Shown here: piece after piece, positions 1 to 64,000 of the stretch | How positions within the stretch are numbered: position 1 is the first letter of the stretch | Layout of the letters: every line of letters starts with the position of its first letter | DNA from: Sporomusa acidovorans | Lineage (GTDB): Bacteria > Bacillota > Negativicutes > Sporomusales > Sporomusaceae | Length of the DNA stretch: 64,000 nt | Assembly (NCBI RefSeq): GCF_900101845.1 | Contig: NZ_FNAM01000019.1 | Coordinates: 1 to 64,000 of the forward strand | Reading direction: 5' to 3' | Translations under genes and position numbers: made by a program | The notes under the pieces: generated by a model | Databases searched by the model: none | Seen by the model: only the letters and a program-made list of their open reading frames with translations | What the model was told of the DNA's origin: nothing

Positions 1-221
1 GAGTAGCGATGAGCGACAAATTCCGTGATTTTGGATAAATCGCTGCACCAGACACTGGCTAGGGCTTTTTGCTGGAGCAAAACCGGCTCTAAAAAACCGC
101 GTTTTAAGTAGTGGATTTGCAACTGCTCTTTTAGAAAGTCCTGAAATTGTCGATGAGAACGGGTCGTTTTCAACAAAAAAATCACCACCATCAGCGAAGG
201 TAGACAAAAAGATGTCTTCAT
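1..221 (-). pseudogene. Unidentified reading-frame remnant, cut by window edge
   Basis: An open minus-strand frame starts at an ATG (221) and runs off the window start, giving at least 73 codons. It begins MKTSFCLPSLMVV and contains RSHRQFQDFLKEQL. A stop lies just upstream of the ATG and no Shine-Dalgarno site is visible. A second overlapping minus-strand frame is also open over the same stretch, which suggests a frameshifted or decayed gene, possibly of transposase origin. I do not recognise the family. Confidence 0.3.
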
Positions 222-298
222 CGCGATTATGGGGGCGTTTCAAAAAAGTCAAGTCCCAAATTTTCGACACGTCTATTTTGGAGGAAAACTGCAAAAAG

Positions 299-346
299 AC
301 CAAGGCTAAATGCCTTGATCCATATAATATCTCGGGTTTCCGAGAG
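299..346 (+). promoter_or_regulatory. Leader with two small hairpins before the GDT1-family gene
   Basis: Two short stem-loops precede the gene: CAAGGC/GCCTTG at 301-317 and TCTCGG/CCGAGA at 330-345. The Shine-Dalgarno AAGGAGGA is at 363-370. This family is often controlled by the manganese riboswitch yybP-ykoY, but I do not see that motif's conserved core here, so no riboswitch is called. Confidence 0.3.
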
Positions 347-381
347 AGTACATACTACATCTAAGGAGGATTGGACTTTTT

Positions 382-1059
382 ATGACAGCATTTTTCACTT
401 CACTTGTCTTCGTCGTACTTGCCGAAATGGGTGATAAAACACAACTTCTGGCCATGGCCTTTGCTACCCGCTACAGGTGGCAGACCGTTATGTTGGGCGT
501 CTTTGTTGCTACTATTTTCAACCACTTGTTTGCCGTTGTTGTTGGCAATTACCTGACCCACTTCATTCCCATGACAACCATCCAAATCGCCGCCGCTATC
601 TCCTTTATTATTTTTGGTCTCTGGACAATTCGCGGTGATGAACTAAACGGTGAAGATCAGGCAGCCAAACGCAGCCCGTTTTGGACTGTGGCCATCGCCT
701 TTTTTATTGCCGAAATGGGTGATAAAACCCAATTGGCCACTGTTGCCCTGGCGGCACAGTTCAATACTATCGTCCCCGTCTGGCTGGGAACCACCACCGG
801 TATGATGGTGGCAGACGGTATCGGCATTATTATTGGCATTGTACTAGGCAAAAAAATTCCCGAACGGGCCGTAAAATGGTTTGCGGCAATTATCTTTATT
901 TTCTTTGGTCTTTTCGGTCTTTATGAATACTTACCAAGCCAATATGTAACCCCGGCAACAATTGCCGGCTGCCTGGTCGCAATCCTGCTGCTGATGTACC
1001 TTGTAGTCCGAATGGGCAATAGCGAGGATGCCCTCCCGCAAAAACGGTCACAAGAATAG
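382..1059 (+). CDS. TMEM165/GDT1 (UPF0016) family membrane cation exporter
   Basis: 225 residues, almost entirely hydrophobic. It has two internally repeated halves, each with the family signature E-x-G-D-K-T: LAEMGDKTQ near residue 14 and IAEMGDKTQ near residue 110. GDT1/MneA/Mnx-type proteins export Mn2+ or exchange Ca2+/Mn2+ for protons across the inner membrane, and the acidic residues of the two motifs form the ion site. The ATG is preceded by AAGGAGGA at good spacing. It stands alone upstream of the cysteine desulfurase gene. The exact ion is not readable from sequence; manganese is the likeliest guess. Confidence 0.85.
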   Translation: MTAFFTSLVFVVLAEMGDKTQLLAMAFATRYRWQTVMLGVFVATIFNHLFAVVVGNYLTHFIPMTTIQIAAAISFIIFGLWTIRGDELNGEDQAAKRSPFWTVAIAFFIAEMGDKTQLATVALAAQFNTIVPVWLGTTTGMMVADGIGIIIGIVLGKKIPERAVKWFAAIIFIFFGLFGLYEYLPSQYVTPATIAGCLVAILLLMYLVVRMGNSEDALPQKRSQE

Positions 1060-1275
1060 AATTTTCCTGCACGTATAAAGAAGCTTACTATATACAACGC
1101 ATTAAAGTTTTGCAGGCGGGTGGGATGTTGGCAAAAGCGGAAGTCAGTTTTTTGCCCTTTTTTAATGTTGACAATTCTGATAGGATTTGTTAACATTAAT
1201 ATAAAGTCAATCACTACTAACTATACTGTTAGCTATTTAACGTAATAACGTAAAATAAAGGACGGTGCCAAAAAG

Positions 1276-2481
1276 ATGAATGAACAACGTGTTTATCTGG
1301 ATCACTCTGCGACAACCTATATTAAACCGCAGGTTTTTGACGAAATGCTTCCCTATCTGACCACCCACTACGGCAATCCATCTTCTATCTATTCACTGTC
1401 ACGGGCAACAGAAAACGCGATCGACCAAGCCAGAGAAAGAGTTGCCAAAGCACTTCATGCCGACAAGAACGAAATCTTTTTTACCGGCGGCGGTTCCGAG
1501 GCCGACAACTGGGCATTAAAAGGTATTGCCTTTGCCAATAAACACCGCGGAAATCACATCATTACAACCAAAATTGAGCATCACGCTATTTTACATACAT
1601 GCGAGTTTTTGGAGAAAAACGGTTTTGAAGTAACCTATCTTCCTGTTGATTCAGAAGGCTTTATCAATCTTGATGAATTGCGGCAGGCTATTACCGGTAA
1701 GACGATCTTAGTATCCGTTATGTTCGCCAATAATGAAATTGGCACTATTGAGCCAATTAAGGAAATCGGCAAAATATGCCATGAAAAAAAGGTGCTATTT
1801 CATACCGACGCCGTACAGGCGGTAGGTCATGTGCCCATTGATGTAAAAGCTATGAACATTGATTTGTTATCGCTTGCTGCCCACAAATTTTATGGGCCTA
1901 AGGGAGTGGGTGTGCTTTATATTCGCAAGGGGATTAAAATTGAAAATCTCATTCATGGTGGCGGCCAGGAAAGAAACAAGCGGGCAGGTACGGAAAATAT
2001 TGCGGGAATTGTCGGCTTAGGAAAAGCGATTGAATTGGCGCAGGAAGAAATGGATGCTGAGAATAAGCGTCTGACTTACCTGCGGGATAAACTGATTAAC
2101 GGCTTATCACGCATACCTTATACAAAAGTAAACGGCCCTGTCGGTAATAAAAGAATGCCGGGAAATGTCAACGTATGTTTCCGCTTTATTGAGGGAGAAT
2201 CACTGCTGCTATTGCTGGACAGCAAAGGAATCTCCGCCTCCAGCGGCAGTGCCTGCACCTCCGGCTCACTAGATCCTTCCCATGTTTTATTGGCGATTGG
2301 ACTTCCCCATGAAATTGCCCACGGCTCCCTTCGTCTTACCCTGGGAAGCAGCACAACAGAGCAAGATATCGACTATACGTTACGTGTACTACCAGAAATC
2401 GTTCAGCGCTTACGGGACATGTCTCCCCTCTGGCATACTTTCCTGGAGAAGCAGGAAAACGTGAGTAAACCCGCAGTATAA
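1276..2481 (+). CDS. Cysteine desulfurase, NifS/IscS family
   Basis: 401 residues, the usual length. It is a PLP enzyme that removes sulfur from cysteine for Fe-S clusters, thiolation or selenium delivery. The PLP lysine lies in SLAAHKFYGPKG and the catalytic persulfide cysteine in SSGSACTSGSLDPSHVL. The N-terminus VYLDHSATTYIKPQV is typical of NifS-like proteins. No iscU or nifU lies next to it. A strong terminator follows immediately, so the gene is probably monocistronic. A role in supplying selenium for the candidate selenoprotein at 18.4-18.7 kb is possible but speculative. Confidence 0.92.
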   Translation: MNEQRVYLDHSATTYIKPQVFDEMLPYLTTHYGNPSSIYSLSRATENAIDQARERVAKALHADKNEIFFTGGGSEADNWALKGIAFANKHRGNHIITTKIEHHAILHTCEFLEKNGFEVTYLPVDSEGFINLDELRQAITGKTILVSVMFANNEIGTIEPIKEIGKICHEKKVLFHTDAVQAVGHVPIDVKAMNIDLLSLAAHKFYGPKGVGVLYIRKGIKIENLIHGGGQERNKRAGTENIAGIVGLGKAIELAQEEMDAENKRLTYLRDKLINGLSRIPYTKVNGPVGNKRMPGNVNVCFRFIEGESLLLLLDSKGISASSGSACTSGSLDPSHVLLAIGLPHEIAHGSLRLTLGSSTTEQDIDYTLRVLPEIVQRLRDMSPLWHTFLEKQENVSKPAV

Positions 2482-2501
2482 TTAAAGTCTATGATTAAAT
2501 G

Positions 2502-2550
2502 ACAACACGGATACTGCATTTATAGTTGCAGTGTCCGTGTTGTTTTTTTG
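2502..2550 (+). terminator. Intrinsic terminator of the cysteine desulfurase gene
   Basis: A long imperfect stem, CAACACGG.ACTGCA pairing with TGCAGTGTCCGTGTTG, is followed by a run of seven T. It lies about 20 bases after the stop codon. Confidence 0.9.
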
Positions 2551-2631
2551 CTCAAACATACAGAACTTTTACTGAATTTCGTTGATAAACTGGAAAAGTA
2601 TAAGCTCATGGTAACCGAATGAAAAAATTAT

Positions 2632-3294
2632 TTATCCCATTACCGGAATCGGCAACACATATCGTAAAACAGCTATATAATGAGCAATACTGCCTGCAAG
2701 GACAAACAAATGCCAAATCGCGTGATTATAAGGAATCTTATGGGCTAAATAAAAGATGGCCCCCACAGTATAGAAAAGCCCGCCGCCGATAAGCCAATAT
2801 ATTCCTTCAATTGGCAAAGTTGCCAACAGAGGGTTGATCATGACAACTGCGAGCCAGCCCATAAACAGATAGCAGATGGTTGCGAAAACCTTAAAACGTC
2901 TAACAAAAAATATTTGAAAAATGATTCCCGCTACGGCCAGCCCCCATATGACGAAAAACATGGTCCAGCCCAATGTGCCATGAAGCGGAATCAGCGTAAA
3001 CGGTGTATAGTTGCCGGCAATCAATACATAAATGGCCGCATGATCCAGAAACTTGAAAATATACTTTAATTTTTCATTGGTAAAGCTGTGATACAAGGTA
3101 GAGGCTACATATAGCAGCACCAGAGAAGTTCCGTAAATACTAAAACTCACTACATGCCAAACACCACCGGCTAAATAAGCTGCCGCCGTAAGAACGCCCA
3201 AACCAATGAGTGCCAAAAATGCTCCCACACCATGCGTAACAGCATTTAGTATCTCTTCTAAATTAAAATGCAAAGCAGCCGCATTCCTCGTCAT
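2632..3294 (-). CDS. Hemolysin III (HlyIII/YqfA, PAQR-like) family membrane protein
   Basis: 220 residues with seven predicted membrane segments. It shows the conserved PAQR/HlyIII features: EEILNAVTHGVGAFLA near the N-terminus, STLYHSF followed by FLDHAAIYVLIAGNYTPF in the middle, and HAIWHLFVLAGSIAHY at the C-terminus. The conserved histidines and Asp are putative metal ligands of a membrane hydrolase-like fold. The in vivo function is unclear despite the family name. It is convergent with the cysteine desulfurase gene and divergent from the alcohol dehydrogenase gene. Confidence 0.9.
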   Translation of the reverse strand: MTRNAAALHFNLEEILNAVTHGVGAFLALIGLGVLTAAAYLAGGVWHVVSFSIYGTSLVLLYVASTLYHSFTNEKLKYIFKFLDHAAIYVLIAGNYTPFTLIPLHGTLGWTMFFVIWGLAVAGIIFQIFFVRRFKVFATICYLFMGWLAVVMINPLLATLPIEGIYWLIGGGLFYTVGAIFYLAHKIPYNHAIWHLFVLAGSIAHYIAVLRYVLPIPVMG

Positions 3295-3520
3295 GAAATC
3301 ATCCCCTTATGATTGGCTAAAGGCAAATCTTATACCTATATGATACCGCGAATCAGCTAAAAAAACCAGTCAGGCTGATCTTGGTTTATAAGAGTAACTT
3401 CCAGTGATAAAAGACAAGATAGTACCAGCATCAAGCAAGTGTTTTTATTTTTTTATACAATTCTGTATAGTATGATTAAAGTATCGTACTGTACTCTAGG
3501 CAGAGAAAGGACTGAATTGT

Positions 3521-4681
3521 ATGGCAAACCGTATTGTTCTCAATGAAACCTCCTATTTTGGCTCAGGTGCCATCCGTGTCATTCCGGAAGAAATCCGCCG
3601 CCGGAATTTTAAAAAGGTCTTTGTGGTTACCGATAAGGATTTAGTGAAGTTCGGCGTTGCCGAAAAAGTTACAGAAGTCCTCACCCAAGCGGCTATCCCC
3701 TATGAATTATATGACAATGTTAAACCCAATCCCACAATTGAAAATGTCCAAACCGGTGTACAAAAACTGGCTGCCGCAGGTGCCGATGCCATTATTGCCA
3801 TTGGCGGCGGGTCTTCCATTGATACAGCCAAAGGCATCGGCATCATCGCCAATAATCCCGCTTTCAGCGATGTAAAGAGTCTGGAAGGCTGTGCGGCTAC
3901 CAAAGCCAAGGCCGTCCCGATTATTGCCGTTCCAACTACAGCCGGGACTGCCGCCGAAGTAACGATCAACTATGTCATTACTGACGATCAGGCTGTCAAA
4001 AAGATGGTCTGCGTTGATCCTAACGATATTCCCATAATTGCTGTCGTTGACCCAGAACTCATGCTCTCCATGCCCAAGGGTTTAACTGCTTCAACCGGTA
4101 TGGACGCTCTGACCCATGCCATCGAAGGTTATATTACCCGCGGCGCCTGGACAATGACGGATATGTTTGAACTAAAAGCCATTGAACTCATTGCCGCTCA
4201 CCTGGAAAAAGCAGTTTTCGAACCTGATAATATCGCCGCCCGCGACGGTATGGCGCTGGCCCAGTACATAGCAGGTATGGGCTTTTCCAATGTAGGCCTC
4301 GGTATCGTCCATTCCATGGCTCACCCGCTCGGTGCATTTTATGATACTCCTCACGGTGTGGCTAATGCTCTGCTGTTACCCTATGTTATGGAGTATAATG
4401 CCCCAGCTACCGGAGAAAAATACCGGAATATTGCCAAAGCCATGGGTGTGGCCAATGCTGACACCATGACCCAGGAAGAGTATCGGCAAGCAGCCGTTGA
4501 GGCAGTAATAACGCTCTCCCGGAAAATCGGCATTCCACAAAAGCTATCGGCAATTGGTGTTCAGGAAAAAGATCTGCCCCAGTTAGCAAAATCGGCGTTT
4601 GCAGACGTATGCACACCCGGTAATCCACGCGATACCAACGAAGCTGAAATTCTGGCCGTATATCAAAAAGCCTTTAAATAA
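3521..4681 (+). CDS. Iron-containing alcohol dehydrogenase (FucO/DhaT-like)
   Basis: 386 residues, the typical length of group III Fe-dependent alcohol dehydrogenases. The NAD-binding motif GGGSSIDTAKG lies near residue 97, and the metal-ligand region includes MDALTHAIEGY and HSMAHPLGAFYDTPHG. Family members reduce lactaldehyde, propionaldehyde or 3-hydroxypropionaldehyde. In this genome it could act with the propanediol compartment, but it lies 16 kb away and is probably transcribed alone from its own promoter. The Shine-Dalgarno is GAAAGGA. Substrate is undetermined. Confidence 0.9.
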   Translation: MANRIVLNETSYFGSGAIRVIPEEIRRRNFKKVFVVTDKDLVKFGVAEKVTEVLTQAAIPYELYDNVKPNPTIENVQTGVQKLAAAGADAIIAIGGGSSIDTAKGIGIIANNPAFSDVKSLEGCAATKAKAVPIIAVPTTAGTAAEVTINYVITDDQAVKKMVCVDPNDIPIIAVVDPELMLSMPKGLTASTGMDALTHAIEGYITRGAWTMTDMFELKAIELIAAHLEKAVFEPDNIAARDGMALAQYIAGMGFSNVGLGIVHSMAHPLGAFYDTPHGVANALLLPYVMEYNAPATGEKYRNIAKAMGVANADTMTQEEYRQAAVEAVITLSRKIGIPQKLSAIGVQEKDLPQLAKSAFADVCTPGNPRDTNEAEILAVYQKAFK

Positions 4682-4698
4682 TCAAAAGTAGCAGAATA

Positions 4699-4732
4699 AA
4701 CCCCTTAGCTGGCAAATGGCTAAGGGGTTTAT
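4699..4732. terminator. Bidirectional intrinsic terminator
   Basis: AACCCCTTAGC and GCTAAGGGGTT pair around a short loop between two convergent genes, with A-rich and T-rich flanks. It can serve both the dehydrogenase and the HAD phosphatase gene. Confidence 0.85.
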
Positions 4733-5566
4733 CTATTTCTGCAGAACAAACTTGCTAATGGCGTTGGCAACTCCTTCGCGGTCATTAGAATCCGTAATGT
4801 AATCTGCTTTTTGTTTTACGCTATCCAAGGCATTCTCCATGGCAATGCCCAAGCCGGCATATTCAATCATCGATATATCATTTTCGCTGTCACCAATGGT
4901 GATAATCTCTTCCGGCTTTATCTGGTAAAATGCTGCCAGCATGGCCACGGCTTTGCCCTTGGAAACGCCTTTACGGGTAATTTCGATATTATGTTTGGAC
5001 GAATCGGCAATTTCCAACTGGTCTATATTTTTTAACTCTTGCCGCAATTCGTGGATTAAAGCAGGCTTGCGGTAGATAACCTCACATTTTACGATATTTT
5101 CTTTTTCCTTCTGCAATATCCTCTGCCATCGTTTCCAGGAATAAACAAACTCCATGTCAAGCGAATTGCTTCTACTGCCTATGAATCTAGTGGCCAGATA
5201 AAAAAACTTAAATAAAATATTGCCATAATAAAACTTATTGGGAGTACAAAAATAAGGCCTAGTATCATACCGCCGGAACAGCTCCAGTAATTGAAACGAC
5301 AAATTTTCACCAAGAACATCCTTGAAAATCACTTTGTCATTGTCTTTCTCTTTTATGAAGGCGCCGTTTGAAGCAATTACGGGGGATTTTACACCAATAA
5401 GATTGGAAAAATACTCGGCATCTGTATACATTCGTCCGGTGCTTACTACAATATGAATATTTTGTCTATGGGCCTGCAGCAACACTTTCTTTGTCCGCTC
5501 GGTAATTTTATGCCTACTTGTTAGAAGTGTCCCGTCAACATCAACGCAGATTAGCTTATACGCCAT
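4733..5566 (-). CDS. Cof-type HAD family phosphatase
   Basis: 277 residues. HAD motif I is LICVDVDGTLLTSRHKIT, motif II is IVVSTGRMY and the C-terminal motif is ITIGDSENDISMIEYAG. The large cap places it with Cof-type (class IIB) sugar-phosphate or cofactor phosphatases such as YwpJ and YidA. I chose the ATG at 5566 because GGAAAGGA lies seven bases upstream. An in-frame extension to 5599 has no ribosome site. Substrate cannot be assigned. Confidence 0.88.
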   Translation of the reverse strand: MAYKLICVDVDGTLLTSRHKITERTKKVLLQAHRQNIHIVVSTGRMYTDAEYFSNLIGVKSPVIASNGAFIKEKDNDKVIFKDVLGENLSFQLLELFRRYDTRPYFCTPNKFYYGNILFKFFYLATRFIGSRSNSLDMEFVYSWKRWQRILQKEKENIVKCEVIYRKPALIHELRQELKNIDQLEIADSSKHNIEITRKGVSKGKAVAMLAAFYQIKPEEIITIGDSENDISMIEYAGLGIAMENALDSVKQKADYITDSNDREGVANAISKFVLQK

Positions 5567-5737
5567 AACAGAGTCCTTTCCTAAATATTTGACTTGCATA
5601 TATGCTCATCTGGCAAGACATCCTCTTCGCCCGGTAGTCGCCGACTGATAAATTATTGGCCTGCCAAAATGATTTTGGCAGTGCCATATAAATGTTCCCC
5701 ATCTAAGTCAATAGCATTCAAATTTGTCCGTTCCCTT

Positions 5738-6277
5738 TTAAACCGCTGCACTTACAAAATTATATAAAAACACGATAATACCGACGCCTCCTACCGCAAG
5801 GCCTATATACCAATACATATACTGTTTGTTAATCGAAGCTAAGGAAGACAGCAATATGCCGATTTGCAGAAAAATCAAGGCTTGCCCAAACCCACCGTTA
5901 AAGTGTTGCGCGTTGTCCCGTTCCTGCTCCAGGCGCTTAGCCGCTTTGGTAATGTCTTCTTTTTCCTGTTGGTAGCGGGTAATTTCCCGGTTATATTCAG
6001 CAATCTTAGCTTTATACAGTTCCGGGTTACCGGCCTGCTGCGCAGCCAATGCCATGGTATCCCGCTCAACCTCGTAAGTTGTTTCTTTGATACTTTTTGC
6101 TTGATAATACGCCCACTGATCTGATGCCTGATTCTGAGCCAACACCATTTTATTCCCATACCCGGCTGCCTTGAATGAAGCCAAAGTGGCACATGCTGCT
6201 AAAACTAAAGTTGTAATCGCAATAAAAGTACTGATATTATCTTTCCATGATTTTTTTACTTGCTGACTGGTTTCCAT
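5738..6277 (-). CDS. DUF4337-type membrane protein
   Basis: 179 residues. An N-terminal hydrophobic segment (about 15-35) is followed by a long charged coiled-coil stretch (about 50-125, rich in E, K and Q) and two C-terminal hydrophobic segments. The N-terminal pattern with YGNKMVLAQNQASDQWAYYQAKSIKE is characteristic of DUF4337 proteins, whose function is unknown. The gene is isolated, with about 100 to 370 non-coding bases on each side. Confidence 0.75.
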   Translation of the reverse strand: METSQQVKKSWKDNISTFIAITTLVLAACATLASFKAAGYGNKMVLAQNQASDQWAYYQAKSIKETTYEVERDTMALAAQQAGNPELYKAKIAEYNREITRYQQEKEDITKAAKRLEQERDNAQHFNGGFGQALIFLQIGILLSSLASINKQYMYWYIGLAVGGVGIIVFLYNFVSAAV

Positions 6278-6647
6278 ATGATTTTTACCTCCAATCCTGG
6301 GATGTAGAGCAGCATCTTAGCTATGCCATGCATAAATATATATTCCAAATCATCATGCGAAAACCCTGCAATTATGACATGCAGTGGTCGGCATAATATT
6401 AGATTTTCCGGGGTCTGGTATCTGTGTTTTAAAATGTCGTCCTTGCCGTGACAGTATTAGCAAATACTGTGTGCCGACTTTAATCCTTAATGCCCAGCTT
6501 TCTTGTCACCCCTTGCTTTCGCTTTTCAGGACTTTAGACCCAGAAAATTAAAACTATAGTCCGATAGCCATACTATTCTTTTAGAACGAAGTATATTATG
6601 TACGTTATTTTCCTATGGATTGTAGGGTGATCGAGGGGGACTACACA
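6278..6647. other. Intergenic region with one perfect inverted repeat
   Basis: About 370 bases between divergent genes. The only clear structure is ACAGTATT/AATACTGT at 6451-6470 with a four-base loop, a possible operator. I found no riboswitch or small gene. Confidence 0.35.
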
Positions 6648-7103
6648 ATGGATGCACGATTGGTCAACCCATTCATTACCGCGTTGTCAATTGTACTGCC
6701 ACAAATGGGCTTTAAAAATGTAGCTCGGGGAAAGCTGTTTTCCGGAAATCAATTTATCGATAACCAGGGCGTGCTCATCAACGTTGCATTAATCAATAAC
6801 CTAACAGGCAATTTCGCTTTTACCATGACTGAGGAATCAGCCAAGCGCCTGTCGTCGGTCATTATGATGGGAACGCCGGTAAATACTTTTGATGCCATGG
6901 CGCAAAGCGCACTCTGCGAAATGGTAAACATTGTGGCTTCCAATGCCGCTACTTCGCTTAATAAAGAAGGAATTGCCGTTAATCTGGTACCGCCTGCATT
7001 ATCGCAAACAGCTACAAAACTTAAAATCTGCGATACCAATTATATTGGTATCGAAATGGTCATCGATGAACTTCCCGTCGCGATCGGTATTGGCCTAAAC
7101 TAA
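6648..7103 (+). CDS. CheX-like chemotaxis phosphatase domain protein
   Basis: 151 residues from the ATG at 6648, preceded by GAGGGGG. An upstream in-frame ATG at 6615 lacks a ribosome site. The sequence MDARLVNPFITAL matches the usual CheX N-terminus, and the domain ends with GIEMVIDELPVAIGIGL. CheX dephosphorylates phospho-CheY in the cytoplasm. The helix with the E-x-x-N catalytic pair is represented by CEMVNIVASNAAT. No other che gene is adjacent, but a chemoreceptor lies at 12.5-13.6 kb. Confidence 0.85.
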   Translation: MDARLVNPFITALSIVLPQMGFKNVARGKLFSGNQFIDNQGVLINVALINNLTGNFAFTMTEESAKRLSSVIMMGTPVNTFDAMAQSALCEMVNIVASNAATSLNKEGIAVNLVPPALSQTATKLKICDTNYIGIEMVIDELPVAIGIGLN

Positions 7104-7120
7104 AATATGGCGAGTAAAGC

Positions 7121-7163
7121 AAAGAGAGGCTGAAATGCAAAGATTTTCAGCCTCTCTTTATTT
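7121..7163. terminator. Bidirectional intrinsic terminator
   Basis: A stem AAAGAGAGGCTGAAA/TTTCAGCCTCTCTTT sits between the convergent cheX-like gene and the ABC transporter operon. Confidence 0.9.
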
Positions 7164-7186
7164 TTCCGGAAACCGGGCGTTTTTGT

Positions 7187-7942
7187 TTATTTATATTGCC
7201 AACTGCACAGCTTTCGTTCCAGATAGTCAATCATGCCAAATAATATCAACCCAATCATACTTAACACGATAATGCCGGAATACATCTCCAGATAATTTAC
7301 CCGTAACCAAGCGTCCATTATGAAATAGCCCATTCCGTACTGGGTCCCAAAGGTTTCGGTAAAAAAAAGCACAGATACGGCCGTAGCCATAGCCACCCGC
7401 AAGGCTGTCAGAAACTTCGGCATAGAAGCCGGAATCAGAATTTCGCGGAATATCTCGAGGAAACTGGCCCCAAGAGAGTATAACGGGTAGTACGTTTCCT
7501 TGGGGATACCTTTTACACCATCCCGCACGGCAACAATTACCTGAAAAACTACGATCAAAAATATCATGAGAATTTTTGACAGTTCATCCAGCCCAAATAA
7601 CAGCATAACAACAGGCAAAAGGGCAATTTTGGGGATCGGATAAGTTAAGTAAATAAGCGGCGACAGCAGCCTGTCCCATTTTGAAAAATACCCCATACAA
7701 AGTCCAAGCGGAATGCCAATCATGACGGCAAGCAAAACTCCGGCGACAATCCGCCACATGCTATAGAACCCATGGATGGCAATTTGCGGCAAAAAAATGT
7801 GAAATAAATTAACAAGTACGACCCCGGGAGAAGGGATAATCGGCAGTTGCAGCCAGCTGGCAACCGCCTGCCATAACGCTAGGAAAATCAGCGCACCATA
7901 GATATACCAAACTCCTGATCCTTTTCTTTTCATTTTGACCAA
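7187..7942 (-). CDS. ABC transporter permease, SsuC/TauC/ThiX type
   Basis: 251 residues with about six membrane segments and the BPD_transp_1 coupling region around residues 135-165 (SLGASFLEIFREILIPASMP). This type imports sulfonates, nitrate, taurine or pyrimidine/thiamine precursors. It overlaps the ATPase gene by 13 bases, so the two are translationally coupled. It is last in a binding protein-ATPase-permease operon. Confidence 0.9.
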   Translation of the reverse strand: MVKMKRKGSGVWYIYGALIFLALWQAVASWLQLPIIPSPGVVLVNLFHIFLPQIAIHGFYSMWRIVAGVLLAVMIGIPLGLCMGYFSKWDRLLSPLIYLTYPIPKIALLPVVMLLFGLDELSKILMIFLIVVFQVIVAVRDGVKGIPKETYYPLYSLGASFLEIFREILIPASMPKFLTALRVAMATAVSVLFFTETFGTQYGMGYFIMDAWLRVNYLEMYSGIIVLSMIGLILFGMIDYLERKLCSWQYK

Positions 7943-8682
7943 TCCTCTTTTATTGTCTTTCGTAGCTCAAGACAAAGTTGGAAAAAATCCTGACGGTTGC
8001 GTATGCCTTCTACTCCAAACAGAGGATTATCAATAATTTTGCTCACTGTCCCGGGAGCTGCCGATAAAATAACAATTTTTCGACCCAAATACACGGCTTC
8101 TTCCACATGATGGGTCACCAGGATGGTGGAAACCGAATGCTTTCGCCAAACATCTAAAAATACATTCTGTATTTCTTCTCTCGTCATTGCATCCAGGGCA
8201 GAAAAGGGCTCATCCATCAACAATAAGTCGGGGTGCAGCAAAAAGGCGCGGGCTAAAGCAACCCGCTGCTGCTGACCACCGCTGAGCTCGCCGGGATATC
8301 TTTTTTCCAAGCCGCTCAAACCAAGCAATTGGACTAACCCGGACAGTTTATCCTCATCACAAGACTGCCTTTTATTTTTTATTTTTATTCCCAGGCAAAT
8401 GTTTTCCGCAATGTTCTTCCAGGGCAATAACCCATAATTTTGCGGAATAAAGCCGATGATTTGCTGTTTAGGGTTAACCGGCTGTCCCTTAATAAGGACA
8501 CTGCCGTCAAAGCGGGTAATAATTCCGGCCAGAATCTTTAGCAACGTTGACTTGCCACAACCTGAAGGACCGATGATAGCACAGGTTTCGCCGGCAGCCA
8601 GTTCAAGGTTGATATTCTTTAATACTTCGTAGCCTACTTCCTCTGACTGATAAGAAATATTCAAATCATGAATTTGAATCAT
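7930..8682 (-). CDS. ABC transporter ATP-binding protein, SsuB/TauB type
   Basis: 250 residues. Walker A is GPSGCGKSTLLK, the Q-loop region is GFIPQNYGLLPW, the signature is LSGGQQQRVALARA and Walker B is LLLMDEPFSALD, followed by a switch histidine in VTHHVEEA. An ATG at 8682 is nine bases from AAGG, and a TTG two codons earlier is also possible. It powers the adjacent permease on the cytoplasmic face. Confidence 0.93.
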   Translation of the reverse strand: MIQIHDLNISYQSEEVGYEVLKNINLELAAGETCAIIGPSGCGKSTLLKILAGIITRFDGSVLIKGQPVNPKQQIIGFIPQNYGLLPWKNIAENICLGIKIKNKRQSCDEDKLSGLVQLLGLSGLEKRYPGELSGGQQQRVALARAFLLHPDLLLMDEPFSALDAMTREEIQNVFLDVWRKHSVSTILVTHHVEEAVYLGRKIVILSAAPGTVSKIIDNPLFGVEGIRNRQDFFQLCLELRKTIKEDWSK

Positions 8683-8688
8683 AAACAA

Positions 8689-9642
8689 CTACCTTACAAA
8701 CCGGGTATCTACCAACTCGGTATATTCGTATTTCTTGTCAATAAGCTGTCTGGCCTGCAACCAGGCGATAACATCATCCACTTCTTTTTTCGGCGGTGCC
8801 GTGGGTTTCTTGTATTGCGGCAGAACAAGCGCCCCTTTTATTTCTTTCGGAAATCCTGTTTTTTCAATGACCAAATCAATATAGCTATCCATTGGCTCCC
8901 GCGCTAAATAGTCTACAGCCTTACTGTAAGCTCTGTACATAGCCTGGATTTCTTTTTCCTTATCGTTAACAGCCTTGGAGGTAAAAATCATGACTCCGGG
9001 GTTAATGCCCAATTGCTCCGAGGTATTGATTACATGTCCGCCATTTTTTATCGCTACTGTTGCCAGAGGATCAGGCAGGGTAGCAGCGGCGATTTTATTA
9101 TTTTGCAGCATCTCCAAACGCGCGGGGATTTGGGGGATGACAGTTTTGTTTAAATCATTTGCGCTTAATCCGCCTTCTGCGGCTATCCGGTCGGTGACAT
9201 ATTCAATAATCGTATTTTTCGAAATAGCCACATCTTTTCCTTGCAAATCGCGCACAGATGCTGCCGTCTCGTTTTTATTGGCGATTAATTTATAGCTACC
9301 GTTGGTCAACGAAGTAATTACGGTATCAAAACCACCCTTTTTAGCAAATGCTTCTGCCAGCATATCGGAGACAGCGCCGTCCAGGTTACCGCTTTGCAGC
9401 GCACTGTCCCGTTCCATAGCGCTTTTGAATTGCTTTAGTGTTACATTAAGACCTTCTTCTTTAAAATAGCCCTTCTCCTGGGCAATAATAAAAGGAATAG
9501 AATCTACATCAGGCATAAGGCCAATCGTAATGGATTGTAATTGCCCCTGCTTCTGTGCCGTATTTTCCTTTTTGTCATTTGCGCAGCCTGTCATAACCAG
9601 CAACAGCGCAACCGTTATTACTAGCATAACGATTTTTCTCAT
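8689..9642 (-). CDS. Substrate-binding lipoprotein of an NMT1/SsuA-type ABC importer
   Basis: 317 residues with a lipoprotein signal (lipobox VMTGC at about residues 16-20) and the NMT1/THI5-like fold start SITIGLMPDVDSIPFIIAQE. It first gene of the three-gene importer. NMT1-like receptors bind thiamine precursors, riboflavin, sulfonates or other small organic ligands, and nothing here fixes the ligand: no TPP or FMN riboswitch is visible upstream. Confidence 0.88.
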   Translation of the reverse strand: MRKIVMLVITVALLLVMTGCANDKKENTAQKQGQLQSITIGLMPDVDSIPFIIAQEKGYFKEEGLNVTLKQFKSAMERDSALQSGNLDGAVSDMLAEAFAKKGGFDTVITSLTNGSYKLIANKNETAASVRDLQGKDVAISKNTIIEYVTDRIAAEGGLSANDLNKTVIPQIPARLEMLQNNKIAAATLPDPLATVAIKNGGHVINTSEQLGINPGVMIFTSKAVNDKEKEIQAMYRAYSKAVDYLAREPMDSYIDLVIEKTGFPKEIKGALVLPQYKKPTAPPKKEVDDVIAWLQARQLIDKKYEYTELVDTRFVR

Positions 9643-9766
9643 TGTACAGACCCCATTTCCTTACTATAAGTTAAAAATTCTCTCCCTATAACTAGTTTCG
9701 ACAAGCGCGTTGCTTGTACCTGTCGCGTCTTCCCAAAATATACTAATTACGCAGCAACTACACCAT

Positions 9767-10456
9767 TTACATGCTTGCAAGCTTTTTTTCAAAAATCTCC
9801 GGTTCCGGTAAGACTTCAACACACCACCAGGGGCAACAGCTCTGCAAATTCTCGACCGAATAGGTTCCGGTAGCAATACCAATTGTATAAACGCCAATGC
9901 CTCTGCCACACTCAATATCGTGAGGAGTGTCGCCGATGACAAAGATGTCGTGTTGCCCAGGCTCACCCCAATTGGCATGCACAAGCCGCAAGGCATGACC
10001 GGCTATGTCGCCTCGCTTTTCATACTGCTCCGCAAAAGCGCTGTTGGCAAAATCAAAATACTGATCTAATTTAAAGTATTCCAGTTTTATCTCAGCACCT
10101 TTCCTACTATTGCCGGTTAGTAAAAGCAGCTTATAACTTTCCCGTCCGGATAAACTAGCCAGGATATTGGCAACGCCGGGCAAAACCAAACCTTTTCTGG
10201 CAGCTAGCTCGCAGGGTAAAAATTCTTCATAACGGCGGCATAAGCTGTCAATCTCGGCTTGGCGTGCTTCGCGTCCGGCAGCTTTTTCAATAATTTGCCT
10301 TGCAATATAATTATCTGTCATACCGGCTGAAATAATCTGGTCAAAACTCACCGACTTACCCCAGAGTTCTTCTGTTGCCTGGGCAAAAGCGTATAAACCG
10401 GCTTTCGATGTCCTAATCAATGTACCGTCGATATCCCAAAAAAGTATTTTCAACAA
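9767..10456 (-). CDS. HAD family hydrolase, phosphoglycolate phosphatase-like
   Basis: 229 residues. HAD motif I is LFWDIDGTLIRTSKAG, motif II is KLLLLTGNSRKGAEIK and motif III is DIFVIGDTPHDIECGRG. The helical cap class resembles Gph/PgmB. It is probably cytosolic, with an unknown phosphate-ester substrate. It precedes the ABC importer in the same direction with a 120-base gap, so co-transcription is possible. Confidence 0.85.
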   Translation of the reverse strand: MLKILFWDIDGTLIRTSKAGLYAFAQATEELWGKSVSFDQIISAGMTDNYIARQIIEKAAGREARQAEIDSLCRRYEEFLPCELAARKGLVLPGVANILASLSGRESYKLLLLTGNSRKGAEIKLEYFKLDQYFDFANSAFAEQYEKRGDIAGHALRLVHANWGEPGQHDIFVIGDTPHDIECGRGIGVYTIGIATGTYSVENLQSCCPWWCVEVLPEPEIFEKKLASM

Positions 10457-10621
10457 CTAACCCTCCCAACTCATCCTAAAGTTGCATCTGTTTTCAGCAT
10501 TTGTTACGCGCTCTTACTAACAAATTTACCCGTAGTAAATCATACTGTTTTAATTTTACCACAAAAAAGTTGCCGCTGTCCTTAAGCGTATAAATATCTT
10601 CTGAGCGCACAGGCTCCGCCG

Positions 10622-10659
10622 GGCAAAAAAAATCCGCTAAACTAGTTAACAGTTAGCGA
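10622..10659 (-). terminator. Intrinsic terminator
   Basis: On the minus strand CGCTAA and TTAGCG pair, followed by GA and a run of eight T. It would end transcripts arriving from the CoA-transferase gene or from the element at 10.77-11.0 kb. Confidence 0.7.
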
Positions 10660-10764
10660 AAATATTTTTATCCAGCATACTCACTGCTGATCAAGCAAAT
10701 TAGAAAATACTTTTAGTAAGTAAAATAATAGAGGGAAAGCCCTCAGCCTTCCCCCCTTACTTAG

Positions 10765-10998
10765 AGCACCCATCCTTATAGCATGCATTGCATACACTAC
10801 TTACGGCTAACACAACTTGGCTTTTCGAACAGGAAAACTCAACTTTCAACAATGAACTTATGGTTCTGACAACTCCTCTTGGGTAAAACAAAAAACACAA
10901 TCCTGCCAGATAACGAACCTACCGCAACAAACGGAAAACGAAACGGTTTCCAAATTACTGCAAACTGGTTGAATCTACGGCGCTATAAGGATGGTGCT
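10765..10998. mobile_element. MITE-like element with terminal inverted repeats and 7-bp target duplication
   Basis: The terminal inverted repeats are AGCACCCATCCTTATAGC (10765-10782) and GCTATAAGGATGGTGCT (10982-10998), differing by one C. They are directly abutted by identical TACTTAG copies at 10758-10764 and 10999-11005. That is the classical signature of a short non-autonomous transposon. The 234-base interior has no convincing long gene. A minus-strand promoter (TTGCAA 11029-11034, 17 bases, TATTAT 11011-11006) fires straight into it, so the paired ends could alternatively close a structured RNA. A small Cys-containing frame ends at 10757. Confidence 0.6.
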
Positions 10999-11090
10999 TA
11001 CTTAGATAATAACATATGGTATATAGTTTTGCAAGTAAGTTAATTCAGAATTTCAGAATTTTTTTCAAATATAACACGTAGTCTCTAAAA

Positions 11091-12272
11091 TTAGTCCTTG
11101 TCTTGCAAATACTCGTTCACCTTGTTTTGATCCCAGCCCAGCATTTCCTGAAGAATTTCACCGGTATGCTGCCCTAAGAGCGGCGCAGGCCGATTGACAC
11201 CGCCGGGAGTTTGCGACATTTTTACAGGCACCCCGGGCATTTTTAGTTTTCCAGCCACCGGATGCTCCACCTCCACAATCATTTCCCTGGCCGCAACATG
11301 GGGGTCGCTCACAACCTTATCAATAGTATTGATCGGCGCACAGGGCAATCCGGCCTTTTCCAGGATAGCTATCCACTCACCAATGGGCTTGGCTGTAAAA
11401 ATTCCATTTAAAATAGCACCGAGCTCTACCGCATTATTGGTACGATGCAGGTTGGTATCAAAACGCGGATCTTTGATAAGATCAGGCCGCTCAAGAATGT
11501 TGCATAATTTTTCCCATAACCGGTCATTGCCGGCACCGACAATAATATAACCATCCTTAGCCGTATAGGAGGCGAACGGTGTAATCGACGGATGGCGATT
11601 TCCCAGTGGACCCGGTACATTTCCCGAAGTTACATAACGGGCTATGGCGTTCTCCAGTATTGCCAGTTGGCAGTCCAGCATGCCTACGTCAACCTTTTGG
11701 CCTTGGCCGGTACGCTGGCGATAAAATAATGCCGTCATAACACCATAAGCAGTAAACATGCCTGCAATAACATCGCCAACAGAGGCGCCAACGCGTGTAG
11801 GCTCTCCGTTCTCCGGGCCGGTAATGCTCATAATCCCGCCCATGGCCTGAACAATGATATCATACGCCGGTTTGTCACGATATGGGCCGGTATGTCCAAA
11901 TCCCGAACAGGCTGCATAAATGAGCCCGGGATTTATCTCCTTCAGAACCTCATAACCCAACCCGAATTTTTCCATAGTACCAGGCCGGTAGTTTTCAACA
12001 ACTACGTCAGCCTGCTTCACCAGTTCCTTGAATAAATCACAATCTGCCTGCCGCTTGAAATTTAGGATTATTGAGCGCTTATTCCGGTTAAGACTCATGA
12101 AATAAGCACTTTCATTGCCCACGAAAGGACCGAAGGCCCGGGAATCATCCCCTACTCCCGGCGGTTCAATTTTTATAATATCGGCTCCGAAATCGGCTAG
12201 CATCATTGTACAATACGGACCGGCTAATACTCTGCTCAAATCCAGGACCCTTACTTCTTCAAGTGCTTTCAC
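11091..12272 (-). CDS. Class III CoA-transferase (CaiB/BaiF/Frc family)
   Basis: 393 residues. The N-terminus VRVLDLSRVLAGPYCTMMLADFGADIIKIE is the family hallmark; the aspartate that forms the acyl-CoA adduct lies in KVDVGMLDCQLA. These enzymes move CoA between carboxylic acids (formyl/oxalyl-CoA, carnitine, succinyl-CoA and others). The gene is isolated, so the acid is unknown. The length matches the roughly 400-residue family norm. Confidence 0.92.
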   Translation of the reverse strand: MKALEEVRVLDLSRVLAGPYCTMMLADFGADIIKIEPPGVGDDSRAFGPFVGNESAYFMSLNRNKRSIILNFKRQADCDLFKELVKQADVVVENYRPGTMEKFGLGYEVLKEINPGLIYAACSGFGHTGPYRDKPAYDIIVQAMGGIMSITGPENGEPTRVGASVGDVIAGMFTAYGVMTALFYRQRTGQGQKVDVGMLDCQLAILENAIARYVTSGNVPGPLGNRHPSITPFASYTAKDGYIIVGAGNDRLWEKLCNILERPDLIKDPRFDTNLHRTNNAVELGAILNGIFTAKPIGEWIAILEKAGLPCAPINTIDKVVSDPHVAAREMIVEVEHPVAGKLKMPGVPVKMSQTPGGVNRPAPLLGQHTGEILQEMLGWDQNKVNEYLQDKD

Positions 12273-12402
12273 AATCCATCTCTCCTTAGTTTTAAAATTG
12301 CGTTTACAATTAGTATCCGCTATAGCGATCCAATCATGCCGTTAATTGAGCCGTAGCGTAAATTACCATTACTGCCGGTTATCACTAGTTAATGAGGCAA
12401 CA

Positions 12403-12444
12403 AAAAAGAGACAGACGGAATACAAATTCCACTCTGTCTCTTTA
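12403..12444. terminator. Intrinsic terminator of the chemoreceptor gene
   Basis: AAAGAGACAGA and TCTGTCTCTTT pair, with an inner GGAA/TTCC stem. It lies about 75 bases past the stop of the chemoreceptor gene. Confidence 0.8.
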
Positions 12445-12516
12445 GCACTCATCTATATTCTAGTAAATTCGTCAATATTCAATAAGAATACCGTTTATTT
12501 TTAAAATCAGGCTTGA

Positions 12517-13569
12517 TTATCGTTCATTTGCCAGGGCGTGCAACTGTTCCGTCATGCTGGTTACTTCCTGAATGCTGGCAGTTACTTCCTCAATGGCGGC
12601 TGCCTGTTGTTCTACGGTAACAGAAGTAGCCTGCCCCATAGTGACTGTTTTATTGACTGACTGCTGTATAATGGTGGTAAATTCTTTTATTTTGCCGACC
12701 GTTTCTTTTGAGTCTCCCGAAAGCTTACGAATTTCCTGGGCTACCACGCCAAAACCAAGGCCGGCCTGTCCTGCCCTGGCTGCTTCAATAGCGGCATTTA
12801 ATCCTAACAAACGCGTTTCATCAGCTATTTCTTTAATGAAATCCATTACCTCATTAATCTTGCCTGAAATCACGTTAACATTTTGGATTTCCTCGTTAAG
12901 GGCATTTTGGTTGTTGTTAACGTCAGTGGCTGATGCCGCCAATTGTTCCATGGTAGCCGATATCTTGACAATACTGTCATTGATTAAACCAGCCATATCT
13001 TTAAGCTTATATTGCTGATAACCCACTTTTGAAACAGTATTAGCCACCAAATACAACATCTTGGCTGCCGCTTCCAGGTTTTTTCTTGATATCTGTTTTA
13101 CTTCCCGTAATGCGTCTATATAGTTATCCGGATCTACACCAATTTCCTGAGCGACTTTACGGTAGTAGGCTTCATCAGGAGAGGAAGTTAAGACTTGTCC
13201 GCCCAGAATCGAACCAATTTGCCGTCCTTCCAGCATAATCGGACTGCCGAAATCCACCAGCCCGGCATGGCAGTCATAAATAGCCGGTTTACCGGTTCTG
13301 GCTGACTCGGCCCCCCCCTTACGGTCACACTCCATACAGCGTGCCAGCCCTGCTTTTGACCCACGGGTATATTCAATACAAAACTTAGTAAAGTTGCTAG
13401 GTTTTGTGACAGGATTGCCATCAATATCAACCGTAACGCTGGCCACACCCAAGGCTTCGGCAAAACTATCCTGGAAATCTTGAAGAAATTCTACATCGAT
13501 TATGTCCTGAATTTTGACACTATTAAGGTTATCAAATTCAGGTTTACTCGTTACCATTTTCTGTTCCAT
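12517..13569 (-). CDS. PocR-domain methyl-accepting chemotaxis signalling protein
   Basis: 350 residues from the ATG at 13569, which follows GGGGGTGA; an in-frame extension upstream has no ribosome site. Residues about 25-190 form a PocR domain: [20 protein letters not shown], then CMECDRKGG and [14 protein letters not shown]. The C-terminal 120 residues form an MCP signalling hairpin with the tip [20 protein letters not shown]. There is no membrane segment, so it should be a cytosolic receptor. PocR domains sense diols or related small ligands in B12-dependent diol degradation, and the same domain starts the histidine kinase at 39 kb. It may couple propanediol sensing to motility. Confidence 0.88.
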
Positions 13570-13790
13570 CTGCTCACCCCCAACTTTTACTTTGAACTCC
13601 TTATTATTACTATTTTCTACGTCCAAAATAATGCTCCCCTGTAAAAAAGCGCACAATATTACAAATATTTTGCGTTTTTTATACGTCATATCTGTCGGTT
13701 TGTGTTTAATTTTTATGAAATCAATTATATCACTGGGATGAGTACGCAAAACGAACTTTAAAGGGTGGAAAAAACAACTTATATTAAATT

Positions 13791-13831
13791 AGTGTGACCT
13801 GCAAGATTAAGAAATCCTTGCAGGTCACACT
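13791..13831. repeat. 15-bp perfect inverted repeat
   Basis: AGTGTGACCTGCAAG and CTTGCAGGTCACACT flank an 11-base loop about 220 bases upstream of the chemoreceptor start. It may be a terminator for leftward transcripts or an operator. The flanking T tract is weak. Confidence 0.55.
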
Positions 13832-13881
13832 GTAAAAAAGATATGAGAATACGACTAATAGTACCGCTAAGAAAAATTTAC

Positions 13882-14077
13882 TTATTTTATCACTAAAACC
13901 ATACATGTACTGCAAGAAGGACATAGGGCATTCAATTCTGATCGATTAAGCAGATCTTTAGGTATCTCCTGCCGTTCAATAATCTTAAAACAAATTTCTG
14001 TAAGTATTTTTCAACGGTTTGAGTCATGAGATATAGTTTTTTATTCTCTGCTTCCGTGCACCATCAAGTACTGGCAT
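13882..14077 (-). pseudogene. Decayed small Cys-containing protein gene
   Basis: AAGGGGG and an ATG at 14077 start a frame (MPVLDGARKQRIKNY) that stops after 17 codons. Two overlapping frames then continue as MTQTVEKYL and EICFKIIERQEIPKDLL, ending ALCPSCSTCMVLVIK. The three pieces read like one small protein broken by two frameshifts. The family is not recognised. The surrounding 13.8-14.2 kb is otherwise non-coding. Confidence 0.35.
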
Positions 14078-14194
14078 TCAGCAGCCCCCTTAATCTTTTA
14101 TGCGTCAATATTTAGTTTTACAGCGTCCGATTAATCAACCTTCCGACCGGATTAACTGAATAAGCAACATAAATTCTGCAAGTATATAGTAAGA

Positions 14195-14428
14195 TTAGCC
14201 TTGAATTAGTAATTTTATTTCATCCTTAGTTGGAACTTTCCCTTTCACCTTAACCACACCATCCACAACAAGTGCCGGTGTCGTCATAACTCCGTAGGCC
14301 ATGATGTCTTTCATATTATCCACTTTAACAATCTCTGCGTTAATTCCTAGTTCAGTCAAAGCCTCCATCACTCGTTCTGTGAGCGTATTACATTTTGCAC
14401 AGCCCATCCCTAAGACTTCAATCTTCAC
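14195..14428 (-). CDS. Small thioredoxin-fold redox-active disulfide protein (TM0996 type)
   Basis: 77 residues with KIEVLGMGCAKCNTL at the N-terminus, giving a CxxC redox centre at residues about 10-13, and the cis-proline region VMTTPALVVDGVV. Proteins of this type commonly sit beside ArsP/UPF0718 permeases and ArsR regulators, as here. It probably passes electrons or thiol-bound metalloid in the cytoplasm. It is the last gene of the ArsR-permease cluster. Confidence 0.88.
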   Translation of the reverse strand: MKIEVLGMGCAKCNTLTERVMEALTELGINAEIVKVDNMKDIMAYGVMTTPALVVDGVVKVKGKVPTKDEIKLLIQG

Positions 14429-14473
14429 GATTTAAACCTCCTTTGAAAACATTATATTAATGTACAATTAACC

Positions 14474-14716
14474 CTATAACCCCACTGGGCAACCGTCAAT
14501 TACAACTACTTGATTGGCTTTTTTTGCCGCATCAATAAACGGCTGCATGCGTGCTGCAATGCCGGTAATACAGCTCATACTAGCCTGAGCAAAACCCTCA
14601 CGCCTTAATTTACGGCATGCCTGATCTGCAACTTCTCCTACATCTGCACAACCACCACAAGCATACATTATTCGAGATACCTCTTGAATTCCCCCGCAAT
14701 TACATCCACTTATAAT
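14474..14716 (-). pseudogene. Truncated DGC-domain putative zinc-binding protein
   Basis: The frame is about 80 codons, with an AGGAGG a few bases before 14716 but only ATT/ATA as start codons; an internal ATG is at 14668. The sequence has CNCGG, YACGGCADVG and ends VVVIDGCPVGL just where DGC proteins continue with a further Cys. DGC-domain proteins (about 110-190 residues) have several conserved cysteines and occur with metalloid-resistance genes. It looks truncated at the 3' end and perhaps at the 5' end. The intact relative is at 18989-19558. Confidence 0.55.
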
Positions 14717-14736
14717 AAAGCCTCCTTATAATCGTT

Positions 14737-14772
14737 CCATAATAATATTATAAAATTATAATATTATTATGG
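14737..14772. promoter_or_regulatory. 36-bp perfect palindrome, likely ArsR operator
   Basis: CCATAATAATATTATAA, two A, then the exact reverse complement (17-bp arms). It lies between the stop of the ArsR gene and the ribosome site of the next gene. The AT-rich dyad is typical of ArsR/SmtB operators, and a T tract typical of terminators is absent. Confidence 0.65.
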
Positions 14773-14811
14773 ATATATTTTAGTACTATCTTCCAAATTG
14801 GTCAATGCTAT

Positions 14812-15135
14812 TTATTTTAAAAATTTCAATAAACTCTGACTATGTCCAATCTGTTCACTTAATATTTGCTCTGCTACTCCGAGCAATTTTATTATAGAAG
14901 GGTATGCAATCCAATAGATCACACGCTGCCCGTCTTTTCTAGAATCAATCAGACCTTGTCTTTTGAGAATTCCAAGATGTTGTGAAAAATTTGATTGTTC
15001 AATATCTATTTCTTCTATCATATTACACACACACAGCTCTCCTTGGCTAAGCATATGCAAAATCTTAATACGTACCGGATGCCCTAATGTTTTAAATAGT
15101 TCAGCTGTCAATTTAACAACAATATCATCGGCCAA
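14812..15135 (-). CDS. ArsR family metalloid-responsive repressor
   Basis: 107 residues from a TTG at 15135 placed seven bases after AGGAGG; the in-frame ATG at 15171 is less well placed. It is a winged-helix domain with the metal-binding motif GELCVCNMIEEI in helix alpha-3 and the recognition helix QSNFSQHLGILKRQGLI. ELCVC is the As(III)/Sb(III)-sensing motif of ArsR. It is transcribed just after the permease gene and probably controls it and itself through the nearby palindromes. Confidence 0.9.
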   Translation of the reverse strand: MADDIVVKLTAELFKTLGHPVRIKILHMLSQGELCVCNMIEEIDIEQSNFSQHLGILKRQGLIDSRKDGQRVIYWIAYPSIIKLLGVAEQILSEQIGHSQSLLKFLK

Positions 15136-15208
15136 AATAAAACCTCCTAAATTCCCTTCGATAGAGATCAAATGAATATATTAATTATAACATCTTCTCT
15201 CTTTATGA

Positions 15209-16156
15209 TTAAATTATGAAATTAAAAAGATAACCTGTAAAGATAATCGCTACTGCCATTATCATAATAAAAATGGCAATCAGTTTTGGTTTTAGTACAT
15301 TGCGCAAAATAATCATTTCCGGAAAACTTAATGCCGTAACCGCCATCATAAATGCCAACGCCGTCCCAAGGCTCATGCCTTTTTGGATAAGCGCTGTGAC
15401 AATAGGAATAACGCCAGCAGCATTAGAGTATAACGGTACTCCGATTAAAACCGCCATCGGCACAGCCCAGATATTATCCTTGCCTGCGTATTGCACAAGA
15501 AAATCTTCTGGCGCATAACCATGGATAAAACCGCCAATTCCAATAGCAATAATTACATAGAGCCATACCTTTTTCAGAATTTCTTTCGTATAGTCCCGTG
15601 CATAGCAAAGGCGGTCACCAAATGTCTGCTCAACGATTTCAGTTTCTCCCACTTTCATTTGATACACATATTCTTCCACCAAATGCTCTAAATTACCTTT
15701 ACCGATTAGATAACCGGCAATAATCGCAATAGTGACGCCGGAAAGGATATAAATAACGGCAACTTTCCAGCCGAGCAACCCCCATAACATAACGAGTGCC
15801 ACTTCATTGACCATTGGTGAAGATATTAAGAAAGAGAAAGTGATTCCCAGTGGAACTCCGGACTCTATAAAACCAATGAACACTGGTACGGCAGAACAAG
15901 AGCAAAAGGGTGTAACGATACCTAACAAAGCAGCGACTATGTTCCCATATAATTCCCGCTTATGACTTAAGATTTTCTTTGTGCGCTCTGCTGGAAAATA
16001 TGAACGCAATATCGACACGCCGAAGATAATAATTGTTAACATAAGGAAAATTTTTATACTGTCATAGACAAAGAAATTAAGTGCTTCACCTAACATAGTA
16101 CCGGGCGCTAAACCCAGCCAGTGATAGATTAATAAGTCTGCAAATGTTTTTAACAT
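15209..16156 (-). CDS. ArsP/UPF0718 family permease
   Basis: 315 residues with about eight membrane segments. The hallmark GIVTPFCSCSAVPVFIGF (residues about 90-107) includes the paired Cys-Ser-Cys found in ArsP-type permeases. ArsP exports trivalent organoarsenicals; other members export different metals. The neighbouring ArsR regulator and CxxC protein support a metalloid role. Confidence 0.85.
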   Translation of the reverse strand: MLKTFADLLIYHWLGLAPGTMLGEALNFFVYDSIKIFLMLTIIIFGVSILRSYFPAERTKKILSHKRELYGNIVAALLGIVTPFCSCSAVPVFIGFIESGVPLGITFSFLISSPMVNEVALVMLWGLLGWKVAVIYILSGVTIAIIAGYLIGKGNLEHLVEEYVYQMKVGETEIVEQTFGDRLCYARDYTKEILKKVWLYVIIAIGIGGFIHGYAPEDFLVQYAGKDNIWAVPMAVLIGVPLYSNAAGVIPIVTALIQKGMSLGTALAFMMAVTALSFPEMIILRNVLKPKLIAIFIMIMAVAIIFTGYLFNFII

Positions 16157-16240
16157 AAAGAAACCTCCAGCAATTATTTAATGGTTTTCTTATTCCCTGT
16201 GGTTACTTTTAACTTAAGAAAAATATATTAGTTTTTTATC

Positions 16241-16252
16241 ATATTATAATAT
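16241..16252. promoter_or_regulatory. Palindrome ATATTATAATAT upstream of the ArsP-type permease
   Basis: A perfect 12-bp dyad in the AT-rich leader 85 bases upstream of the permease start. It resembles the core of the 36-bp palindrome at 14737-14772 and is a plausible ArsR site. Confidence 0.4.
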
Positions 16253-16370
16253 ATTGTTTTTATGAATACAAGATATTTTTTTCACCAATAATATTTTAGC
16301 TGTTTATAACCAATTGCCATTATGTGTTAACTGCAAACACCATAAATGGAAAATTTGCCTTAGATAATAA

Positions 16371-16412
16371 AAGAAGAGATAGTAGTAGAATTTCTACAAC
16401 CATCCCTTTTCC
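16371..16412 (-). terminator. Probable terminator of the ACR3 gene
   Basis: Minus-strand stem around GTAGAAATTCTAC with an extended imperfect AGGGAT/ATCTCT base and a T-rich tail, about 50 bases past the ACR3 stop. Confidence 0.5.
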
Positions 16413-16456
16413 CGTTAGCAATTGACATGTAATATCCTACCGGTTTAACAGACTTT

Positions 16457-17521
16457 TTATCCCTTCGCTTTTAACTTATCGGGAACTACAAAATACTTTC
16501 TAAAGCGTAACGCTACGTTAACCAAGCCAATCATAACCGGCACCTCAATAAGCGGTCCGATAACAGCGGCAAAAGCCTGCCCTGAATTGATGCCAAAAAT
16601 GGCTACAGCCACCGCAATCGCTAATTCAAAGTTATTACTGGCTGCCGTAAAGGATAATGTAGTTGTCTGCTCATAGTTTACTCCCACACGATGGCTCAGG
16701 TAAAAAGATACTAAGAACATAACAGCAAAATAGACAATTAGTGGAATGGCTATACGCACCACATCCATCGGTAATTTAATAATATAGCTGCCTTTTAGAG
16801 AAAACATAATCACAATGGTAAACAATAGCGAAATTAATGCCAACGGACTAATCTTAGGTATAAAAGTCTTTTCGTACCATTCACGTCCCTTTGCTGGCAA
16901 TAAGATGCGTCTTGTCAAATATCCGGCTACAAAGGGGATACCCAGATATATTGCCACACTCATAGCAACATCTTTCATGGACACCTGAATTTGCATGCCC
17001 GTAAAACCAATCCATCCTGGAAGTACGGTGATAAAAAAATAGGCGAACACGGAATATAATATAAGCTGGAAGATTGAATTAAGTGCTACCAGTGCGGCCG
17101 CATATTCATTATCACCTTCTGCCAACGAGTTCCAGATAATTACCATAGCAATACAACGAGCCAAACCGATTAGTATTAATCCAACCATGTAATCCGGTTT
17201 ATCTGGTAAGAAAATGATAGCTAGGGCAAACATCAATACCGGACCGATTACCCAGTTTTGCACAAGTGACAACAGCATAACCTTGCCATTATTAAATACC
17301 TTCCCGATTTCCTCATACTTTACCTTTGCTAATGGTGGATACATCATTACAATTAGGCCAATCGCAATCGGAATGGATGTTGTACCAATTGACAATGAAT
17401 CTAGCCACGCAGCCATCCCAGGAAAGAGATAACCGCCGCCAACGCCAATTGCCATTGCCAGGAAAATCCATAATGTCAAATACTGGTCTAGAAAAGATAA
17501 TCGTTTTTGAGTTTGCGTCAT
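16457..17521 (-). CDS. acr3: ACR3 family arsenite efflux transporter
   Basis: 354 residues with about ten membrane segments, the normal ACR3 length. Family motifs include [27 protein letters not shown] with the conserved N-W-x-x-G-P, and [15 protein letters not shown], which carries the essential cysteine. The protein exports As(OH)3 or Sb(OH)3 with proton antiport. It lies downstream of an ArsR gene with a 250-base gap that contains a palindrome and a dispersed repeat. Confidence 0.95.
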
Positions 17522-17642
17522 TTTACTATTCCCCCTTTACTTGTTATAGTATGAACTTTGAAGGTCTAACCCCATGCCTTCTTAGCTAATTCCGTATATT
17601 CACCTCCTTATTTGTAATATATAGATAGCATCAGAGCAATTT

Positions 17643-17666
17643 ATGATTAAAATTGATTTTAATCAT
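17643..17666. promoter_or_regulatory. Perfect inverted repeat upstream of acr3, candidate ArsR operator
   Basis: ATGATTAAAAT-TG-ATTTTAATCAT (11-bp arms) lies about 120 bases upstream of the acr3 start. A strong AAGGAGGTGA at 17602-17611 follows on the minus strand without a usable start codon, so the leader may be longer than it looks. Confidence 0.5.
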
Positions 17667-17676
17667 TTAAGTGTTT

Positions 17677-17763
17677 AGAAAACCCGGCTAACGCCGAGCC
17701 TTTGGCAAAAGCGCTAGCCGCTGGTTGCACTTATCCAGTCGAAAGTTATACTTTCTGGCTGGG
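17677..17763 (+). repeat. Dispersed repeat, copy 1 of 4
   Basis: Begins AGAAAACCCGGCTAACGCCG, continues with GCCTTTGGC, GCGCTAGCCGCTGGTTGCAC, then a second stem CCAGTCGAAAGT/ACTTTCTGGCTGG. Related copies are at 21680-21733, 44575-44671 (reverse) and 58118-58200. Read on the minus strand the first hairpin ends in TTTTCT, like a terminator. Confidence 0.8.
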
Positions 17764-17770
17764 CAAAAAA

Positions 17771-18130
17771 TTAATCGTCCGTAATTTTAACACTGAACTC
17801 GCAACTGCCACCTAAATCTCTGTATTTTTTTAACCTTATCAAATCCTTTTGACATTGTGGATCACTGTCCAATTCTTTAAGCAGTTCCTTTATGAAGGCA
17901 TACTGCTCCAGTATTTTTTCGTCAACCCGATAATATATCCACTGAGCTTGTTTTTTGCCAACAATAAGTTTAGCATGCTTTAACTTTGTTATATGGCGTG
18001 AGGCATTAGACTGGGTTAGTTTTAATATTTCTTCTAAATCACAGACACAGAAAGTATCTCTACATAGCAAATTCAACATTCTTATTCTGGTTTCGTCAGC
18101 CAAAGCCTTGAGTATCTCAATAATATCCAT
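17771..18130 (-). CDS. arsR: ArsR family metalloid-responsive repressor
   Basis: 119 residues from the ATG at 18130, preceded by GGTGA; a GTG at 18142 is an alternative. It is a winged-helix protein with the metal site DTFCVCDLEEIL and the recognition helix QSNASRHITKLKHAKLI. It differs clearly from the other ArsR at 14.8 kb. It lies directly upstream of acr3 and probably represses it, responding to As(III). Confidence 0.92.
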   Translation of the reverse strand: MDIIEILKALADETRIRMLNLLCRDTFCVCDLEEILKLTQSNASRHITKLKHAKLIVGKKQAQWIYYRVDEKILEQYAFIKELLKELDSDPQCQKDLIRLKKYRDLGGSCEFSVKITDD

Positions 18131-18284
18131 TATTCTCACCACATCCTATATATTAGATTGGTTCTGTTACATTTCATCTTTTATATCAGCAAAACCTATC
18201 TTGTATATGATTATATTCGCTTTTACTCATTTTTGTCAATTATTCTTTTGGCATCCATTACCAGACCTATACAACGTACTGAAC

Positions 18285-18357
18285 TTAAGATAATATATGT
18301 TCTTCTGATTTGCGTAGAATATACTCTTTAGCTGAATCCTCAATTGTTATCAACATA
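18285..18357 (-). pseudogene. Short remnant of a second HesB-like gene
   Basis: A 23-residue frame begins MLITIEDSAKEYIL, six bases after GAGGG, and stops at TAA. Its first 18 residues match the N-terminus of the candidate selenoprotein just upstream (MEFTIEESAREYIRCKSK), so it is a truncated paralogue. The C-terminal part was not found. Confidence 0.55.
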
Positions 18358-18404
18358 GTCTTCCCTCTACAGCTTTTCTCCGCTCTTCCAAAAGAGATAA
18401 AAAA

Positions 18405-18719
18405 CTACATTTTATCTCTTGCAACCAGTCGTTTGAAGAAGAAGATTTTTTCTATTTTTATCGTTAACCTTTTAAATATCTCGGCTACAGCTGGATGATA
18501 GTATACTTCAATTCCATCAATATTAACTTGTTGGTAATGAACGGCCTTATCAGATTTGCCCAATCGCACGGATGGGACACGCGGCGTTTGTCCGCCGCAG
18601 TTGCCGCCACTTCAAACCCCTCGTGGCCGTTCCACAACACTGATACTAATCGCCAACTCAGATGATTTTGACTTACACCGGATGTATTCTCTAGCTGATT
18701 CTTCAATTGTAAATTCCAT
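18405..18719 (-). CDS. HesB-like candidate selenoprotein with in-frame TGA (Sec36)
   Basis: The ATG at 18719 follows AGGAGG by seven bases. The frame encodes 104 residues if the TGA at 18614-18612 is read as selenocysteine (residue 36), ending at TAG 18407-18405. The peptide context is RPRGV-U-SGGNCGGQTPRV, and the frame stays coding-like afterwards (VNIDGIEVYYHPAV). From 14 bases after the TGA, GCGGCG and CGCCGC form a six-pair stem around the loop GACAAA, whose first base is G, as in bacterial SECIS elements. HesB-like selenoproteins are a known prokaryotic family. Scaffold or metalloid-binding chemistry is inferred. If not a selenoprotein, it is a nonsense pseudogene. Confidence 0.72.
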
Positions 18720-18988
18720 CTTGATTCCTCCTTAGCTTGAACTTGACTCGGATTTACCGATAACCGCCTGCTTTCTGATGCGATAGCAATACCTTTAATC
18801 CAAACGTTAAAAAGCGCACAACTTCTTGGGGAACCCGCGCGATTATTTTTATATCCCTGATCAAATATTTGTAATATAAGTACCAATACGAAAGTTTTCT
18901 TTTGCCTGAACATGCAGACCCTCAATATGCCAAAACAACTGATAAACTTCGAATTCTATGTTGACTCACGGTCAACCTATCACATTTG

Positions 18989-19558
18989 TCAGCCCTTGCC
19001 ATCGACATCGCCAATTTGTATCGCAACTCCATCTTTGACAATGACAGGTACTTTATCAGAACCATATCGATCTTTACACAATTTCTTAGCCCATGCGTGT
19101 ACACTTGTGTTGACTTCTTGAAAAGTAATCCCTTTCTCCTGGTATTCTTGGAGTTTCTCCGCCCCCTTTTCGGTAAGTTTTAAATCGGCTATTAATTTAC
19201 CAGCTATTTCGCAGATTTGCCTTTCTCCACTTTCGCTTAGTCTAACAACATTGCCTAGACTTACAGTATCAACACCGGCCACTAGGCGATCAATAGTATA
19301 TTCAATGTCAATATCGCCACCCATTATATCGACAATGTTGGATGCGCACATTTTATTACAACCATTGATAACAATACACGGTATATTGGTTATTGTTTGT
19401 ATCGCATCTATTTCTCCATTTACCAGATAGGCTAAACCAAGAAGTTTCGCCTGCTTATTCAGCTCTTCTTTCACCTTTAACGCTATTTCTTGTGTCATCA
19501 GGCCATAAACAGAATCAATGCCACAACATGGAATGATAACTAGCATTTTTTTATCCAA
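18989..19558 (-). CDS. DGC-domain putative zinc-binding protein
   Basis: 189 residues from a TTG at 19558 located seven bases after GGGGAGG. The N-terminus MLVIIPCCGIDSVYGL and the motif VINGCNKMCASNI place it in the DGC (four-cysteine) family. The C-terminal part, around residues 120-180, is charged. Such genes recur in arsenic and selenium clusters. A role in binding Zn or thiophilic metalloids is inferred. Confidence 0.75.
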   Translation of the reverse strand: MDKKMLVIIPCCGIDSVYGLMTQEIALKVKEELNKQAKLLGLAYLVNGEIDAIQTITNIPCIVINGCNKMCASNIVDIMGGDIDIEYTIDRLVAGVDTVSLGNVVRLSESGERQICEIAGKLIADLKLTEKGAEKLQEYQEKGITFQEVNTSVHAWAKKLCKDRYGSDKVPVIVKDGVAIQIGDVDGKG

Positions 19559-19631
19559 ATTACATCCTCCCCAATTAATTCATTAGAAGAAAACCGCGCT
19601 TAACCAGGTAAACAAATAGTTGAATATGATT

Positions 19632-19859
19632 TTATACCGGTCCACGCATCCGCCGAGAGGCCAGTTCGCATTCTTTAATCATTAGATTTTGTTCCGCAGT
19701 CAAAGGCTCCCCGTCCTCATACTGGGGTTCAGCAAAATAATAACAGTTAGATTTTTCTTCGGCAATTGCGTTTGATAACTCGAACTGATATTTAAGACAC
19801 CATAACTTTCCGTCAGCTAATCGATCAGCAATTCCACAAGAAAAACATTTTACTAACAT
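19632..19859 (-). CDS. Small Cys-rich protein of unknown function
   Basis: 75 residues preceded by GGGGGGATT. Cysteines lie in VKCFSCGIADR, LWCLKYQF and KSNCYYFAEPQY, a CxxC-Cx-C pattern suggesting a zinc ribbon or small Fe-S site. It is first in the minus-strand cluster that continues with the DGC protein and candidate selenoprotein. I do not recognise the family. Confidence 0.6.
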   Translation of the reverse strand: MLVKCFSCGIADRLADGKLWCLKYQFELSNAIAEEKSNCYYFAEPQYEDGEPLTAEQNLMIKECELASRRMRGPV

Positions 19860-19951
19860 GCTTAATCCCCCCTATTTTAATTTGGTCATTCAACCTAGTT
19901 GAGCAGGTTTGAAAAATATTTGCAAAATACTCGTATATTTTGAAGGAATTA

Positions 19952-20016
19952 TTTACACGATTACCAAATATAGGTATAATTAAATTGTATCATTAACTGT
20001 TTACATCGTCAACAGT
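19952..20016 (+). promoter_or_regulatory. Sigma-A promoter and possible operator of the MarR gene
   Basis: TTTACA (19952-19957), 17 bases, TATAAT (19975-19980). An inverted repeat ACTGTT/AACAGT at about 19995-20016 lies just downstream of the expected start, suited to autoregulation. Confidence 0.7.
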
Positions 20017-20052
20017 ATACTTCACTAACCACCTTGAATTACACTAAGAAAG

Positions 20053-20523
20053 ATGGTCGATAGAATGACAAAGGAGCCCAAAAACATTTCTACTATGAGA
20101 AACGCTATAAAAACTTTTATGAGAAGCTTAGGCGTATTGGAAGGTAAAAAAACATTTTGCTACGACTGCACGTATGCGCAGTGTCATGTAATATGGGAAA
20201 CCGCACAAGAAAGCAAAATTTCGGTAAATGAACTTGCAACTCGGCTAAATATAACTAAAAGTGCAGTAAGTAGGACAGTAGATGACTTAGTAAATAAAGG
20301 GTATCTTGATCGTAATCAAAACCCAGATGACCGCCGATATGTAGACATTATACTAACAGAAAAAGGGCAAAAAACTTTTCAGGAAATTGAACTAAACTCG
20401 CGTCGTTATTTTGAATCTATATTAGAAAAAATACCTGAAAATAAACGTGAGACAACACTTGAAGGAATCCAAAACTTTAGTGATGCCCTATGTCAAGTTT
20501 TTATAAAGAATGCTACGAAATGA
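20053..20523 (+). CDS. MarR family regulator with N-terminal cysteine motif
   Basis: 156 residues; an ATG five codons in (20065) is an alternative start. A MarR winged helix lies at residues about 60-125 (ISVNELATRLNITKSAVSRTV and the wing NPDDRRYVDIILTEKG). Before it sits FCYDCTYAQCHVIWE, with three cysteines that could bind As(III) or zinc. Similar Cys-bearing MarR proteins accompany arsenic genes. It is divergent from the Cys-rich cluster at 18.4-19.9 kb and probably controls it. Confidence 0.82.
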   Translation: MVDRMTKEPKNISTMRNAIKTFMRSLGVLEGKKTFCYDCTYAQCHVIWETAQESKISVNELATRLNITKSAVSRTVDDLVNKGYLDRNQNPDDRRYVDIILTEKGQKTFQEIELNSRRYFESILEKIPENKRETTLEGIQNFSDALCQVFIKNATK

Positions 20524-20635
20524 AAGGCAATAAAGATTTTCTTCTGTCAGGGTGTTAGTAACGACCCACCGCTAGCGCTTGACTTGTGCTTTTACTAACC
20601 TTAATTTCAGTCTAATAAAATCTATCAAATTATAA

Positions 20636-20676
20636 GAAGCTATCTCTAATAGGTTAAAAACCTTTGAGATAGCTTC
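20636..20676. terminator. Intrinsic terminator between convergent genes
   Basis: GAAGCTATCTC and GAGATAGCTTC pair, with an inner AGGTT/AACCT stem. It separates the MarR gene from the end of the microcompartment operon. Confidence 0.75.
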
Positions 20677-20702
20677 CAAGACATCCTAGTATAATAATAT
20701 TA

Positions 20703-21434
20703 TTAGATTATACTTAATGATTTAGCCACTACAAATGCTAAACCGCCACCAATAAACGGTCCAACGACTGGAACCCAGGAATAGGCCCAATCAGACGAAC
20801 CTTTGCCGGGAATTGGACAAAAGGCATGTGCAAGTCTTGGGCCCAAGTCACGTGCGGGATTCAAAGCATAACCGGTAGTCCCGCCCAGGCTGGAACCTAA
20901 ACCCCAAACTAAAACAGCAACCATAAACGGGCCAAATCCTGGTGCCATTCCACCAACTGGTTTGGAAAACATAGCAAATATTACAAACACCAACATAAAA
21001 GTAGCAATAATTTCACATAACAGGTTCTGTCCATAATTACGAATGGCCGGGCCTGTGCAGAAAACCCCCAGTTTTATTCCCTGATCTTCTGTGACTTCCC
21101 AATGCCCCCGGAAGAAAAGATAAGTAATACAGCCGCCAACAAAACCACCCGCAATTTGAGCAATCATAATCATAATAGCTTCAGGAGTCGCATACACCCC
21201 ATTAAGCAGTTTTGCAAAGGTGACAGCAGGATTAATATCCGCTTGTGGTGCTCCACAAGCCATAGCAACATAAACGCCCATGCCAACGCCAATCATCCAG
21301 CCGGTAATAATATTAAACCAACCGGAACCTTCGGCCTTAGAAAATTTTAATAAAGAGTTCGCAACTACACCATTTCCAAAAATAATCAGAACAGCCGTAC
21401 CAAGAAATTCACCTAAATACGGAGTTGCCATCAC
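20703..21434 (-). CDS. Glycerol/propanediol facilitator (GlpF/PduF-type aquaporin), copy 2
   Basis: 243 residues with six membrane segments and the two pore motifs NPAVTFAKLL and NPARDLGPRL. The D after the second NPAR is typical of aquaglyceroporins. It carries glycerol or 1,2-propanediol across the inner membrane. It is a near-identical tandem duplicate of the gene at 21750-22478; both follow pduT and fill the role of pduF. Confidence 0.93.
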   Translation of the reverse strand: MMATPYLGEFLGTAVLIIFGNGVVANSLLKFSKAEGSGWFNIITGWMIGVGMGVYVAMACGAPQADINPAVTFAKLLNGVYATPEAIMIMIAQIAGGFVGGCITYLFFRGHWEVTEDQGIKLGVFCTGPAIRNYGQNLLCEIIATFMLVFVIFAMFSKPVGGMAPGFGPFMVAVLVWGLGSSLGGTTGYALNPARDLGPRLAHAFCPIPGKGSSDWAYSWVPVVGPFIGGGLAFVVAKSLSII

Positions 21435-21679
21435 TTAATCCCCCTTTTTAGTTTACTTGTAATCAGTGATATCGTTGTTTTTACATGGCATCACCTCAGC
21501 TTAGATATAAAAAAAGAAATCCAAAACAGCACCATTGTATTTACCCTGGCGTTGAATGGACTTCTCTTCAATCTCTGTCCCGATATTTTTCTAATTTTTC
21601 GATAAATTTATATTCTACGACTATTTCATCTATTCCTGCTTGTTCAAAAATTATTTATTTCACAAACAGAAGATTCATT

Positions 21680-21733
21680 AGAAAACCCGGCTAACGCCGA
21701 GCCTTTGGCGAAAGCGCTAGCCGCTGGTTGCAC
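21680..21733 (+). repeat. Dispersed repeat, copy 2 of 4 (short form)
   Basis: AGAAAACCCGGCTAACGCCG through CCGCTGGTTGCAC, identical to copy 1 apart from one base, but without the second hairpin. It lies between the two facilitator genes, 17 bases past the stop of the upstream one. Confidence 0.8.
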
Positions 21734-21749
21734 TCTGTTATAAGTTATA

Positions 21750-22478
21750 TCAAATTATTCCGATTGATTTGGCCAGTGCAAAAGCTATGCCACCGCCAAT
21801 AAACGGCCCAACGATCGGAACCCAGGAATAGGCCCAGTCAGAAGAGCCTTTGCCGGGAATCGGGCAGAAAGCATGAGCAAGCCTTGGCCCCAAATCACGG
21901 GCAGGATTCATAGCATAGCCAGTAGTACCGCCTAGTGCGGAGCCTAAGCCCCAGATTAATACTGCAACCATAAAGGGGCCAAACCCCGGCGCCATACCGC
22001 CAACTGGCTTGGAGAACATAGAAAAAATTACAAATACCAGCATGAACGTGGCAATAACTTCGCATAACAGGTTTTGCCCATAATTGCGAATGGCCGGACC
22101 GGTGCAGAAAACGCCCAATTTTATCCCCTGATCTTCTGTGGCTTCCCAATGGCCCCGGAAGAAGAGATAGGTAATACAGCCGCCAACAAAACCGCCCGCG
22201 GTTTGAGCAATCATAATCATAATAGCTTCAGGAGTTGTATAAACACCGTTAAGTAGTTTAGCAAAGGTTACGGCAGGATTAATATCTCCCTGCGGCGCCC
22301 CGCAGGCGATAGCAACATATACTCCCATGCCAACACCGACCATCCAACCGGTTATGATATTAAACCAACCAGATCCTTCAGCCTTGGAAAATTTCAATAA
22401 AGAGTTCGCAACTACACCATTACCAAAGATAATTAGAATAGCCGTACCGAGAAATTCACCAAAATACGGAGTTGTCAT
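21750..22478 (-). CDS. Glycerol/propanediol facilitator (GlpF/PduF-type aquaporin), copy 1
   Basis: 242 residues with pore motifs NPAVTFAKLL and MNPARDLGPRL and six membrane segments. It differs from the following copy at only about twenty positions, mostly conservative. It begins 22 bases after the pduT stop with a good ribosome site, so it is probably the last gene of the main operon. The region between the copies (21435-21749) carries a dispersed repeat and no other gene. Confidence 0.93.
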   Translation of the reverse strand: MTTPYFGEFLGTAILIIFGNGVVANSLLKFSKAEGSGWFNIITGWMVGVGMGVYVAIACGAPQGDINPAVTFAKLLNGVYTTPEAIMIMIAQTAGGFVGGCITYLFFRGHWEATEDQGIKLGVFCTGPAIRNYGQNLLCEVIATFMLVFVIFSMFSKPVGGMAPGFGPFMVAVLIWGLGSALGGTTGYAMNPARDLGPRLAHAFCPIPGKGSSDWAYSWVPIVGPFIGGGIAFALAKSIGII

Positions 22479-22499
22479 TAAAAAAATCCTCCTTTTTTC

Positions 22500-23051
22500 T
22501 TAAAATAACGCCTGATGCAAACTATGATGTGGTGCGGCAATAACCAGCTGGTCAACCAGGAACCCACTGTCCTTAATTGCATTGCTGCCAGTCCGAACAG
22601 CAGCTGTCACTGCACCAACCTCACCGGTCATGGAAACAACCGCTTTACCGCCCATGCCCCGCGCCAGACGGACTTCAAGTAATTGCACGGCAGCCGCCTT
22701 CGCGGCCGTATCGGCGGCGACAACCGCCGAAGCTACCGAGTAGCTTTCAATTACCCCTAGCGCCTTGATCTGTTTAACCTCTGTACATCCCGATAAAGCG
22801 TGTAATACATCAGTATGGACGTTGGGAAGAACAAATTCATCCACCACATTCTCTGTACCGCCAACACTTTTGCCGCTGCGCACCGCGCTTTGCACCGCGC
22901 CGACGTCGCCGCTGACCATTACAACATATTTTCCCGGGCACAGGGGTTGAGACATGACCAGCTCAACATTAGCCGCCTTTAGCATGGCGTCGGCAACCAA
23001 AATGCCTTTTGTAATATTTTTAATTTCCAGTAATCCTATGGCACGTTTCAT
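22500..23051 (-). CDS. pduT: Tandem BMC-domain shell protein PduT
   Basis: 183 residues from the ATG at 23051, preceded by AGGGGGAG. Two BMC domains are fused: residues 1-90 (KRAIGLLEIKNITKGILVAD) and 95-183 (KALGVIESYSVASAVVAADT). Cys38, in SQPLCPGKYVV, is the pore cysteine that holds the [4Fe-4S] cluster in the PduT trimer. The protein is thought to pass electrons through the shell, fitting its neighbour PduS. It starts inside the end of pduS. Confidence 0.93.
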   Translation of the reverse strand: MKRAIGLLEIKNITKGILVADAMLKAANVELVMSQPLCPGKYVVMVSGDVGAVQSAVRSGKSVGGTENVVDEFVLPNVHTDVLHALSGCTEVKQIKALGVIESYSVASAVVAADTAAKAAAVQLLEVRLARGMGGKAVVSMTGEVGAVTAAVRTGSNAIKDSGFLVDQLVIAAPHHSLHQALF

Positions 23052-23073
23052 TTTGATTCTCCCCCTGCCTTTG

Positions 23074-24408
23074 TTACATTGCCCGAATAGCAATCGAGCC
23101 GTCCACAGCATATACCTGTCCGGAAATGCTGGCATGCAGATTGGTTCCCACTGCTGCGCCTTCAGGAATAACGGCGATAAGATCCCCTTTGTTGACCGTG
23201 TCCCCTACAGCAACAACCGGTTTAGCCGGTGCGCCAATATGCTGTGAAAGCAGTATTTTGACGTCTTTGGCTGTCACTGGTTCAGTGCTTAAAGGTGCTT
23301 TAGCATCATACTGTCCCAGTCCCAAACGGTAAAGCAGCCGTTTCGTGGGAATCAGGCGATAGCCCCGGTTTTCACGCGGGCTTTGCGGCTTGGCATTATG
23401 GGGATTTTTTATTTTTGCCTTGCCAAACTGCCGTTTCAACTCGGCGTTAACCCGCCGTGGCGATAATCCCATAGTACAGCCAAAACTGTCGCAAGCGCCG
23501 CATTCGGAACATAAGAATGCCTTGGTAACAACATCGGCCTCGTTATATTGCCCCCTGCCAAGGGCCTGCATAATCCGGTGCGGTTCAAGGCTGTGGCCCA
23601 GCAAGTTGCGCGGACATACATCGGTACAGGCGCGGCAGTTGCAGCACACCGCCTTGGCTCTGTTGGCAATAACCGACCAAGGTGTATCTTTTTGCGTTAC
23701 TAAGGAATGATCGGCAGGCAGGACGATGACGCCGCCGGTTGTTTTGGTAACAGGCTGGTCAGCGGTTGTCAGCTTCCCCATCATGGGGCCGCCGTCGATC
23801 ACGGCATAATTAGGCACGGTAGCCCCGCCGGCCATCTGGATCAGTTCACGGATGGCTATCCCAATCGGCACTTTAAAGGTAGCCGGTTTATTCACCGCTC
23901 CTGTTACGGTAACGTATTTATCGGTAACAGGTTGCCCGGCGACGGCTTCAGCGACATTAATTAACGTTTCGACATTGGCGACAACCACGCCGACATGAAG
24001 CGGGATGCCGCCTTCCGGTACAATTCTGCCTGTGACCTCATGAACGAGAACCTGCTCGTCACCGGCGGGATAAATGTCAGGCAGGAAAAAAAGTTCTATT
24101 GCTTGTTCATTTTTTAGTTCGGCCTGCAGTTTGGCTGCAGCGTCTTCATACTTATGTTTTAAGCCAATAACGCCCTGCCGGGCACCGGTAGCCGCCATCA
24201 CGGTTTTTAGGCCGGCAATCAATTTGGCACTCTCACTGGCCATAATCAGTTGATGAGCTCTTAATAACGGTTCGCACTCAGCACCGTTAACAATAACGGT
24301 ATCGACACTGGCATTGATTTTAACATGGGTGGGGAAGCCGGCACCGCCGGCTCCCACGACGCCTGCCGCTTTTACGGCCGCAATGATTTCTTCCCGCAAC
24401 CTTCTCAC
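23074..24408 (-). CDS. pduS: PduS, RnfC-like cobalamin reductase
   Basis: 444 residues. The N-terminal RnfC-type flavin/NADH domain contains AGVVGAGGAGFPTHVKI. Two 4Fe-4S motifs follow: CCNCRACTDVCPRN and CSECGACDSFGC. A C-terminal barrel-sandwich domain (APAKPVVAVGDTVNKGDL) is like that of RnfC. PduS reduces cob(III)/cob(II)alamin for re-adenosylation by PduO inside the compartment. Next to pduT, with which it may exchange electrons across the shell. Confidence 0.93.
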   Translation of the reverse strand: MRRLREEIIAAVKAAGVVGAGGAGFPTHVKINASVDTVIVNGAECEPLLRAHQLIMASESAKLIAGLKTVMAATGARQGVIGLKHKYEDAAAKLQAELKNEQAIELFFLPDIYPAGDEQVLVHEVTGRIVPEGGIPLHVGVVVANVETLINVAEAVAGQPVTDKYVTVTGAVNKPATFKVPIGIAIRELIQMAGGATVPNYAVIDGGPMMGKLTTADQPVTKTTGGVIVLPADHSLVTQKDTPWSVIANRAKAVCCNCRACTDVCPRNLLGHSLEPHRIMQALGRGQYNEADVVTKAFLCSECGACDSFGCTMGLSPRRVNAELKRQFGKAKIKNPHNAKPQSPRENRGYRLIPTKRLLYRLGLGQYDAKAPLSTEPVTAKDVKILLSQHIGAPAKPVVAVGDTVNKGDLIAVIPEGAAVGTNLHASISGQVYAVDGSIAIRAM

Positions 24409-24433
24409 CTACTCTCTTGGCGTAGCCTGTTAC

Positions 24434-25870
24434 TCACACGATAGAAAACCCATCAACAAGAACACAACGACGCTGGCGGGTAAAGCTGCGTGCCGACGTA
24501 AGTCCCTCGCCGGTAGGTCCTGCGATTGTAAAGGTAGTGAATCCCTCGCCGCCTACGCCAATGCCGGCAAAGGACGGAGCGTTTTTTACAAATATCGTAG
24601 TCTCAATCGCTTTGGCCAGTCTGGTGAGGTTATCGACGTTTTTGGAATGCATAATGGCCGTATGTCTGTTGCCATGCTCAACTTTCACGGCAAGTTCAAT
24701 CGCGGCGTCAATGTCTTTTACCTGAACAACCGGCAGTACCGGCATCATTAATTCTTCTAGAACAAACGGATGGTCGGCGGCTGCCTCACAAATGACAACT
24801 TTGACACTGTCGGGAACATTAATGCCGATTTGGCTTAAAATATACTTGGCATCTTTGCCGACGAACTTTTTATTGACGGCATAACTCCTTTTAGGTTTTT
24901 CCGTACAACCGCTGGCGGCCAGTTCCTCTTTTTCCGTCAAAATAACTTTCGCCAACCGGTCAATGTCCTGCCCGGAAATCAAGTAAGCCCCGTACCGCTG
25001 CATGTAGGACATCAACTTGTCCGCTACGCAGCCTACAACAATGACTTCCTTTTCGGCAATACACGGCAGGTTATTGTCAAATGAACAGCCGGCAATAATG
25101 TCTCTGGCTGCTTTTTCAATATCGGCGGTTTCATCAACAACCGCAGGCGGGTTGCCGGCACCGGCCCCAATGGCTTTTTTCCCGGAAGACATAACCGCCT
25201 TGACTACGCCAGGGCCGCCTGTCGCTACCAGCATATTAATTCCCGGATGACTCATCATCGCGTTGGTGGCTTTCAGTGAGGGTTCCGCAACGGCCGTTAA
25301 CAGGTTGGCAGGACCACCGGCCTTAATAATGGCCTCATTCAATAGTTTGATTGTCAATAGCGAAGTATTTTTGGCTGTGGGATGAGGACTGAACACAACC
25401 GCATTACCGGCAGCGATCATACCGATTGCGTTGCACAGCACGGTCGCACACGGATTGGTTGTCGGCGTAATCGAACCAATTACACCATAAGGCCCCATCT
25501 CGAGCAGTGTTAATCCGCGGTCGCCGGTCCATGCTTCGGTGCGCAGCCCTTCCGTACCGGGAGTCTTGTCGGCAACCAGGCGATGTTTAATAATTTTATC
25601 GGCAACCCGGCCCATCCCTGATTCTGTGACTGCCATTTCAGCCAGTTCTTCCGCATGGTCACGTGCAACCTGGCGCATAGCCTGAATGAGTTCTTCTCTT
25701 TGGGCAATCGACAGTTTTTTTAGCTGGTTATACGCCGTACGGGCCGCTTTCACCGCTTCCTCAATTGTTGCAAAGATCCCGCTATTGCCTGCAGTGTCAC
25801 TTTTACTCTCCTGAACCCGGGCAATTACTTCTGCCGTAATTTTTGCAACTAAACTTTGATCAATAGTCAT
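24434..25870 (-). CDS. pduP: PduP, CoA-acylating propionaldehyde dehydrogenase
   Basis: 478 residues. The first 20 residues (TIDQSLVAKITAEVIARVQE) form the amphipathic encapsulation helix; a linker and the aldehyde dehydrogenase fold follow. The catalytic cysteine lies in FDNNLPCIAEKEVI and the nucleotide region in TPTTNPCATVLCN. It converts propionaldehyde, CoA and NAD+ to propionyl-CoA inside the shell. The length suits PduP rather than the long AdhE type. Confidence 0.95.
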   Translation of the reverse strand: MTIDQSLVAKITAEVIARVQESKSDTAGNSGIFATIEEAVKAARTAYNQLKKLSIAQREELIQAMRQVARDHAEELAEMAVTESGMGRVADKIIKHRLVADKTPGTEGLRTEAWTGDRGLTLLEMGPYGVIGSITPTTNPCATVLCNAIGMIAAGNAVVFSPHPTAKNTSLLTIKLLNEAIIKAGGPANLLTAVAEPSLKATNAMMSHPGINMLVATGGPGVVKAVMSSGKKAIGAGAGNPPAVVDETADIEKAARDIIAGCSFDNNLPCIAEKEVIVVGCVADKLMSYMQRYGAYLISGQDIDRLAKVILTEKEELAASGCTEKPKRSYAVNKKFVGKDAKYILSQIGINVPDSVKVVICEAAADHPFVLEELMMPVLPVVQVKDIDAAIELAVKVEHGNRHTAIMHSKNVDNLTRLAKAIETTIFVKNAPSFAGIGVGGEGFTTFTIAGPTGEGLTSARSFTRQRRCVLVDGFSIV

Positions 25871-25898
25871 TTGTTTTCCTCCTTCCGTCTGAATCGCC

Positions 25899-26876
25899 TT
25901 ACTGCAAGGCCTCCAGACCGGCTTTGGCTACGGACATATCTTCATCAACTGATCCGCCGCTCACACCAATGCCGCCAATTAAAACACCATTCTCCCAGAT
26001 GGGTATGCCGCCGCCGAATATCACCAGGCGGCAGCCATCTGTCGTATTGATTCCATACAGACTCTGCCCTGGCTGAGCTACTGCCGCGGCCTGTTCGGTA
26101 GACATCTTGAGCGCGACGGCCGTGTACGCTTTATTGAGGGCGATGGACACACTGGCTAATAAAGCATCATCCATCCGTTCGTGCGCAACAAGGTTGCCGC
26201 CGGCGTCCACGACGGCAATAACCATCGGCACATTGATTTCAAGGGCCTTTTTTTCAGCTGCCGCAATCAATTTTTTTGCTTTTTCCAACATATCGCTTTT
26301 CCCCCCATCAGCTTGTTTTGCTTCCTGAAGAACCTGCATAACAATTTGGGTTACTTGGGTAATAAGTTCTTCCTGCTCCACGCATCTAGCCAAAACAAAT
26401 AACAGATCAGACAGCCTGTTTACATACAGGGCAACAGGGGTATTGACCGTTTCCGTACGCTTTAGCCTAACAATATACCGCTCGGCGCGCCGCACAATGG
26501 TACGCGCCAGGTCAAGCGCGGCACTGGCCTGCGTTCCTCCGGGCGTAACAAAGTAGTGCTGCGGAATACGCCGCTCCTCTAATTGATCGATAATCTTCTC
26601 TAAACGTTCGACATGGGTATGAGTAATGCGATATGTGCTGTTTTCCGTTACCTCTGCTGTAGCTAAATCAGCATTTAATAAAATCAGTTCCTGCTGGATG
26701 GGATGAATAATGTCGATAGCCCATTGTCTATTGGTAAGTGACTTAGCCAAACCCATGGCAGCATTAGCTTCATCTACCGTACCGTAAGCGTGTACCCGGA
26801 CGCTGTCTTTAAAAATCCGCTCTTTGCTCAGCAAGCTGGTTTTTCCTTCATCGCCTGTTTTGGTATACACTTTCAT
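25899..26876 (-). CDS. pduO: PduO, ATP:cob(I)alamin adenosyltransferase with HbpS-like domain
   Basis: 325 residues. Residues 1-180 form the PduO adenosyltransferase: KVYTKTGDEGKTSLLS, VHAYGTVDEANAAMG and the signature around LDLARTIVRRAER. Residues about 195-325 form the PduO C-terminal (DUF336/HbpS, haem-binding) domain with VIAVVDAGGNLVAHERMDDA and GGIPIWENGVLIGGIGVSGG. It makes adenosylcobalamin for PduCDE. The two-domain form matches Salmonella PduO. Confidence 0.95.
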   Translation of the reverse strand: MKVYTKTGDEGKTSLLSKERIFKDSVRVHAYGTVDEANAAMGLAKSLTNRQWAIDIIHPIQQELILLNADLATAEVTENSTYRITHTHVERLEKIIDQLEERRIPQHYFVTPGGTQASAALDLARTIVRRAERYIVRLKRTETVNTPVALYVNRLSDLLFVLARCVEQEELITQVTQIVMQVLQEAKQADGGKSDMLEKAKKLIAAAEKKALEINVPMVIAVVDAGGNLVAHERMDDALLASVSIALNKAYTAVALKMSTEQAAAVAQPGQSLYGINTTDGCRLVIFGGGIPIWENGVLIGGIGVSGGSVDEDMSVAKAGLEALQ

Positions 26877-26882
26877 GGTACA

Positions 26883-27167
26883 TTACTCCTCGAGTAAACT
26901 TTTATTCACTTCGATGTTGTCAATAATGCCAACAATGGCCGCATCTACCGCCGAATGTGGGTTGCCGGTAACATGGCGGGCGGAGCTTCCATCAACAACA
27001 AGTACAATTTCGCCAGTCCCGGCGCCAATTGTGTCTACGGCAACGATAGGCTTACCCGGTGCTTCCGCACCCAAACGAGTCGGCTGTACGATCAGTAGCT
27101 TGCTGCCTGTTAAACTGTCGTCCTTAGGGGTAGCCACAAGCGTTCCGATTATTTTTCCAACCCACAT
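26883..27167 (-). CDS. pduN: PduN, EutN/CcmL-type pentameric vertex protein
   Basis: 94 residues. The start MWVGKIIGTLVATPKDDSL and the core VAVDTIGAGTGEIVLVVDGSSAR are diagnostic of EutN/CcmL proteins. The pentamers cap the vertices of the polyhedral shell. It lies between the PduM-like gene and pduO, as in classical pdu operons. Confidence 0.95.
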   Translation of the reverse strand: MWVGKIIGTLVATPKDDSLTGSKLLIVQPTRLGAEAPGKPIVAVDTIGAGTGEIVLVVDGSSARHVTGNPHSAVDAAIVGIIDNIEVNKSLLEE

Positions 27168-27191
27168 GCTCTTTTCATCCTTCCTGACCGG

Positions 27192-27992
27192 CTAATTGTA
27201 AACAATATCAATATGGGATTCTCTGGCAATATCACGTGCTAGCGGCGTGACCAAAGTACCTTGCTCTATCTTAACGATTCCCGTGCCGCTCTGAGCGGCA
27301 CGCCTGACAGCTTCCGCATCAAGCACCTGTTTTTTCGCCGGCTTATCCAAAATAACCGGCAAATCACTGTTCGTTTCCTTGCGTAAAGCTTTTTTGGCCG
27401 CTGCCGCTAAAGAATCCACAGGCGTAAGCTCAATACCAAACGCCGCAATTTTCTTTAAGTTATTCTGCAATGCCTCACGCAAAGCCGGCGGCGTTTTGGT
27501 CATTTCTTTTTGTACCCGCCACCCATCCTGAGGATCTGCCGCATTTGCCGCCGCCAGTACGGGCTTGCCAAGCATCAGCGCCTGGATGATTAATGTACAA
27601 GCCATGGTATCAGACAGGGTATGCGCCAGTTTTGCCGCTGTATTTTGGGTTAATACCGGCACCAGTACGATATCGGCAGCCCGCAGGTATTTTCCCGGAT
27701 AGGGGGACTGAGATGTAATAATGGGAATATCACTACCCAGTTTTTCCTTGATCCAGTTTTCCCCGACGATGGTTTCCGCCGCTTGTGAAAGAACGACAGT
27801 AAGTTTCGTACCGATAGCCTGCAAAGCTTTTAGCTCCTCCAGACTTGTTTCCAGCCCAATGCTTCCACCCGTGAAAATAGCCAGCGCTGTATAGAGCGGC
27901 GCTGCTGTCTGTAGTGGCTTTTCACCCTGTGCCGACCCCAGACGGCGCATTACCTCGGCGGTAACTAACTCCACAAGTTTTTCATTGTCCAC
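27192..27992 (-). CDS. PduM-position flavoprotein-like microcompartment protein
   Basis: 266 residues. Residues 1-19 (MDNEKLVELVTAEVMRRLG) look like an encapsulation helix. The central 45-190 region resembles a flavoprotein fold (TALAIFTGGSIGLETSLEEL, ADIVLVPVLTQNTAAKL). The C-terminus GTLVTPLARDIARESHIDI resembles the end of PduM. It occupies the pduL-pduM-pduN slot. PduM is a structural protein needed for compartment assembly, but the flavoprotein-like body is not part of Salmonella PduM. Flavin binding is inferred. Confidence 0.7.
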   Translation of the reverse strand: MDNEKLVELVTAEVMRRLGSAQGEKPLQTAAPLYTALAIFTGGSIGLETSLEELKALQAIGTKLTVVLSQAAETIVGENWIKEKLGSDIPIITSQSPYPGKYLRAADIVLVPVLTQNTAAKLAHTLSDTMACTLIIQALMLGKPVLAAANAADPQDGWRVQKEMTKTPPALREALQNNLKKIAAFGIELTPVDSLAAAAKKALRKETNSDLPVILDKPAKKQVLDAEAVRRAAQSGTGIVKIEQGTLVTPLARDIARESHIDIVYN

Positions 27993-27993
27993 A

Positions 27994-28656
27994 TTAATTC
28001 TCCCCCACTGACACTAACGTGACTTTGTCACCATTACGCAGTTCGGCGGCATTGGCTTCGTCGGTGTCAATATGAAATTCCAAACGGAAGTTGGGACTTA
28101 CCCGGATAAGTACATTGCAATAGGTTCCGCCTCTAGGGCCGCCAACCTGAACAGTGACGCGGTCACCGTCAGCTACGTTAAACCGCCGGGCGTCATTCTC
28201 TTCCATATGAATATGACGGGCTGCACAAATCACGCCTTCCTTTAGCGTGATTGCTCCTTTGGGTCCCGCAACGACAATACCGGGGGACCCTTGAATATTG
28301 CCGGAATCCCGCAGCGGCGGCACTACGCCCAGACTGAAACCGTCCGTACGGGAAATCTCAACCTGAGTAAACTTACGTACAGGCCCTAATACCCTAACAT
28401 TACGCATGACACCCTTGGGACCTACCAGGGTAACGGTTTCCTTAGCCGCAAATTCATTGATCTGCTTTAAGTCTTTCTCTTTTGTAAGGGTATAACCGCT
28501 GCCAAACAAAACTTCGATGTGCTCGGCCGAGAGGTGGATGTGACGGTTGGATACGCCAACAGGAATACCTTGCTCTGTCTTTGCCGCCTGATTCAGTTCA
28601 GGCAGGGCAGCCACGACCTGGCTTACAATCTGCTCCAGAAGTTTTTGATCCATCAT
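27994..28656 (-). CDS. pduL: PduL, phosphate propanoyltransferase
   Basis: 220 residues. The N-terminal helix MDQKLLEQIVSQVVAALPEL is the encapsulation signal. The catalytic domain has zinc-ligand histidines in VSNRHIHLSAEHI and CAARHIHMEENDA. PduL turns propionyl-CoA and phosphate into propionyl-phosphate, recycling CoA inside the shell. No propionate kinase (PduW) was found in the window. Confidence 0.95.
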   Translation of the reverse strand: MMDQKLLEQIVSQVVAALPELNQAAKTEQGIPVGVSNRHIHLSAEHIEVLFGSGYTLTKEKDLKQINEFAAKETVTLVGPKGVMRNVRVLGPVRKFTQVEISRTDGFSLGVVPPLRDSGNIQGSPGIVVAGPKGAITLKEGVICAARHIHMEENDARRFNVADGDRVTVQVGGPRGGTYCNVLIRVSPNFRLEFHIDTDEANAAELRNGDKVTLVSVGEN

Positions 28657-28779
28657 CTCACCCCGTTATTACCAATAATATAGGTTCCTCAAGAAAAGCG
28701 GAGATTGCCACGCGAGTGCCCGCAATCAGCCTGTTTTCAGGTCATTGCCAGGGATGGCGGCAATCCCGCTTTCATCTAT
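28657..28779 (-). other. Gap inside the pdu operon
   Basis: The largest spacing in the operon core, 123 bases, between a shell gene and pduL. It contains a weak stem GATTGC/GCAATC and the pduL ribosome site GGGGTGAG. It could be a processing or attenuation site; no gene is present. Confidence 0.35.
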
Positions 28780-29058
28780 TTACTCCGACTTGGGAAGAAT
28801 CTTTTCAATATCTGTATGAGGCCGGGGAATCACGTGCACCGAAATCAGCTCGCCCACTCTTTGGGCCGCCGCGGCACCGCTGTCGGTAGCCGCCTTGACG
28901 GCTCCCACATCACCGCGTACCATAACAGTGACTAATCCTGACCCAATTTTCTCATAGCCAACTAGAGCTACGTTAGCAGCCTTGACCATAGCATCAGCAG
29001 CTTCAATCGCACCGACCAGTCCTTTGGTTTCAACCATTCCTAATGCCTCTCCGCGCAT
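28780..29058 (-). CDS. PduJ/PduA-type hexameric BMC shell protein
   Basis: 92 residues from the ATG at 29058, nine bases after AGGAGG; an ATG at 29067 abuts the ribosome site. It is a single BMC domain: [20 protein letters not shown], then the pore loop [20 protein letters not shown]. It is nearly identical to PduA at 35667-35942. Its position beside a PduK-like gene suggests PduJ, a major facet protein. Confidence 0.93.
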
Positions 29059-29059
29059 A

Positions 29060-29635
29060 CTATTCATCCTCCTTGTTTTTATCGTAATGAATGCAAGTCA
29101 CCCTGGGATCGCCTTTTTTTCTTGGACAAGCAGGGTCGCCACACAGATTGCAAACGTCAGCCGAATTGCCGGCAACAACCGGTTTTTCATCTGCTGCTTC
29201 GCTTACCGGTTCAATGACCGTAGTTTCCGCCGTTGCCGTTATATCCGCAGTCTCCGGCTCAGGTGGAATAATCATCACCGCTTCACTCGGAACCGCCGGT
29301 TCAACCGCGGGCTGAACAGCTGCTGCTACAGCCCCCTCCGGCTTGTGGCCTACTGTTTCCTTAGTAAGTAAAATTTTGCCCAATGTATTATGTGGGCGCG
29401 GTATGACATGTTTGGCAAACACTTTATTTATTTTGGCAGCCGCCGCCGCGCCGGCATCAACTGCCGCCTTGACAGCACCGACATCGCCGCAAACTTTAAT
29501 AACAACCAAGCCGCCGCCTCTGGCAAGCTCATAACCGATTAATTCAACATTAGCCGCCTTGACGGCAGCGTCGGCCGCTTCTACACCGGCAGCCAGGCCA
29601 ACTACCTCAATCAGACCTAAGGCGTTTTTGACCAT
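29060..29635 (-). CDS. PduK-like BMC shell protein with C-terminal Cys motif
   Basis: 191 residues. A BMC domain (1-90, [20 protein letters not shown]) is followed by a variable Ala/Pro/Glu-rich linker (90-160). The last 30 residues carry [15 protein letters not shown] and a further Cys-His pair, suggesting a zinc or Fe-S site. PduK of Salmonella has the same layout. The function of the tail is unknown; redox sensing or metal binding is inferred. It overlaps both neighbours by a few bases. Confidence 0.85.
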
Positions 29636-30114
29636 GTATTCACCCCCCCATGGCCTTGAGCACTTTCCTGTAATACTTTAAGGACAATCTCACGGACACT
29701 CGCATATAGTTGAGACATTTGATCAGCCGCAACAGCTGTTTCCTCTTTTGTGTTTTCTTTAAAAGGCAGCCCTTTCACCAACCGGGCGGCATTATAGCCA
29801 AACCGGCGCCACGCGCGAGCGGTGCCTTCCCCTTCAAGCACAAACAGCGGCTGGTTTTCAGGCAATTTATGATAATGAATACACATGCCCGCAGGACCGA
29901 TTCCCACCCCCACGCCAAGTGGCGAAACTTGGGCGCCTTGATAGGCAAGAACCACAACATTGTTGTTTTCTGCAGTCAACAGCGCGTAAGGTACCCCTTC
30001 TTCCTCCATGCCTGCCTGAAGCTCACGTAATTTATTCTCACAGCCCGGATGCGGATAACTGTAAATCATTATGCTGGGTTTATTGGGTATTTGTTCTGAC
30101 TGCATAATGCTCAC
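29617..30114 (-). CDS. pduH: PduH, diol dehydratase reactivase small subunit
   Basis: 165 residues. The N-terminal core [18 protein letters not shown] and [22 protein letters not shown] match the DhaG/PduH/DdrB fold, which resembles the dehydratase beta-subunit. A C-terminal helical tail (residues 115-165) is longer than in some homologues. With PduG it releases damaged cobalamin from the dehydratase in an ATP-dependent cycle. Overlaps pduG by four bases. Confidence 0.9.
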
Positions 30115-31937
30115 GCCCCGCTATCAAGATAGGATAGAACCAAACCTGTTGCAACAGCATTTCTTGGTCCTTCACTGCCGCGGATATTGCCGCGTCCGCA
30201 AACAATTCCATATTCAGCCAGTGCATCTGTCACCATATCCCCTACTTCGAAATCCATCGCTGAACCGCCGACCAGCACGACAAACTCAATATGCCGGATA
30301 TTGCCGGTAGGGGCGACCCGCTTCAGTGAGCGGAGTGCATTGGTGACAAAAACACGCCTTTTGGCTTCCCGCCGTACCTGCCGGATTCTGTCAAGGGCAT
30401 GATCAAAAGGTATGGGAACCATACCGTCCTCCTTTAAAATAACTACCCGGGCAAATACATGCGGCGGCAAATGATTTTCATAAAATTTTACTGTACCGTC
30501 TTCCAGTCTGACATGATACAGGCTTTCCACCTTGGCCAGCGGATATTTTTTTATATCCTCGGCTAAATCAAAGTCATTAAGCCCTAATTCGGAATTAATC
30601 AGCATGGTGACCATATCGCCGGCACCACCCAAATGAATCGAATGGATCCGGCCATCGCGGGTGATGATAGCGGCATCGGTTGAACCGCCCCCCATATCGA
30701 GAATTGCCAGCGGCTTATCGGTGCCGGGAGTTGTTAACGCCCCGCGAATGGCCATATTGGCTTCCACCCCGGCAATCACCACATCTGCCTTTAATTCTTC
30801 CTTGAGCTTGTTGGCAATTTGTTCCATCGGCAATCTGCTGGTTTTAACCATAGCGGCCAACGCCACTGCCCCTTCCAGGGCGAACTCGCCGGCCAGCCCG
30901 CCTTGTACCTTTTGCGGTACGAAAGTATCAACGGCCAGTATGTCCTGGATCTTCATCTCAGCTACCGGCTGCGCGGTAAGTTCCGCCATAACCTGGCGCA
31001 CTCTTTCCAGCATGCCGTTGACATTGGTGCCGGCTTCTCCCTGGACATCCGTTATCGGCTGAACACGTTCCACCGCTTCCATAATGGCATCTGAGCCCGC
31101 CTCGATATCCATATCGGCTTTGCCCTTTTGCCCGATTATGGTGATAAAACCGGCGGGAATAGACCGTGCTTTTACATCTCCCTGGGGTGTACGGACAACC
31201 ACTGCCGAGCGATTGCCAATCAAAGCTCTGGCGATCGGGACAACCATTTTTGTTTCGTCAGACGTTAGACCGAAGACGGTAGCAATGCCATAGGGATTTG
31301 ATAAGGTTTTGATGGTCTGTCCGGCCTCCGCAACTTCAACGGCAGCAAGCATACCTACCGGAACCTTTTCAATTAATGTTACTTCATCAACAACAGGTAT
31401 TGGCTGCTCCAGTCTGTTGGCAATCAGCACCGCATCATCCTGCCGTGCGATTGCCCCCTGTACGGCCACGCCTCTACTAACGGCAGCGTTAATGGCGCGG
31501 GCCGCATCCTCAAAATCAATGCCTTGGGGAATTAAACAGATGACTTTTTGACCCGGATAAACGGTAGCAAGGTCGCTGAAACGGATGGTTGTGCCTACTC
31601 CTAAGCCAATTCCTCCCGGTGTGGAAGGGTTATGCCCAATCATGGTGGATTCGGTAATAATGGTTTCCGTAATGGTCTCCATGGCCAAATCACCAATAAC
31701 CGGCGTTGCCTCATTCAGCCGTATTTGGCCGATCTCTTCTACGTGCAAACCCGCTATTGCTGCCGCCTCCTTCAAGGCGTTCATGATGCCCGGCACATTG
31801 GCCAACGTTCCCTTGATACCTGTTGTTTTGGTAATACTACTTGCTAAATACTTTTTTATTTGGCTCGTAGAATCGATCTCGGCCAAACAAACTTCAGTTG
31901 TGGAGTTACCAATATCCACGCCTGCAACGATAGGCAT
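30111..31937 (-). CDS. pduG: PduG, diol dehydratase reactivase large subunit
   Basis: 608 residues from the ATG at 31937, following GGTGGGAG; the length equals the family norm. It has an actin/Hsp70-like ATPase fold: VAGVDIGNSTTEVCLAE (phosphate 1 loop) and AILDMGGGSTDAAII (phosphate 2 loop). A swivelling domain between them binds PduH. It is a chaperone that swaps inactive cobalamin for intact coenzyme B12. Confidence 0.96.
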   Translation of the reverse strand: MPIVAGVDIGNSTTEVCLAEIDSTSQIKKYLASSITKTTGIKGTLANVPGIMNALKEAAAIAGLHVEEIGQIRLNEATPVIGDLAMETITETIITESTMIGHNPSTPGGIGLGVGTTIRFSDLATVYPGQKVICLIPQGIDFEDAARAINAAVSRGVAVQGAIARQDDAVLIANRLEQPIPVVDEVTLIEKVPVGMLAAVEVAEAGQTIKTLSNPYGIATVFGLTSDETKMVVPIARALIGNRSAVVVRTPQGDVKARSIPAGFITIIGQKGKADMDIEAGSDAIMEAVERVQPITDVQGEAGTNVNGMLERVRQVMAELTAQPVAEMKIQDILAVDTFVPQKVQGGLAGEFALEGAVALAAMVKTSRLPMEQIANKLKEELKADVVIAGVEANMAIRGALTTPGTDKPLAILDMGGGSTDAAIITRDGRIHSIHLGGAGDMVTMLINSELGLNDFDLAEDIKKYPLAKVESLYHVRLEDGTVKFYENHLPPHVFARVVILKEDGMVPIPFDHALDRIRQVRREAKRRVFVTNALRSLKRVAPTGNIRHIEFVVLVGGSAMDFEVGDMVTDALAEYGIVCGRGNIRGSEGPRNAVATGLVLSYLDSGA

Positions 31938-31950
31938 GAGAGCTCCCACC

Positions 31951-32475
31951 TTAATCCGCTCTGAGACGGTTCCGGCGCTCGTAAACTTCTGCGGCCTCTC
32001 TCACGAAAGCGGCGTTAATTTTTGCGTTATATTTGCTTTCCAGTTCATCGGCAATCGCAAACAGCTCTGGTTTAGTGGAACGATAGGGACGCATGGCATT
32101 ATAAATTTCCAGGACGCGATCGTCGGGAATGGCCACAAGTTCGGCAGCCCGGCGAAGATTGTTGGCAAACTGATATCTGCCCACACCGTCAGCAATTTCC
32201 GCCTGCATTTTGAGGGTATCCGGGGTGATGCGGACATCCTCGGATTTTACCTCGCCATTCATGATTTTATCCAGGGTAATATCGGCAAGTGTTTTACCGC
32301 TAGGAGTTTTTAAGAGTTCCGGACGCTTGCTGGCCAAGGGATAGTCGCGTTCCGGACAAAGGCCTGCACTTTTGGAAGATTGACAGGTAGTTGCCGGCGC
32401 GGCGGCCTGCGGAGCACCGGCCATGGATTTTAATACTTCACGCACGATATCTTCTAACATTTTATTATCTGACAT
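31951..32475 (-). CDS. pduE: PduE, diol dehydratase small (gamma) subunit
   Basis: 174 residues. An N-terminal amphipathic helix (KMLEDIVREVLKSMAG) and an Ala/Pro linker precede the gamma-subunit core, with DYPLASKRPELLKTPSGK and LRRAAELVAIPDDRVLEIYN. It is part of the alpha2-beta2-gamma2 B12-dependent dehydratase that converts 1,2-propanediol to propionaldehyde, or glycerol to 3-hydroxypropionaldehyde. Confidence 0.95.
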   Translation of the reverse strand: MSDNKMLEDIVREVLKSMAGAPQAAAPATTCQSSKSAGLCPERDYPLASKRPELLKTPSGKTLADITLDKIMNGEVKSEDVRITPDTLKMQAEIADGVGRYQFANNLRRAAELVAIPDDRVLEIYNAMRPYRSTKPELFAIADELESKYNAKINAAFVREAAEVYERRNRLRAD

Positions 32476-32491
32476 TTATCTTCACCTCCGC

Positions 32492-33136
32492 CTAGTTAAA
32501 CTGTACGTCGAGTTCAACCGGTTTGGCACCGGGAACAACGTGCTCGGTTTCTTTAATATGAAGGACGGCTGCCTTGGCCTGATATTTCGGCCGCGCCATC
32601 TGGTCGTTTTTGGTCGGAACCGGCACAGGCGATTGCCCCTTGGCGTATTGACCGGCATTTTTCCCGATTTGGCGGAAAGCCTCAAGATCCAGTAGCGGCG
32701 CTTGTGGGAAAAGTTCAAGATTGCTAAGCGGCGGCAAATCTTTTTGATGAATAACGGTTGTCCCTTTGGATTGAATGCCGATAGCAATACCTGAACCGCT
32801 AAGCTTTGTCGCGTCATGAGCGACAAAGGCCACGTCCGAAGTTCTAAGAACGCGAATAATTCTGGCCTTTACGCCTTCCTCTTCGATACCGGCGATTATT
32901 TCACGCAATACATCACTATGCGGGATATTGACAATCGTTTTATTCTGGTATTTGCCAAAAGCCGGCGCCAGCGCAATAATCACTTCATCATTTCTGGTTC
33001 CTGGGCGGGCCTCCCCTTTTTCCACCAGGGTCATGGAACGTCCGGTGGCCACAGCTGGTTTCGGCGCTTCAGGCTGCGCCATGCCGGCGAGAACTTGCCC
33101 AACTATTTCCCGAATCAATTGTTCGTTAATTTCCAT
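32492..33136 (-). CDS. pduD: PduD, diol dehydratase medium (beta) subunit
   Basis: 214 residues from the ATG at 33136, well spaced from GAGGTGG; an ATG two codons earlier is possible. The N-terminal helix [20 protein letters not shown] is the encapsulation signal known for PduD. The cobalamin-facing part includes [20 protein letters not shown], which lies against the B12 lower face. It sits between pduC and pduE. Confidence 0.95.
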
Positions 33137-33157
33137 TTCCATCCACCTCTCTTTAGA

Positions 33158-34828
33158 TCACACGTCAAAATCAGACGGTTTAATGGCCTGGCGTATGTCT
33201 TTAATTTCATCCCAACGTTCTTTGCTGAGGCGATAGCCTGTTCCCGGTCCAGCGTAGTCGTTCTTATTGTTTACGGCGCTGATAACGTTAAGATGTTTGT
33301 CAAGAATAGCCGAGGTATGGAGATAATCACCGGAAATACGTTGTTTGAGAATACCCAGTACATTTTCAGCGACATCGCCGAAGCCGTTTTTAGCCAGCGC
33401 TCTTACGATATCCACACCGGTAACGCCGCGTTTCATCATATCGCCGGCAGCCTTCAGGTCTTCCACAACATTCCGCTTAATAATTTCTTTGGTGCCATGG
33501 CAATACGTGACTGCTTCCACTTCCTCATCGGTAATTGCCGGGAAACCGAACTCTTTGAATACTGCCTGAATGGCCTTGGCCGCCTTATTGCGTATGGCAA
33601 TTACCTCTTCTTCAGATGCCGGTTTGAGGCCGCCGTCAACCATAAGATCACGCTGGATAATATTCCAGTCATCATAATCGTCAATGTCCCAGTTGGAACC
33701 GGCAAACATGTTATCATAATTTGGCGTCGCGCTGTAACCTGAGCAAATAAAATCAGTTCCCGGCAGCATTTGCATCAGGGTACGGGCGGTACGACGAATA
33801 TCGGAGTGGGTAAAGGTCTGGTCGTTACTGGAGGCTACTTCGAGGTCAAGCATCGCAGCGGTCAGATTTTCACCAAGAATGGCGCGAATGCCGGAAGGCA
33901 CGGCAGCCGGTACGCCGACGCAGCTTACGGAACCGTTTTGCAGGCCCTGTACGCCGGCGCCGCGGGTCAGCATAATGCAGCGTACTTCCAGATACAGCAT
34001 GGATTTACCTTCGGCATAACCCATTTGGACTTCGGAACCGGTACCGGAAGTGAAACGCATTTTTAGACCGCGGGAAGCATAGGCCGAAGCCAGAAATGCC
34101 TTGGACCAGGGAGTATCGTCACCATCTACGAATACGTTTTCCGTACCGTATACCGAGATAGTTTCCGCATAGGCGGTGATGCCGCGCATGCCTAGCTGCA
34201 ATTCTGTGGCTTCTTCAAGCGAGCATTGGGTAAGTACGCCGCCGCGGCCTACCTGGGAGCCTACCAAAATGGACAAGGCGTTAAACGGGGCATAGCGGAC
34301 AACAGCTACTGTTGTTTCCATTTCATCGAAGCCACGCAATGCTGCTTCCGCGGCATCGGCGGCAATCAGTGCCGGATTATCCTGAGGATTGGTAACATGA
34401 GCTTGGTTGGAAGGACTCTTCCGGGCCCGCATTTTCTGGAGTGCCATCATCATTTCTACTACATTCATGGTGTTAAGTACGGCGACAATTTTCGCCGCCG
34501 TCAGGCCACGGAAAATTTTAACAAGCTCGTCACGCGATACATTAACGTCAACAAGCATTTTGGCAATCTCAGCATCGGACATAGCCATTGCTTTGTCGGC
34601 AACACTGGTATCAATGGCGTAGTCAGCAATAAATTGATCAATAAAGTCAAATTTACTGCGGGGAATGCCATCCATTTCCACGATTTTTCCGTTTTCAATC
34701 TTTATGCTGGGTTTAGGATCGTTGGGACTGCCCATAGCGATTAAACCAACTTCCGGCCATTCAACGACGAAACCATCCTGGTTTACAGGGCGGGCTTCCA
34801 ACACCTCAAAACGTTTTGATCTTTTCAT
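33158..34828 (-). CDS. pduC: PduC, B12-dependent diol dehydratase large (alpha) subunit
   Basis: 556 residues, close to the 554 of the Salmonella enzyme. It is the TIM-barrel catalytic subunit, which begins RSKRFEVLEARPVNQDGFV and contains MGSPNDPKPSIKIENGKIVE and MQMLPGTDFICSGYSA. It holds adenosylcobalamin and the substrate-linked metal ion. Glycerol and 1,2-propanediol dehydratases of this family are hard to separate by eye; the pdu-type neighbours favour propanediol. Confidence 0.97.
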   Translation of the reverse strand: MKRSKRFEVLEARPVNQDGFVVEWPEVGLIAMGSPNDPKPSIKIENGKIVEMDGIPRSKFDFIDQFIADYAIDTSVADKAMAMSDAEIAKMLVDVNVSRDELVKIFRGLTAAKIVAVLNTMNVVEMMMALQKMRARKSPSNQAHVTNPQDNPALIAADAAEAALRGFDEMETTVAVVRYAPFNALSILVGSQVGRGGVLTQCSLEEATELQLGMRGITAYAETISVYGTENVFVDGDDTPWSKAFLASAYASRGLKMRFTSGTGSEVQMGYAEGKSMLYLEVRCIMLTRGAGVQGLQNGSVSCVGVPAAVPSGIRAILGENLTAAMLDLEVASSNDQTFTHSDIRRTARTLMQMLPGTDFICSGYSATPNYDNMFAGSNWDIDDYDDWNIIQRDLMVDGGLKPASEEEVIAIRNKAAKAIQAVFKEFGFPAITDEEVEAVTYCHGTKEIIKRNVVEDLKAAGDMMKRGVTGVDIVRALAKNGFGDVAENVLGILKQRISGDYLHTSAILDKHLNVISAVNNKNDYAGPGTGYRLSKERWDEIKDIRQAIKPSDFDV

Positions 34829-34850
34829 CGCAAATTCACCCCTGTTTTTT

Positions 34851-35642
34851 TTAGATATATGGCGTTGTCGTGGACGAAGCCGGGCCCGCCATAGCTTCTA
34901 ATACCTTTTTACCTACGTTCTTGGCTGCAAGTACAGCCTGACGCACAGCGCCGGAATCACCGGTGATTTGGAGAATAACCTCGTTGGAATAGGACGTGCC
35001 GCCTGCCGGGCTGGCATAACCAACTGCCTCGACACTGGCGGTCTTTACGGCAGTATCGGCCATTAATACACCGATAGCGGCCGGAGCGCCTACGATCAGG
35101 CCAAACGCTTTGCCAATGGGCGCGCCAAACGCTTTGTTAATGGCGAAACTAGCGCGCGCCGTGTATTGAAGTTCGATATGGCCGGCATCGTTGCCATAGA
35201 CGTCGCCGAAGGTGCGGTTCAATTCTTTTAAGGCAACTTCAATAGCCCGCCGGGCGTCGGAAACTTCTTCCGCACCGAAAATAATCAAGCAGCCATGACC
35301 GGCGCCGCCTTTGGTATCGCGCGCCAGTTCGATGGTGACGATTTCCGTGTTCGTGGCTTTTACGGCTTCGTCGGCAGCCATGATGTGCGGGCCGGCACCG
35401 GTACGGCCGCCAAGAATACCAATCGAACGAAATTTCGGATCAAGTTTCATTTTTTCATGCAGCATCGGATCGACATTGGCAATAACCAAACCCACAGTGT
35501 CGCCAATGGCGGTACCAACAAATTCGGTAATTCCCGGGTTGCAGGCCGCCTTTTCGGCCTCCTGGGCGGGAGCGGCCGCAGTTTCTGTCTCCATCCGCTT
35601 CTTAATTTCGTCCATGACCTTTTCAATCAACTGGTCTTGCAT
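34851..35642 (-). CDS. pduB: PduB, tandem-BMC trimeric shell protein
   Basis: 263 residues. The N-terminal 20 residues (MQDQLIEKVMDEIKKRMETE) form the extension that tethers enzyme cargo to the shell. Two BMC-type domains follow: FVGTAIGDTVGLVIANVDP onward and GKAFGLIVGAPAAIGVLMAD onward. PduB is a major shell trimer with a gated pore for diol entry. A shorter PduB' from an internal start is usual, but I could not fix its start. Confidence 0.95.
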   Translation of the reverse strand: MQDQLIEKVMDEIKKRMETETAAAPAQEAEKAACNPGITEFVGTAIGDTVGLVIANVDPMLHEKMKLDPKFRSIGILGGRTGAGPHIMAADEAVKATNTEIVTIELARDTKGGAGHGCLIIFGAEEVSDARRAIEVALKELNRTFGDVYGNDAGHIELQYTARASFAINKAFGAPIGKAFGLIVGAPAAIGVLMADTAVKTASVEAVGYASPAGGTSYSNEVILQITGDSGAVRQAVLAAKNVGKKVLEAMAGPASSTTTPYI

Positions 35643-35666
35643 ATAATTACACCTCCAAAATTATGG

Positions 35667-35942
35667 CTATTTAACAGTAGGAAGAATTTTTTCAACATCG
35701 GTGTGGGGACGAGGAATTACGTGGACAGATACCACTTCTCCTACATTTCTGGCGGCGGCGGCACCTGCATCAACAGCTGCTTTGGTAGCACCAACGTCAC
35801 CCCTTACCATCACGGTAACCAAGCCAGACCCGATTTTTTCATAGCCTATCAGAATAACATTCGCGGCTTTTACCATAGCATCGGCAGCTTCAATAGCACC
35901 TACCAGTCCTTTTGTTTCAATCATACCTAACGCTTCGCTCAC
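35667..35942 (-). CDS. pduA: PduA, hexameric BMC shell protein
   Basis: 91 residues in one BMC domain: [20 protein letters not shown] and [20 protein letters not shown]. It is the main facet protein, with the central pore that lets propanediol in and retains aldehyde. Its close paralogue is at 28780-29058. A good AGGAGG lies upstream. Confidence 0.95.
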
Positions 35943-35945
35943 AAT

Positions 35946-36377
35946 TTACACCTCCTTTCGTGCGAGATATTCTGTTAATTTCTCCAAACCCGCCCCCGTG
36001 TGAGCGGAAACATAGAAGAAAGGTTCTTGTATGCCCGCTTGCAGGAGACGCAGCCTGGCGTTTTCCTGGTCAGCGCCAGGGGCATCTATTTTGGTAACTA
36101 CTCCCACTACCGGCCGCGGAAACATAGCGGCAAATCCGGGTGGAAGTGTGATCCGGCGATCGGTGGCATCCTGAATCATGAGAACCAGCTTCGCGCTTGT
36201 GGCCGTTACGGCTAATGCCGAATAAAAGCGCGGCATTTGCGCGTATTCGCCCGGTGTATCAATGGCTCCGTCGGTAAAGCAGATGCTGGATGTTTTTTCC
36301 GCCTTGCGGCAATCGTTATGAATCGCATTAATGAGTGATGTTTTGCCCGCGCCTACGGGCCCGACCAGCATAATCAT
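35946..36377 (-). CDS. pduV: PduV/EutP-type small GTPase
   Basis: 143 residues. The P-loop is GPVGAGKTSLINAI and the guanine-specificity motif is VTKIDAPG, with VSAHTG as G5. PduV-like Ras-type GTPases associate with the compartment, and PduV of Salmonella binds the outer surface. It is transcribed between pduU and pduA, unlike the promoter-distal Salmonella position. Confidence 0.9.
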   Translation of the reverse strand: MIMLVGPVGAGKTSLINAIHNDCRKAEKTSSICFTDGAIDTPGEYAQMPRFYSALAVTATSAKLVLMIQDATDRRITLPPGFAAMFPRPVVGVVTKIDAPGADQENARLRLLQAGIQEPFFYVSAHTGAGLEKLTEYLARKEV

Positions 36378-36380
36378 CCG

Positions 36381-36749
36381 CTATGACCTTGTCAGTTTTG
36401 TTGCCGAAAACCCAAGTCCCTCGGCCAACAGGTTAACCACTTGTTTGAGGGCTGCCTCAACAGCCGAAACCGTGCCGGTAATTACCACAGAACCGGTAAA
36501 GCGATCCATAAAACCGATTTGTACGGCTGCCGTTTTTGTTGCCGTATCCGCTGCAATAATCGCTGCTTCGCAGGGAGTGATGGTTAGGATACCAATCGCT
36601 CCTGAATTCAAAATACCCAGTCTTTCACACAACTCTTTTTTGGGATTAGCAATAAGATGAGCTAATGTCACCTGTTTGCCTGGTACATATTCCTGGACCA
36701 CTCTCGGTTTTTCTTGGAGCATGACCCTACCTCGCAATTCTGTTGTCAT
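36381..36749 (-). CDS. pduU: PduU/EutS-type circularly permuted BMC shell protein
   Basis: 122 residues. The strand [20 protein letters not shown] is the diagnostic N-terminal beta-barrel segment of PduU/EutS hexamers, followed by [20 protein letters not shown]. The ATG at 36749 follows GAGGAA. PduU occludes one face of its pore and is thought to bind PduV, encoded four bases downstream. Confidence 0.93.
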
Positions 36750-36922
36750 TTCAATTCCTCATAATAATTAGATTTTTTCGTATCTTTACCTTGAGATGAA
36801 CTTGCGTTACCACAGGACATATTTGCGAGGTTCCATAATCGAATAGTTTTTAGGCATATTGGCGGTTTCAAACCATATAGGACTTATTTGTTCGATTTTA
36901 TTGTTTTTGCGAATCAAAACAA
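36750..36922 (-). promoter_or_regulatory. Leader and expected promoter region of the pdu operon
   Basis: About 170 bases between the regulator terminator and pduU. A weak TTGAAA element is visible, but I cannot place a convincing -10. The response regulator encoded just upstream is the likely activator here. Confidence 0.4.
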
Positions 36923-36952
36923 AAAAAGACTGTTTTAACACAGTCTTTTTCG
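36921..36952 (-). terminator. Intrinsic terminator of the two-component system genes
   Basis: AAGACTGT and ACAGTCTT pair within A/T tracts. It lies about 95 bases past the response regulator stop and insulates the pdu promoter. Confidence 0.85.
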
Positions 36953-37045
36953 CAATTGTTGAAATACCGTATGATACAAAAAATCACAATAGTAATTTAT
37001 TGTTGTTTTTTTTAAGGTTATTGTTATTTCTTTTTTTATTGGCTA

Positions 37046-38677
37046 CTATACAGTAGTGTCGGCTGCCTTGCTGTTTTTTAATCTTGTACGGTATTGATTG
37101 GGTGTAATCCCGACTTCCTGGCGAAAAACCCGGCAAAAATAGCTGGCATCCTGGTACCCGGCCTCAGCAGCCACACGCACAACTGTTTGATCCGGATTTT
37201 TCAGCATCTGTTTAGCTTTATCAATTCGGACTTTAGTTAAAAATTCTACAAAGTTACAGCCCTTTTCCGCCTTAAAAATCCGGCTGAAATAATAGGGACT
37301 CAAATGAACCGTCTGGGCAACTTCCTCTAAAGAAATGCTCTTATGGAAATTTTTCGTTATATACGTGCAGGCTTTGTTAATAAGCCTTACATTCATACTA
37401 CTGCGGTTCTCCAGCATATTATCCATGAACTGGTCCAGGGAATCGAGAATCCACTGACGTACTTCTTCCCTGTCGGCGCAACTCGTTAAATGGTTAATAC
37501 ACTTAAAATTAAGCAGGGTGAGCTGCTCAAGATTGGCTCCCCCTTCTACCGCCGCTCTGGAAAGTACAATCAGCAGTTCCAGAACACACGCCTTTACCGT
37601 CTCGATGCTGGCTTTAGCCGTAAAGATTTCATGCAAAAGCTGCCGCAGAATCTCTTTGGCTTGCTGCCGTTCGCCACAGCGGACTTTATCCAAAAGATTA
37701 CGCTCATAGTTAAAAGGATAGCGGAAGGAGATCATACTTAAATGCGGCACATCATCAATATGAATAATTTGATTATCGCCTATATAAAATTTCTGCTGCT
37801 CGGCGCTGACTGCCTCCAGGTAAGATTTGTGAATCTGCAGCGGATCCGTATAATAGCGGCCAATGCCGATGGTTACACTGATCCCCAGCTGTGTTATATC
37901 GTCCCGTATTCTCCCGGCAATATCCCGTACCTCCTGGGCAACCTGCTCCGGACTGGCTTCGCCCGCATAGCCAATATAAATGATAATTTCATCGCCGCCG
38001 AAAGGCACAACCAGCATTTCTTTGCCGGCGATTTCACAGACATGCTGATATACTTTTTGCTTTACCATTTGTTTTTCCAGTTCTGATGTCCTGCTGGTCA
38101 ATTGTTTAAAATTATCAATATTGGCGACCAATATTACGCCGGAATCGGCTTTAATCCCCAAAAAACCTGCCCGATCGCGAAAATTATCCAAATCAGTCAC
38201 TTTACCGGAAATTACATCATAAATAAATGAATTTTTAATAAAAGGCATGGCTTGATCAAGATTTTTTTTAAGTTCAGCCTCTTCCCGCTCCTTGCGCTTG
38301 CGCTGCTCAATTTTTTCCGTAACCGTCTTTAAAGTCTGCAATAAATCCTTAGGCCGCAACGGTTTGAGCAAATACTCGGCCGCTCCTAGGGACAAAGCCT
38401 CTTTCGCATAGTTAAATTCATCAAAAGCCGTAAGCATGACAATCGTTGTGTCCGGCAGCACTGCCCGAATTGCCCGCGCCGCCTCAAGGCCGTTCAGTTC
38501 AGGCATACGAATATCCATGAGCACAATATCGGGTTTCTCTTCTGTGCTAATAGCCACAGCATTTTTGCCGTCGCCGGTTTCGGCGATTATGCGTACATCC
38601 GGGCAATTATTCTCAATAATAAAACGTAGAGCCTGCCGTTCCAGTTGTTCATCATCGGCAATCAACAATGTATTCAT
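37046..38677 (-). CDS. AraC-type response regulator (YesN-like) of the pdu locus
   Basis: 543 residues. The receiver domain at 1-125 has the phosphorylated Asp in DIVLMDIRMPELNG. The middle region (about 170-330) resembles the degenerate GGDEF-like linker of YesN proteins (VVPFGGDEIIIYIGY). The C-terminal AraC helix-turn-helix pair at 430-535 has SISLEEVAQTVHLSPYYFSRIF and VRVAAEAGYQDASYFCRVFR. Partner of the PocR kinase encoded upstream; very likely activates pdu transcription when propanediol is present. Confidence 0.9.
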   Translation of the reverse strand: MNTLLIADDEQLERQALRFIIENNCPDVRIIAETGDGKNAVAISTEEKPDIVLMDIRMPELNGLEAARAIRAVLPDTTIVMLTAFDEFNYAKEALSLGAAEYLLKPLRPKDLLQTLKTVTEKIEQRKRKEREEAELKKNLDQAMPFIKNSFIYDVISGKVTDLDNFRDRAGFLGIKADSGVILVANIDNFKQLTSRTSELEKQMVKQKVYQHVCEIAGKEMLVVPFGGDEIIIYIGYAGEASPEQVAQEVRDIAGRIRDDITQLGISVTIGIGRYYTDPLQIHKSYLEAVSAEQQKFYIGDNQIIHIDDVPHLSMISFRYPFNYERNLLDKVRCGERQQAKEILRQLLHEIFTAKASIETVKACVLELLIVLSRAAVEGGANLEQLTLLNFKCINHLTSCADREEVRQWILDSLDQFMDNMLENRSSMNVRLINKACTYITKNFHKSISLEEVAQTVHLSPYYFSRIFKAEKGCNFVEFLTKVRIDKAKQMLKNPDQTVVRVAAEAGYQDASYFCRVFRQEVGITPNQYRTRLKNSKAADTTV

Positions 38678-38769
38678 AGCTGTCTCCTCTTATTTATATA
38701 CAATGTACTAAATATTTTGCACATACCACCCGCCTGCTCCTGCAAACTTGTTTAATGCGCAATATATCA

Positions 38770-39981
38770 TCAGTAACAAGAGGGCAAATTTATATAAATT
38801 GTTGTACCCTCGCCGACTTTACTTTCTATATGCAAACCATATTCCTCACCAAAGTAGTGTTGAATCCGTTTGTGGACATTAATGATCCCCAAACCTGTGG
38901 TATGGCTTTTGCGTGAACGCGCCTCCGAACGAAAAATGCTGTCCATTGTCTCTGCGGGCATGCCGACCCCTGAGTCGGCAATGACAATCACATTCCGGTC
39001 AGGTTCTCGGTACCCTTTGATAAAAATATGCCCGCCGTCTTTTTTGGGTTCCAGCCCGTGGATAATAGCATTTTCCACTAAAGGCTGCACGCTCAGCGTG
39101 GGAATAGAAGTTTTCATTAAATCAGGATGAATGTCAATGACAGCCTGAATCCGGTCACCAAACCGCACCTTTTGAATCGTCAAATAATCCTCCATTGATT
39201 TGATTTCTTCCGCCAGAGTACGCATTTCGGCTATATCGCGCAAATTGGTACGCAACAAATCAGAAAGCGCATGCACAACTTCCTGGGTACGTTCCGCCCC
39301 TTCCAGCAAAGATAAACGGGCAATCGTATTGAGTGTATTAAATAGAAAATGCGGATTGATTTGCGATTGAAGCGCTTTAAATTCAGTATCCCGCAGCAAT
39401 TTTTCCAAATCTGCCTTAGCCTGCATTTCTGCCATTAACTGTTTTTGAACAACATTGGTGATCCCCATTTCCACAATATAACTAGCCATAACATAGAGAA
39501 GATCGGCGGCGGCTTTGAGTTGTTTTTCCGGTACGACAGCCACTTTGTCGAACAAGATTGCCAAAACATTTTCTTCCCTGGAAACCGGCTTTAAGAGCTT
39601 GAGCATTTCCTGTTTTGTGTCAAAAGCTTGGTCCGATACAACCTGTCCGGCCAAAAAAGCGCCCAAATATTGATTTTGCACGATAATAGGCGCGGCAAAA
39701 TCTGTCAACCCGCCATGGCAGCGATAAATGAAAGGGCGCTGCTGTTCTATTGCTTTGCGGCCCCCGCGGTCATCGCATGCCATGCAGCGGGCCAAGCCTT
39801 CCGGTGAAGACCGCACATAGGTACAAAAATCAGTAAACTTGCTCGGTTTAGTCACAGGTTTGCCGTCAACATCAACAATGACAGCTGCTATACCGGTAGT
39901 TTCGGAAAACTTATCCTGAATCTCCTGTAAAATCTGCGTATTTACTATTTCATCTAAAGTAAACCGGTTGTAGTTACCCAC
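38770..39981 (-). CDS. PocR-domain sensor histidine kinase (LytS/YesM type)
   Basis: 403 residues with no membrane segments. A PocR sensory domain at 10-170 has VIVDVDGKPVTKPSKFTDFC, CMACDDRGGRK and YRCHGGLTDFAAPI. The phospho-acceptor histidine lies in QSQINPHFLFNTLNTIARL and the ATPase domain at 290-400 has VQPLVENAIIHGLE and TGLGIINVHKRIQ. It should sense a diol or its product in the cytoplasm and phosphorylate the adjacent regulator. Its PocR domain closely resembles that of the chemoreceptor at 12.5 kb. Confidence 0.92.
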   Translation of the reverse strand: MGNYNRFTLDEIVNTQILQEIQDKFSETTGIAAVIVDVDGKPVTKPSKFTDFCTYVRSSPEGLARCMACDDRGGRKAIEQQRPFIYRCHGGLTDFAAPIIVQNQYLGAFLAGQVVSDQAFDTKQEMLKLLKPVSREENVLAILFDKVAVVPEKQLKAAADLLYVMASYIVEMGITNVVQKQLMAEMQAKADLEKLLRDTEFKALQSQINPHFLFNTLNTIARLSLLEGAERTQEVVHALSDLLRTNLRDIAEMRTLAEEIKSMEDYLTIQKVRFGDRIQAVIDIHPDLMKTSIPTLSVQPLVENAIIHGLEPKKDGGHIFIKGYREPDRNVIVIADSGVGMPAETMDSIFRSEARSRKSHTTGLGIINVHKRIQHYFGEEYGLHIESKVGEGTTIYINLPSCY

Positions 39982-40080
39982 AAAATATCCCCCTGCAAAA
40001 TTGGAGTAGGTTCTTAGGGATATTTGCTATTGCCGTCTTTAATTCCTGCTGCCTTATGAAATAGCTTTAGCGCAACTGAA

Positions 40081-41115
40081 TTACATACCGGCGACTTGCG
40101 GTTCTTCCGGAACACTTAATTTAAAGTCGGAAAGTTTAGCCATGTTATACATGGTATAAATCATGGTTTTGAGTATGCCAATCATGAGGATGGCGCCCGT
40201 CCCTTCACCTAACGCCATATTGGCCCTGATGGGGATATCCTCGGCCAATATATTTCCCAGCAGCATGGCATAAGACATGCCAGGCTCTTTGGACATATGG
40301 GAAGGCAGGCCAAAGTGTTCCACCTGTCTGTCAATTCTGGAAGCACAGGCAAAAGCAACAGCCGTAATAAAGCCATCGATGACAAAAGGGGTCTTACGTT
40401 TGGCACATTCCATCATGCCTGCGCAAATCGCGACAATGTCCAGACCGCCGACACACCGCAAAATATCCTCGATGCGGCGGAAGGTTTCCCGGTGGCGTTC
40501 GACACCTTTGGCTACCACAACACATTTTCTTTTGGTAACCTCATTATTATGAATCCCGGCGCCGTACCCTACGACAAACTCCGGCAAAATTCCGGTCATC
40601 GCATGCAGCACAGCCGATGAAGTGGTGGTATTGCCAATACCCATTTCGCCAAATGACAGCAAATTTGCCCCCTTAGTATCAATGGCGTAACCAACCATTT
40701 CCTCCCCAATCTGCCAAGCTTTTTCAAACTCAGCCGGTGTCATCGCTTCCTCTTTCATAAAGTTTTTGGTACCGCAAGCGACGCGACGGTTGATACCGGC
40801 CGTTTTGGGATTATTGATGCCAATATCAATGACGGAATAAGGAACATTGTTCGCCTGGCAGAAACAGCTAATTGTCGCATGGCCGTCGACCATGTTTTGC
40901 GCCTGCAGATAGGTAATTTCCTGGGAAAAATTGGCCACCCCTTCCTCAAAAACCCCGTTATCAGCGGCAAAAACTAAGTGATAGGGTTTGATCTCCGGAT
41001 GCATCGTCCCCCAAGCCAATAGCATCTTTTTTAAAATTCTTTCCATCAAACCTAAACTATTTACCGGTTTGGCTGCTCCATCAACCAAATTGTCCACTTC
41101 TGTCTGATAATTCAT
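40081..41115 (-). CDS. cobT: CobT, nicotinate-nucleotide:dimethylbenzimidazole phosphoribosyltransferase family
   Basis: 344 residues from the ATG at 41115, ten bases after AGGAGG. Motifs include NSLGLMERILKKMLLAWG near the N-terminus, the nicotinate-site glycines in FGEMGIGNTTTSSAVLHA, and the C-terminal ALGEGTGAILMIGILKTM with the catalytic Glu. It activates the lower-ligand base as the alpha-ribotide for cobamide assembly. A cobalamin riboswitch precedes it, linking it to B12 supply for PduCDE. Confidence 0.94.
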   Translation of the reverse strand: MNYQTEVDNLVDGAAKPVNSLGLMERILKKMLLAWGTMHPEIKPYHLVFAADNGVFEEGVANFSQEITYLQAQNMVDGHATISCFCQANNVPYSVIDIGINNPKTAGINRRVACGTKNFMKEEAMTPAEFEKAWQIGEEMVGYAIDTKGANLLSFGEMGIGNTTTSSAVLHAMTGILPEFVVGYGAGIHNNEVTKRKCVVVAKGVERHRETFRRIEDILRCVGGLDIVAICAGMMECAKRKTPFVIDGFITAVAFACASRIDRQVEHFGLPSHMSKEPGMSYAMLLGNILAEDIPIRANMALGEGTGAILMIGILKTMIYTMYNMAKLSDFKLSVPEEPQVAGM

Positions 41116-41157
41116 ATTTTGTACGCCTCCTGTATTTTTTTGCGCCAAATATAAATA

Positions 41158-41428
41158 CTCCCAGCCCAAAAGGGCTAGGAGTAGTATCCATCATATCCTG
41201 TCCTTCTGGTACTACCTCTGGCGCGGAGGTAAATAACAGCCAAAACAGGCAGGTCTCCTGGCTTACGGATCGTTAGAGCACCTCGCCTTCCCGGATTGCC
41301 GGTGGCATACTAAGGCATTCTTCCCCGATTACAGTGGCGCGACCGCGTCGTTTAAGGATTTTGTCAATCCTTCCGAGCTTCCCTATTCTCCTCTTATCCT
41401 TAAGAGGCACCTGTATGGTGGCGTTATT
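41158..41428 (-). promoter_or_regulatory. Cobalamin riboswitch controlling cobT
   Basis: Minus-strand conserved elements appear in order: GGTGCCTCTTAAGGATAAGA, the core GCGCCACTGTAATCGGGGAA, GAATGCC and the B12 box AAGCCAGGAGACCTGCC (41247-41264). The expression platform contains CTCCTAGCCC/GGGCTGGGAG at 41158-41181, a terminator-like stem just before cobT. Confidence 0.95.
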
Positions 41429-41757
41429 CAGTTATATATTGCTAAATTAGATTCTACAGACAAAATCATTCTCCTGCTATTCTATGCGCATTCGCAAGAA
41501 GTTAAAGCATTTAATCAATAAAATTCTATTTTAAAATATTTGTCTGCAGAAACTTGCTTTTTTATGCGGGAAACAGAGGTTAGGTGTCCCTTAAGGCCAA
41601 AAGGTTAGTAAGTCGCAGATCCGCGCAGAAAATAGTTAGCACTTGTTATTGTTTGTTACTTTTTTGCCAATGTATCCCGGTTAGAGCGCCAAAACCTTGC
41701 GCAACAGCAAAAACAGTGATACTCTTTTAAGAAATTATGCAAAAGGAGGGGTGAGCC

Positions 41758-42915
41758 ATGAAGAAATTTCACGAATACTTTATGACACCTATTAGTATCT
41801 TGGGTACAGGCTGTCTGGAACGAATCGTCGACTATATCAAACCGATGATGTTTAGAAAAGCCCTGATTGTCAGCGACAAAATACTGGTCGACAGCGGATT
41901 GATTGACAAACTTTTAAATTTACTTGATGCCGAGGGAATTTTCTACATCATCTATAAAGACGTTTCGCCCAATCCCACAGTTACCCAGGTAAATTACGGA
42001 TTAAAACTGCTTAACGATAACGGCTGTGACTTTTTGATCTCCTTCGGCGGCGGTTCTCCCCACGATTGCGCCAAAGCCATTGCGCTCCTGGCCACTAACC
42101 AAGGTGAGATTGCCCATTATGAAGGATTGAATAAATCGAAAAAACAGGCAGCACCGCTTATTGCCATAAATACAACAGCCGGAACCGGCAGTGAGCTTAC
42201 ACGGTTCTGCGTCATTACCGACGAGGAACGGCATGTGAAAATGGCGGTTAATGACTGGCACGTCACCCCCATCATCGCGGTAAGCGATGCCGAGCTTATG
42301 ATCGGCATGCCCCCCGGCCTGACGGCGGCAACCGGCATGGATGCCTTAACCCATGCGATTGAAGCCTATGTTTCAACAAATGCCAGTCCGGTAACCGACT
42401 GCAAAGCGGTTAAAGCTGTCGAATTAATTGTCGGCAATTTGCGTACGGCCTATCAAAACGGGAGTGACGTAAAAGCCAGAGAAGCCATGGTTTATGCGGA
42501 ATACCTGGCAGGCATCGCCTTTAATAATGCCAATCTTGGCTATGTACACGCCCTGGCCCACCAGCTCGGCGGCTTTTACAACCTGCCGCACGGCCTGTGC
42601 AATGCCGTCTTACTGCCGGCCGTCATGGAATATAACCTGCCGGCCGCCGTCACCAAATACGCGGACCTTGCCCGCTCGGCCGGTATTGACACTGCCGGAC
42701 TTTCGGCAGAGGCAAGCGCCCGGCAATTCATCGCCCAAGTGCAGCAGCTTAATAAAGATCTCGGATTACCTGCCAGACTATCGGAACTGCGGGGCTTTAA
42801 GCCCGAGGATATCCCCGGGCTGGCGGAAAATGCGCTTAAGGATGTCTGCTGCCTGACCAACCCCCGCCAGGGATCCCAACAAGATCTGGAAACCATTTAC
42901 CGGGCTATTTTATAA
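41758..42915 (+). CDS. Iron-containing alcohol dehydrogenase, PduQ-like candidate
   Basis: 385 residues, with AAAGGAGGGGTGAG just before the ATG. NAD-site motif SFGGGSPHDCAKAIALLA, metal-ligand region MDALTHAIEAY and YVHALAHQLGGFYNLPHGLCNA. The neighbourhood (pdu, cobT) suggests propionaldehyde or 3-hydroxypropionaldehyde reduction, the role of PduQ/DhaT, recycling NADH for PduP. It is on the opposite strand to pdu, so regulation differs. It is distinct from the gene at 3.5 kb. Confidence 0.88.
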   Translation: MKKFHEYFMTPISILGTGCLERIVDYIKPMMFRKALIVSDKILVDSGLIDKLLNLLDAEGIFYIIYKDVSPNPTVTQVNYGLKLLNDNGCDFLISFGGGSPHDCAKAIALLATNQGEIAHYEGLNKSKKQAAPLIAINTTAGTGSELTRFCVITDEERHVKMAVNDWHVTPIIAVSDAELMIGMPPGLTAATGMDALTHAIEAYVSTNASPVTDCKAVKAVELIVGNLRTAYQNGSDVKAREAMVYAEYLAGIAFNNANLGYVHALAHQLGGFYNLPHGLCNAVLLPAVMEYNLPAAVTKYADLARSAGIDTAGLSAEASARQFIAQVQQLNKDLGLPARLSELRGFKPEDIPGLAENALKDVCCLTNPRQGSQQDLETIYRAIL

Positions 42916-42940
42916 GACCATCCCTCAAAAAATACACGCC

Positions 42941-42975
42941 TTGCGTACCACTTCCAGGACGCAGGACTTTTTTCC
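42941..42975 (+). terminator. Probable terminator of the alcohol dehydrogenase gene
   Basis: An imperfect stem CCTTGCGT/ACGCAGG is followed by a T tract; a similar GCCT/AGGC-T tract structure starts the second toxin module. Confidence 0.5.
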
Positions 42976-42981
42976 GGCCGG

Positions 42982-43147
42982 TTGCATATTTTTATTTCTA
43001 TGGGTATAATATAAGAAAAGGACTGACGTGTTGCAACCACGCCAGCCCTACAGGCTGTCTAACCGGAAAACGGTTAGCCCAAACGTCGTTTAGTTATTTA
43101 AGAAATAACCGCCCACTATTTGAGCACAGGGGCGGTTATTCTTTCTG
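42982..43147 (+). ncRNA. Antisense RNA of type I toxin module, copy 1
   Basis: A near-consensus promoter TTGCAT (42982-42987), 17 bases, TATAAT (43005-43010) should start a plus-strand RNA near 43017. It ends at a strong stem AATAACCGCC/GGCGGTTATT and CTTTCT (43104-43147). The RNA overlaps the 3' half of the toxin message, as in TxpA/RatA-type systems. Confidence 0.7.
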
Positions 43148-43212
43148 GTTGTGACCAATACCATGAGCGTGGCAAATGCAACCGCAAATGTCAATGCTTC
43201 GTAAATAGTCAT
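43090..43212 (-). CDS. Small holin-like type I toxin peptide, copy 1 (extended)
   Basis: 40 residues beginning MTIYEALTFAVAFATLMVLV, a single membrane helix typical of TxpA/BsrG-like holin-like toxins. A one-base deletion relative to copy 2 removes the stop after TTRK and adds about 15 residues. The ribosome site AAGGGGG is buried in the stem CCCCTTCCTG/CAGGAAGGGG (43221-43243). Its -10 is at 43274-43279. Toxicity is inferred from family and layout. Confidence 0.7.
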   Translation of the reverse strand: MTIYEALTFAVAFATLMVLVTTRKNNRPCAQIVGGYFLNN

Positions 43213-43350
43213 CCTACCACCCCCTTCCTGTTACAGGAAGGGGCTAACCGTCCCCCGAGCAGTCTGTACGTTTATTATACCGTATTTTTCCAGAGCGAAA
43301 AAGAACAATTTTTACCTCTGGCTCTGTTACAATACCGCGCTGCCTTCTCT

Positions 43351-43376
43351 GAGGGCGGCTTTTTGCTTTTCCCCAC
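43351..43376 (+). terminator. Terminator-like hairpin flanking toxin module 1
   Basis: GCTGCCTTC and GAGGGCGGC pair before TTTTTGCTTTT. The same structure occurs in copy 2 near 45493-45518, so it belongs to the duplicated unit. From here to 43583 no gene is recognised. Confidence 0.6.
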
Positions 43377-43583
43377 CGAGACAGTTATAGATTGGCAAAC
43401 CAGGTCGATCAAGCACATTGGTTACTGCTCTTGCTTTTCCTGCTCGCCGCCCAGTGATGGCTGCCGGTCGGCAATCCGCCCCAGCGGCTTGGTCATGCTG
43501 GCCGGCAGGCTTTGTACCCTGCAGCAGTTCACTCTTAAATCGGTCTTGAAATAAATTTCCAATTCGCTCACGGTATCACCACC

Positions 43584-44117
43584 TTATACGTTAAATCCGA
43601 AGTCATTGGCAAAAGCGATATCCATGACCACATCGTAACGCAGAACTTCCAAGTCGTTTTTCATATCATAAGCCACAAGGTAATACTTCTTGGACTTGTC
43701 GTACTGCCTGTTTTTGAACGTAAACCGCAAGCGGAATATTCTCTTTTGCGGATCAACATCCTTCTTGTCCGCCACATACATGCACTCGCTGGAAATTTTT
43801 TCATTATCCTCGGAAATAAAGAACAGCTTATAACTGGTTGCTTTCACCACATCGCTAACCGGTTCTGATTGAATGAAGTCGAGAGAAGCAATGAGATTGG
43901 TGATTTTCTGCACCGCGCCATCCTTCAGAACCTTGAAATCATCCGTTATTTCCAGTGTCATATGCGGTAAGAGAGCTGCCATTCCCAAACGTGTATAAGA
44001 AGGCAGGACGCCCATCATAGCATCCAGGGTTGCCGTACATTGGGCATCCTCCTGCAGTTTCTGATACAGATAGCGGCCTGTTTCATAGCGAAAGGCATCC
44101 GAAATAATGACAATCAC
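43584..44117 (-). pseudogene. PglZ (BREX phosphatase) gene with internal deletion
   Basis: The 177-residue frame (43584-44117) continues upstream in frame to about 44204 with no start codon. The first part, VIVIISDAFRYETGRYLYQK then VLPSYTRLGMAALLPH, is the start of a PglZ alkaline-phosphatase-like domain. At about residue 75 it jumps to what looks like the PglZ C-terminal domain (FIQSEPVSDVVKATSYKLFF, ending DIAFANDFGFN). Full PglZ proteins are several-fold longer. No other BREX gene is present, so this is a defence-island relic. Confidence 0.7.
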
Positions 44118-44204
44118 TTTGTCCTTGCTGCTTTGAACAAAGCGGGCGACAGGGACCGTCCCGTGGCTCTTCCGAAATTTGTAATTGGAGGAATAATCAT
44201 ATCC

Positions 44205-44522
44205 TTAAATTTGCTTCTGCATAAAATTGGCGACTTCTTGACGTATTCTGCAGCTATCCCGAATACCTTCCCGGTAAACAATTTCAGCCGCTAGTCCGGA
44301 TTCAATGTTAGTTGCGGCCTCATACTCCATAACCAGACGCAGCAATTCCGAATGCTGTGCTTCCAGTTCGCGGGCAATTTCCATAAGCTGTGATAGTACA
44401 GAATCAGCCTCTCTCACTAGTTTCTTGTATTTTGCATCAGCAACACCGGCTATACTGAGGATATTATCCACTCTGTCAGAGACGTACTGCTCAAGCGCCT
44501 GGTTTAAAATACTGTTAAACAC
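44205..44522 (-). CDS. Small helical protein of unknown function
   Basis: 105 residues, predicted all-helical and charged (LVREADSVLSQLMEIARELE; VMEYEAATNIESGLAAEIVY). It faintly resembles DUF6809-type small proteins of Firmicutes, but I am not sure. Its stop codon is in the same frame as, and directly precedes, the PglZ remnant. No function can be proposed. Confidence 0.5.
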   Translation of the reverse strand: MFNSILNQALEQYVSDRVDNILSIAGVADAKYKKLVREADSVLSQLMEIARELEAQHSELLRLVMEYEAATNIESGLAAEIVYREGIRDSCRIRQEVANFMQKQI

Positions 44523-44574
44523 AACAAAGCCCCCTATACTTAGGCTGCGGCATACACGTTAGCGCTGCCGCCAG

Positions 44575-44671
44575 CTTTTTTTATCCAGTCAGAAAGTATA
44601 ACTTTTGACTGGATAAGTGCAACATCGGCTTCCGCTTTCGCCCAAAAGGCTCGGCATAAGCCGTGTTTTCT
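44575..44671 (-). repeat. Dispersed repeat, copy 4 of 4 (inverted)
   Basis: On the minus strand: AGAAAACACGGCTTATGCCG, GGGCGAAAGCGGAAGCC, GTTGCACTTATCCAGTC, then the perfect stem CCAGTCAGAAAGT/ACTTTTGACTGG. It is the most divergent copy, with compensatory-looking changes in the first stem (CGGCTTATGCCG versus CGGCTAACGCCG). Confidence 0.75.
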
Positions 44672-44688
44672 TTATAGGGGGAAATTAA

Positions 44689-44727
44689 AAAGCGCATGCG
44701 AGGCTTTTACCCCTACACATGCGCTTT
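44689..44727. terminator. Intrinsic terminator-like hairpin
   Basis: AAAGCGCATG and CATGCGCTTT pair around a 19-base loop. Confidence 0.65.
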
Positions 44728-44739
44728 GCTTCGTCATCT

Positions 44740-45062
44740 GCTAAATCCCAATACCAACAAGCCAGGATATACCTAGCCTTCAACAGAAAAGCGGTCAAAA
44801 AAATATGTATGCGAACGCTTGCCCTTCCGTTGGCAGTGTATCAGGAATAGGCTTAGTCATCTGCTGCGTGAAGTCGCACAGCCTGCTCTCGTCTTGCCGG
44901 CATCTCCGTTACACTCAGCGCCTCGCTTGTATTCAAGCGGGCGGCATTGTATAATAGAAATGTCGTCGTGGACAGCTTGCTGTTACGTGTAGGTGCTGTT
45001 ATCACCTGCGCGTGCCTCGGGAGTGTTCCACCACTTCCGGGTCACGGCGACTTTTTAATTTC
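44740..45062 (-). mobile_element. Possible 5' remnant of a group II intron
   Basis: Minus-strand sequence contains GATAACAGCACC and AACAGCAAGCTGTCC, which look like domain I segments of bacterial group II introns. A short frame (44853-44936) reads NTSEALSVTEMPARREQAV and ends at a stop; a shifted frame goes on KPIPDTLPTEGQAFAYIF. This resembles the start of an intron-encoded protein disrupted by a frameshift. No reverse transcriptase domain or domain V is present. Based on recollection of such leaders, not on alignment. Confidence 0.35.
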
Positions 45063-45142
45063 CACCTATTTCTAATTATAGCTCATTTCAAACGAATTGC
45101 AAGTAAACGAAAGCCTCACAGGCAGGATTTTTTCTCGATTGG

Positions 45143-45300
45143 TTGCATATTTTTATACCAATGGGTATAATATAAGAAAAGGACTGACGTGTTGCTAGCA
45201 CGCCAGCCCCACAGGCTGTCTAACCGGAAAACGGTTAGCCCAAATCGTTAGTTATTGAGAAATAACCGCCGCTTTTGAGCAGGGGCGGTTATTTCTTTCT
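45143..45300 (+). ncRNA. Antisense RNA of type I toxin module, copy 2
   Basis: Promoter TTGCAT (45143-45148), 17 bases, TATAAT (45166-45171), then a transcript from about 45178 to the terminator GAAATAACCGCC/GGCGGTTATTTC-TTTCT (45259-45300). Same design as copy 1, with intact elements. Confidence 0.72.
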
Positions 45301-45366
45301 GGTCGTGACCAATACCATGAGCGTGGCAAATGCGACCGCAAATGTCAATGCTTCGTAAATAGTCAT
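45289..45366 (-). CDS. Small holin-like type I toxin peptide, copy 2
   Basis: 25 residues, MTIYEALTFAVAFATLMVLV followed by TTRKK: one hydrophobic helix with a basic tail, the form usual for TxpA-like toxins. The ribosome site is sequestered in CCCCTTCCT/AGGAAGGGG (45375-45396). The minus-strand -10 (TATAAT) lies upstream near 45433. The peptide would insert in the membrane when antisense RNA falls. Confidence 0.75.
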   Translation of the reverse strand: MTIYEALTFAVAFATLMVLVTTRKK

Positions 45367-45604
45367 CCTACCACCCCCTTCCTAAAAAGGAAGGGGCTAA
45401 CCGTCCCCCGAGCAGCCTGTACGTTTATTATACCGTATTTTTCCAGAGCAAAAAAGAAAATTTTTACCTCTGGCTCTGTTACAATACCGCGCCGCCTTCT
45501 CTGAGGGCGGCTTTTTGCTTTTCCCCGGCCGCGACAGTTACAGCTTGCAAACCGGTCGGTCAAGCGCCTTGTTATTCTCTCCGGCGGCATAGCCGCCTTG
45601 CATT

Positions 45605-46510
45605 TTACATGCCGAACTGGTCGGTGGCAATCCATTCCATGTGCAGGAGCGACCAGAAATCCGACGCCAGTTTGTTCAGGACGTACTCGTACGGCAGCCA
45701 GCCGTAGCCGGCGTCGCCCCAGGCGCTGCCCCAGCAGTTGCGGATGAGGAGCGCGCCGATGGTTTCCCGGTTGTATTTGGTGTTTTTAATTTTCATGGCG
45801 TCATCATAGCCAAAGGCCGCCACCGCGTGGCCCCAACTGGCCTTTTCCTCCGGGCCGGGGCCGGAAATGTCGCCGGGGACATCGGTAGCGGTAAAGGAAG
45901 GAAAGCCGTAAAAGCCGAACATTGAGGGCACGCCGGCGGCCAGGTATTTTTTTACGCTGCACAGCACAGCGGCCGGAGCGGTATTGGTGCCGGCGGGATC
46001 GTGGCAGAAATACTGCAACGCTTCATAGTTGTCGGCAATCGCATAGACAAAGGATGTCGGTTCTTTGTCAAAATCAGGAACCTTATCGGTATAAGGCCAA
46101 TATTTTTCCGGCGGTACGCCACACAATGCCAATACCCCCATGGTGTCGCGGATGTAGGCTCCCTGGTCGCCGGTCACACCTTGCAAGTTGCGGGCGTTTT
46201 TATAGATGAACAGCCGCGAGGCAGTAAAGTGTTTGCCAAAGGCCCGGTTCTGAAAATATTCGATAATGGCGGCCGCCGCGTGAGCAGTACAGGACCCCAG
46301 CTTGCCCTGCTCCGGCACGGGCGCGCTGCACCACTGACGCAAATCCGCCTTGGCTGGCAGGGGGGCGGTTTCGTCGATCCCCAACCGTTTGATGGTTGCC
46401 TGCAAATTGGGATGGTATTCGGTATAATCGCGCAAATCGGGCAGCGGCGGCCGCCAGCCGGTGCCCACCACTCGCTTGTCGGGTAAAATGACCTGGTTAT
46501 TCATAAACAA
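45605..46510 (-). CDS. Papain-like C1A family cysteine protease
   Basis: 301 residues with no signal peptide. Catalytic residues in order: Gln and Cys in PVPEQGKLGSCTAHAAAA, His in SWGHAVAAFGYDD and Asn in IRNCWGSAWGDAGYGWLPY. The start VVGTGWRPPLPDLRDYTEYH is typical of bacterial C1A proteins that lack a long propeptide. It is the last gene of the B12-riboswitch surface cluster and overlaps the end of the preceding gene by ten bases. It may process surface proteins or act intracellularly; the target is unknown. Confidence 0.9.
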   Translation of the reverse strand: MFMNNQVILPDKRVVGTGWRPPLPDLRDYTEYHPNLQATIKRLGIDETAPLPAKADLRQWCSAPVPEQGKLGSCTAHAAAAIIEYFQNRAFGKHFTASRLFIYKNARNLQGVTGDQGAYIRDTMGVLALCGVPPEKYWPYTDKVPDFDKEPTSFVYAIADNYEALQYFCHDPAGTNTAPAAVLCSVKKYLAAGVPSMFGFYGFPSFTATDVPGDISGPGPEEKASWGHAVAAFGYDDAMKIKNTKYNRETIGALLIRNCWGSAWGDAGYGWLPYEYVLNKLASDFWSLLHMEWIATDQFGM

Positions 46511-47453
46511 TCCTCCTTCTCCCCTTGCTCCCTTCTTCCCGGGGCAAAAGGCATTCCCGGTGCAGCGTCCGAGCGCAGTTCCTTACGGCTGACGATGGTC
46601 TGCCGGATATCGTCAAAAGGCAAACCGCGCCAGCGTTCCGGCGCGAACCGGTATGCATGGCTCTGACCGTCGAGGGTGTGAAGGTACTCGTCCAGGCTGA
46701 CCGGAATACCGTTCAGGGTTTGGTCAATCGACTGCCACAGCGCAGCGGCCAGGGCCTGCTGCGAGGCGGTGAGGACCGGCGGGGTACTGGGCCGGAGCAT
46801 GCGCTCCCGTTCTCTGGCATAGGCCTCAAAAGCCAGTTGAAACAACTGGGTGCGGTCAAGGACGGTTTTCCCCAGCAGATTGGCCAGATACAAAAATACG
46901 GGGAAATCGCCGTCCAGCATATTCTTTTTCCGGACGGCCGGCAGCCGGGATGCTTTGACCGGCCAGGCTTGTCCGGCGGGCGACGAAAGCGGCGGCACCG
47001 GGGGCAGTGGATGGAGGAGAAGGGGAAAAGGCGGTAGATTCGCAATTCCCGTGGCATTGCTTTGGCCTCCTTCTTCACCTGGCGCAGCCAGAAGGGGTCA
47101 AAGGGAACGACCGGGCCGCTGTGCTTGATATAGGCATAGATGGAGCGCCAGCACTTTTTTACTAACTGTTCCATGGCTACCGCCGCCCGGCGGCGGTTTT
47201 CCCCGTCCCCGTCGGTCGCCAGGAGCAACTCGGTGGCTTTGTGGCAATAGATTTCCGTCAGGGGATCGCATTGCCGGTAATAGCGGTTGTATATTTTCTT
47301 TTTATCTGAAGCGTCGTCTTCGCCGATCAGACAGCCTTCCGCATAAATGGCATCCAGTTCACGCCGGGCAGCCGCATGGCGGGCCATGGCTTTGGCAAGA
47401 AACGGCACGAGGTCCAGTTGGATAGGCTCGATGGTTTTGGTTATGGACGGCAT
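46501..47453 (-). pseudogene. Hypothetical protein gene with a -1 frameshift
   Basis: Frame 1 (47453 down to about 47022) begins MPSITKTIEPIQLDLVPFLA and reads well to ELRIYRLFP. The coding-like sequence then continues one base back as LPAVRKKNMLDGDFPVFLY to the stop at 46501, giving about 317 residues in all. The switch coincides with the heptamer TTTCCCC in frame CTT-TTC-CCC, a canonical slippery pattern. It could be programmed frameshifting, a mutation or a sequencing error. Family not recognised. Confidence 0.6.
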
Positions 47454-47558
47454 CGTTCCCCCTCCTTTCTTTCATCCCAGTCACACTAGCGCAAAAAGCG
47501 CAAGAACCCGGACAAAACCGTCCGGGCCTTTGCGGGGCTGAGCACACCGGACAGCCGG

Positions 47559-50500
47559 TTAGAAGAAATATTGTACGGTGGCGTAATAGGTCCGGCCTTG
47601 CTGCGGATACTGGACATTGCCGTAGCCGTTGGAGGCCGACCCCGTAGCCGTCGGGCTATAATAGTGCCAGAGCTGATCCGGTCCTTTATTGAACAAATCG
47701 TTGATACCGGCCGTCAGTTTGATTGTTTTATTAAAATCATATTTCAGGCCGACATTGGTCAGGCCCAGCGATTCATTCATGGTAGTGATCATATTGCCAT
47801 CGCTGTAGGTTCTCGCGGTCCCCACCTCGTCCAGATAGTGGTATTCCACAAAGGCGCTGAGCTTGTCGCCGGGGAAGCGGTAGCCCAGGCGCACATTGTA
47901 CTCCCACTCCGGTATCCAGGGGAAGGGATTGCCGGCATTGGCTTCCGACTTGGTCACCAGGCTGTCTTTGCCGCTTTTCGTCACCAACGAATCGTTCCAG
48001 GTGGCTGCTAAGAGCAGGTCCCAGCGCCGCCACTTCATTTTGCTTTCCAGTTCCACACCCTGGATCTTGCCGGCCGCCAGGTTGGAGTAGTAGCCGAAGC
48101 CGTAGGGGTCGAGGGCGTAGGTGCTCAGGTTCTTGGAACGGCGGTTGAAATAGGTCAGGGTAACGTCGCTGTCCGCTGCCAGGGCCTTGCCCTGCCAGTT
48201 GGCGCTGACGTCCCAGCTGGTGCCGCGCTCGATTAAGGAATCCTGCAGGAATGAGGTATAGCCGTTCCGATAGATTTCCCAGCGGGACTTGACATTGACG
48301 CCATCGCCGAACAGCTCGTAGAAGTTGGGGAATTTATGATAGGTGCCGTAGGTGCCGCGGAAGGTCCAGTGCTCGTTCTGCACTTTTTTGAGTGCCAAGC
48401 CGTAGGAATAGAGCCAACGGCCGATGTCGGGGTCGCCAATCTGGTTCAGGGTGGACATATCCCACTTCTGCGCTTTGAATTGGGGAGTGAAGAACAGGTT
48501 GCCGCTCCGGTTGAGCGTCATGGTGTCCTGCACCTGGAAGTACATGTTGTGGTTGTCGTAGTGAGGCACGAAATATTTTTTATAATATTTCATGTCACTG
48601 GTCACGCTGGAAACGGAAGGTGGCCAGGCATTCGGATTGCTGATAGAGACATCCATGCTCTCCTTGGCATAGTCGAACAGGAATTCCACCACGTGATTGT
48701 CCCATACTTTCCAACTGCCGTCGATGGCGCCTTCATAGCGCCGGTTGCGGAACTCGTTATCCAGAGTCAGGAAATAGTTGCCATTAGCCGCTTTATACTG
48801 CGAACTGGCCGCTTGCTTCAGTTGATAGGAGGTGCCTAATTTCCAGCCCCATTCCAGATTGCCGGCGGTCTGCCGACGGCCCAGCAGGAATTCGGTCTTG
48901 GTCGTATCGAGCTGCCGCTGCCGGTATTGACTCCAGTTAGGATTGGTGGTGTCGATTTCTTCGATGGGAGCATCGGCATACCGGTCCATGGCCGATTCGG
49001 GCAAGCTGGTGCTATTCTTCTTATAGGTCAGCTTGGCGAACCAGTTGTCGTCCTGCCATTTCAGGAGGGCGTCGGTGTTCTGATAGTCGTTATTGAGGCG
49101 GTTTCTTGTCACAGTCCAGGGTTTCCCCGTTGCTGCATCCAAAACCGAAGAAGAAAAATGGTCATATTTGAAATCGCCTTTAGCCTGATCGCGGTTGAGA
49201 GCGAACAACAGGCTGCCGCTGCCGGCGGGTGCCGTCAGTTCCAGGTTGCCGGTATAGCCGTTAAAGGAACGCATACCGGTGGTAATGCTGCCCTTGGTAT
49301 CGGTCGGTTTCTTGGTGATGATGTTGATGGCGCCGCCTAAGGGCGAGCCGGCGAAGCGAGCCGGGACATAACCGCGGTAGACTTCGATGCGTTCGACGTT
49401 TTCAATGGGGATGGTGGACAGGTCCACGGCGGCATCGGCATTGGAATTGACCAGCACACCGTCGACATAGATGTTGACTTCGCCGCCGGTTGAGCCGCGA
49501 ACGCGGGCCACGGTATAGTGGCCGGTGCCCTGCAATCTTTGGACATACACGCCAGGCACGGTCTGTAACAAATCAGGCAGGTTTTTCATTTCACCCTTGT
49601 ATTCGGGCACATGGATGACCGACACCGTACCGGGAGAAAGCTTCTTCTCCCAGTCGGGACGCTGGGCTTCGACAACCAGCGGCGCCAGGGTGAAGCTGCC
49701 GGGTTCGCTGCTGTCGATAGCTGTTTCGCCGACCACCGGTCTGCTTACAGGTTCTGACCGGCTGGTATTATTGCTCTGCTCTGTCTGACCAACTTGTCCC
49801 GCCTGACCACTTGAAATTGTGTTTTTTGCCTGTGAGGCTCCTGTGTTAGCCGGTGTCAGGCTGTCCCCTCCCATAGTTGTTGCCGGGATGGCTGGCGTAT
49901 CTGTTAAGACGGTCTGACCGTTTGGCAGGGCCTCATCTGCTTGTTCCTTTCCGGTTGCCTCTGCGATTGTTGCCTGCGACCCAGACACAGTCTTGGCTGC
50001 CAGCGATTTTTCCAGCGCCGTCATATTGCGGTCCAAGGCCGCGCTGCGGTCGTCGGCCCGGTCAACAGACGACGGGCCGTTAAAGCGCCAAGACATGCCG
50101 GCATTAACCTGCCAGTCGGTATTGACCTTGCCGCCGGTGGTTTTGGTTAGCTCGACAAAGGCGTTCTGGCCTTTGCCTGTCTGCAGCGTAGTGCCCAAGG
50201 CGAATTCATACCAGGTGTCCTTGCCAGCCAGGGTATTCATCGGCAAGGTGGCTCCTACTTCCCACCCGCCAGTTCCACCGTTCAAATTTTTATTCCACGT
50301 CAGGGCTTCGGCATTCGCCTTACCGCCGTCCTGAAAATCATGGTTAACGGCGACTTTGGCATAGACCGTACCGCGCCTGTCGCCAGTGGTAAAGTTGCGG
50401 CCGGCAGTAACGCCGAAGCGCCCAAGAAGCATCTTCATCTCTTCCTGGTTGTAGCGCATGTTATTGTCCTGGGTATAGCTGTAGCCTTTCACCGTACCGT

Positions 50501-51971
50501 AAGACAGGCCGGCCTGGGGTTCTACAAACCAGCCGCCCGGCAATTCTTTCTGGTAGCCGTAGCGGAGACCGGCACCATAAGCCCAGGTGCCGTAATCGTT
50601 TTCATGTAGGGAATCATCCGAATCAAAGTACTTATAATTATTGCTGAGTTTGGAGCCGCGAACGGTGAAATCGAGATAATGGCCTTTGTCGCCGACCCAG
50701 GTGGTGTAGAGGCCGATGCCGCCGCTTTTTAAATCGCCAGCCGAGCTACTGTACAACGCTTCATCGCTGCCGCTGGAAAGGGTGTGCTGATGGAAATCGG
50801 CATTGGAGTTAAGCATACTGAGGAATAAGCCGGTATACACTTTGCCGCCGAACAGGTTCCCTTCGCGCTGTTTGTCATATCCCACCTGGATGCCGTTATA
50901 GCTCTGGCTGAAATCCGAACCATAAGCACCGGCAAAGTCATACTGGCCGCGCCAGATTTGTGCCCAGGCACCGTCGGTGCCACTCGCTTTGCCGCTCTGT
51001 CCTAGCCGGTTGGCAGCGCGCAGTTCTTCACCCCGTTTCCAAAACAGGCCATCCTCCATCCGCCACAGGTTGCGCATAGACAGCTGGGCATTGGCCGCGC
51101 TGAACACGCCCTGGGAGACCAGATCAGTACGGGTGGCCGTCCAGTCTAAATTATAGTTCTTTGTAGTAACACCCTCATAAGTACTTTCAACAGAAGTTAA
51201 TGTCGGCGCAAATAAATACTTGTTCAAGGAACTATCCATATAATACGTTTCCGCAGAAAAATTCAGATTGTCGTCGATTGTCTCGGTGAGGTTGTTGATG
51301 GTAATGAGCTCGTTAATTGTTCCGGAATAAACGCTTGCCGTCGCCGAATCCCAGAAATTAGCCGTGCTGTTTTGCTCTCCCAGCCCGCCGGTATTTTTAT
51401 TGTAGCGGATCTGCAATCGCACGGTCGCCGCCGTTTCATCCGCCGCCAACTGCAGGTTGTTAAACACTAATTTATCACTTAAATTAGCAGTTTCATTTCC
51501 CCCGCCCACGTTCAGACGGATTATGGAGCCGTCATGCAGAATCGTCGTCCCGTAAGTTAAAAAATTACGAGACGACGCCAAGTTTGTACTATCATATGTT
51601 CCCCACGGATTATCCGGATAGTTTTCACCGTATTTATACGACAGGTCCAGCAGCGCGCCGCTGTCTAGTTCAAACGACCCATAGACGTTAATGGCTTTGG
51701 CGTCCATCGGCCGCCAGATACCACCGCTGTTGATCAGAATGTTGCCGTTATATTTAACAGAATTGGGGCGTTCCTTGGTGCCTGACCAGGTTGTCACTGT
51801 TTCCCCCGAGTTAATGGTCAGATCCTGATTGATCATATTCGTCCGGTCCGGCGTACCGTCGTTTAATATCGGCGCCGCCTGCGCCGGCGGCGTAACACAG
51901 AACAGAGCGGCCGCTATCAAGGCCGTCAGGAGGATGTTGCCTTGTTTCCTGTCATCTTGTTTCTTCCTCAA
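47559..51971 (-). CDS. Autotransporter-barrel/TonB-dependent receptor fusion
   Basis: 1470 residues. The signal peptide ends PAQAAP near residue 33. Residues about 34-290 form a repetitive beta-rich passenger (LTINSGETVTTWSGTKERPN). Residues about 320-645 form an autotransporter-type barrel (GAWAQIWRGQYDFAGAYGSD) ending VNTDWQVNAGMSWRF, with the classical terminal aromatic. A Thr/Ser/Gln-rich linker (about 650-765) leads to a TonB-box-like TLAPLVVEAQ. The plug (GVYVQRLQGTGHYTVARVRG; YVDGVLVNSNADAAVDLSTI) and a receptor barrel ending GRTYYATVQYFF follow. Two complete outer-membrane barrels in one chain are highly unusual. The upstream cobalamin riboswitch suggests cobamide uptake. Confidence 0.85.
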   Translation of the reverse strand: MRKKQDDRKQGNILLTALIAAALFCVTPPAQAAPILNDGTPDRTNMINQDLTINSGETVTTWSGTKERPNSVKYNGNILINSGGIWRPMDAKAINVYGSFELDSGALLDLSYKYGENYPDNPWGTYDSTNLASSRNFLTYGTTILHDGSIIRLNVGGGNETANLSDKLVFNNLQLAADETAATVRLQIRYNKNTGGLGEQNSTANFWDSATASVYSGTINELITINNLTETIDDNLNFSAETYYMDSSLNKYLFAPTLTSVESTYEGVTTKNYNLDWTATRTDLVSQGVFSAANAQLSMRNLWRMEDGLFWKRGEELRAANRLGQSGKASGTDGAWAQIWRGQYDFAGAYGSDFSQSYNGIQVGYDKQREGNLFGGKVYTGLFLSMLNSNADFHQHTLSSGSDEALYSSSAGDLKSGGIGLYTTWVGDKGHYLDFTVRGSKLSNNYKYFDSDDSLHENDYGTWAYGAGLRYGYQKELPGGWFVEPQAGLSYGTVKGYSYTQDNNMRYNQEEMKMLLGRFGVTAGRNFTTGDRRGTVYAKVAVNHDFQDGGKANAEALTWNKNLNGGTGGWEVGATLPMNTLAGKDTWYEFALGTTLQTGKGQNAFVELTKTTGGKVNTDWQVNAGMSWRFNGPSSVDRADDRSAALDRNMTALEKSLAAKTVSGSQATIAEATGKEQADEALPNGQTVLTDTPAIPATTMGGDSLTPANTGASQAKNTISSGQAGQVGQTEQSNNTSRSEPVSRPVVGETAIDSSEPGSFTLAPLVVEAQRPDWEKKLSPGTVSVIHVPEYKGEMKNLPDLLQTVPGVYVQRLQGTGHYTVARVRGSTGGEVNIYVDGVLVNSNADAAVDLSTIPIENVERIEVYRGYVPARFAGSPLGGAINIITKKPTDTKGSITTGMRSFNGYTGNLELTAPAGSGSLLFALNRDQAKGDFKYDHFSSSVLDAATGKPWTVTRNRLNNDYQNTDALLKWQDDNWFAKLTYKKNSTSLPESAMDRYADAPIEEIDTTNPNWSQYRQRQLDTTKTEFLLGRRQTAGNLEWGWKLGTSYQLKQAASSQYKAANGNYFLTLDNEFRNRRYEGAIDGSWKVWDNHVVEFLFDYAKESMDVSISNPNAWPPSVSSVTSDMKYYKKYFVPHYDNHNMYFQVQDTMTLNRSGNLFFTPQFKAQKWDMSTLNQIGDPDIGRWLYSYGLALKKVQNEHWTFRGTYGTYHKFPNFYELFGDGVNVKSRWEIYRNGYTSFLQDSLIERGTSWDVSANWQGKALAADSDVTLTYFNRRSKNLSTYALDPYGFGYYSNLAAGKIQGVELESKMKWRRWDLLLAATWNDSLVTKSGKDSLVTKSEANAGNPFPWIPEWEYNVRLGYRFPGDKLSAFVEYHYLDEVGTARTYSDGNMITTMNESLGLTNVGLKYDFNKTIKLTAGINDLFNKGPDQLWHYYSPTATGSASNGYGNVQYPQQGRTYYATVQYFF

Positions 51972-52043
51972 CCGTTTTCTCTCCTTACTGCGTAAACTTC
52001 AAAAAGCGGAGAGGAATTGCTTCCCCTCCGCAGGAAACCGGGG

Positions 52044-53472
52044 TCATTCCTTAGCTGCCGCCACCTGGTCGAGCAGACGCTTGCGTTCGATGAAGGCCGC
52101 CGCCGTATTGGAGGCAAAGGCCGGCGCCTCATACCCTTTCAAAGGACGCCCCGTTGGTGCTTCTTCGGGGTTGTAAATCGTAACGGCATTGAGGCTGGCG
52201 CTGCTGCCCAGCGTACTCAGGCTGGTGATGCCCGCCGCATTGCCGACCTGGCCGTCCGCATTGAAGATGGCCAACTGATTGCCCTGGGAGAACCAGGTGG
52301 TTTCCGTATTTTCCGAATAGAGCAGCGCCCACAGATAGCCGGTTAGGTTATCTGCATTAGTTATAAAGGTTATACCCTCAGATGCCACCAGCGTGCTGAC
52401 CAAAGCATTACTGGCACCGAGAATGGTAGCCACATCGGTAGAATACAGCCGCCAGTTCATCACGTAGCTGCTGTTATACTTACCAGTTAAAAGATATGCT
52501 TGACTGCCGTCACTGCTGAAAGTCAGCGCCCGGAAATCATAGCAATCGTTGGGTTTAGACGAACCTTCAGCGGTTGTAGCGGCCCGAAGCAAGTTAGTCA
52601 CTGTCAAATCGCTGAGAACGACTTTCTGAATACGGGAATTCGGGTTCCAACTGCTGTCGTAATGCTGCGGACCGCCGACAGCGACCAGCAGTAAATTCGT
52701 GCCATAGGGCTGAATGCTGAAGGCATTTTCCGCCGGCCAAACTTCGCCGGTGCCCGGTGACGTTGTCGAGCCATGCGGTCCCTTATAGGTCGCGCTGCCG
52801 AAGGTTAAATCCGTTTTGACCACCGTGCTGTTGAGATAAGAAGCATTAGGCGGTCCCGACGTCAGATTGGTGCCGCTGATATACAGCGTGTACACGTTGC
52901 TGCCGTCAGTCAATCTGCAAATCCACGCCGCGGCCTTCGCCGGCTGTCGTTGGTTTGGCAAAGGTGAAATAGTTGGTGGTATCTAAATTATAAGTAGAGC
53001 CGCTGGCTGCGAGACGGAACGCAATGGCGGCGTCGTAGTCAATGCCGTAGATGTAGAAGGTGCCGCTGATGGTCGTTGTCTGGATTTTATACAGGTTTGC
53101 CAAGGCGGTGCTGCCAATGGCCCAGTTTACCGGACCGTATACCGGGGTGCCCCAGTTATAGCCGGACGGGATGGTGGCAGGAACGGTGCCGGTGAAAATC
53201 AGGTATTTACATACAGGCGTCCCGCCGCTCCACTGGGTTGCTGCGATCAGGGCCTGATCCACACCAGAGCTGTTTCTGAAATGGAATACCTTGGTATCGC
53301 CAGGCAGCAGTACCGTACTGCCGGAGTCGGTATACTGGGTGACCACACCTGTTTTTGTTTCAATCACCGTGCCGCTGGTACCGCCGGCGTAACGGGCAAC
53401 GCTCGCATCGCCTTTACCGGTGCCGCTGCTGTAATCATAGGCAGTTACCGCTACAATACTGGACATAAACAC
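52044..53472 (-). pseudogene. Hypothetical surface-type protein gene with a +1 frameshift
   Basis: Frame 1 (53472-52906) ends EGRGVDLQID at a TGA. Skipping one base continues DGSNVYTLYISGTNLTSG to the stop at 52044, about 475 residues in total. The Ser/Thr/Gly-rich, beta-type sequence (LTFSSDGSQAYLLTGKYNSS) recalls beta-propeller or extracellular proteins, but there is no signal peptide. The start GTG at 53472 directly follows the stop of the small peptide upstream. Mutation, error or recoding cannot be separated here. Confidence 0.6.
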
Positions 53473-53550
53473 TCACTCTCCCTGTTTGTATTTGTTACTT
53501 ACGACCTTCAACAGCTTTTGGGCTGCTGAGGCCATTTCCATGCCATGCAT
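53473..53550 (-). CDS. 25-residue coupled leader peptide
   Basis: A short frame starts MHGMEMASAAQKLLKVVSNK with the excellent ribosome site AAGGAGGTGA upstream. Its TGA is immediately followed by the GTG of the next gene, suggesting translational coupling. The peptide is basic and helical. Function unknown; it might be only a translation-initiation device. Confidence 0.5.
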   Translation of the reverse strand: MHGMEMASAAQKLLKVVSNKYKQGE

Positions 53551-53643
53551 TTGAAACACCTCACCTCCTTAGCAAAGATTCCTATAACAGCCGGCCTGTG
53601 CATCGTCATCATGCACAAGCCGGCGGATTAGGCTGTATCACAC

Positions 53644-54108
53644 CTATTGTTTCACCTTGGCGATCACGTCGGCGGTAATGTCGATACCGCCGTAGACCAC
53701 GACAGTGGCGTCGATAATGACGGGCAAGCCTTTTTCCCCGGCGACGGCCTTAATGGCCGCGCCGATCTTGTCGGCCACGGGCTTCATCAGTTTATCCTCC
53801 CGCCGGGCTTCTTCCAGAGCAATTTTATCATTGTAGGCTTTCCTGTCCACCGCCGGCAGGTCTTTGGCGTTGGCGTCATAGTCTTTCTGGGCCGCCTGGC
53901 GCATGGTCTGAATCTGCTGCAGCAGGTCCTGGATGCCGGGGTAGGCATTAAGGATTTGCTGACGGTTGACGTAGCCGACGGCTGCCGCCGGCTTGTCCGG
54001 GGCTTTGGCGGCCTGGACCGGGGCGGGCGCTGACAATCCGGCGGCAGTGAAAAGCGCAACTGTGAGCAGCGCTATCAGTGTACCGGTTAGCGGCTGTAGT
54101 TTTTTCAC
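53644..54108 (-). CDS. OmpH/Skp-family periplasmic chaperone
   Basis: 154 residues. The signal peptide (about 1-33) ends APVQAAKAP. The mature part begins AVGYVNRQQILNAYPGIQDL, the usual OmpH start, followed by the helical tentacle region (about 62-120) and the C-terminal VAGEKGLPVIIDATVVVYGG. Skp-like proteins escort unfolded outer-membrane proteins through the periplasm. As the first gene of the operon that encodes the giant double-barrel protein, it may be its dedicated chaperone. Confidence 0.88.
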   Translation of the reverse strand: MKKLQPLTGTLIALLTVALFTAAGLSAPAPVQAAKAPDKPAAAVGYVNRQQILNAYPGIQDLLQQIQTMRQAAQKDYDANAKDLPAVDRKAYNDKIALEEARREDKLMKPVADKIGAAIKAVAGEKGLPVIIDATVVVYGGIDITADVIAKVKQ

Positions 54109-54227
54109 GCAATCAACTCCTTGCTATATATTCCGCATTAAAGAAGTTTGCAGGCACGTTGTATATAGTATGTTGTATTGGTTTGGCAAGCCTGTCCAAC
54201 TTCACATCATGTCCCGGCCGGCGCAAT

Positions 54228-54565
54228 TAAAAAACTCCCTTGCGGGAGTTATGCTTGTTACGCCAGCGGCCGGATTACATCCGGTCACATGCCGTAATCC
54301 CCTCTCCCATCGCTCGTAGGTTGCGTACCGTATCAGCCCTAACCCTATAGAGCGGGTTAGCGTTGACACCATACAACGGTGATTGTCAGACAGGCAGTTC
54401 TCCTGACTTGCGGTTCATGGCGTTCCTGCACCTTCCCAGAGCCTAAGCCCCAGTGGTATCTTCGCAGGATTGCTCCCCGTTACAGTGGCGGGACCGTGTT
54501 GGCTTCGCACCAAACTTCCCTTTTAAGCCCCGAAGGGCACCTGTCTCTGGCTTTATGCGGTTGTT
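54228..54565 (-). promoter_or_regulatory. Cobalamin riboswitch with terminator platform
   Basis: Minus-strand elements in order: GGTGCCCTTCGGGGC, AAGGGAAG, GTCCCGCCACTGTAACGGGG, and the B12 box AAGTCAGGAGAACTGCC (near 54393-54409). Downstream, ACTCCCGCAAGGGAGT with a T6 tract (54228-54252) is the terminator. It should switch off the OmpH-to-protease cluster when cobamide is plentiful. It differs clearly from the other two riboswitches of the window. Confidence 0.93.
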
Positions 54566-54858
54566 GGTTCCGGTATGCGAAAAATCCTCTCCCGGGTTCC
54601 GGGAGAGGACGCACGAATGCCTGCAAATCCTTCTCTTGTCACCGCGGAACAAGCAGCTCTTTTTCCGGAGATACCTTGTATACATGAACAAGCTATTTGC
54701 AGCATCTAGTTATATATGTATTTAGACTATGGTGATACTAAGGTTGCATCGACTAAATTCTTCCATTGGCTATAGCGTACTACGAAACCGCGCTACTGTC
54801 TATACCTCATGTGAGGTATTTTTACAATAAACTTTGAAGCACCACTTCCTTTTTCTGG
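54566..54858. other. Intergenic region with two hairpins
   Basis: CCTCTCCCGG/CCGGGAGAGG at 54586-54608 and TACCTCA/TGAGGTA with a T5 tract at 54803-54823. The second could terminate plus-strand transcription. The promoter for the riboswitch operon should lie here, but I see no clear consensus. No gene found. Confidence 0.4.
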
Positions 54859-55941
54859 TCACAGGCCAAACATACTAATCAGCGCCTTTACCAACAAACC
54901 GGCAACCATTCCCATAAACGGATCGGCAATTGCCGTCACCGTCATGGCTACACCACCAATAATGGTATCAACACTTCCCACACCGCCGGCAAATGCCAGA
55001 CTGGCATTGACCGGTACGGTTACAACAGCCCCCAATACCAAAAGAAAACCGGCAATGGATTCATTGGGCACATACCTGCCGATCTTGACCAGCAGCCCAG
55101 CCGCCAGAATAACCGCCATAATGACCATCATGAGTACGCCGGCGGCAACCGGATGCGGCGCCGCTCCTGTAGCTGAAATAATAGCCTGTACCGGCGCACC
55201 GCCAAAAAGCGAGGATACAATATCAGCAATACTGCTGATAATTGTCAGATGATCCAGGTTTACTTCCGTCTTGGCCAGTGTCTGGGCAGTAATATTGCCG
55301 AAGGCAATATTGGCACCAACATTAAGCGCACTTAACCCCAGCGCCCCCCGAATCACATTCTTGGTAAAGGATAGTTTTTGTAAAACAAACCGTTCACGCA
55401 CCGGAGCAACCGCCACCTGCCGGTGCCTTTTTAGCCACACGCTGACAAGCGACGAAACGGCGACACAGCTAATAATTGCATAAATCAGCTTATCCGCCGG
55501 GTTAGGGGTAAGATAATAACTCATAACCGCCGTAATAATCGAAACACTGCCGACGCGGGGATTTCTCACCGTCATTTCCACCGCGACTTTCGCCAGTATA
55601 ATGCCAACGCCGGCCATCATGGCATTGGTAATTACCGGGCCAATAAAAGCAACAAGCGCTTTAAACATGCCTGCCAGCCCGACAATAAGCAAAATGGCGC
55701 CTTCCAGAAAAACCATCGAAATTCGCTCCTGGACCGTACGTCCCATAGTTCCTACCAACGTTAACGTTTCGGCCTGAAAGGAAATAGGGGCCACAATTCC
55801 CAGTGCTCCGCAACCTATGGCGCCAATGATAAAGCCCGCCGCCGTAGGCACAGACGCAAATCCAAAGGTCAAAGCATATAATCCCCCTGGTATGGCGTTG
55901 ACCACTACCCCAATAGCAACAATAAAATCCTGCATACTCAT
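54859..55941 (-). CDS. NCS2-like membrane transporter under B12 control
   Basis: 360 residues, almost entirely hydrophobic, with roughly ten to twelve membrane segments. NCS2-like features include LYALTFGFASVPTAAGFIIG and FGGAPVQAIISATGAAPHPV. NCS2 proteins import purines, pyrimidines or related heterocycles. Its leader riboswitch is a near copy of that before cobT, so a cobamide precursor such as a benzimidazole or purine lower-ligand base is a plausible substrate. Inference only; family placement itself is moderate. Confidence 0.7.
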   Translation of the reverse strand: MSMQDFIVAIGVVVNAIPGGLYALTFGFASVPTAAGFIIGAIGCGALGIVAPISFQAETLTLVGTMGRTVQERISMVFLEGAILLIVGLAGMFKALVAFIGPVITNAMMAGVGIILAKVAVEMTVRNPRVGSVSIITAVMSYYLTPNPADKLIYAIISCVAVSSLVSVWLKRHRQVAVAPVRERFVLQKLSFTKNVIRGALGLSALNVGANIAFGNITAQTLAKTEVNLDHLTIISSIADIVSSLFGGAPVQAIISATGAAPHPVAAGVLMMVIMAVILAAGLLVKIGRYVPNESIAGFLLVLGAVVTVPVNASLAFAGGVGSVDTIIGGVAMTVTAIADPFMGMVAGLLVKALISMFGL

Positions 55942-55977
55942 ACTATTTGCCCGCCTCCTATTTCTGCGCCAATATAA

Positions 55978-56375
55978 ATACTCCTAGCCCAAAAGGGCTA
56001 GGAGCTTAGTATCTAATCCTGTCCTTCTGGTACTACCTCTGGCGCGGAGGTAAATAACAGCCAAAACAGGCAGGTCTCCTGGCTTACGGATCTTAAGAAT
56101 ACCTTGCCTTCCCGGATTGCCGGTGGCATGTTAAAGGCATTCTTCCCCGATTACAGTGGCGCGACCGCGTCGTTTAAGGATTTGCCCTGAGACTAACCCG
56201 CTCTAAGATTCCCATCTTCTAAAAGTGGGAATAAGAGCGGCTAAGTCCCTGGATAAGAGCGACTAACCTTCAGATGGGGTAAAACCCCACCTGAAGCTAA
56301 GTCTCCTTTATCAATCCTTCCGAACTTCCCTATTCTCCCCTTATTGCTAAGAGGCACCTGTATGGTGGCGTTATT
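55978..56375 (-). promoter_or_regulatory. Cobalamin riboswitch with hairpin insertion
   Basis: Near-identical to the cobT riboswitch: GCGCCACTGTAATCGGGGAA, B12 box AAGCCAGGAGACCTGCC (near 56069-56085) and the same CTCCTAGCCC/GGGCTAGGAG stem (55980-56003). About 120 extra bases (56188-56310) are inserted in the peripheral AAGGATT/AATCCTT stem. Confidence 0.94.
56191..56303. repeat. Two tandem hairpin units inserted in the riboswitch
   Basis: Unit 1 (56191-56247) and unit 2 (56261-56303) both begin GACTAAC and end CTAAGTC. Unit 1 contains CGCTCT/AGAGCG and ATTCCCA/GTGGGAAT; unit 2 contains CTTCAG/CTGAAG and TGGGGT/ACCCCA. They look like members of a small palindromic repeat family. Confidence 0.65.
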
Positions 56376-56484
56376 AAATTTTAGCTCTTACATCCTATCA
56401 CATTCAACAGATAAAAATATTTTCCTGCCAATTGATGTATTTGCGCAAAATGTTAAAGCATTTAGTCAATAAAATTCTATATCC

Positions 56485-57300
56485 TTAGCCAAACATAGCA
56501 ATTCCCAGCGGTGTTACCAGCAAAGGATGGGGGGGTACATGTACCTTTCTCCCAAACGCTTTGCCAAACTCGGTTTCAAATCCCTGCAAATAAGCAGTGC
56601 CGCCCACAACGTAAACAGGATAATCACTAAACTCTTCATAACCGATTAGCATGTTTTTGACCACAGTAGCCATTTTTTCCACAACAGGCAGAATAACCGG
56701 CATAATTTTGCGATGCTGTGCGGGATCACGTTTCAGTAGTTCCGCTTCTTCGAATGAGATCTTATAGGCACCGGCCAAAACCAAAGACACATGTGTGCCG
56801 CCTGTCGGTTCATCGGCCGTAAAAACCAATTCCCCATTGCGTAAAACAGCAATACCGGTCGTGCCGCCGCCAATGTCGACGACAATACCATGGGTAATGC
56901 CCAGAGCTTCGGCTGCGGCCACCGGTTCGTCTACCTGACAGACTGGCTCCAAACCGGCTCCGGCAATCACATGCCCACAGGCCATCGCATTCCGCCCGAC
57001 GGTTCCCGGCGGAATGGCAGTAGCCCCTTTTTCTAAGGTAACCCCCATCAGTTCTTCAACTTCGGCCTTCAACTCTTCGACAATCACCATAGCTCCCCGA
57101 AAATCAACAACCAAACCATCCTTAACCACTGAGGCCCAACGCATACTGCCTGCTACCGGATTACCCGTTTCGTCGGTAACAACCAGTACAACATCAGCCG
57201 TTCCCAGGTCGACACCTACCTTATAGGGGCCTGGCAGGTCAGCTACGGTTCTGGTCTCAATCAACTCATGCAATCTATGAATCTTTTCATAGGCCTCCAC
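56485..57300 (-). CDS. eutJ: EutJ family Hsp70-like protein
   Basis: 271 residues, the EutJ length. Actin/Hsp70 ATPase motifs: YKVGVDLGTADVVLVVTDE (phosphate 1), HGIVVDIGGGTTGIAVL (phosphate 2) and VYVVGGTAYLQGF (adenosine). The N-terminal region includes TRTVADLPGPYKVG. EutJ is thought to be a chaperone or reactivase of ethanolamine microcompartments. No eut gene lies nearby, so here it may serve the pdu system or a distant eut locus. Confidence 0.9.
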   Translation of the reverse strand: MEAYEKIHRLHELIETRTVADLPGPYKVGVDLGTADVVLVVTDETGNPVAGSMRWASVVKDGLVVDFRGAMVIVEELKAEVEELMGVTLEKGATAIPPGTVGRNAMACGHVIAGAGLEPVCQVDEPVAAAEALGITHGIVVDIGGGTTGIAVLRNGELVFTADEPTGGTHVSLVLAGAYKISFEEAELLKRDPAQHRKIMPVILPVVEKMATVVKNMLIGYEEFSDYPVYVVGGTAYLQGFETEFGKAFGRKVHVPPHPLLVTPLGIAMFG

Positions 57301-57406
57301 GCATTAGTCCCCCTCGCACCAACATTCAATTCACTAAAACTATGGTATTTGATTTCCCTAAGCCTTAGGAAAATCCCTGTTACCATAACCATAAATAACT
57401 GACAAG

Positions 57407-58009
57407 TTATTTTAATTTTTTGCGCAAAAAAGAAAAGTACCAGGTTAGAAGCGCGACGGCCAGCACGGCCATCGCCGACAATCCCACCGAATGACTAAAC
57501 CCGGCTAGCTTCTGCCAGTTATACCCCAACCCCAGCCCCAAAACAATAAGAGCACCGCACCAAATCAACGAACTAATAAAAAGGCCCGAAACATAGGCCC
57601 GCCCATTCATTTGGACAAAACCGGCGGGAATCGGAATAGCACCACGGATAACAGGCAGAATCCGTCCGAAGAAAACGGCAAAAACGCCATATTTATTCAG
57701 CCACTTTTCAACATTTACCAACTTAGAATCGGCTGGCATCAGGAAAGAAAAATGCTGCCTGATAACTTTTGTTCTGCCAAAAAACCCCATTCCATAACCA
57801 ATGACGGCCCCCAGCAAATCTCCGGACGCTGCAGCGGCTATGGCAGGGATCATTTCAAATTGGCCACTATACACCAAATAGCCGGTAAAAGCCAGGGTTA
57901 TTTCCCCTGGCAAAGGCAGGCCAATGCCGGTCAGCAACATGGCCGTAAAAATAGTGAAATAGCCATATGAACCTATATCACTAACGATCTCCTGGATTGC
58001 TTGTTCCAT
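57407..58009 (-). CDS. DedA family membrane protein
   Basis: 200 residues with several membrane segments. DedA motifs: LTGIGLPLPGEITLAFTGYL and FFGRILPVIRGAIPIPAGFV (the conserved F/Y-G-R-x-x-P-x-x-R). Some DedA proteins flip undecaprenyl phosphate or phospholipids across the membrane. Stand-alone gene followed by a terminator-like repeat region. Confidence 0.9.
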   Translation of the reverse strand: MEQAIQEIVSDIGSYGYFTIFTAMLLTGIGLPLPGEITLAFTGYLVYSGQFEMIPAIAAAASGDLLGAVIGYGMGFFGRTKVIRQHFSFLMPADSKLVNVEKWLNKYGVFAVFFGRILPVIRGAIPIPAGFVQMNGRAYVSGLFISSLIWCGALIVLGLGLGYNWQKLAGFSHSVGLSAMAVLAVALLTWYFSFLRKKLK

Positions 58010-58117
58010 TAGCGATAACTGAGCCTCCGTTTACATGTTGCTAGTTGTTAATAGTATTTCCGTAAAGTGAAATTAAAGTAACATCTGTAAAAGAAGTGCT
58101 GCTGCAACTTCACTCTT

Positions 58118-58200
58118 AGAAAACCCGGCTAACGCCGAGTCTTTGGCGAAAGCGCTAGCCGCCGGTTGCACTTATCCAGTCGATTCTGACTGGGTAAAAA
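58118..58200 (+). repeat. Dispersed repeat, copy 3 of 4
   Basis: AGAAAACCCGGCTAACGCCG, GCGCTAGCCGCCGGTTGCAC, TTATCCAGTCGATTCTGACTGGG. Same two-hairpin layout as copy 1, with the second stem shortened. Lies between the DedA start and the nitroreductase stop. Confidence 0.8.
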
Positions 58201-58201
58201 C

Positions 58202-58229
58202 AAAAAAATCCGGCTATCCGGATTTTTCT
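58202..58229 (-). terminator. Intrinsic terminator of the nitroreductase gene
   Basis: AAATCCGG/CCGGATTT hairpin with flanking A and T tracts, directly after the stop codon. Confidence 0.85.
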
Positions 58230-58230
58230 T

Positions 58231-58866
58231 TTAGCTAATGATCGTTAAAACATCTTCCAGCGGTTTACGCGGTGGTGAGGATAATTTATCAGTTGCCGGT
58301 ACGCCCAGCGGCGACATGGCGGCCAGATGGTAGCCGTCTTTTTTAAAACCAATATATGCCGAAATCTCTTCGGCCGCGTAGGTCGGACCGGTCATCCAGC
58401 AAGTTCCGTACCCTAGATTAGCGGCAGCCAGCTGCAGATTTTCCAGCGCAGCCGCGATATTTTGAATACCTGGATTGGGTTTCGTGTATTTTATCGCTTC
58501 TTCGCGCGGCATAACTCCGTCAGCCAAAAGCATATCCGCGATGGTGTCATAAGGACCGGCATACACAAGAACCAATACAGGTGCCCCTTTAAACACCGTA
58601 TGATAGCCCACAGTTCCCTTAAAGCCCTTAATCTTTGCTTCATCACGCAAATATGTACTCAATTCGGCGTTTTTCATCTCGACAATCCGGGCAATCTCGG
58701 CGATTTTTTCTTTGTTGGTAACAACAACAAAATGCCAGTTCTGCTGATTCTTGCCCGAAGGGGCATGAATCGCCGCCTTGATTAATTCTTTGATTGTTTG
58801 TTCCGGAACTTGTTCTTCAGTAAATTTCCTTACACTATGCCGTTTGTAAATAAAATCCAGATTCAT
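58231..58866 (-). CDS. Nitroreductase family FMN oxidoreductase
   Basis: 211 residues from the ATG at 58866, eight bases after GAGGAGG. FMN-binding motifs: YKRHSVRKFTEEQVPEQTI, IHAPSGKNQQNWHFVVV and LAAANLGYGTCWMTGP. It is probably a cytosolic NAD(P)H-dependent flavin enzyme. It follows the carbonic anhydrase-like gene directly, so the two form an operon. Substrate unknown. Confidence 0.92.
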   Translation of the reverse strand: MNLDFIYKRHSVRKFTEEQVPEQTIKELIKAAIHAPSGKNQQNWHFVVVTNKEKIAEIARIVEMKNAELSTYLRDEAKIKGFKGTVGYHTVFKGAPVLVLVYAGPYDTIADMLLADGVMPREEAIKYTKPNPGIQNIAAALENLQLAAANLGYGTCWMTGPTYAAEEISAYIGFKKDGYHLAAMSPLGVPATDKLSSPPRKPLEDVLTIIS

Positions 58867-58886
58867 CCTAACCGCCTCCTCAGCCA

Positions 58887-59435
58887 TTATACTATTGTTT
58901 CACCGTGATACCGTTCGCCGCCAGCATCCGGCATTACTTTATAGCGTTCAGTCCACAGGGTCTTGTACTTTATGGCCTGGGCATGAATACTTTCCCGCTC
59001 CGCCTCCGTAGACCTTACTACTTTAGCGGGAATACCAACCACCAAAGAATTGGGAGGAATAACCTGCTTTTCTTTAACTACCGCCCCGGCAGCAATAATG
59101 CTGCCTTCACCTACCACAGCACCATTCAGGACAACTGCCCCCATGCCAATTAAACAATGATCTTCAATAGTACAGCCATGAATAATGGCATTATGCCCAA
59201 TCGTAACGTAGTCACCAATTATCGTCGGGTAATCATCAGCAACATGCACAACACTGTTATCCTGCACATTGGTATACCGGCCGATTTCAATCCGGCTGAC
59301 ATCCCCTCTGGCAACAGTATTAAACCATAAACTGCTAAACTCTTTCATCGTAACTGCACCAATAACTTTAGCACCTTCGGCAATAAATGTTTTTTTATCA
59401 AGTGCCGGTTTAATTCCTTCAAATTCCATCATCAT
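58887..59435 (-). CDS. Gamma-class carbonic anhydrase-like hexapeptide protein
   Basis: 182 residues. A left-handed beta-helix of hexapeptide repeats (VHVADDYPTIIGDYVTIGHN, AIIHGCTIEDHCLIGMGAVV) with three histidine candidates for the trimeric metal site. It belongs to the YrdA/PaaY/CaiE-like group, for which carbonic anhydrase activity is often weak or latent. Several Met codons lie at the start; the first of MMMEF is used here. Confidence 0.9.
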   Translation of the reverse strand: MMMEFEGIKPALDKKTFIAEGAKVIGAVTMKEFSSLWFNTVARGDVSRIEIGRYTNVQDNSVVHVADDYPTIIGDYVTIGHNAIIHGCTIEDHCLIGMGAVVLNGAVVGEGSIIAAGAVVKEKQVIPPNSLVVGIPAKVVRSTEAERESIHAQAIKYKTLWTERYKVMPDAGGERYHGETIV

Positions 59436-59510
59436 TGCTGCGTCCCCTTCCCCCTGGCTATCTTGTTAGTATACCCTATTATAAATAAAAATTTTCCAAT
59501 GTCAACTGAG

Positions 59511-60917
59511 CTAATACCATAACCCAAGCAACCGCCAATAAAAGACTCCTACTGTGAGATACAGCACCACATGCAATAGGGTAATGATTGTACCAACACT
59601 CCACCAGGTCTTTTTATCATTATAGCCCTTTTCCATTAAAAGCGGCCCTAAGGCATTGCCATAGTGGGTCAAGGCACAAGAGATAACCATTAAAAAGGCC
59701 AACACAAAAAAGGCCGGGTATCTTGGCACATCGGTAGCCGCAACAAACGAAAAAACAAGCGGTGAAAAGGCTACAACATAGCCGGTTAATGATACAAAAA
59801 AATAGTGCGGCACAACAGCCAGCATCGCTGCTAGCAGCAAAATGCTATAGGGCCCCAGTCCGGCAGTTGGCAACAGCAGCTTGATAACCCCGGCAAACCA
59901 ACTGAAAAATCCCAGTTTGGTCAAGGCTGCCGAAAAGCCCAAAATAGCCCCAAACCAGATGAGAAATGACCACATTTCTTTCGTTTCGGCCAAATCGTCC
60001 CATTCGAGAACGCCGGTTACCAGCATGAGCGATATGCCGACAAAGGCTACTAAGGTACTATCTACTTGGGTTACCGTACTGGTAGACCATAAAATAAGGA
60101 TTGTTAAAAATATCCCGGCTGCTGTCAACTCGTTGCCGCTAATGCGGCCCATCTCCAGCAATTCACGACCGGCTCTTGCCCGCACTTCCAGCATCGAAGT
60201 AATATCCGGCGGGCATAGCTTATACACAATATAAGGCGTCAGTAAAAAACCGATAAACCCCGGCAATGCCGCCAGGGTCCATAATGGCCAACTAATACTG
60301 ATACCCAGTACATCCTGTGCCAGCTTAGCATTAATTAGATTAGGTCCCATACCGGTCATAAACAAACCGCCGGTAAGCATACTGGCGGTATAACCCAGCA
60401 AAGTAAAATAAGCGCCTGTCCGCTGCTTGCCATTGGGATTACTGATACTACTGGCATCAATAACCCCCTCGGCCAGTGGATAAACCAAACCACCGGTCCG
60501 AGCCGGTGAAGCCGGCGTGCTGGTAGCCAGCACCAGATCAATGAAACTTAAAATATAGCCAATCCGCAGTGTTGTCTTGCCAAACCGGCTGATTAATATA
60601 AGTCCAATTCGCCGGGTAAGCCCTGATTTTTTCAGACCAACACCAATCATCATGGCAATCAGGGTCAACCACAGCATGGCATCGGTATACCCGGACAATA
60701 TCTCCCGCACAGGTAATACAAATATGCTTGCCAGTGTCGTAATAACCATCAGCAATGTCGGTTCAGGGTATGGTTGCAAGATAAGCCCCAGGATTAAGGC
60801 AACAAACACACCGAACAAATGCCACGCCGTTACGCTTAAGCCACTTGGAGCCTGGTAAGAAAAAAACACACCTGCAACACTAAATAATACCGCGATTTTG
60901 GCAAAGCGTAATTTCAC
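59511..60917 (-). CDS. SLC13/DASS-type anion:sodium symporter
   Basis: 468 residues from a GTG at 60917, preceded by AAGGGAGATGAGG; an ATG at 60971 lacks a ribosome site. Around twelve membrane segments. DASS features: VLATSTPASPARTGGLVYPL (S-x-T motif region) and the C-terminal ALTHYGNALGPLLMEKGY. It probably imports citrate, succinate or another di- or tricarboxylate with sodium. Stand-alone gene. Confidence 0.9.
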   Translation of the reverse strand: MKLRFAKIAVLFSVAGVFFSYQAPSGLSVTAWHLFGVFVALILGLILQPYPEPTLLMVITTLASIFVLPVREILSGYTDAMLWLTLIAMMIGVGLKKSGLTRRIGLILISRFGKTTLRIGYILSFIDLVLATSTPASPARTGGLVYPLAEGVIDASSISNPNGKQRTGAYFTLLGYTASMLTGGLFMTGMGPNLINAKLAQDVLGISISWPLWTLAALPGFIGFLLTPYIVYKLCPPDITSMLEVRARAGRELLEMGRISGNELTAAGIFLTILILWSTSTVTQVDSTLVAFVGISLMLVTGVLEWDDLAETKEMWSFLIWFGAILGFSAALTKLGFFSWFAGVIKLLLPTAGLGPYSILLLAAMLAVVPHYFFVSLTGYVVAFSPLVFSFVAATDVPRYPAFFVLAFLMVISCALTHYGNALGPLLMEKGYNDKKTWWSVGTIITLLHVVLYLTVGVFYWRLLGLWY

Positions 60918-61030
60918 AACCTCATCTCCCTTGAAAATTCCTAGTATTAGTTTTTCTCCCTCTGTTAACAAAACCCTTTTCCCTTTGCGTTTGCCTATAC
61001 AGCAGAGTGCGCAAAAAAGTCCTGTACATA

Positions 61031-61056
61031 TTTAAATTTTAATAGTAAAATTTAAA
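61031..61056. promoter_or_regulatory. Perfect inverted repeat upstream of the efflux operon
   Basis: TTTAAATTTTA, ATAG, TAAAATTTAAA: 11-bp arms, ending about 35 bases before the first gene. It is a good candidate operator for a MarR- or TetR-type repressor not encoded in the window. Confidence 0.6.
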
Positions 61057-61091
61057 TAGTTAAATTTACACAGATAAAAAGGGTGAACTAA

Positions 61092-62210
61092 ATGAATATC
61101 CCAAGATACCGTATCGTAATCATCCTATTGATTGTTATCCTGCTATCAATCATTGGACTATTTTCATCTTGGCTTTTCCATCATGATAAAGTTTTAGTGC
61201 ATACAATTAAAGCGGAAAAACTGGAAAACAACAAGGGAAGCAACTTTAGCGGCAAGCTGGAAGCTTTAGAAACAGCAAATATTGTATCTAAACTATCCGG
61301 TAAAATAGATTCAATCAATGTGGATCTAGGAAGTGCTGTAAAAGCCGGAGATACCTTACTGACGCTGGAAGCCCATGAACTAGCCGCCAGCGTGGAGCAG
61401 GCGCGGGCCAATGTGGAAATTGCTTACTCTTCGTTGGAAACAGCGCAAATCGACTATGCTGTACAACGACAAAACCTTGAACGTAATAAGGCTTTAGTCG
61501 AACAGGGGGCATTGGCCAGAGCTGATTTTGATAACAAATATGCTCTTCCATTTGCCAAAGCAAAAGAGCTGGCCCTAAACGGAGCCTCAGCACAAGTAAG
61601 GCAGGCAGAAGCCAATTTGCAGCTGGCTCTGGCAAACTATCAAAATAGTCTAATCGTTTCTCCAATTAGCGGTATCATTGCGGAAAAGAGTGTAAATATC
61701 GGCGAATTAGCCAGTCCGGATGTACTGCTATTCTCGGTAATAAATTTTGATAAAGTTTTTATGATGGCTTCTGTAGCAGCAGAAGAAATTAATCAAATTC
61801 AAATCGGCGATCAATTACCGGTAACAATTGCCGCCGTTTCAACGATTCCTTTTAATGGCCTAGTAACAAACATCGCACAAGCAAGCGGCGCTGCTTCCAA
61901 AACCTACCTGGTTAAAGTGCTCATTGATAATCAGGATCATCGTTTGAAACCGGGTATGTTTGCTGAAATTCAGTGGAAAGAAAACCCGGAGACGAAAATC
62001 GTTGTTCCCAAAACAACTGTTATCAGTAAAAACGGCAAAACCTGCGTTTGGACAGTAAAAGACGGTATTGTTTCCTGTAAGGAAGTATCCATCGAAAGCG
62101 TCGATGTAATTAATGTCATTATTAAAAGTGGAATTGAGGCCGGAGAAGACATTGTCAGTTCCGGGCAGGAAATGCTTACAGAAGGAATGCCGGTTATGGT
62201 TTTCAAGTAA
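61092..62210 (+). CDS. RND/HlyD-type membrane-fusion efflux protein
   Basis: 372 residues. One N-terminal membrane anchor (about 7-28). The lipoyl half-motifs are KLSGKIDSINVDLGSAVKAG and NSLIVSPISGIIAEKSVNIG, with a coiled-coil hairpin between them (about 100-180) and beta-barrel and proximal domains after. The periplasmic adaptor links an inner-membrane pump to an outer-membrane channel, consistent with a diderm cell. First gene of an operon with a second adaptor and an MFS pump. Confidence 0.9.
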   Translation: MNIPRYRIVIILLIVILLSIIGLFSSWLFHHDKVLVHTIKAEKLENNKGSNFSGKLEALETANIVSKLSGKIDSINVDLGSAVKAGDTLLTLEAHELAASVEQARANVEIAYSSLETAQIDYAVQRQNLERNKALVEQGALARADFDNKYALPFAKAKELALNGASAQVRQAEANLQLALANYQNSLIVSPISGIIAEKSVNIGELASPDVLLFSVINFDKVFMMASVAAEEINQIQIGDQLPVTIAAVSTIPFNGLVTNIAQASGAASKTYLVKVLIDNQDHRLKPGMFAEIQWKENPETKIVVPKTTVISKNGKTCVWTVKDGIVSCKEVSIESVDVINVIIKSGIEAGEDIVSSGQEMLTEGMPVMVFK

Positions 62211-62263
62211 AATCCCATACTAAACTAGATACTTCTGCATTGGATAAGGAGAGTAAATAATCT

Positions 62264-62929
62264 ATGGACTACAAGAAAAAAAAGTTATTGCTGGCGGTTA
62301 CAGCGGTCATACTGCTAACTATGGCAGGAGTAGCCGGCTATTTTTGGTATATGCAGATTAATTACGTAGTTACCGATGATGCCCGGATTGACGGCACAAT
62401 TGTCAGCATCAGTACGCAAATAACCGGAAAAATTACCGATATCTATGTCCAGGAAGGAGATATGGTAAGAGAAGGTCAGAACATTATCCGCCAAACCGAT
62501 TTGAGTCTGTCATCCGGCACTAATATTGATTTGTCGGTAATTAAATCCCCCATCAGCGGTACAGTCATCAATAAAAGCGGTCATGTCGGTGAAATCGGGA
62601 CACCGGGGTATCCCATTATGATGTTGGCCGATTTGAAAAACTTATATGTTACCGCCGAAGTGGAAGAAACAGATTTAACAAAAATAAAACCAAGCCAGAC
62701 GGTCGAATTTACTGTAGATGCTTTTCCGGGTGTCCATTTTACCGGACAGGTTATTTCCCTATCAAAGGCTACAGTCTCGACGTTTTCTTTGCTGCCTGCG
62801 AAAAATACCGGTGATAATTTTACCAAGGTTGTGCAGCGGATTCCGGTAAAAATCAATATTAACGACTACCAGGGCTGCCAACTTGTTCCCGGAATGAATG
62901 TTACGGTTAAAATCCATGTTGCAGGGTGA
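62264..62929 (+). CDS. Short EmrA/HlyD-type membrane-fusion protein
   Basis: 221 residues. An N-terminal anchor (about 6-30) is followed by VVTDDARIDGTIVSISTQIT, the typical EmrA start, and the lipoyl halves GKITDIYVQEGDMVREGQ and VIKSPISGTVINKSGHVGEI. The coiled-coil hairpin between the halves is nearly absent, so it is much shorter than EmrA (about 390). It ends two bases from the next adaptor-dependent MFS gene start region. Confidence 0.9.
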   Translation: MDYKKKKLLLAVTAVILLTMAGVAGYFWYMQINYVVTDDARIDGTIVSISTQITGKITDIYVQEGDMVREGQNIIRQTDLSLSSGTNIDLSVIKSPISGTVINKSGHVGEIGTPGYPIMMLADLKNLYVTAEVEETDLTKIKPSQTVEFTVDAFPGVHFTGQVISLSKATVSTFSLLPAKNTGDNFTKVVQRIPVKININDYQGCQLVPGMNVTVKIHVAG

Positions 62930-62933
62930 GATA

Positions 62934-64000
62934 ATGAAAAAGCCGGAAAATCTGGAGAAAATTCCGTGGCCGGAAGTCATGACCTTAATTTGGGGTTGTT
63001 TTATGGCCATTTTAGACACAAGTATCGTCAATACGGCTTTACCCACAATGCGGGCGACCTTTGGCGGTGATGCCGATTCTGTGCAATGGGTGGTAACGGC
63101 CTATATGCTTACTTCAGGCATGGTCATACCGGTAACCGGATTTTTATGCGACCGTTTTGGAAATAAACGAATCTATTTAATTTCCCTTTCAATTTTTATC
63201 GGAGGATCAGTGCTCTGTGCCGCGGCAACAAGCAATAATTTTTTGATCTTCGCCAGAGTCATTCAGGCAATTGGCGGGGGAATTATCATGCCGGTAAGTA
63301 TGAGCATGATTCGCATTATTGTACCGCGTGAAAAAATGGGTATGGCCATGGGAATCTGGGGTGTCTCGGCTATGGGCGCACCAAGTATTGGTCCCACTTT
63401 AGGAGGCTATATTGTCGTTCATCTGGGCTGGCAGTGGATATTTACGATCAATCTGCCCATTGGTATAATCGCAATCGTACTGGGGTTGATCATCTTAAGA
63501 GAAACACCGCAAAAAACCGGGTTAAAATTGGATGTGCTTGGTTTTATTCTTAGTGCTTCGGCCTGTTTTGCCTTGTTGTTGGCTTTAAGTAAAGGACAGG
63601 ACGAAGGCTGGACCTCTCTTTATATTGTTAGTTTGCTTATTTATACTGTTGGTGCATCGGTTCTTTTTGTACTATGGGAAAACACCACCGAACAGCCGCT
63701 GATTGACCTGCAGCTTTTAAAAAACAGGACATATTGCATCAGCATACTGGCTGTTTCATTATCTAATATCGCTATGTATTCCATTACGTTTCTCATTCCC
63801 ATCTATTCGCAAAACATTCGCGGCTTAACCGCACTGCAGTCAGGCCAGGTCACAATGCCCAGTGCACTGGCGATTGCCTTAATGATGCCGGTCAGCGGAC
63901 GGCTTTTTGATCGATTTGGCGCAGCTCCGCTTTGCGTTGCAGGCTTTAGCATTGCCGGCTATTATAGTTATCAATTGCACACACTGACTGCCGATACCAG
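62934..64000 (+). CDS. EmrB/QacA (DHA2) family MFS drug exporter, partial
   Basis: The ATG at 62934 follows GGGTGAG and the frame stays open to the window end (355 codons seen). It begins MKKPENLEKIPWPEVMTLIW, then FMAILDTSIVNTALPTM (motif D1 of DHA2 pumps) and QWVVTAYMLTSGMVIPVTGF, with the motif A-like LCDRFGNKR. A 14-TM proton-driven exporter of hydrophobic drugs, paired with the upstream EmrA-like adaptor. Confidence 0.92.
   Translation, partial: MKKPENLEKIPWPEVMTLIWGCFMAILDTSIVNTALPTMRATFGGDADSVQWVVTAYMLTSGMVIPVTGFLCDRFGNKRIYLISLSIFIGGSVLCAAATSNNFLIFARVIQAIGGGIIMPVSMSMIRIIVPREKMGMAMGIWGVSAMGAPSIGPTLGGYIVVHLGWQWIFTINLPIGIIAIVLGLIILRETPQKTGLKLDVLGFILSASACFALLLALSKGQDEGWTSLYIVSLLIYTVGASVLFVLWENTTEQPLIDLQLLKNRTYCISILAVSLSNIAMYSITFLIPIYSQNIRGLTALQSGQVTMPSALAIALMMPVSGRLFDRFGAAPLCVAGFSIAGYYSYQLHTLTADT

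Follow-up and report, generated by a model that had tools for sequence, protein, structure and literature searches.

The Locus and Its Genes

The window analyzed here, a stretch of 64,000 nucleotides from Sporomusa acidovorans (contig NZ_FNAM01000019.1, positions 1 to 64,000), carries on its minus strand a run of genes that opens with a small Cys-rich protein, continues through a DGC-domain protein to a predicted selenoprotein gene, and is followed by regulators, efflux candidates and a thioredoxin-fold protein (Table 1). The frame of the selenoprotein gene contains a single TGA and yields a product of 104 residues if this codon is read as selenocysteine (Sec). A strong ribosome site, AAGGAGG, lies a short distance upstream of the ATG, and the plus strand across 18405-18719 holds no open frame. 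The original prediction, a single open frame interrupted by one TGA (codon 36) and preceded by a strong ribosome site, is thus borne out. Just downstream, at 18285-18356 (-), a second family copy begins (MLITIEDSAKEYILRKSEE) and soon runs into a stop, which identifies it as a duplicate remnant.

Table 1. Coordinates of the genes and RNA features discussed in the text.
Feature	Position	Strand	Remark
Cys-rich protein, 75 aa, family unknown	19632..19859	minus	first gene of the run; homologue upstream in two other genomes
DGC-domain protein	18989..19558	minus	upstream of selenoprotein gene; apparent chimera
CC/Se motif family (NF041239) selenoprotein gene (predicted)	18405..18719	minus	104 codons, TGA read-through
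ATG start codon of selenoprotein gene	18719-18717	minus	
TGA, codon 36, predicted to be read as selenocysteine	18614-18612	minus	column Cys or Sec in homologues
Proximal hairpin UGCGGCG-GACAAA-CGCCGCG	18580..18599	minus	in inserted segment; loop not conserved
Conserved distal hairpin (putative SECIS) CCCAUC-CGUGC-GAU(U)GGG	18559..18576	minus	loop from 18570, bulged U 18562
TAG end codon of selenoprotein gene	18407-18405	minus	
ArsR/SmtB-type regulator	17771..18142	minus	
SBF-family carrier, ACR3-type arsenite efflux candidate	16457..17521	minus	
ArsP_1-type permease	15209..16156	minus	recurrent neighbour of clade
Second ArsR-type regulator	14812..15171	minus	recurrent neighbour of clade
MTH895/ArsE-type thioredoxin-fold protein	14195..14428	minus	recurrent neighbour of clade

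All neighbours listed in the original prediction (ArsR, ACR3, DGC and a CxxC-type protein) were located. At the site of the DGC-domain gene, Sporomusa sp. KB1 has two genes, which encode a 135-aa DGC protein and a DGC domain fused to a glutaredoxin-like domain with the motif CPFC; the single gene of the window looks like the product of a deletion that fused the first DGC with the C-terminal half of the DGC-glutaredoxin and removed CPFC. A truncated DGC-domain ORF (14474-14668, minus strand) lies between the second ArsR and the thioredoxin-fold gene; it ends in TAG, which rules it out as a further Sec-containing candidate.

The tie to arsenic-type genes that had been proposed extends beyond the window: ArsP homologues, some of them distant or fragmentary, occur within 4 kb of six of the 14 genes of the window's clade and of none of the 89 other family genes fetched at the stage of this count, and additional loci of the clade supply more ArsP neighbours. 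In genomes G023 and G014 the gene order is selenoprotein (or its Cys form), ArsP, ArsR and thioredoxin-fold protein; the window differs in that an ArsR-ACR3 pair stands between the selenoprotein gene and the ArsP permease. DGC proteins are found upstream in a few loci as well, and so is the 75-aa Cys-rich protein. This arrangement resembles the Sao neighbourhoods (SaoE, SaoT and others; PMC13188914), in which selenoproteins accompany transport and thioredoxin-like proteins and are implicated in metal or metalloid handling. The window permease, however, reaches 130.8 with the SaoE model, whose cut-off is 325; of the Sao components, this comparison covers SaoE.

Predicted Selenocysteine at Codon 36

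The original prediction had named two findings that would speak against it, a genome without selABCD and homologues without Sec or Cys at the position of the TGA. In the genome, selA and selB are adjacent and selD is also present, all above cut-off, and a tRNA-Sec gene (selC) scores 73.9 bits, so that all four components were found. Moreover, selD (contig C62:65508-66428, L054) itself carries an in-frame TGA and therefore probably encodes a selenoprotein as well. A partial SelB match at the end of another contig of the same genome (C89:34308-35189, L002) is probably a cut elongation factor Tu gene, since tRNA-like matches lie just upstream. As for the homologues, family members occur in 38 of 60 related genomes, often several per genome, and the codon-36 column of 98 aligned members, from which a few odd or partial ones had been excluded beforehand, consists of 59 TGA (Sec) and 39 Cys codons. 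About 18 switches between Sec and Cys are counted on the tree, compared with 32 expected from shuffles; the count is approximate because the tree rests on few columns and has many open forks. Among the named relatives, the nearest is Sporomusa sp. KB1, whose gene shares 84% identity and keeps the TGA; comparison of the two genes gives a dN/dS of 0.27 upstream of this codon and 0.15 downstream of it.

The Sec/Cys column, the purifying selection downstream and the full Sec machinery lead us to regard UGA as a sense codon. Judged by this comparative evidence, 18405-18719 (-) is almost certainly a genuine selenoprotein gene, with its product predicted from the sequence.

Family Membership and Predicted Fold

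The protein matches NF041239 ("CC/Se motif (seleno)protein") over residues 1-99 with 49.3 bits (E 3.8e-13), above the curated cut-off of 40, and has Sec at the Sec/Cys position of the family. NF041239 is itself a listed selenoprotein family (PMC13188914), so the gene is an added member of a known family. Several paralogous clades have a C-U pair, whereas the window's clade has GGVU-S-G-G-(N/K)-C instead; within this clade, position 36 (Sec or Cys) and Cys41 are invariant. Two further loci deserve mention: in genome G008 (contig C128:200-490, L069), a family gene carries another in-frame TGA where the SECIS motif encodes Arg and is possibly a decaying copy, and in a region of G023 (contig C1:494776-514009, L147), several ArsR-type genes accompany two Cys members and one Sec member of the family, all three within 12 kb.

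The assignment to the established HesB-like selenoprotein family made in the original prediction had to be replaced by NF041239: the TIGR01911 model matches neither the protein nor anything else in the genome, and of 31 relatives it matches one, with an E value no better than 0.005. What stands is the HesB likeness of the predicted fold. A profile search of solved-structure sequences gave no match, and for this reason the fold was compared by structure: the top matches of the AlphaFold model (mean pLDDT 86) are all IscA/SufA/HesB proteins, among them IscA (Z 10.1 over 92 residues) and SufA (Z 10.1). The sequence-profile alignment to IscA is too weak by itself; Sec36 aligns at or beside Cys35 of IscA, with the exact register uncertain. 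Thus, the fold is like that of the IscA, SufA and HesB proteins of PF01521, whereas the sequence score (16.3 bits) stays below the Pfam gathering score of 26.3 and the C-terminal Cys-Gly-Cys ligands of IscA are absent from the protein and its clade.

Two Hairpins Downstream of the UGA

Two hairpins follow the UGA. The proximal one, which the original prediction had proposed as the SECIS element, is present as described: its first loop base, a G, lies 20 nt after the TGA, and its calculated stability is -12.9 kcal/mol. Against dinucleotide shuffles, the stretch 18560-18620 shows no excess of stability (z -0.38), but synonymous recodings of the encoded peptide seldom yield a G-loop hairpin of equal quality (p 0.01). 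The hairpin sits in an insertion found in the window's clade, between the TGA and the distal hairpin; this insertion, a difference from NF041239 in general, puts the loop of the putative SECIS some 39-42 nt past the UGA in most members.

The distal hairpin became apparent at the codon level: an initial scan for SECIS elements that allowed no bulge distinguished Sec from Cys genes weakly, and we consequently drew up a codon table for the region after the TGA. Sec genes encode the P-S-V-R-L-G stretch in nearly a single spelling, CCR TCC GTG CGA YTG GG, which is variable in Cys genes. At the Arg position, 37 of 45 Sec genes use CGA, compared with two of 29 Cys genes; outside the motif, the Sec genes use CGA less than any other Arg codon. 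As RNA, the motif folds into CCRUC-CGUGC-GAY(U)GG with a bulged U, a structure common to the Sec genes of the family: at least six consecutive base pairs (bulge aside) form in all 48 motif-bearing Sec genes versus three of 29 Cys genes, and about 1.1 pairs are expected from synonymous recodings; the other 11 of the 59 Sec genes were not captured by the motif search and have different arrangements. The Cys gene of G015 (contig C6) retains the full hairpin, as is expected after a recent change from Sec to Cys. The loop G and U are invariant among Sec genes. Three of the six stem pairs never vary, and concerted changes occur in others: the R-Y pair goes from G-C to A-U and the next pair from U-A to G-C. 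The covariation score, which may be inflated by relatedness, is 0.206 versus 0.110 in shuffles (none of 500 as high), and the hairpin pairing outscores every slid version of itself.

Because the hairpin model was derived from Sec genes and then scored on them, the independent evidence consists of the Cys genes, the synonymous controls and the genomes fetched later. These genomes come from across the wider phylum, and in most of them a CGUG loop recurs at about 24 nt on other stems; in two displaced members, L171 and L179, the stems are perfect and unbulged and lie at 39 and 42 nt, respectively, with six pairs in L179. The 17-base motif pattern occurs at 39 sites in the 60 genomes, and in the S. 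acidovorans genome it picks out the three TGA copies and nothing else. Rfam gave no match over 17500-20000, and in the part of the literature covered we found no description of the conserved distal hairpin. In the window gene, its loop starts at nucleotide 42 after the UGA, that is, with 41 nt in between. There is a G in the first two loop bases, and the spacing lies outside the 16-37 nt after the UGA of the published bacterial SECIS model (PMC13188914). We consider the distal hairpin very probably to be the SECIS of this gene, a putative assignment that rests on its conservation in Sec genes.

Alternative Readings

If the TGA were a plain stop, the part downstream would be a dead remnant, and a degenerate family remnant does exist nearby at 18285-18356. 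Yet this downstream part is under purifying selection and contains a conserved hairpin, Sec and Cys exchange at the codon-36 column, and the Sec machinery of the genome is complete, all of which makes a plain stop highly improbable. A SECIS in the proximal hairpin, with the distal motif conserved for the protein alone, has more in its favor: this hairpin fits the published rules for spacing, loop-first G and stability, its distance is better than that of the distal one, it is kept in Sporomusa sp. KB1 with one double change, and the insert hairpins of displaced genes outperform synonymous recodings by a modest margin (combined p 1e-6, with relatedness left out of account). However, its loop differs in almost every relative (GACAAA, GGCAAA, GCAAACACC and GAG), for which reason SelB is unlikely to read it. 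Moreover, paralogues without the insertion also lack the hairpin, and synonymous sites of the distal motif show conservation in Sec genes that Cys genes do not share. We therefore hold a proximal SECIS to be improbable, though less so than a plain stop; the slight excess of the insert hairpins over their controls allows for a structural role. A three-way junction whose closing helix would place the UGA beside the distal hairpin appears in several minimum-energy folds; it was rejected as no better than with the downstream part recoded synonymously.

Regarding the protein, it could be an A-type Fe-S carrier that uses Sec as one of its ligands and not a metalloid protein. The predicted IscA/SufA fold and the alignment of Sec36 with the region of IscA Cys35 point in this direction, as does the genome search, which yielded no PF01521 A-type Fe-S carrier. 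Against it, the C-terminal Cys-Gly-Cys pair of such carriers is missing throughout the clade, and the surrounding genes code for efflux and regulation and not for Fe-S assembly. We consider a carrier function unlikely and, given the missing Cys pair, favor binding or reduction of a metalloid by Sec36 and Cys41.

Proposed Mechanism and Role

Taken as a whole, we regard as probable an explanation in which the gene encodes an NF041239 selenoprotein with a HesB/IscA fold, a distal SECIS and a metalloid role. SelB with its Sec-tRNA would bind the distal hairpin at a spacing of 41 nt, and not the proximal one, which may compact the inserted segment. In the product, Sec36 and Cys41 may bind or reduce a soft metalloid, and the protein would serve the adjoining ArsP/ACR3 efflux and thioredoxin-fold proteins. 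The ArsP, ArsR, thioredoxin-fold and related neighbours of the clade suggest such metalloid handling; the narrower role of a metalloid-binding or -reducing accessory to efflux, drawn from these neighbours, has in our estimation an even chance of being correct.

Implications for the Family

Beyond annotation, the locus adds a conserved distal hairpin and a clade-specific ArsP neighbourhood. We are equally divided for and against a unified picture in which one family would use a C-G-U-G-loop SECIS at 23 to 41 nt after the UGA across its paralogues, with the accepted spacing limit exceeded in the window's clade and the extra segment folded as a hairpin of its own. If true, the paralogues would form a natural series for measuring UGA-SECIS spacing. 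The family separates RNA from protein constraint, because it is multi-copy, flips many times between Sec and Cys, and keeps the SECIS mainly while Sec is used. SECIS tools fixed at 16-37 nt can choose the wrong hairpin, as has probably happened in this gene. Finally, the clade-specific link to ArsP, ArsR and thioredoxin-fold proteins offers a testable role for an orphan selenoprotein.
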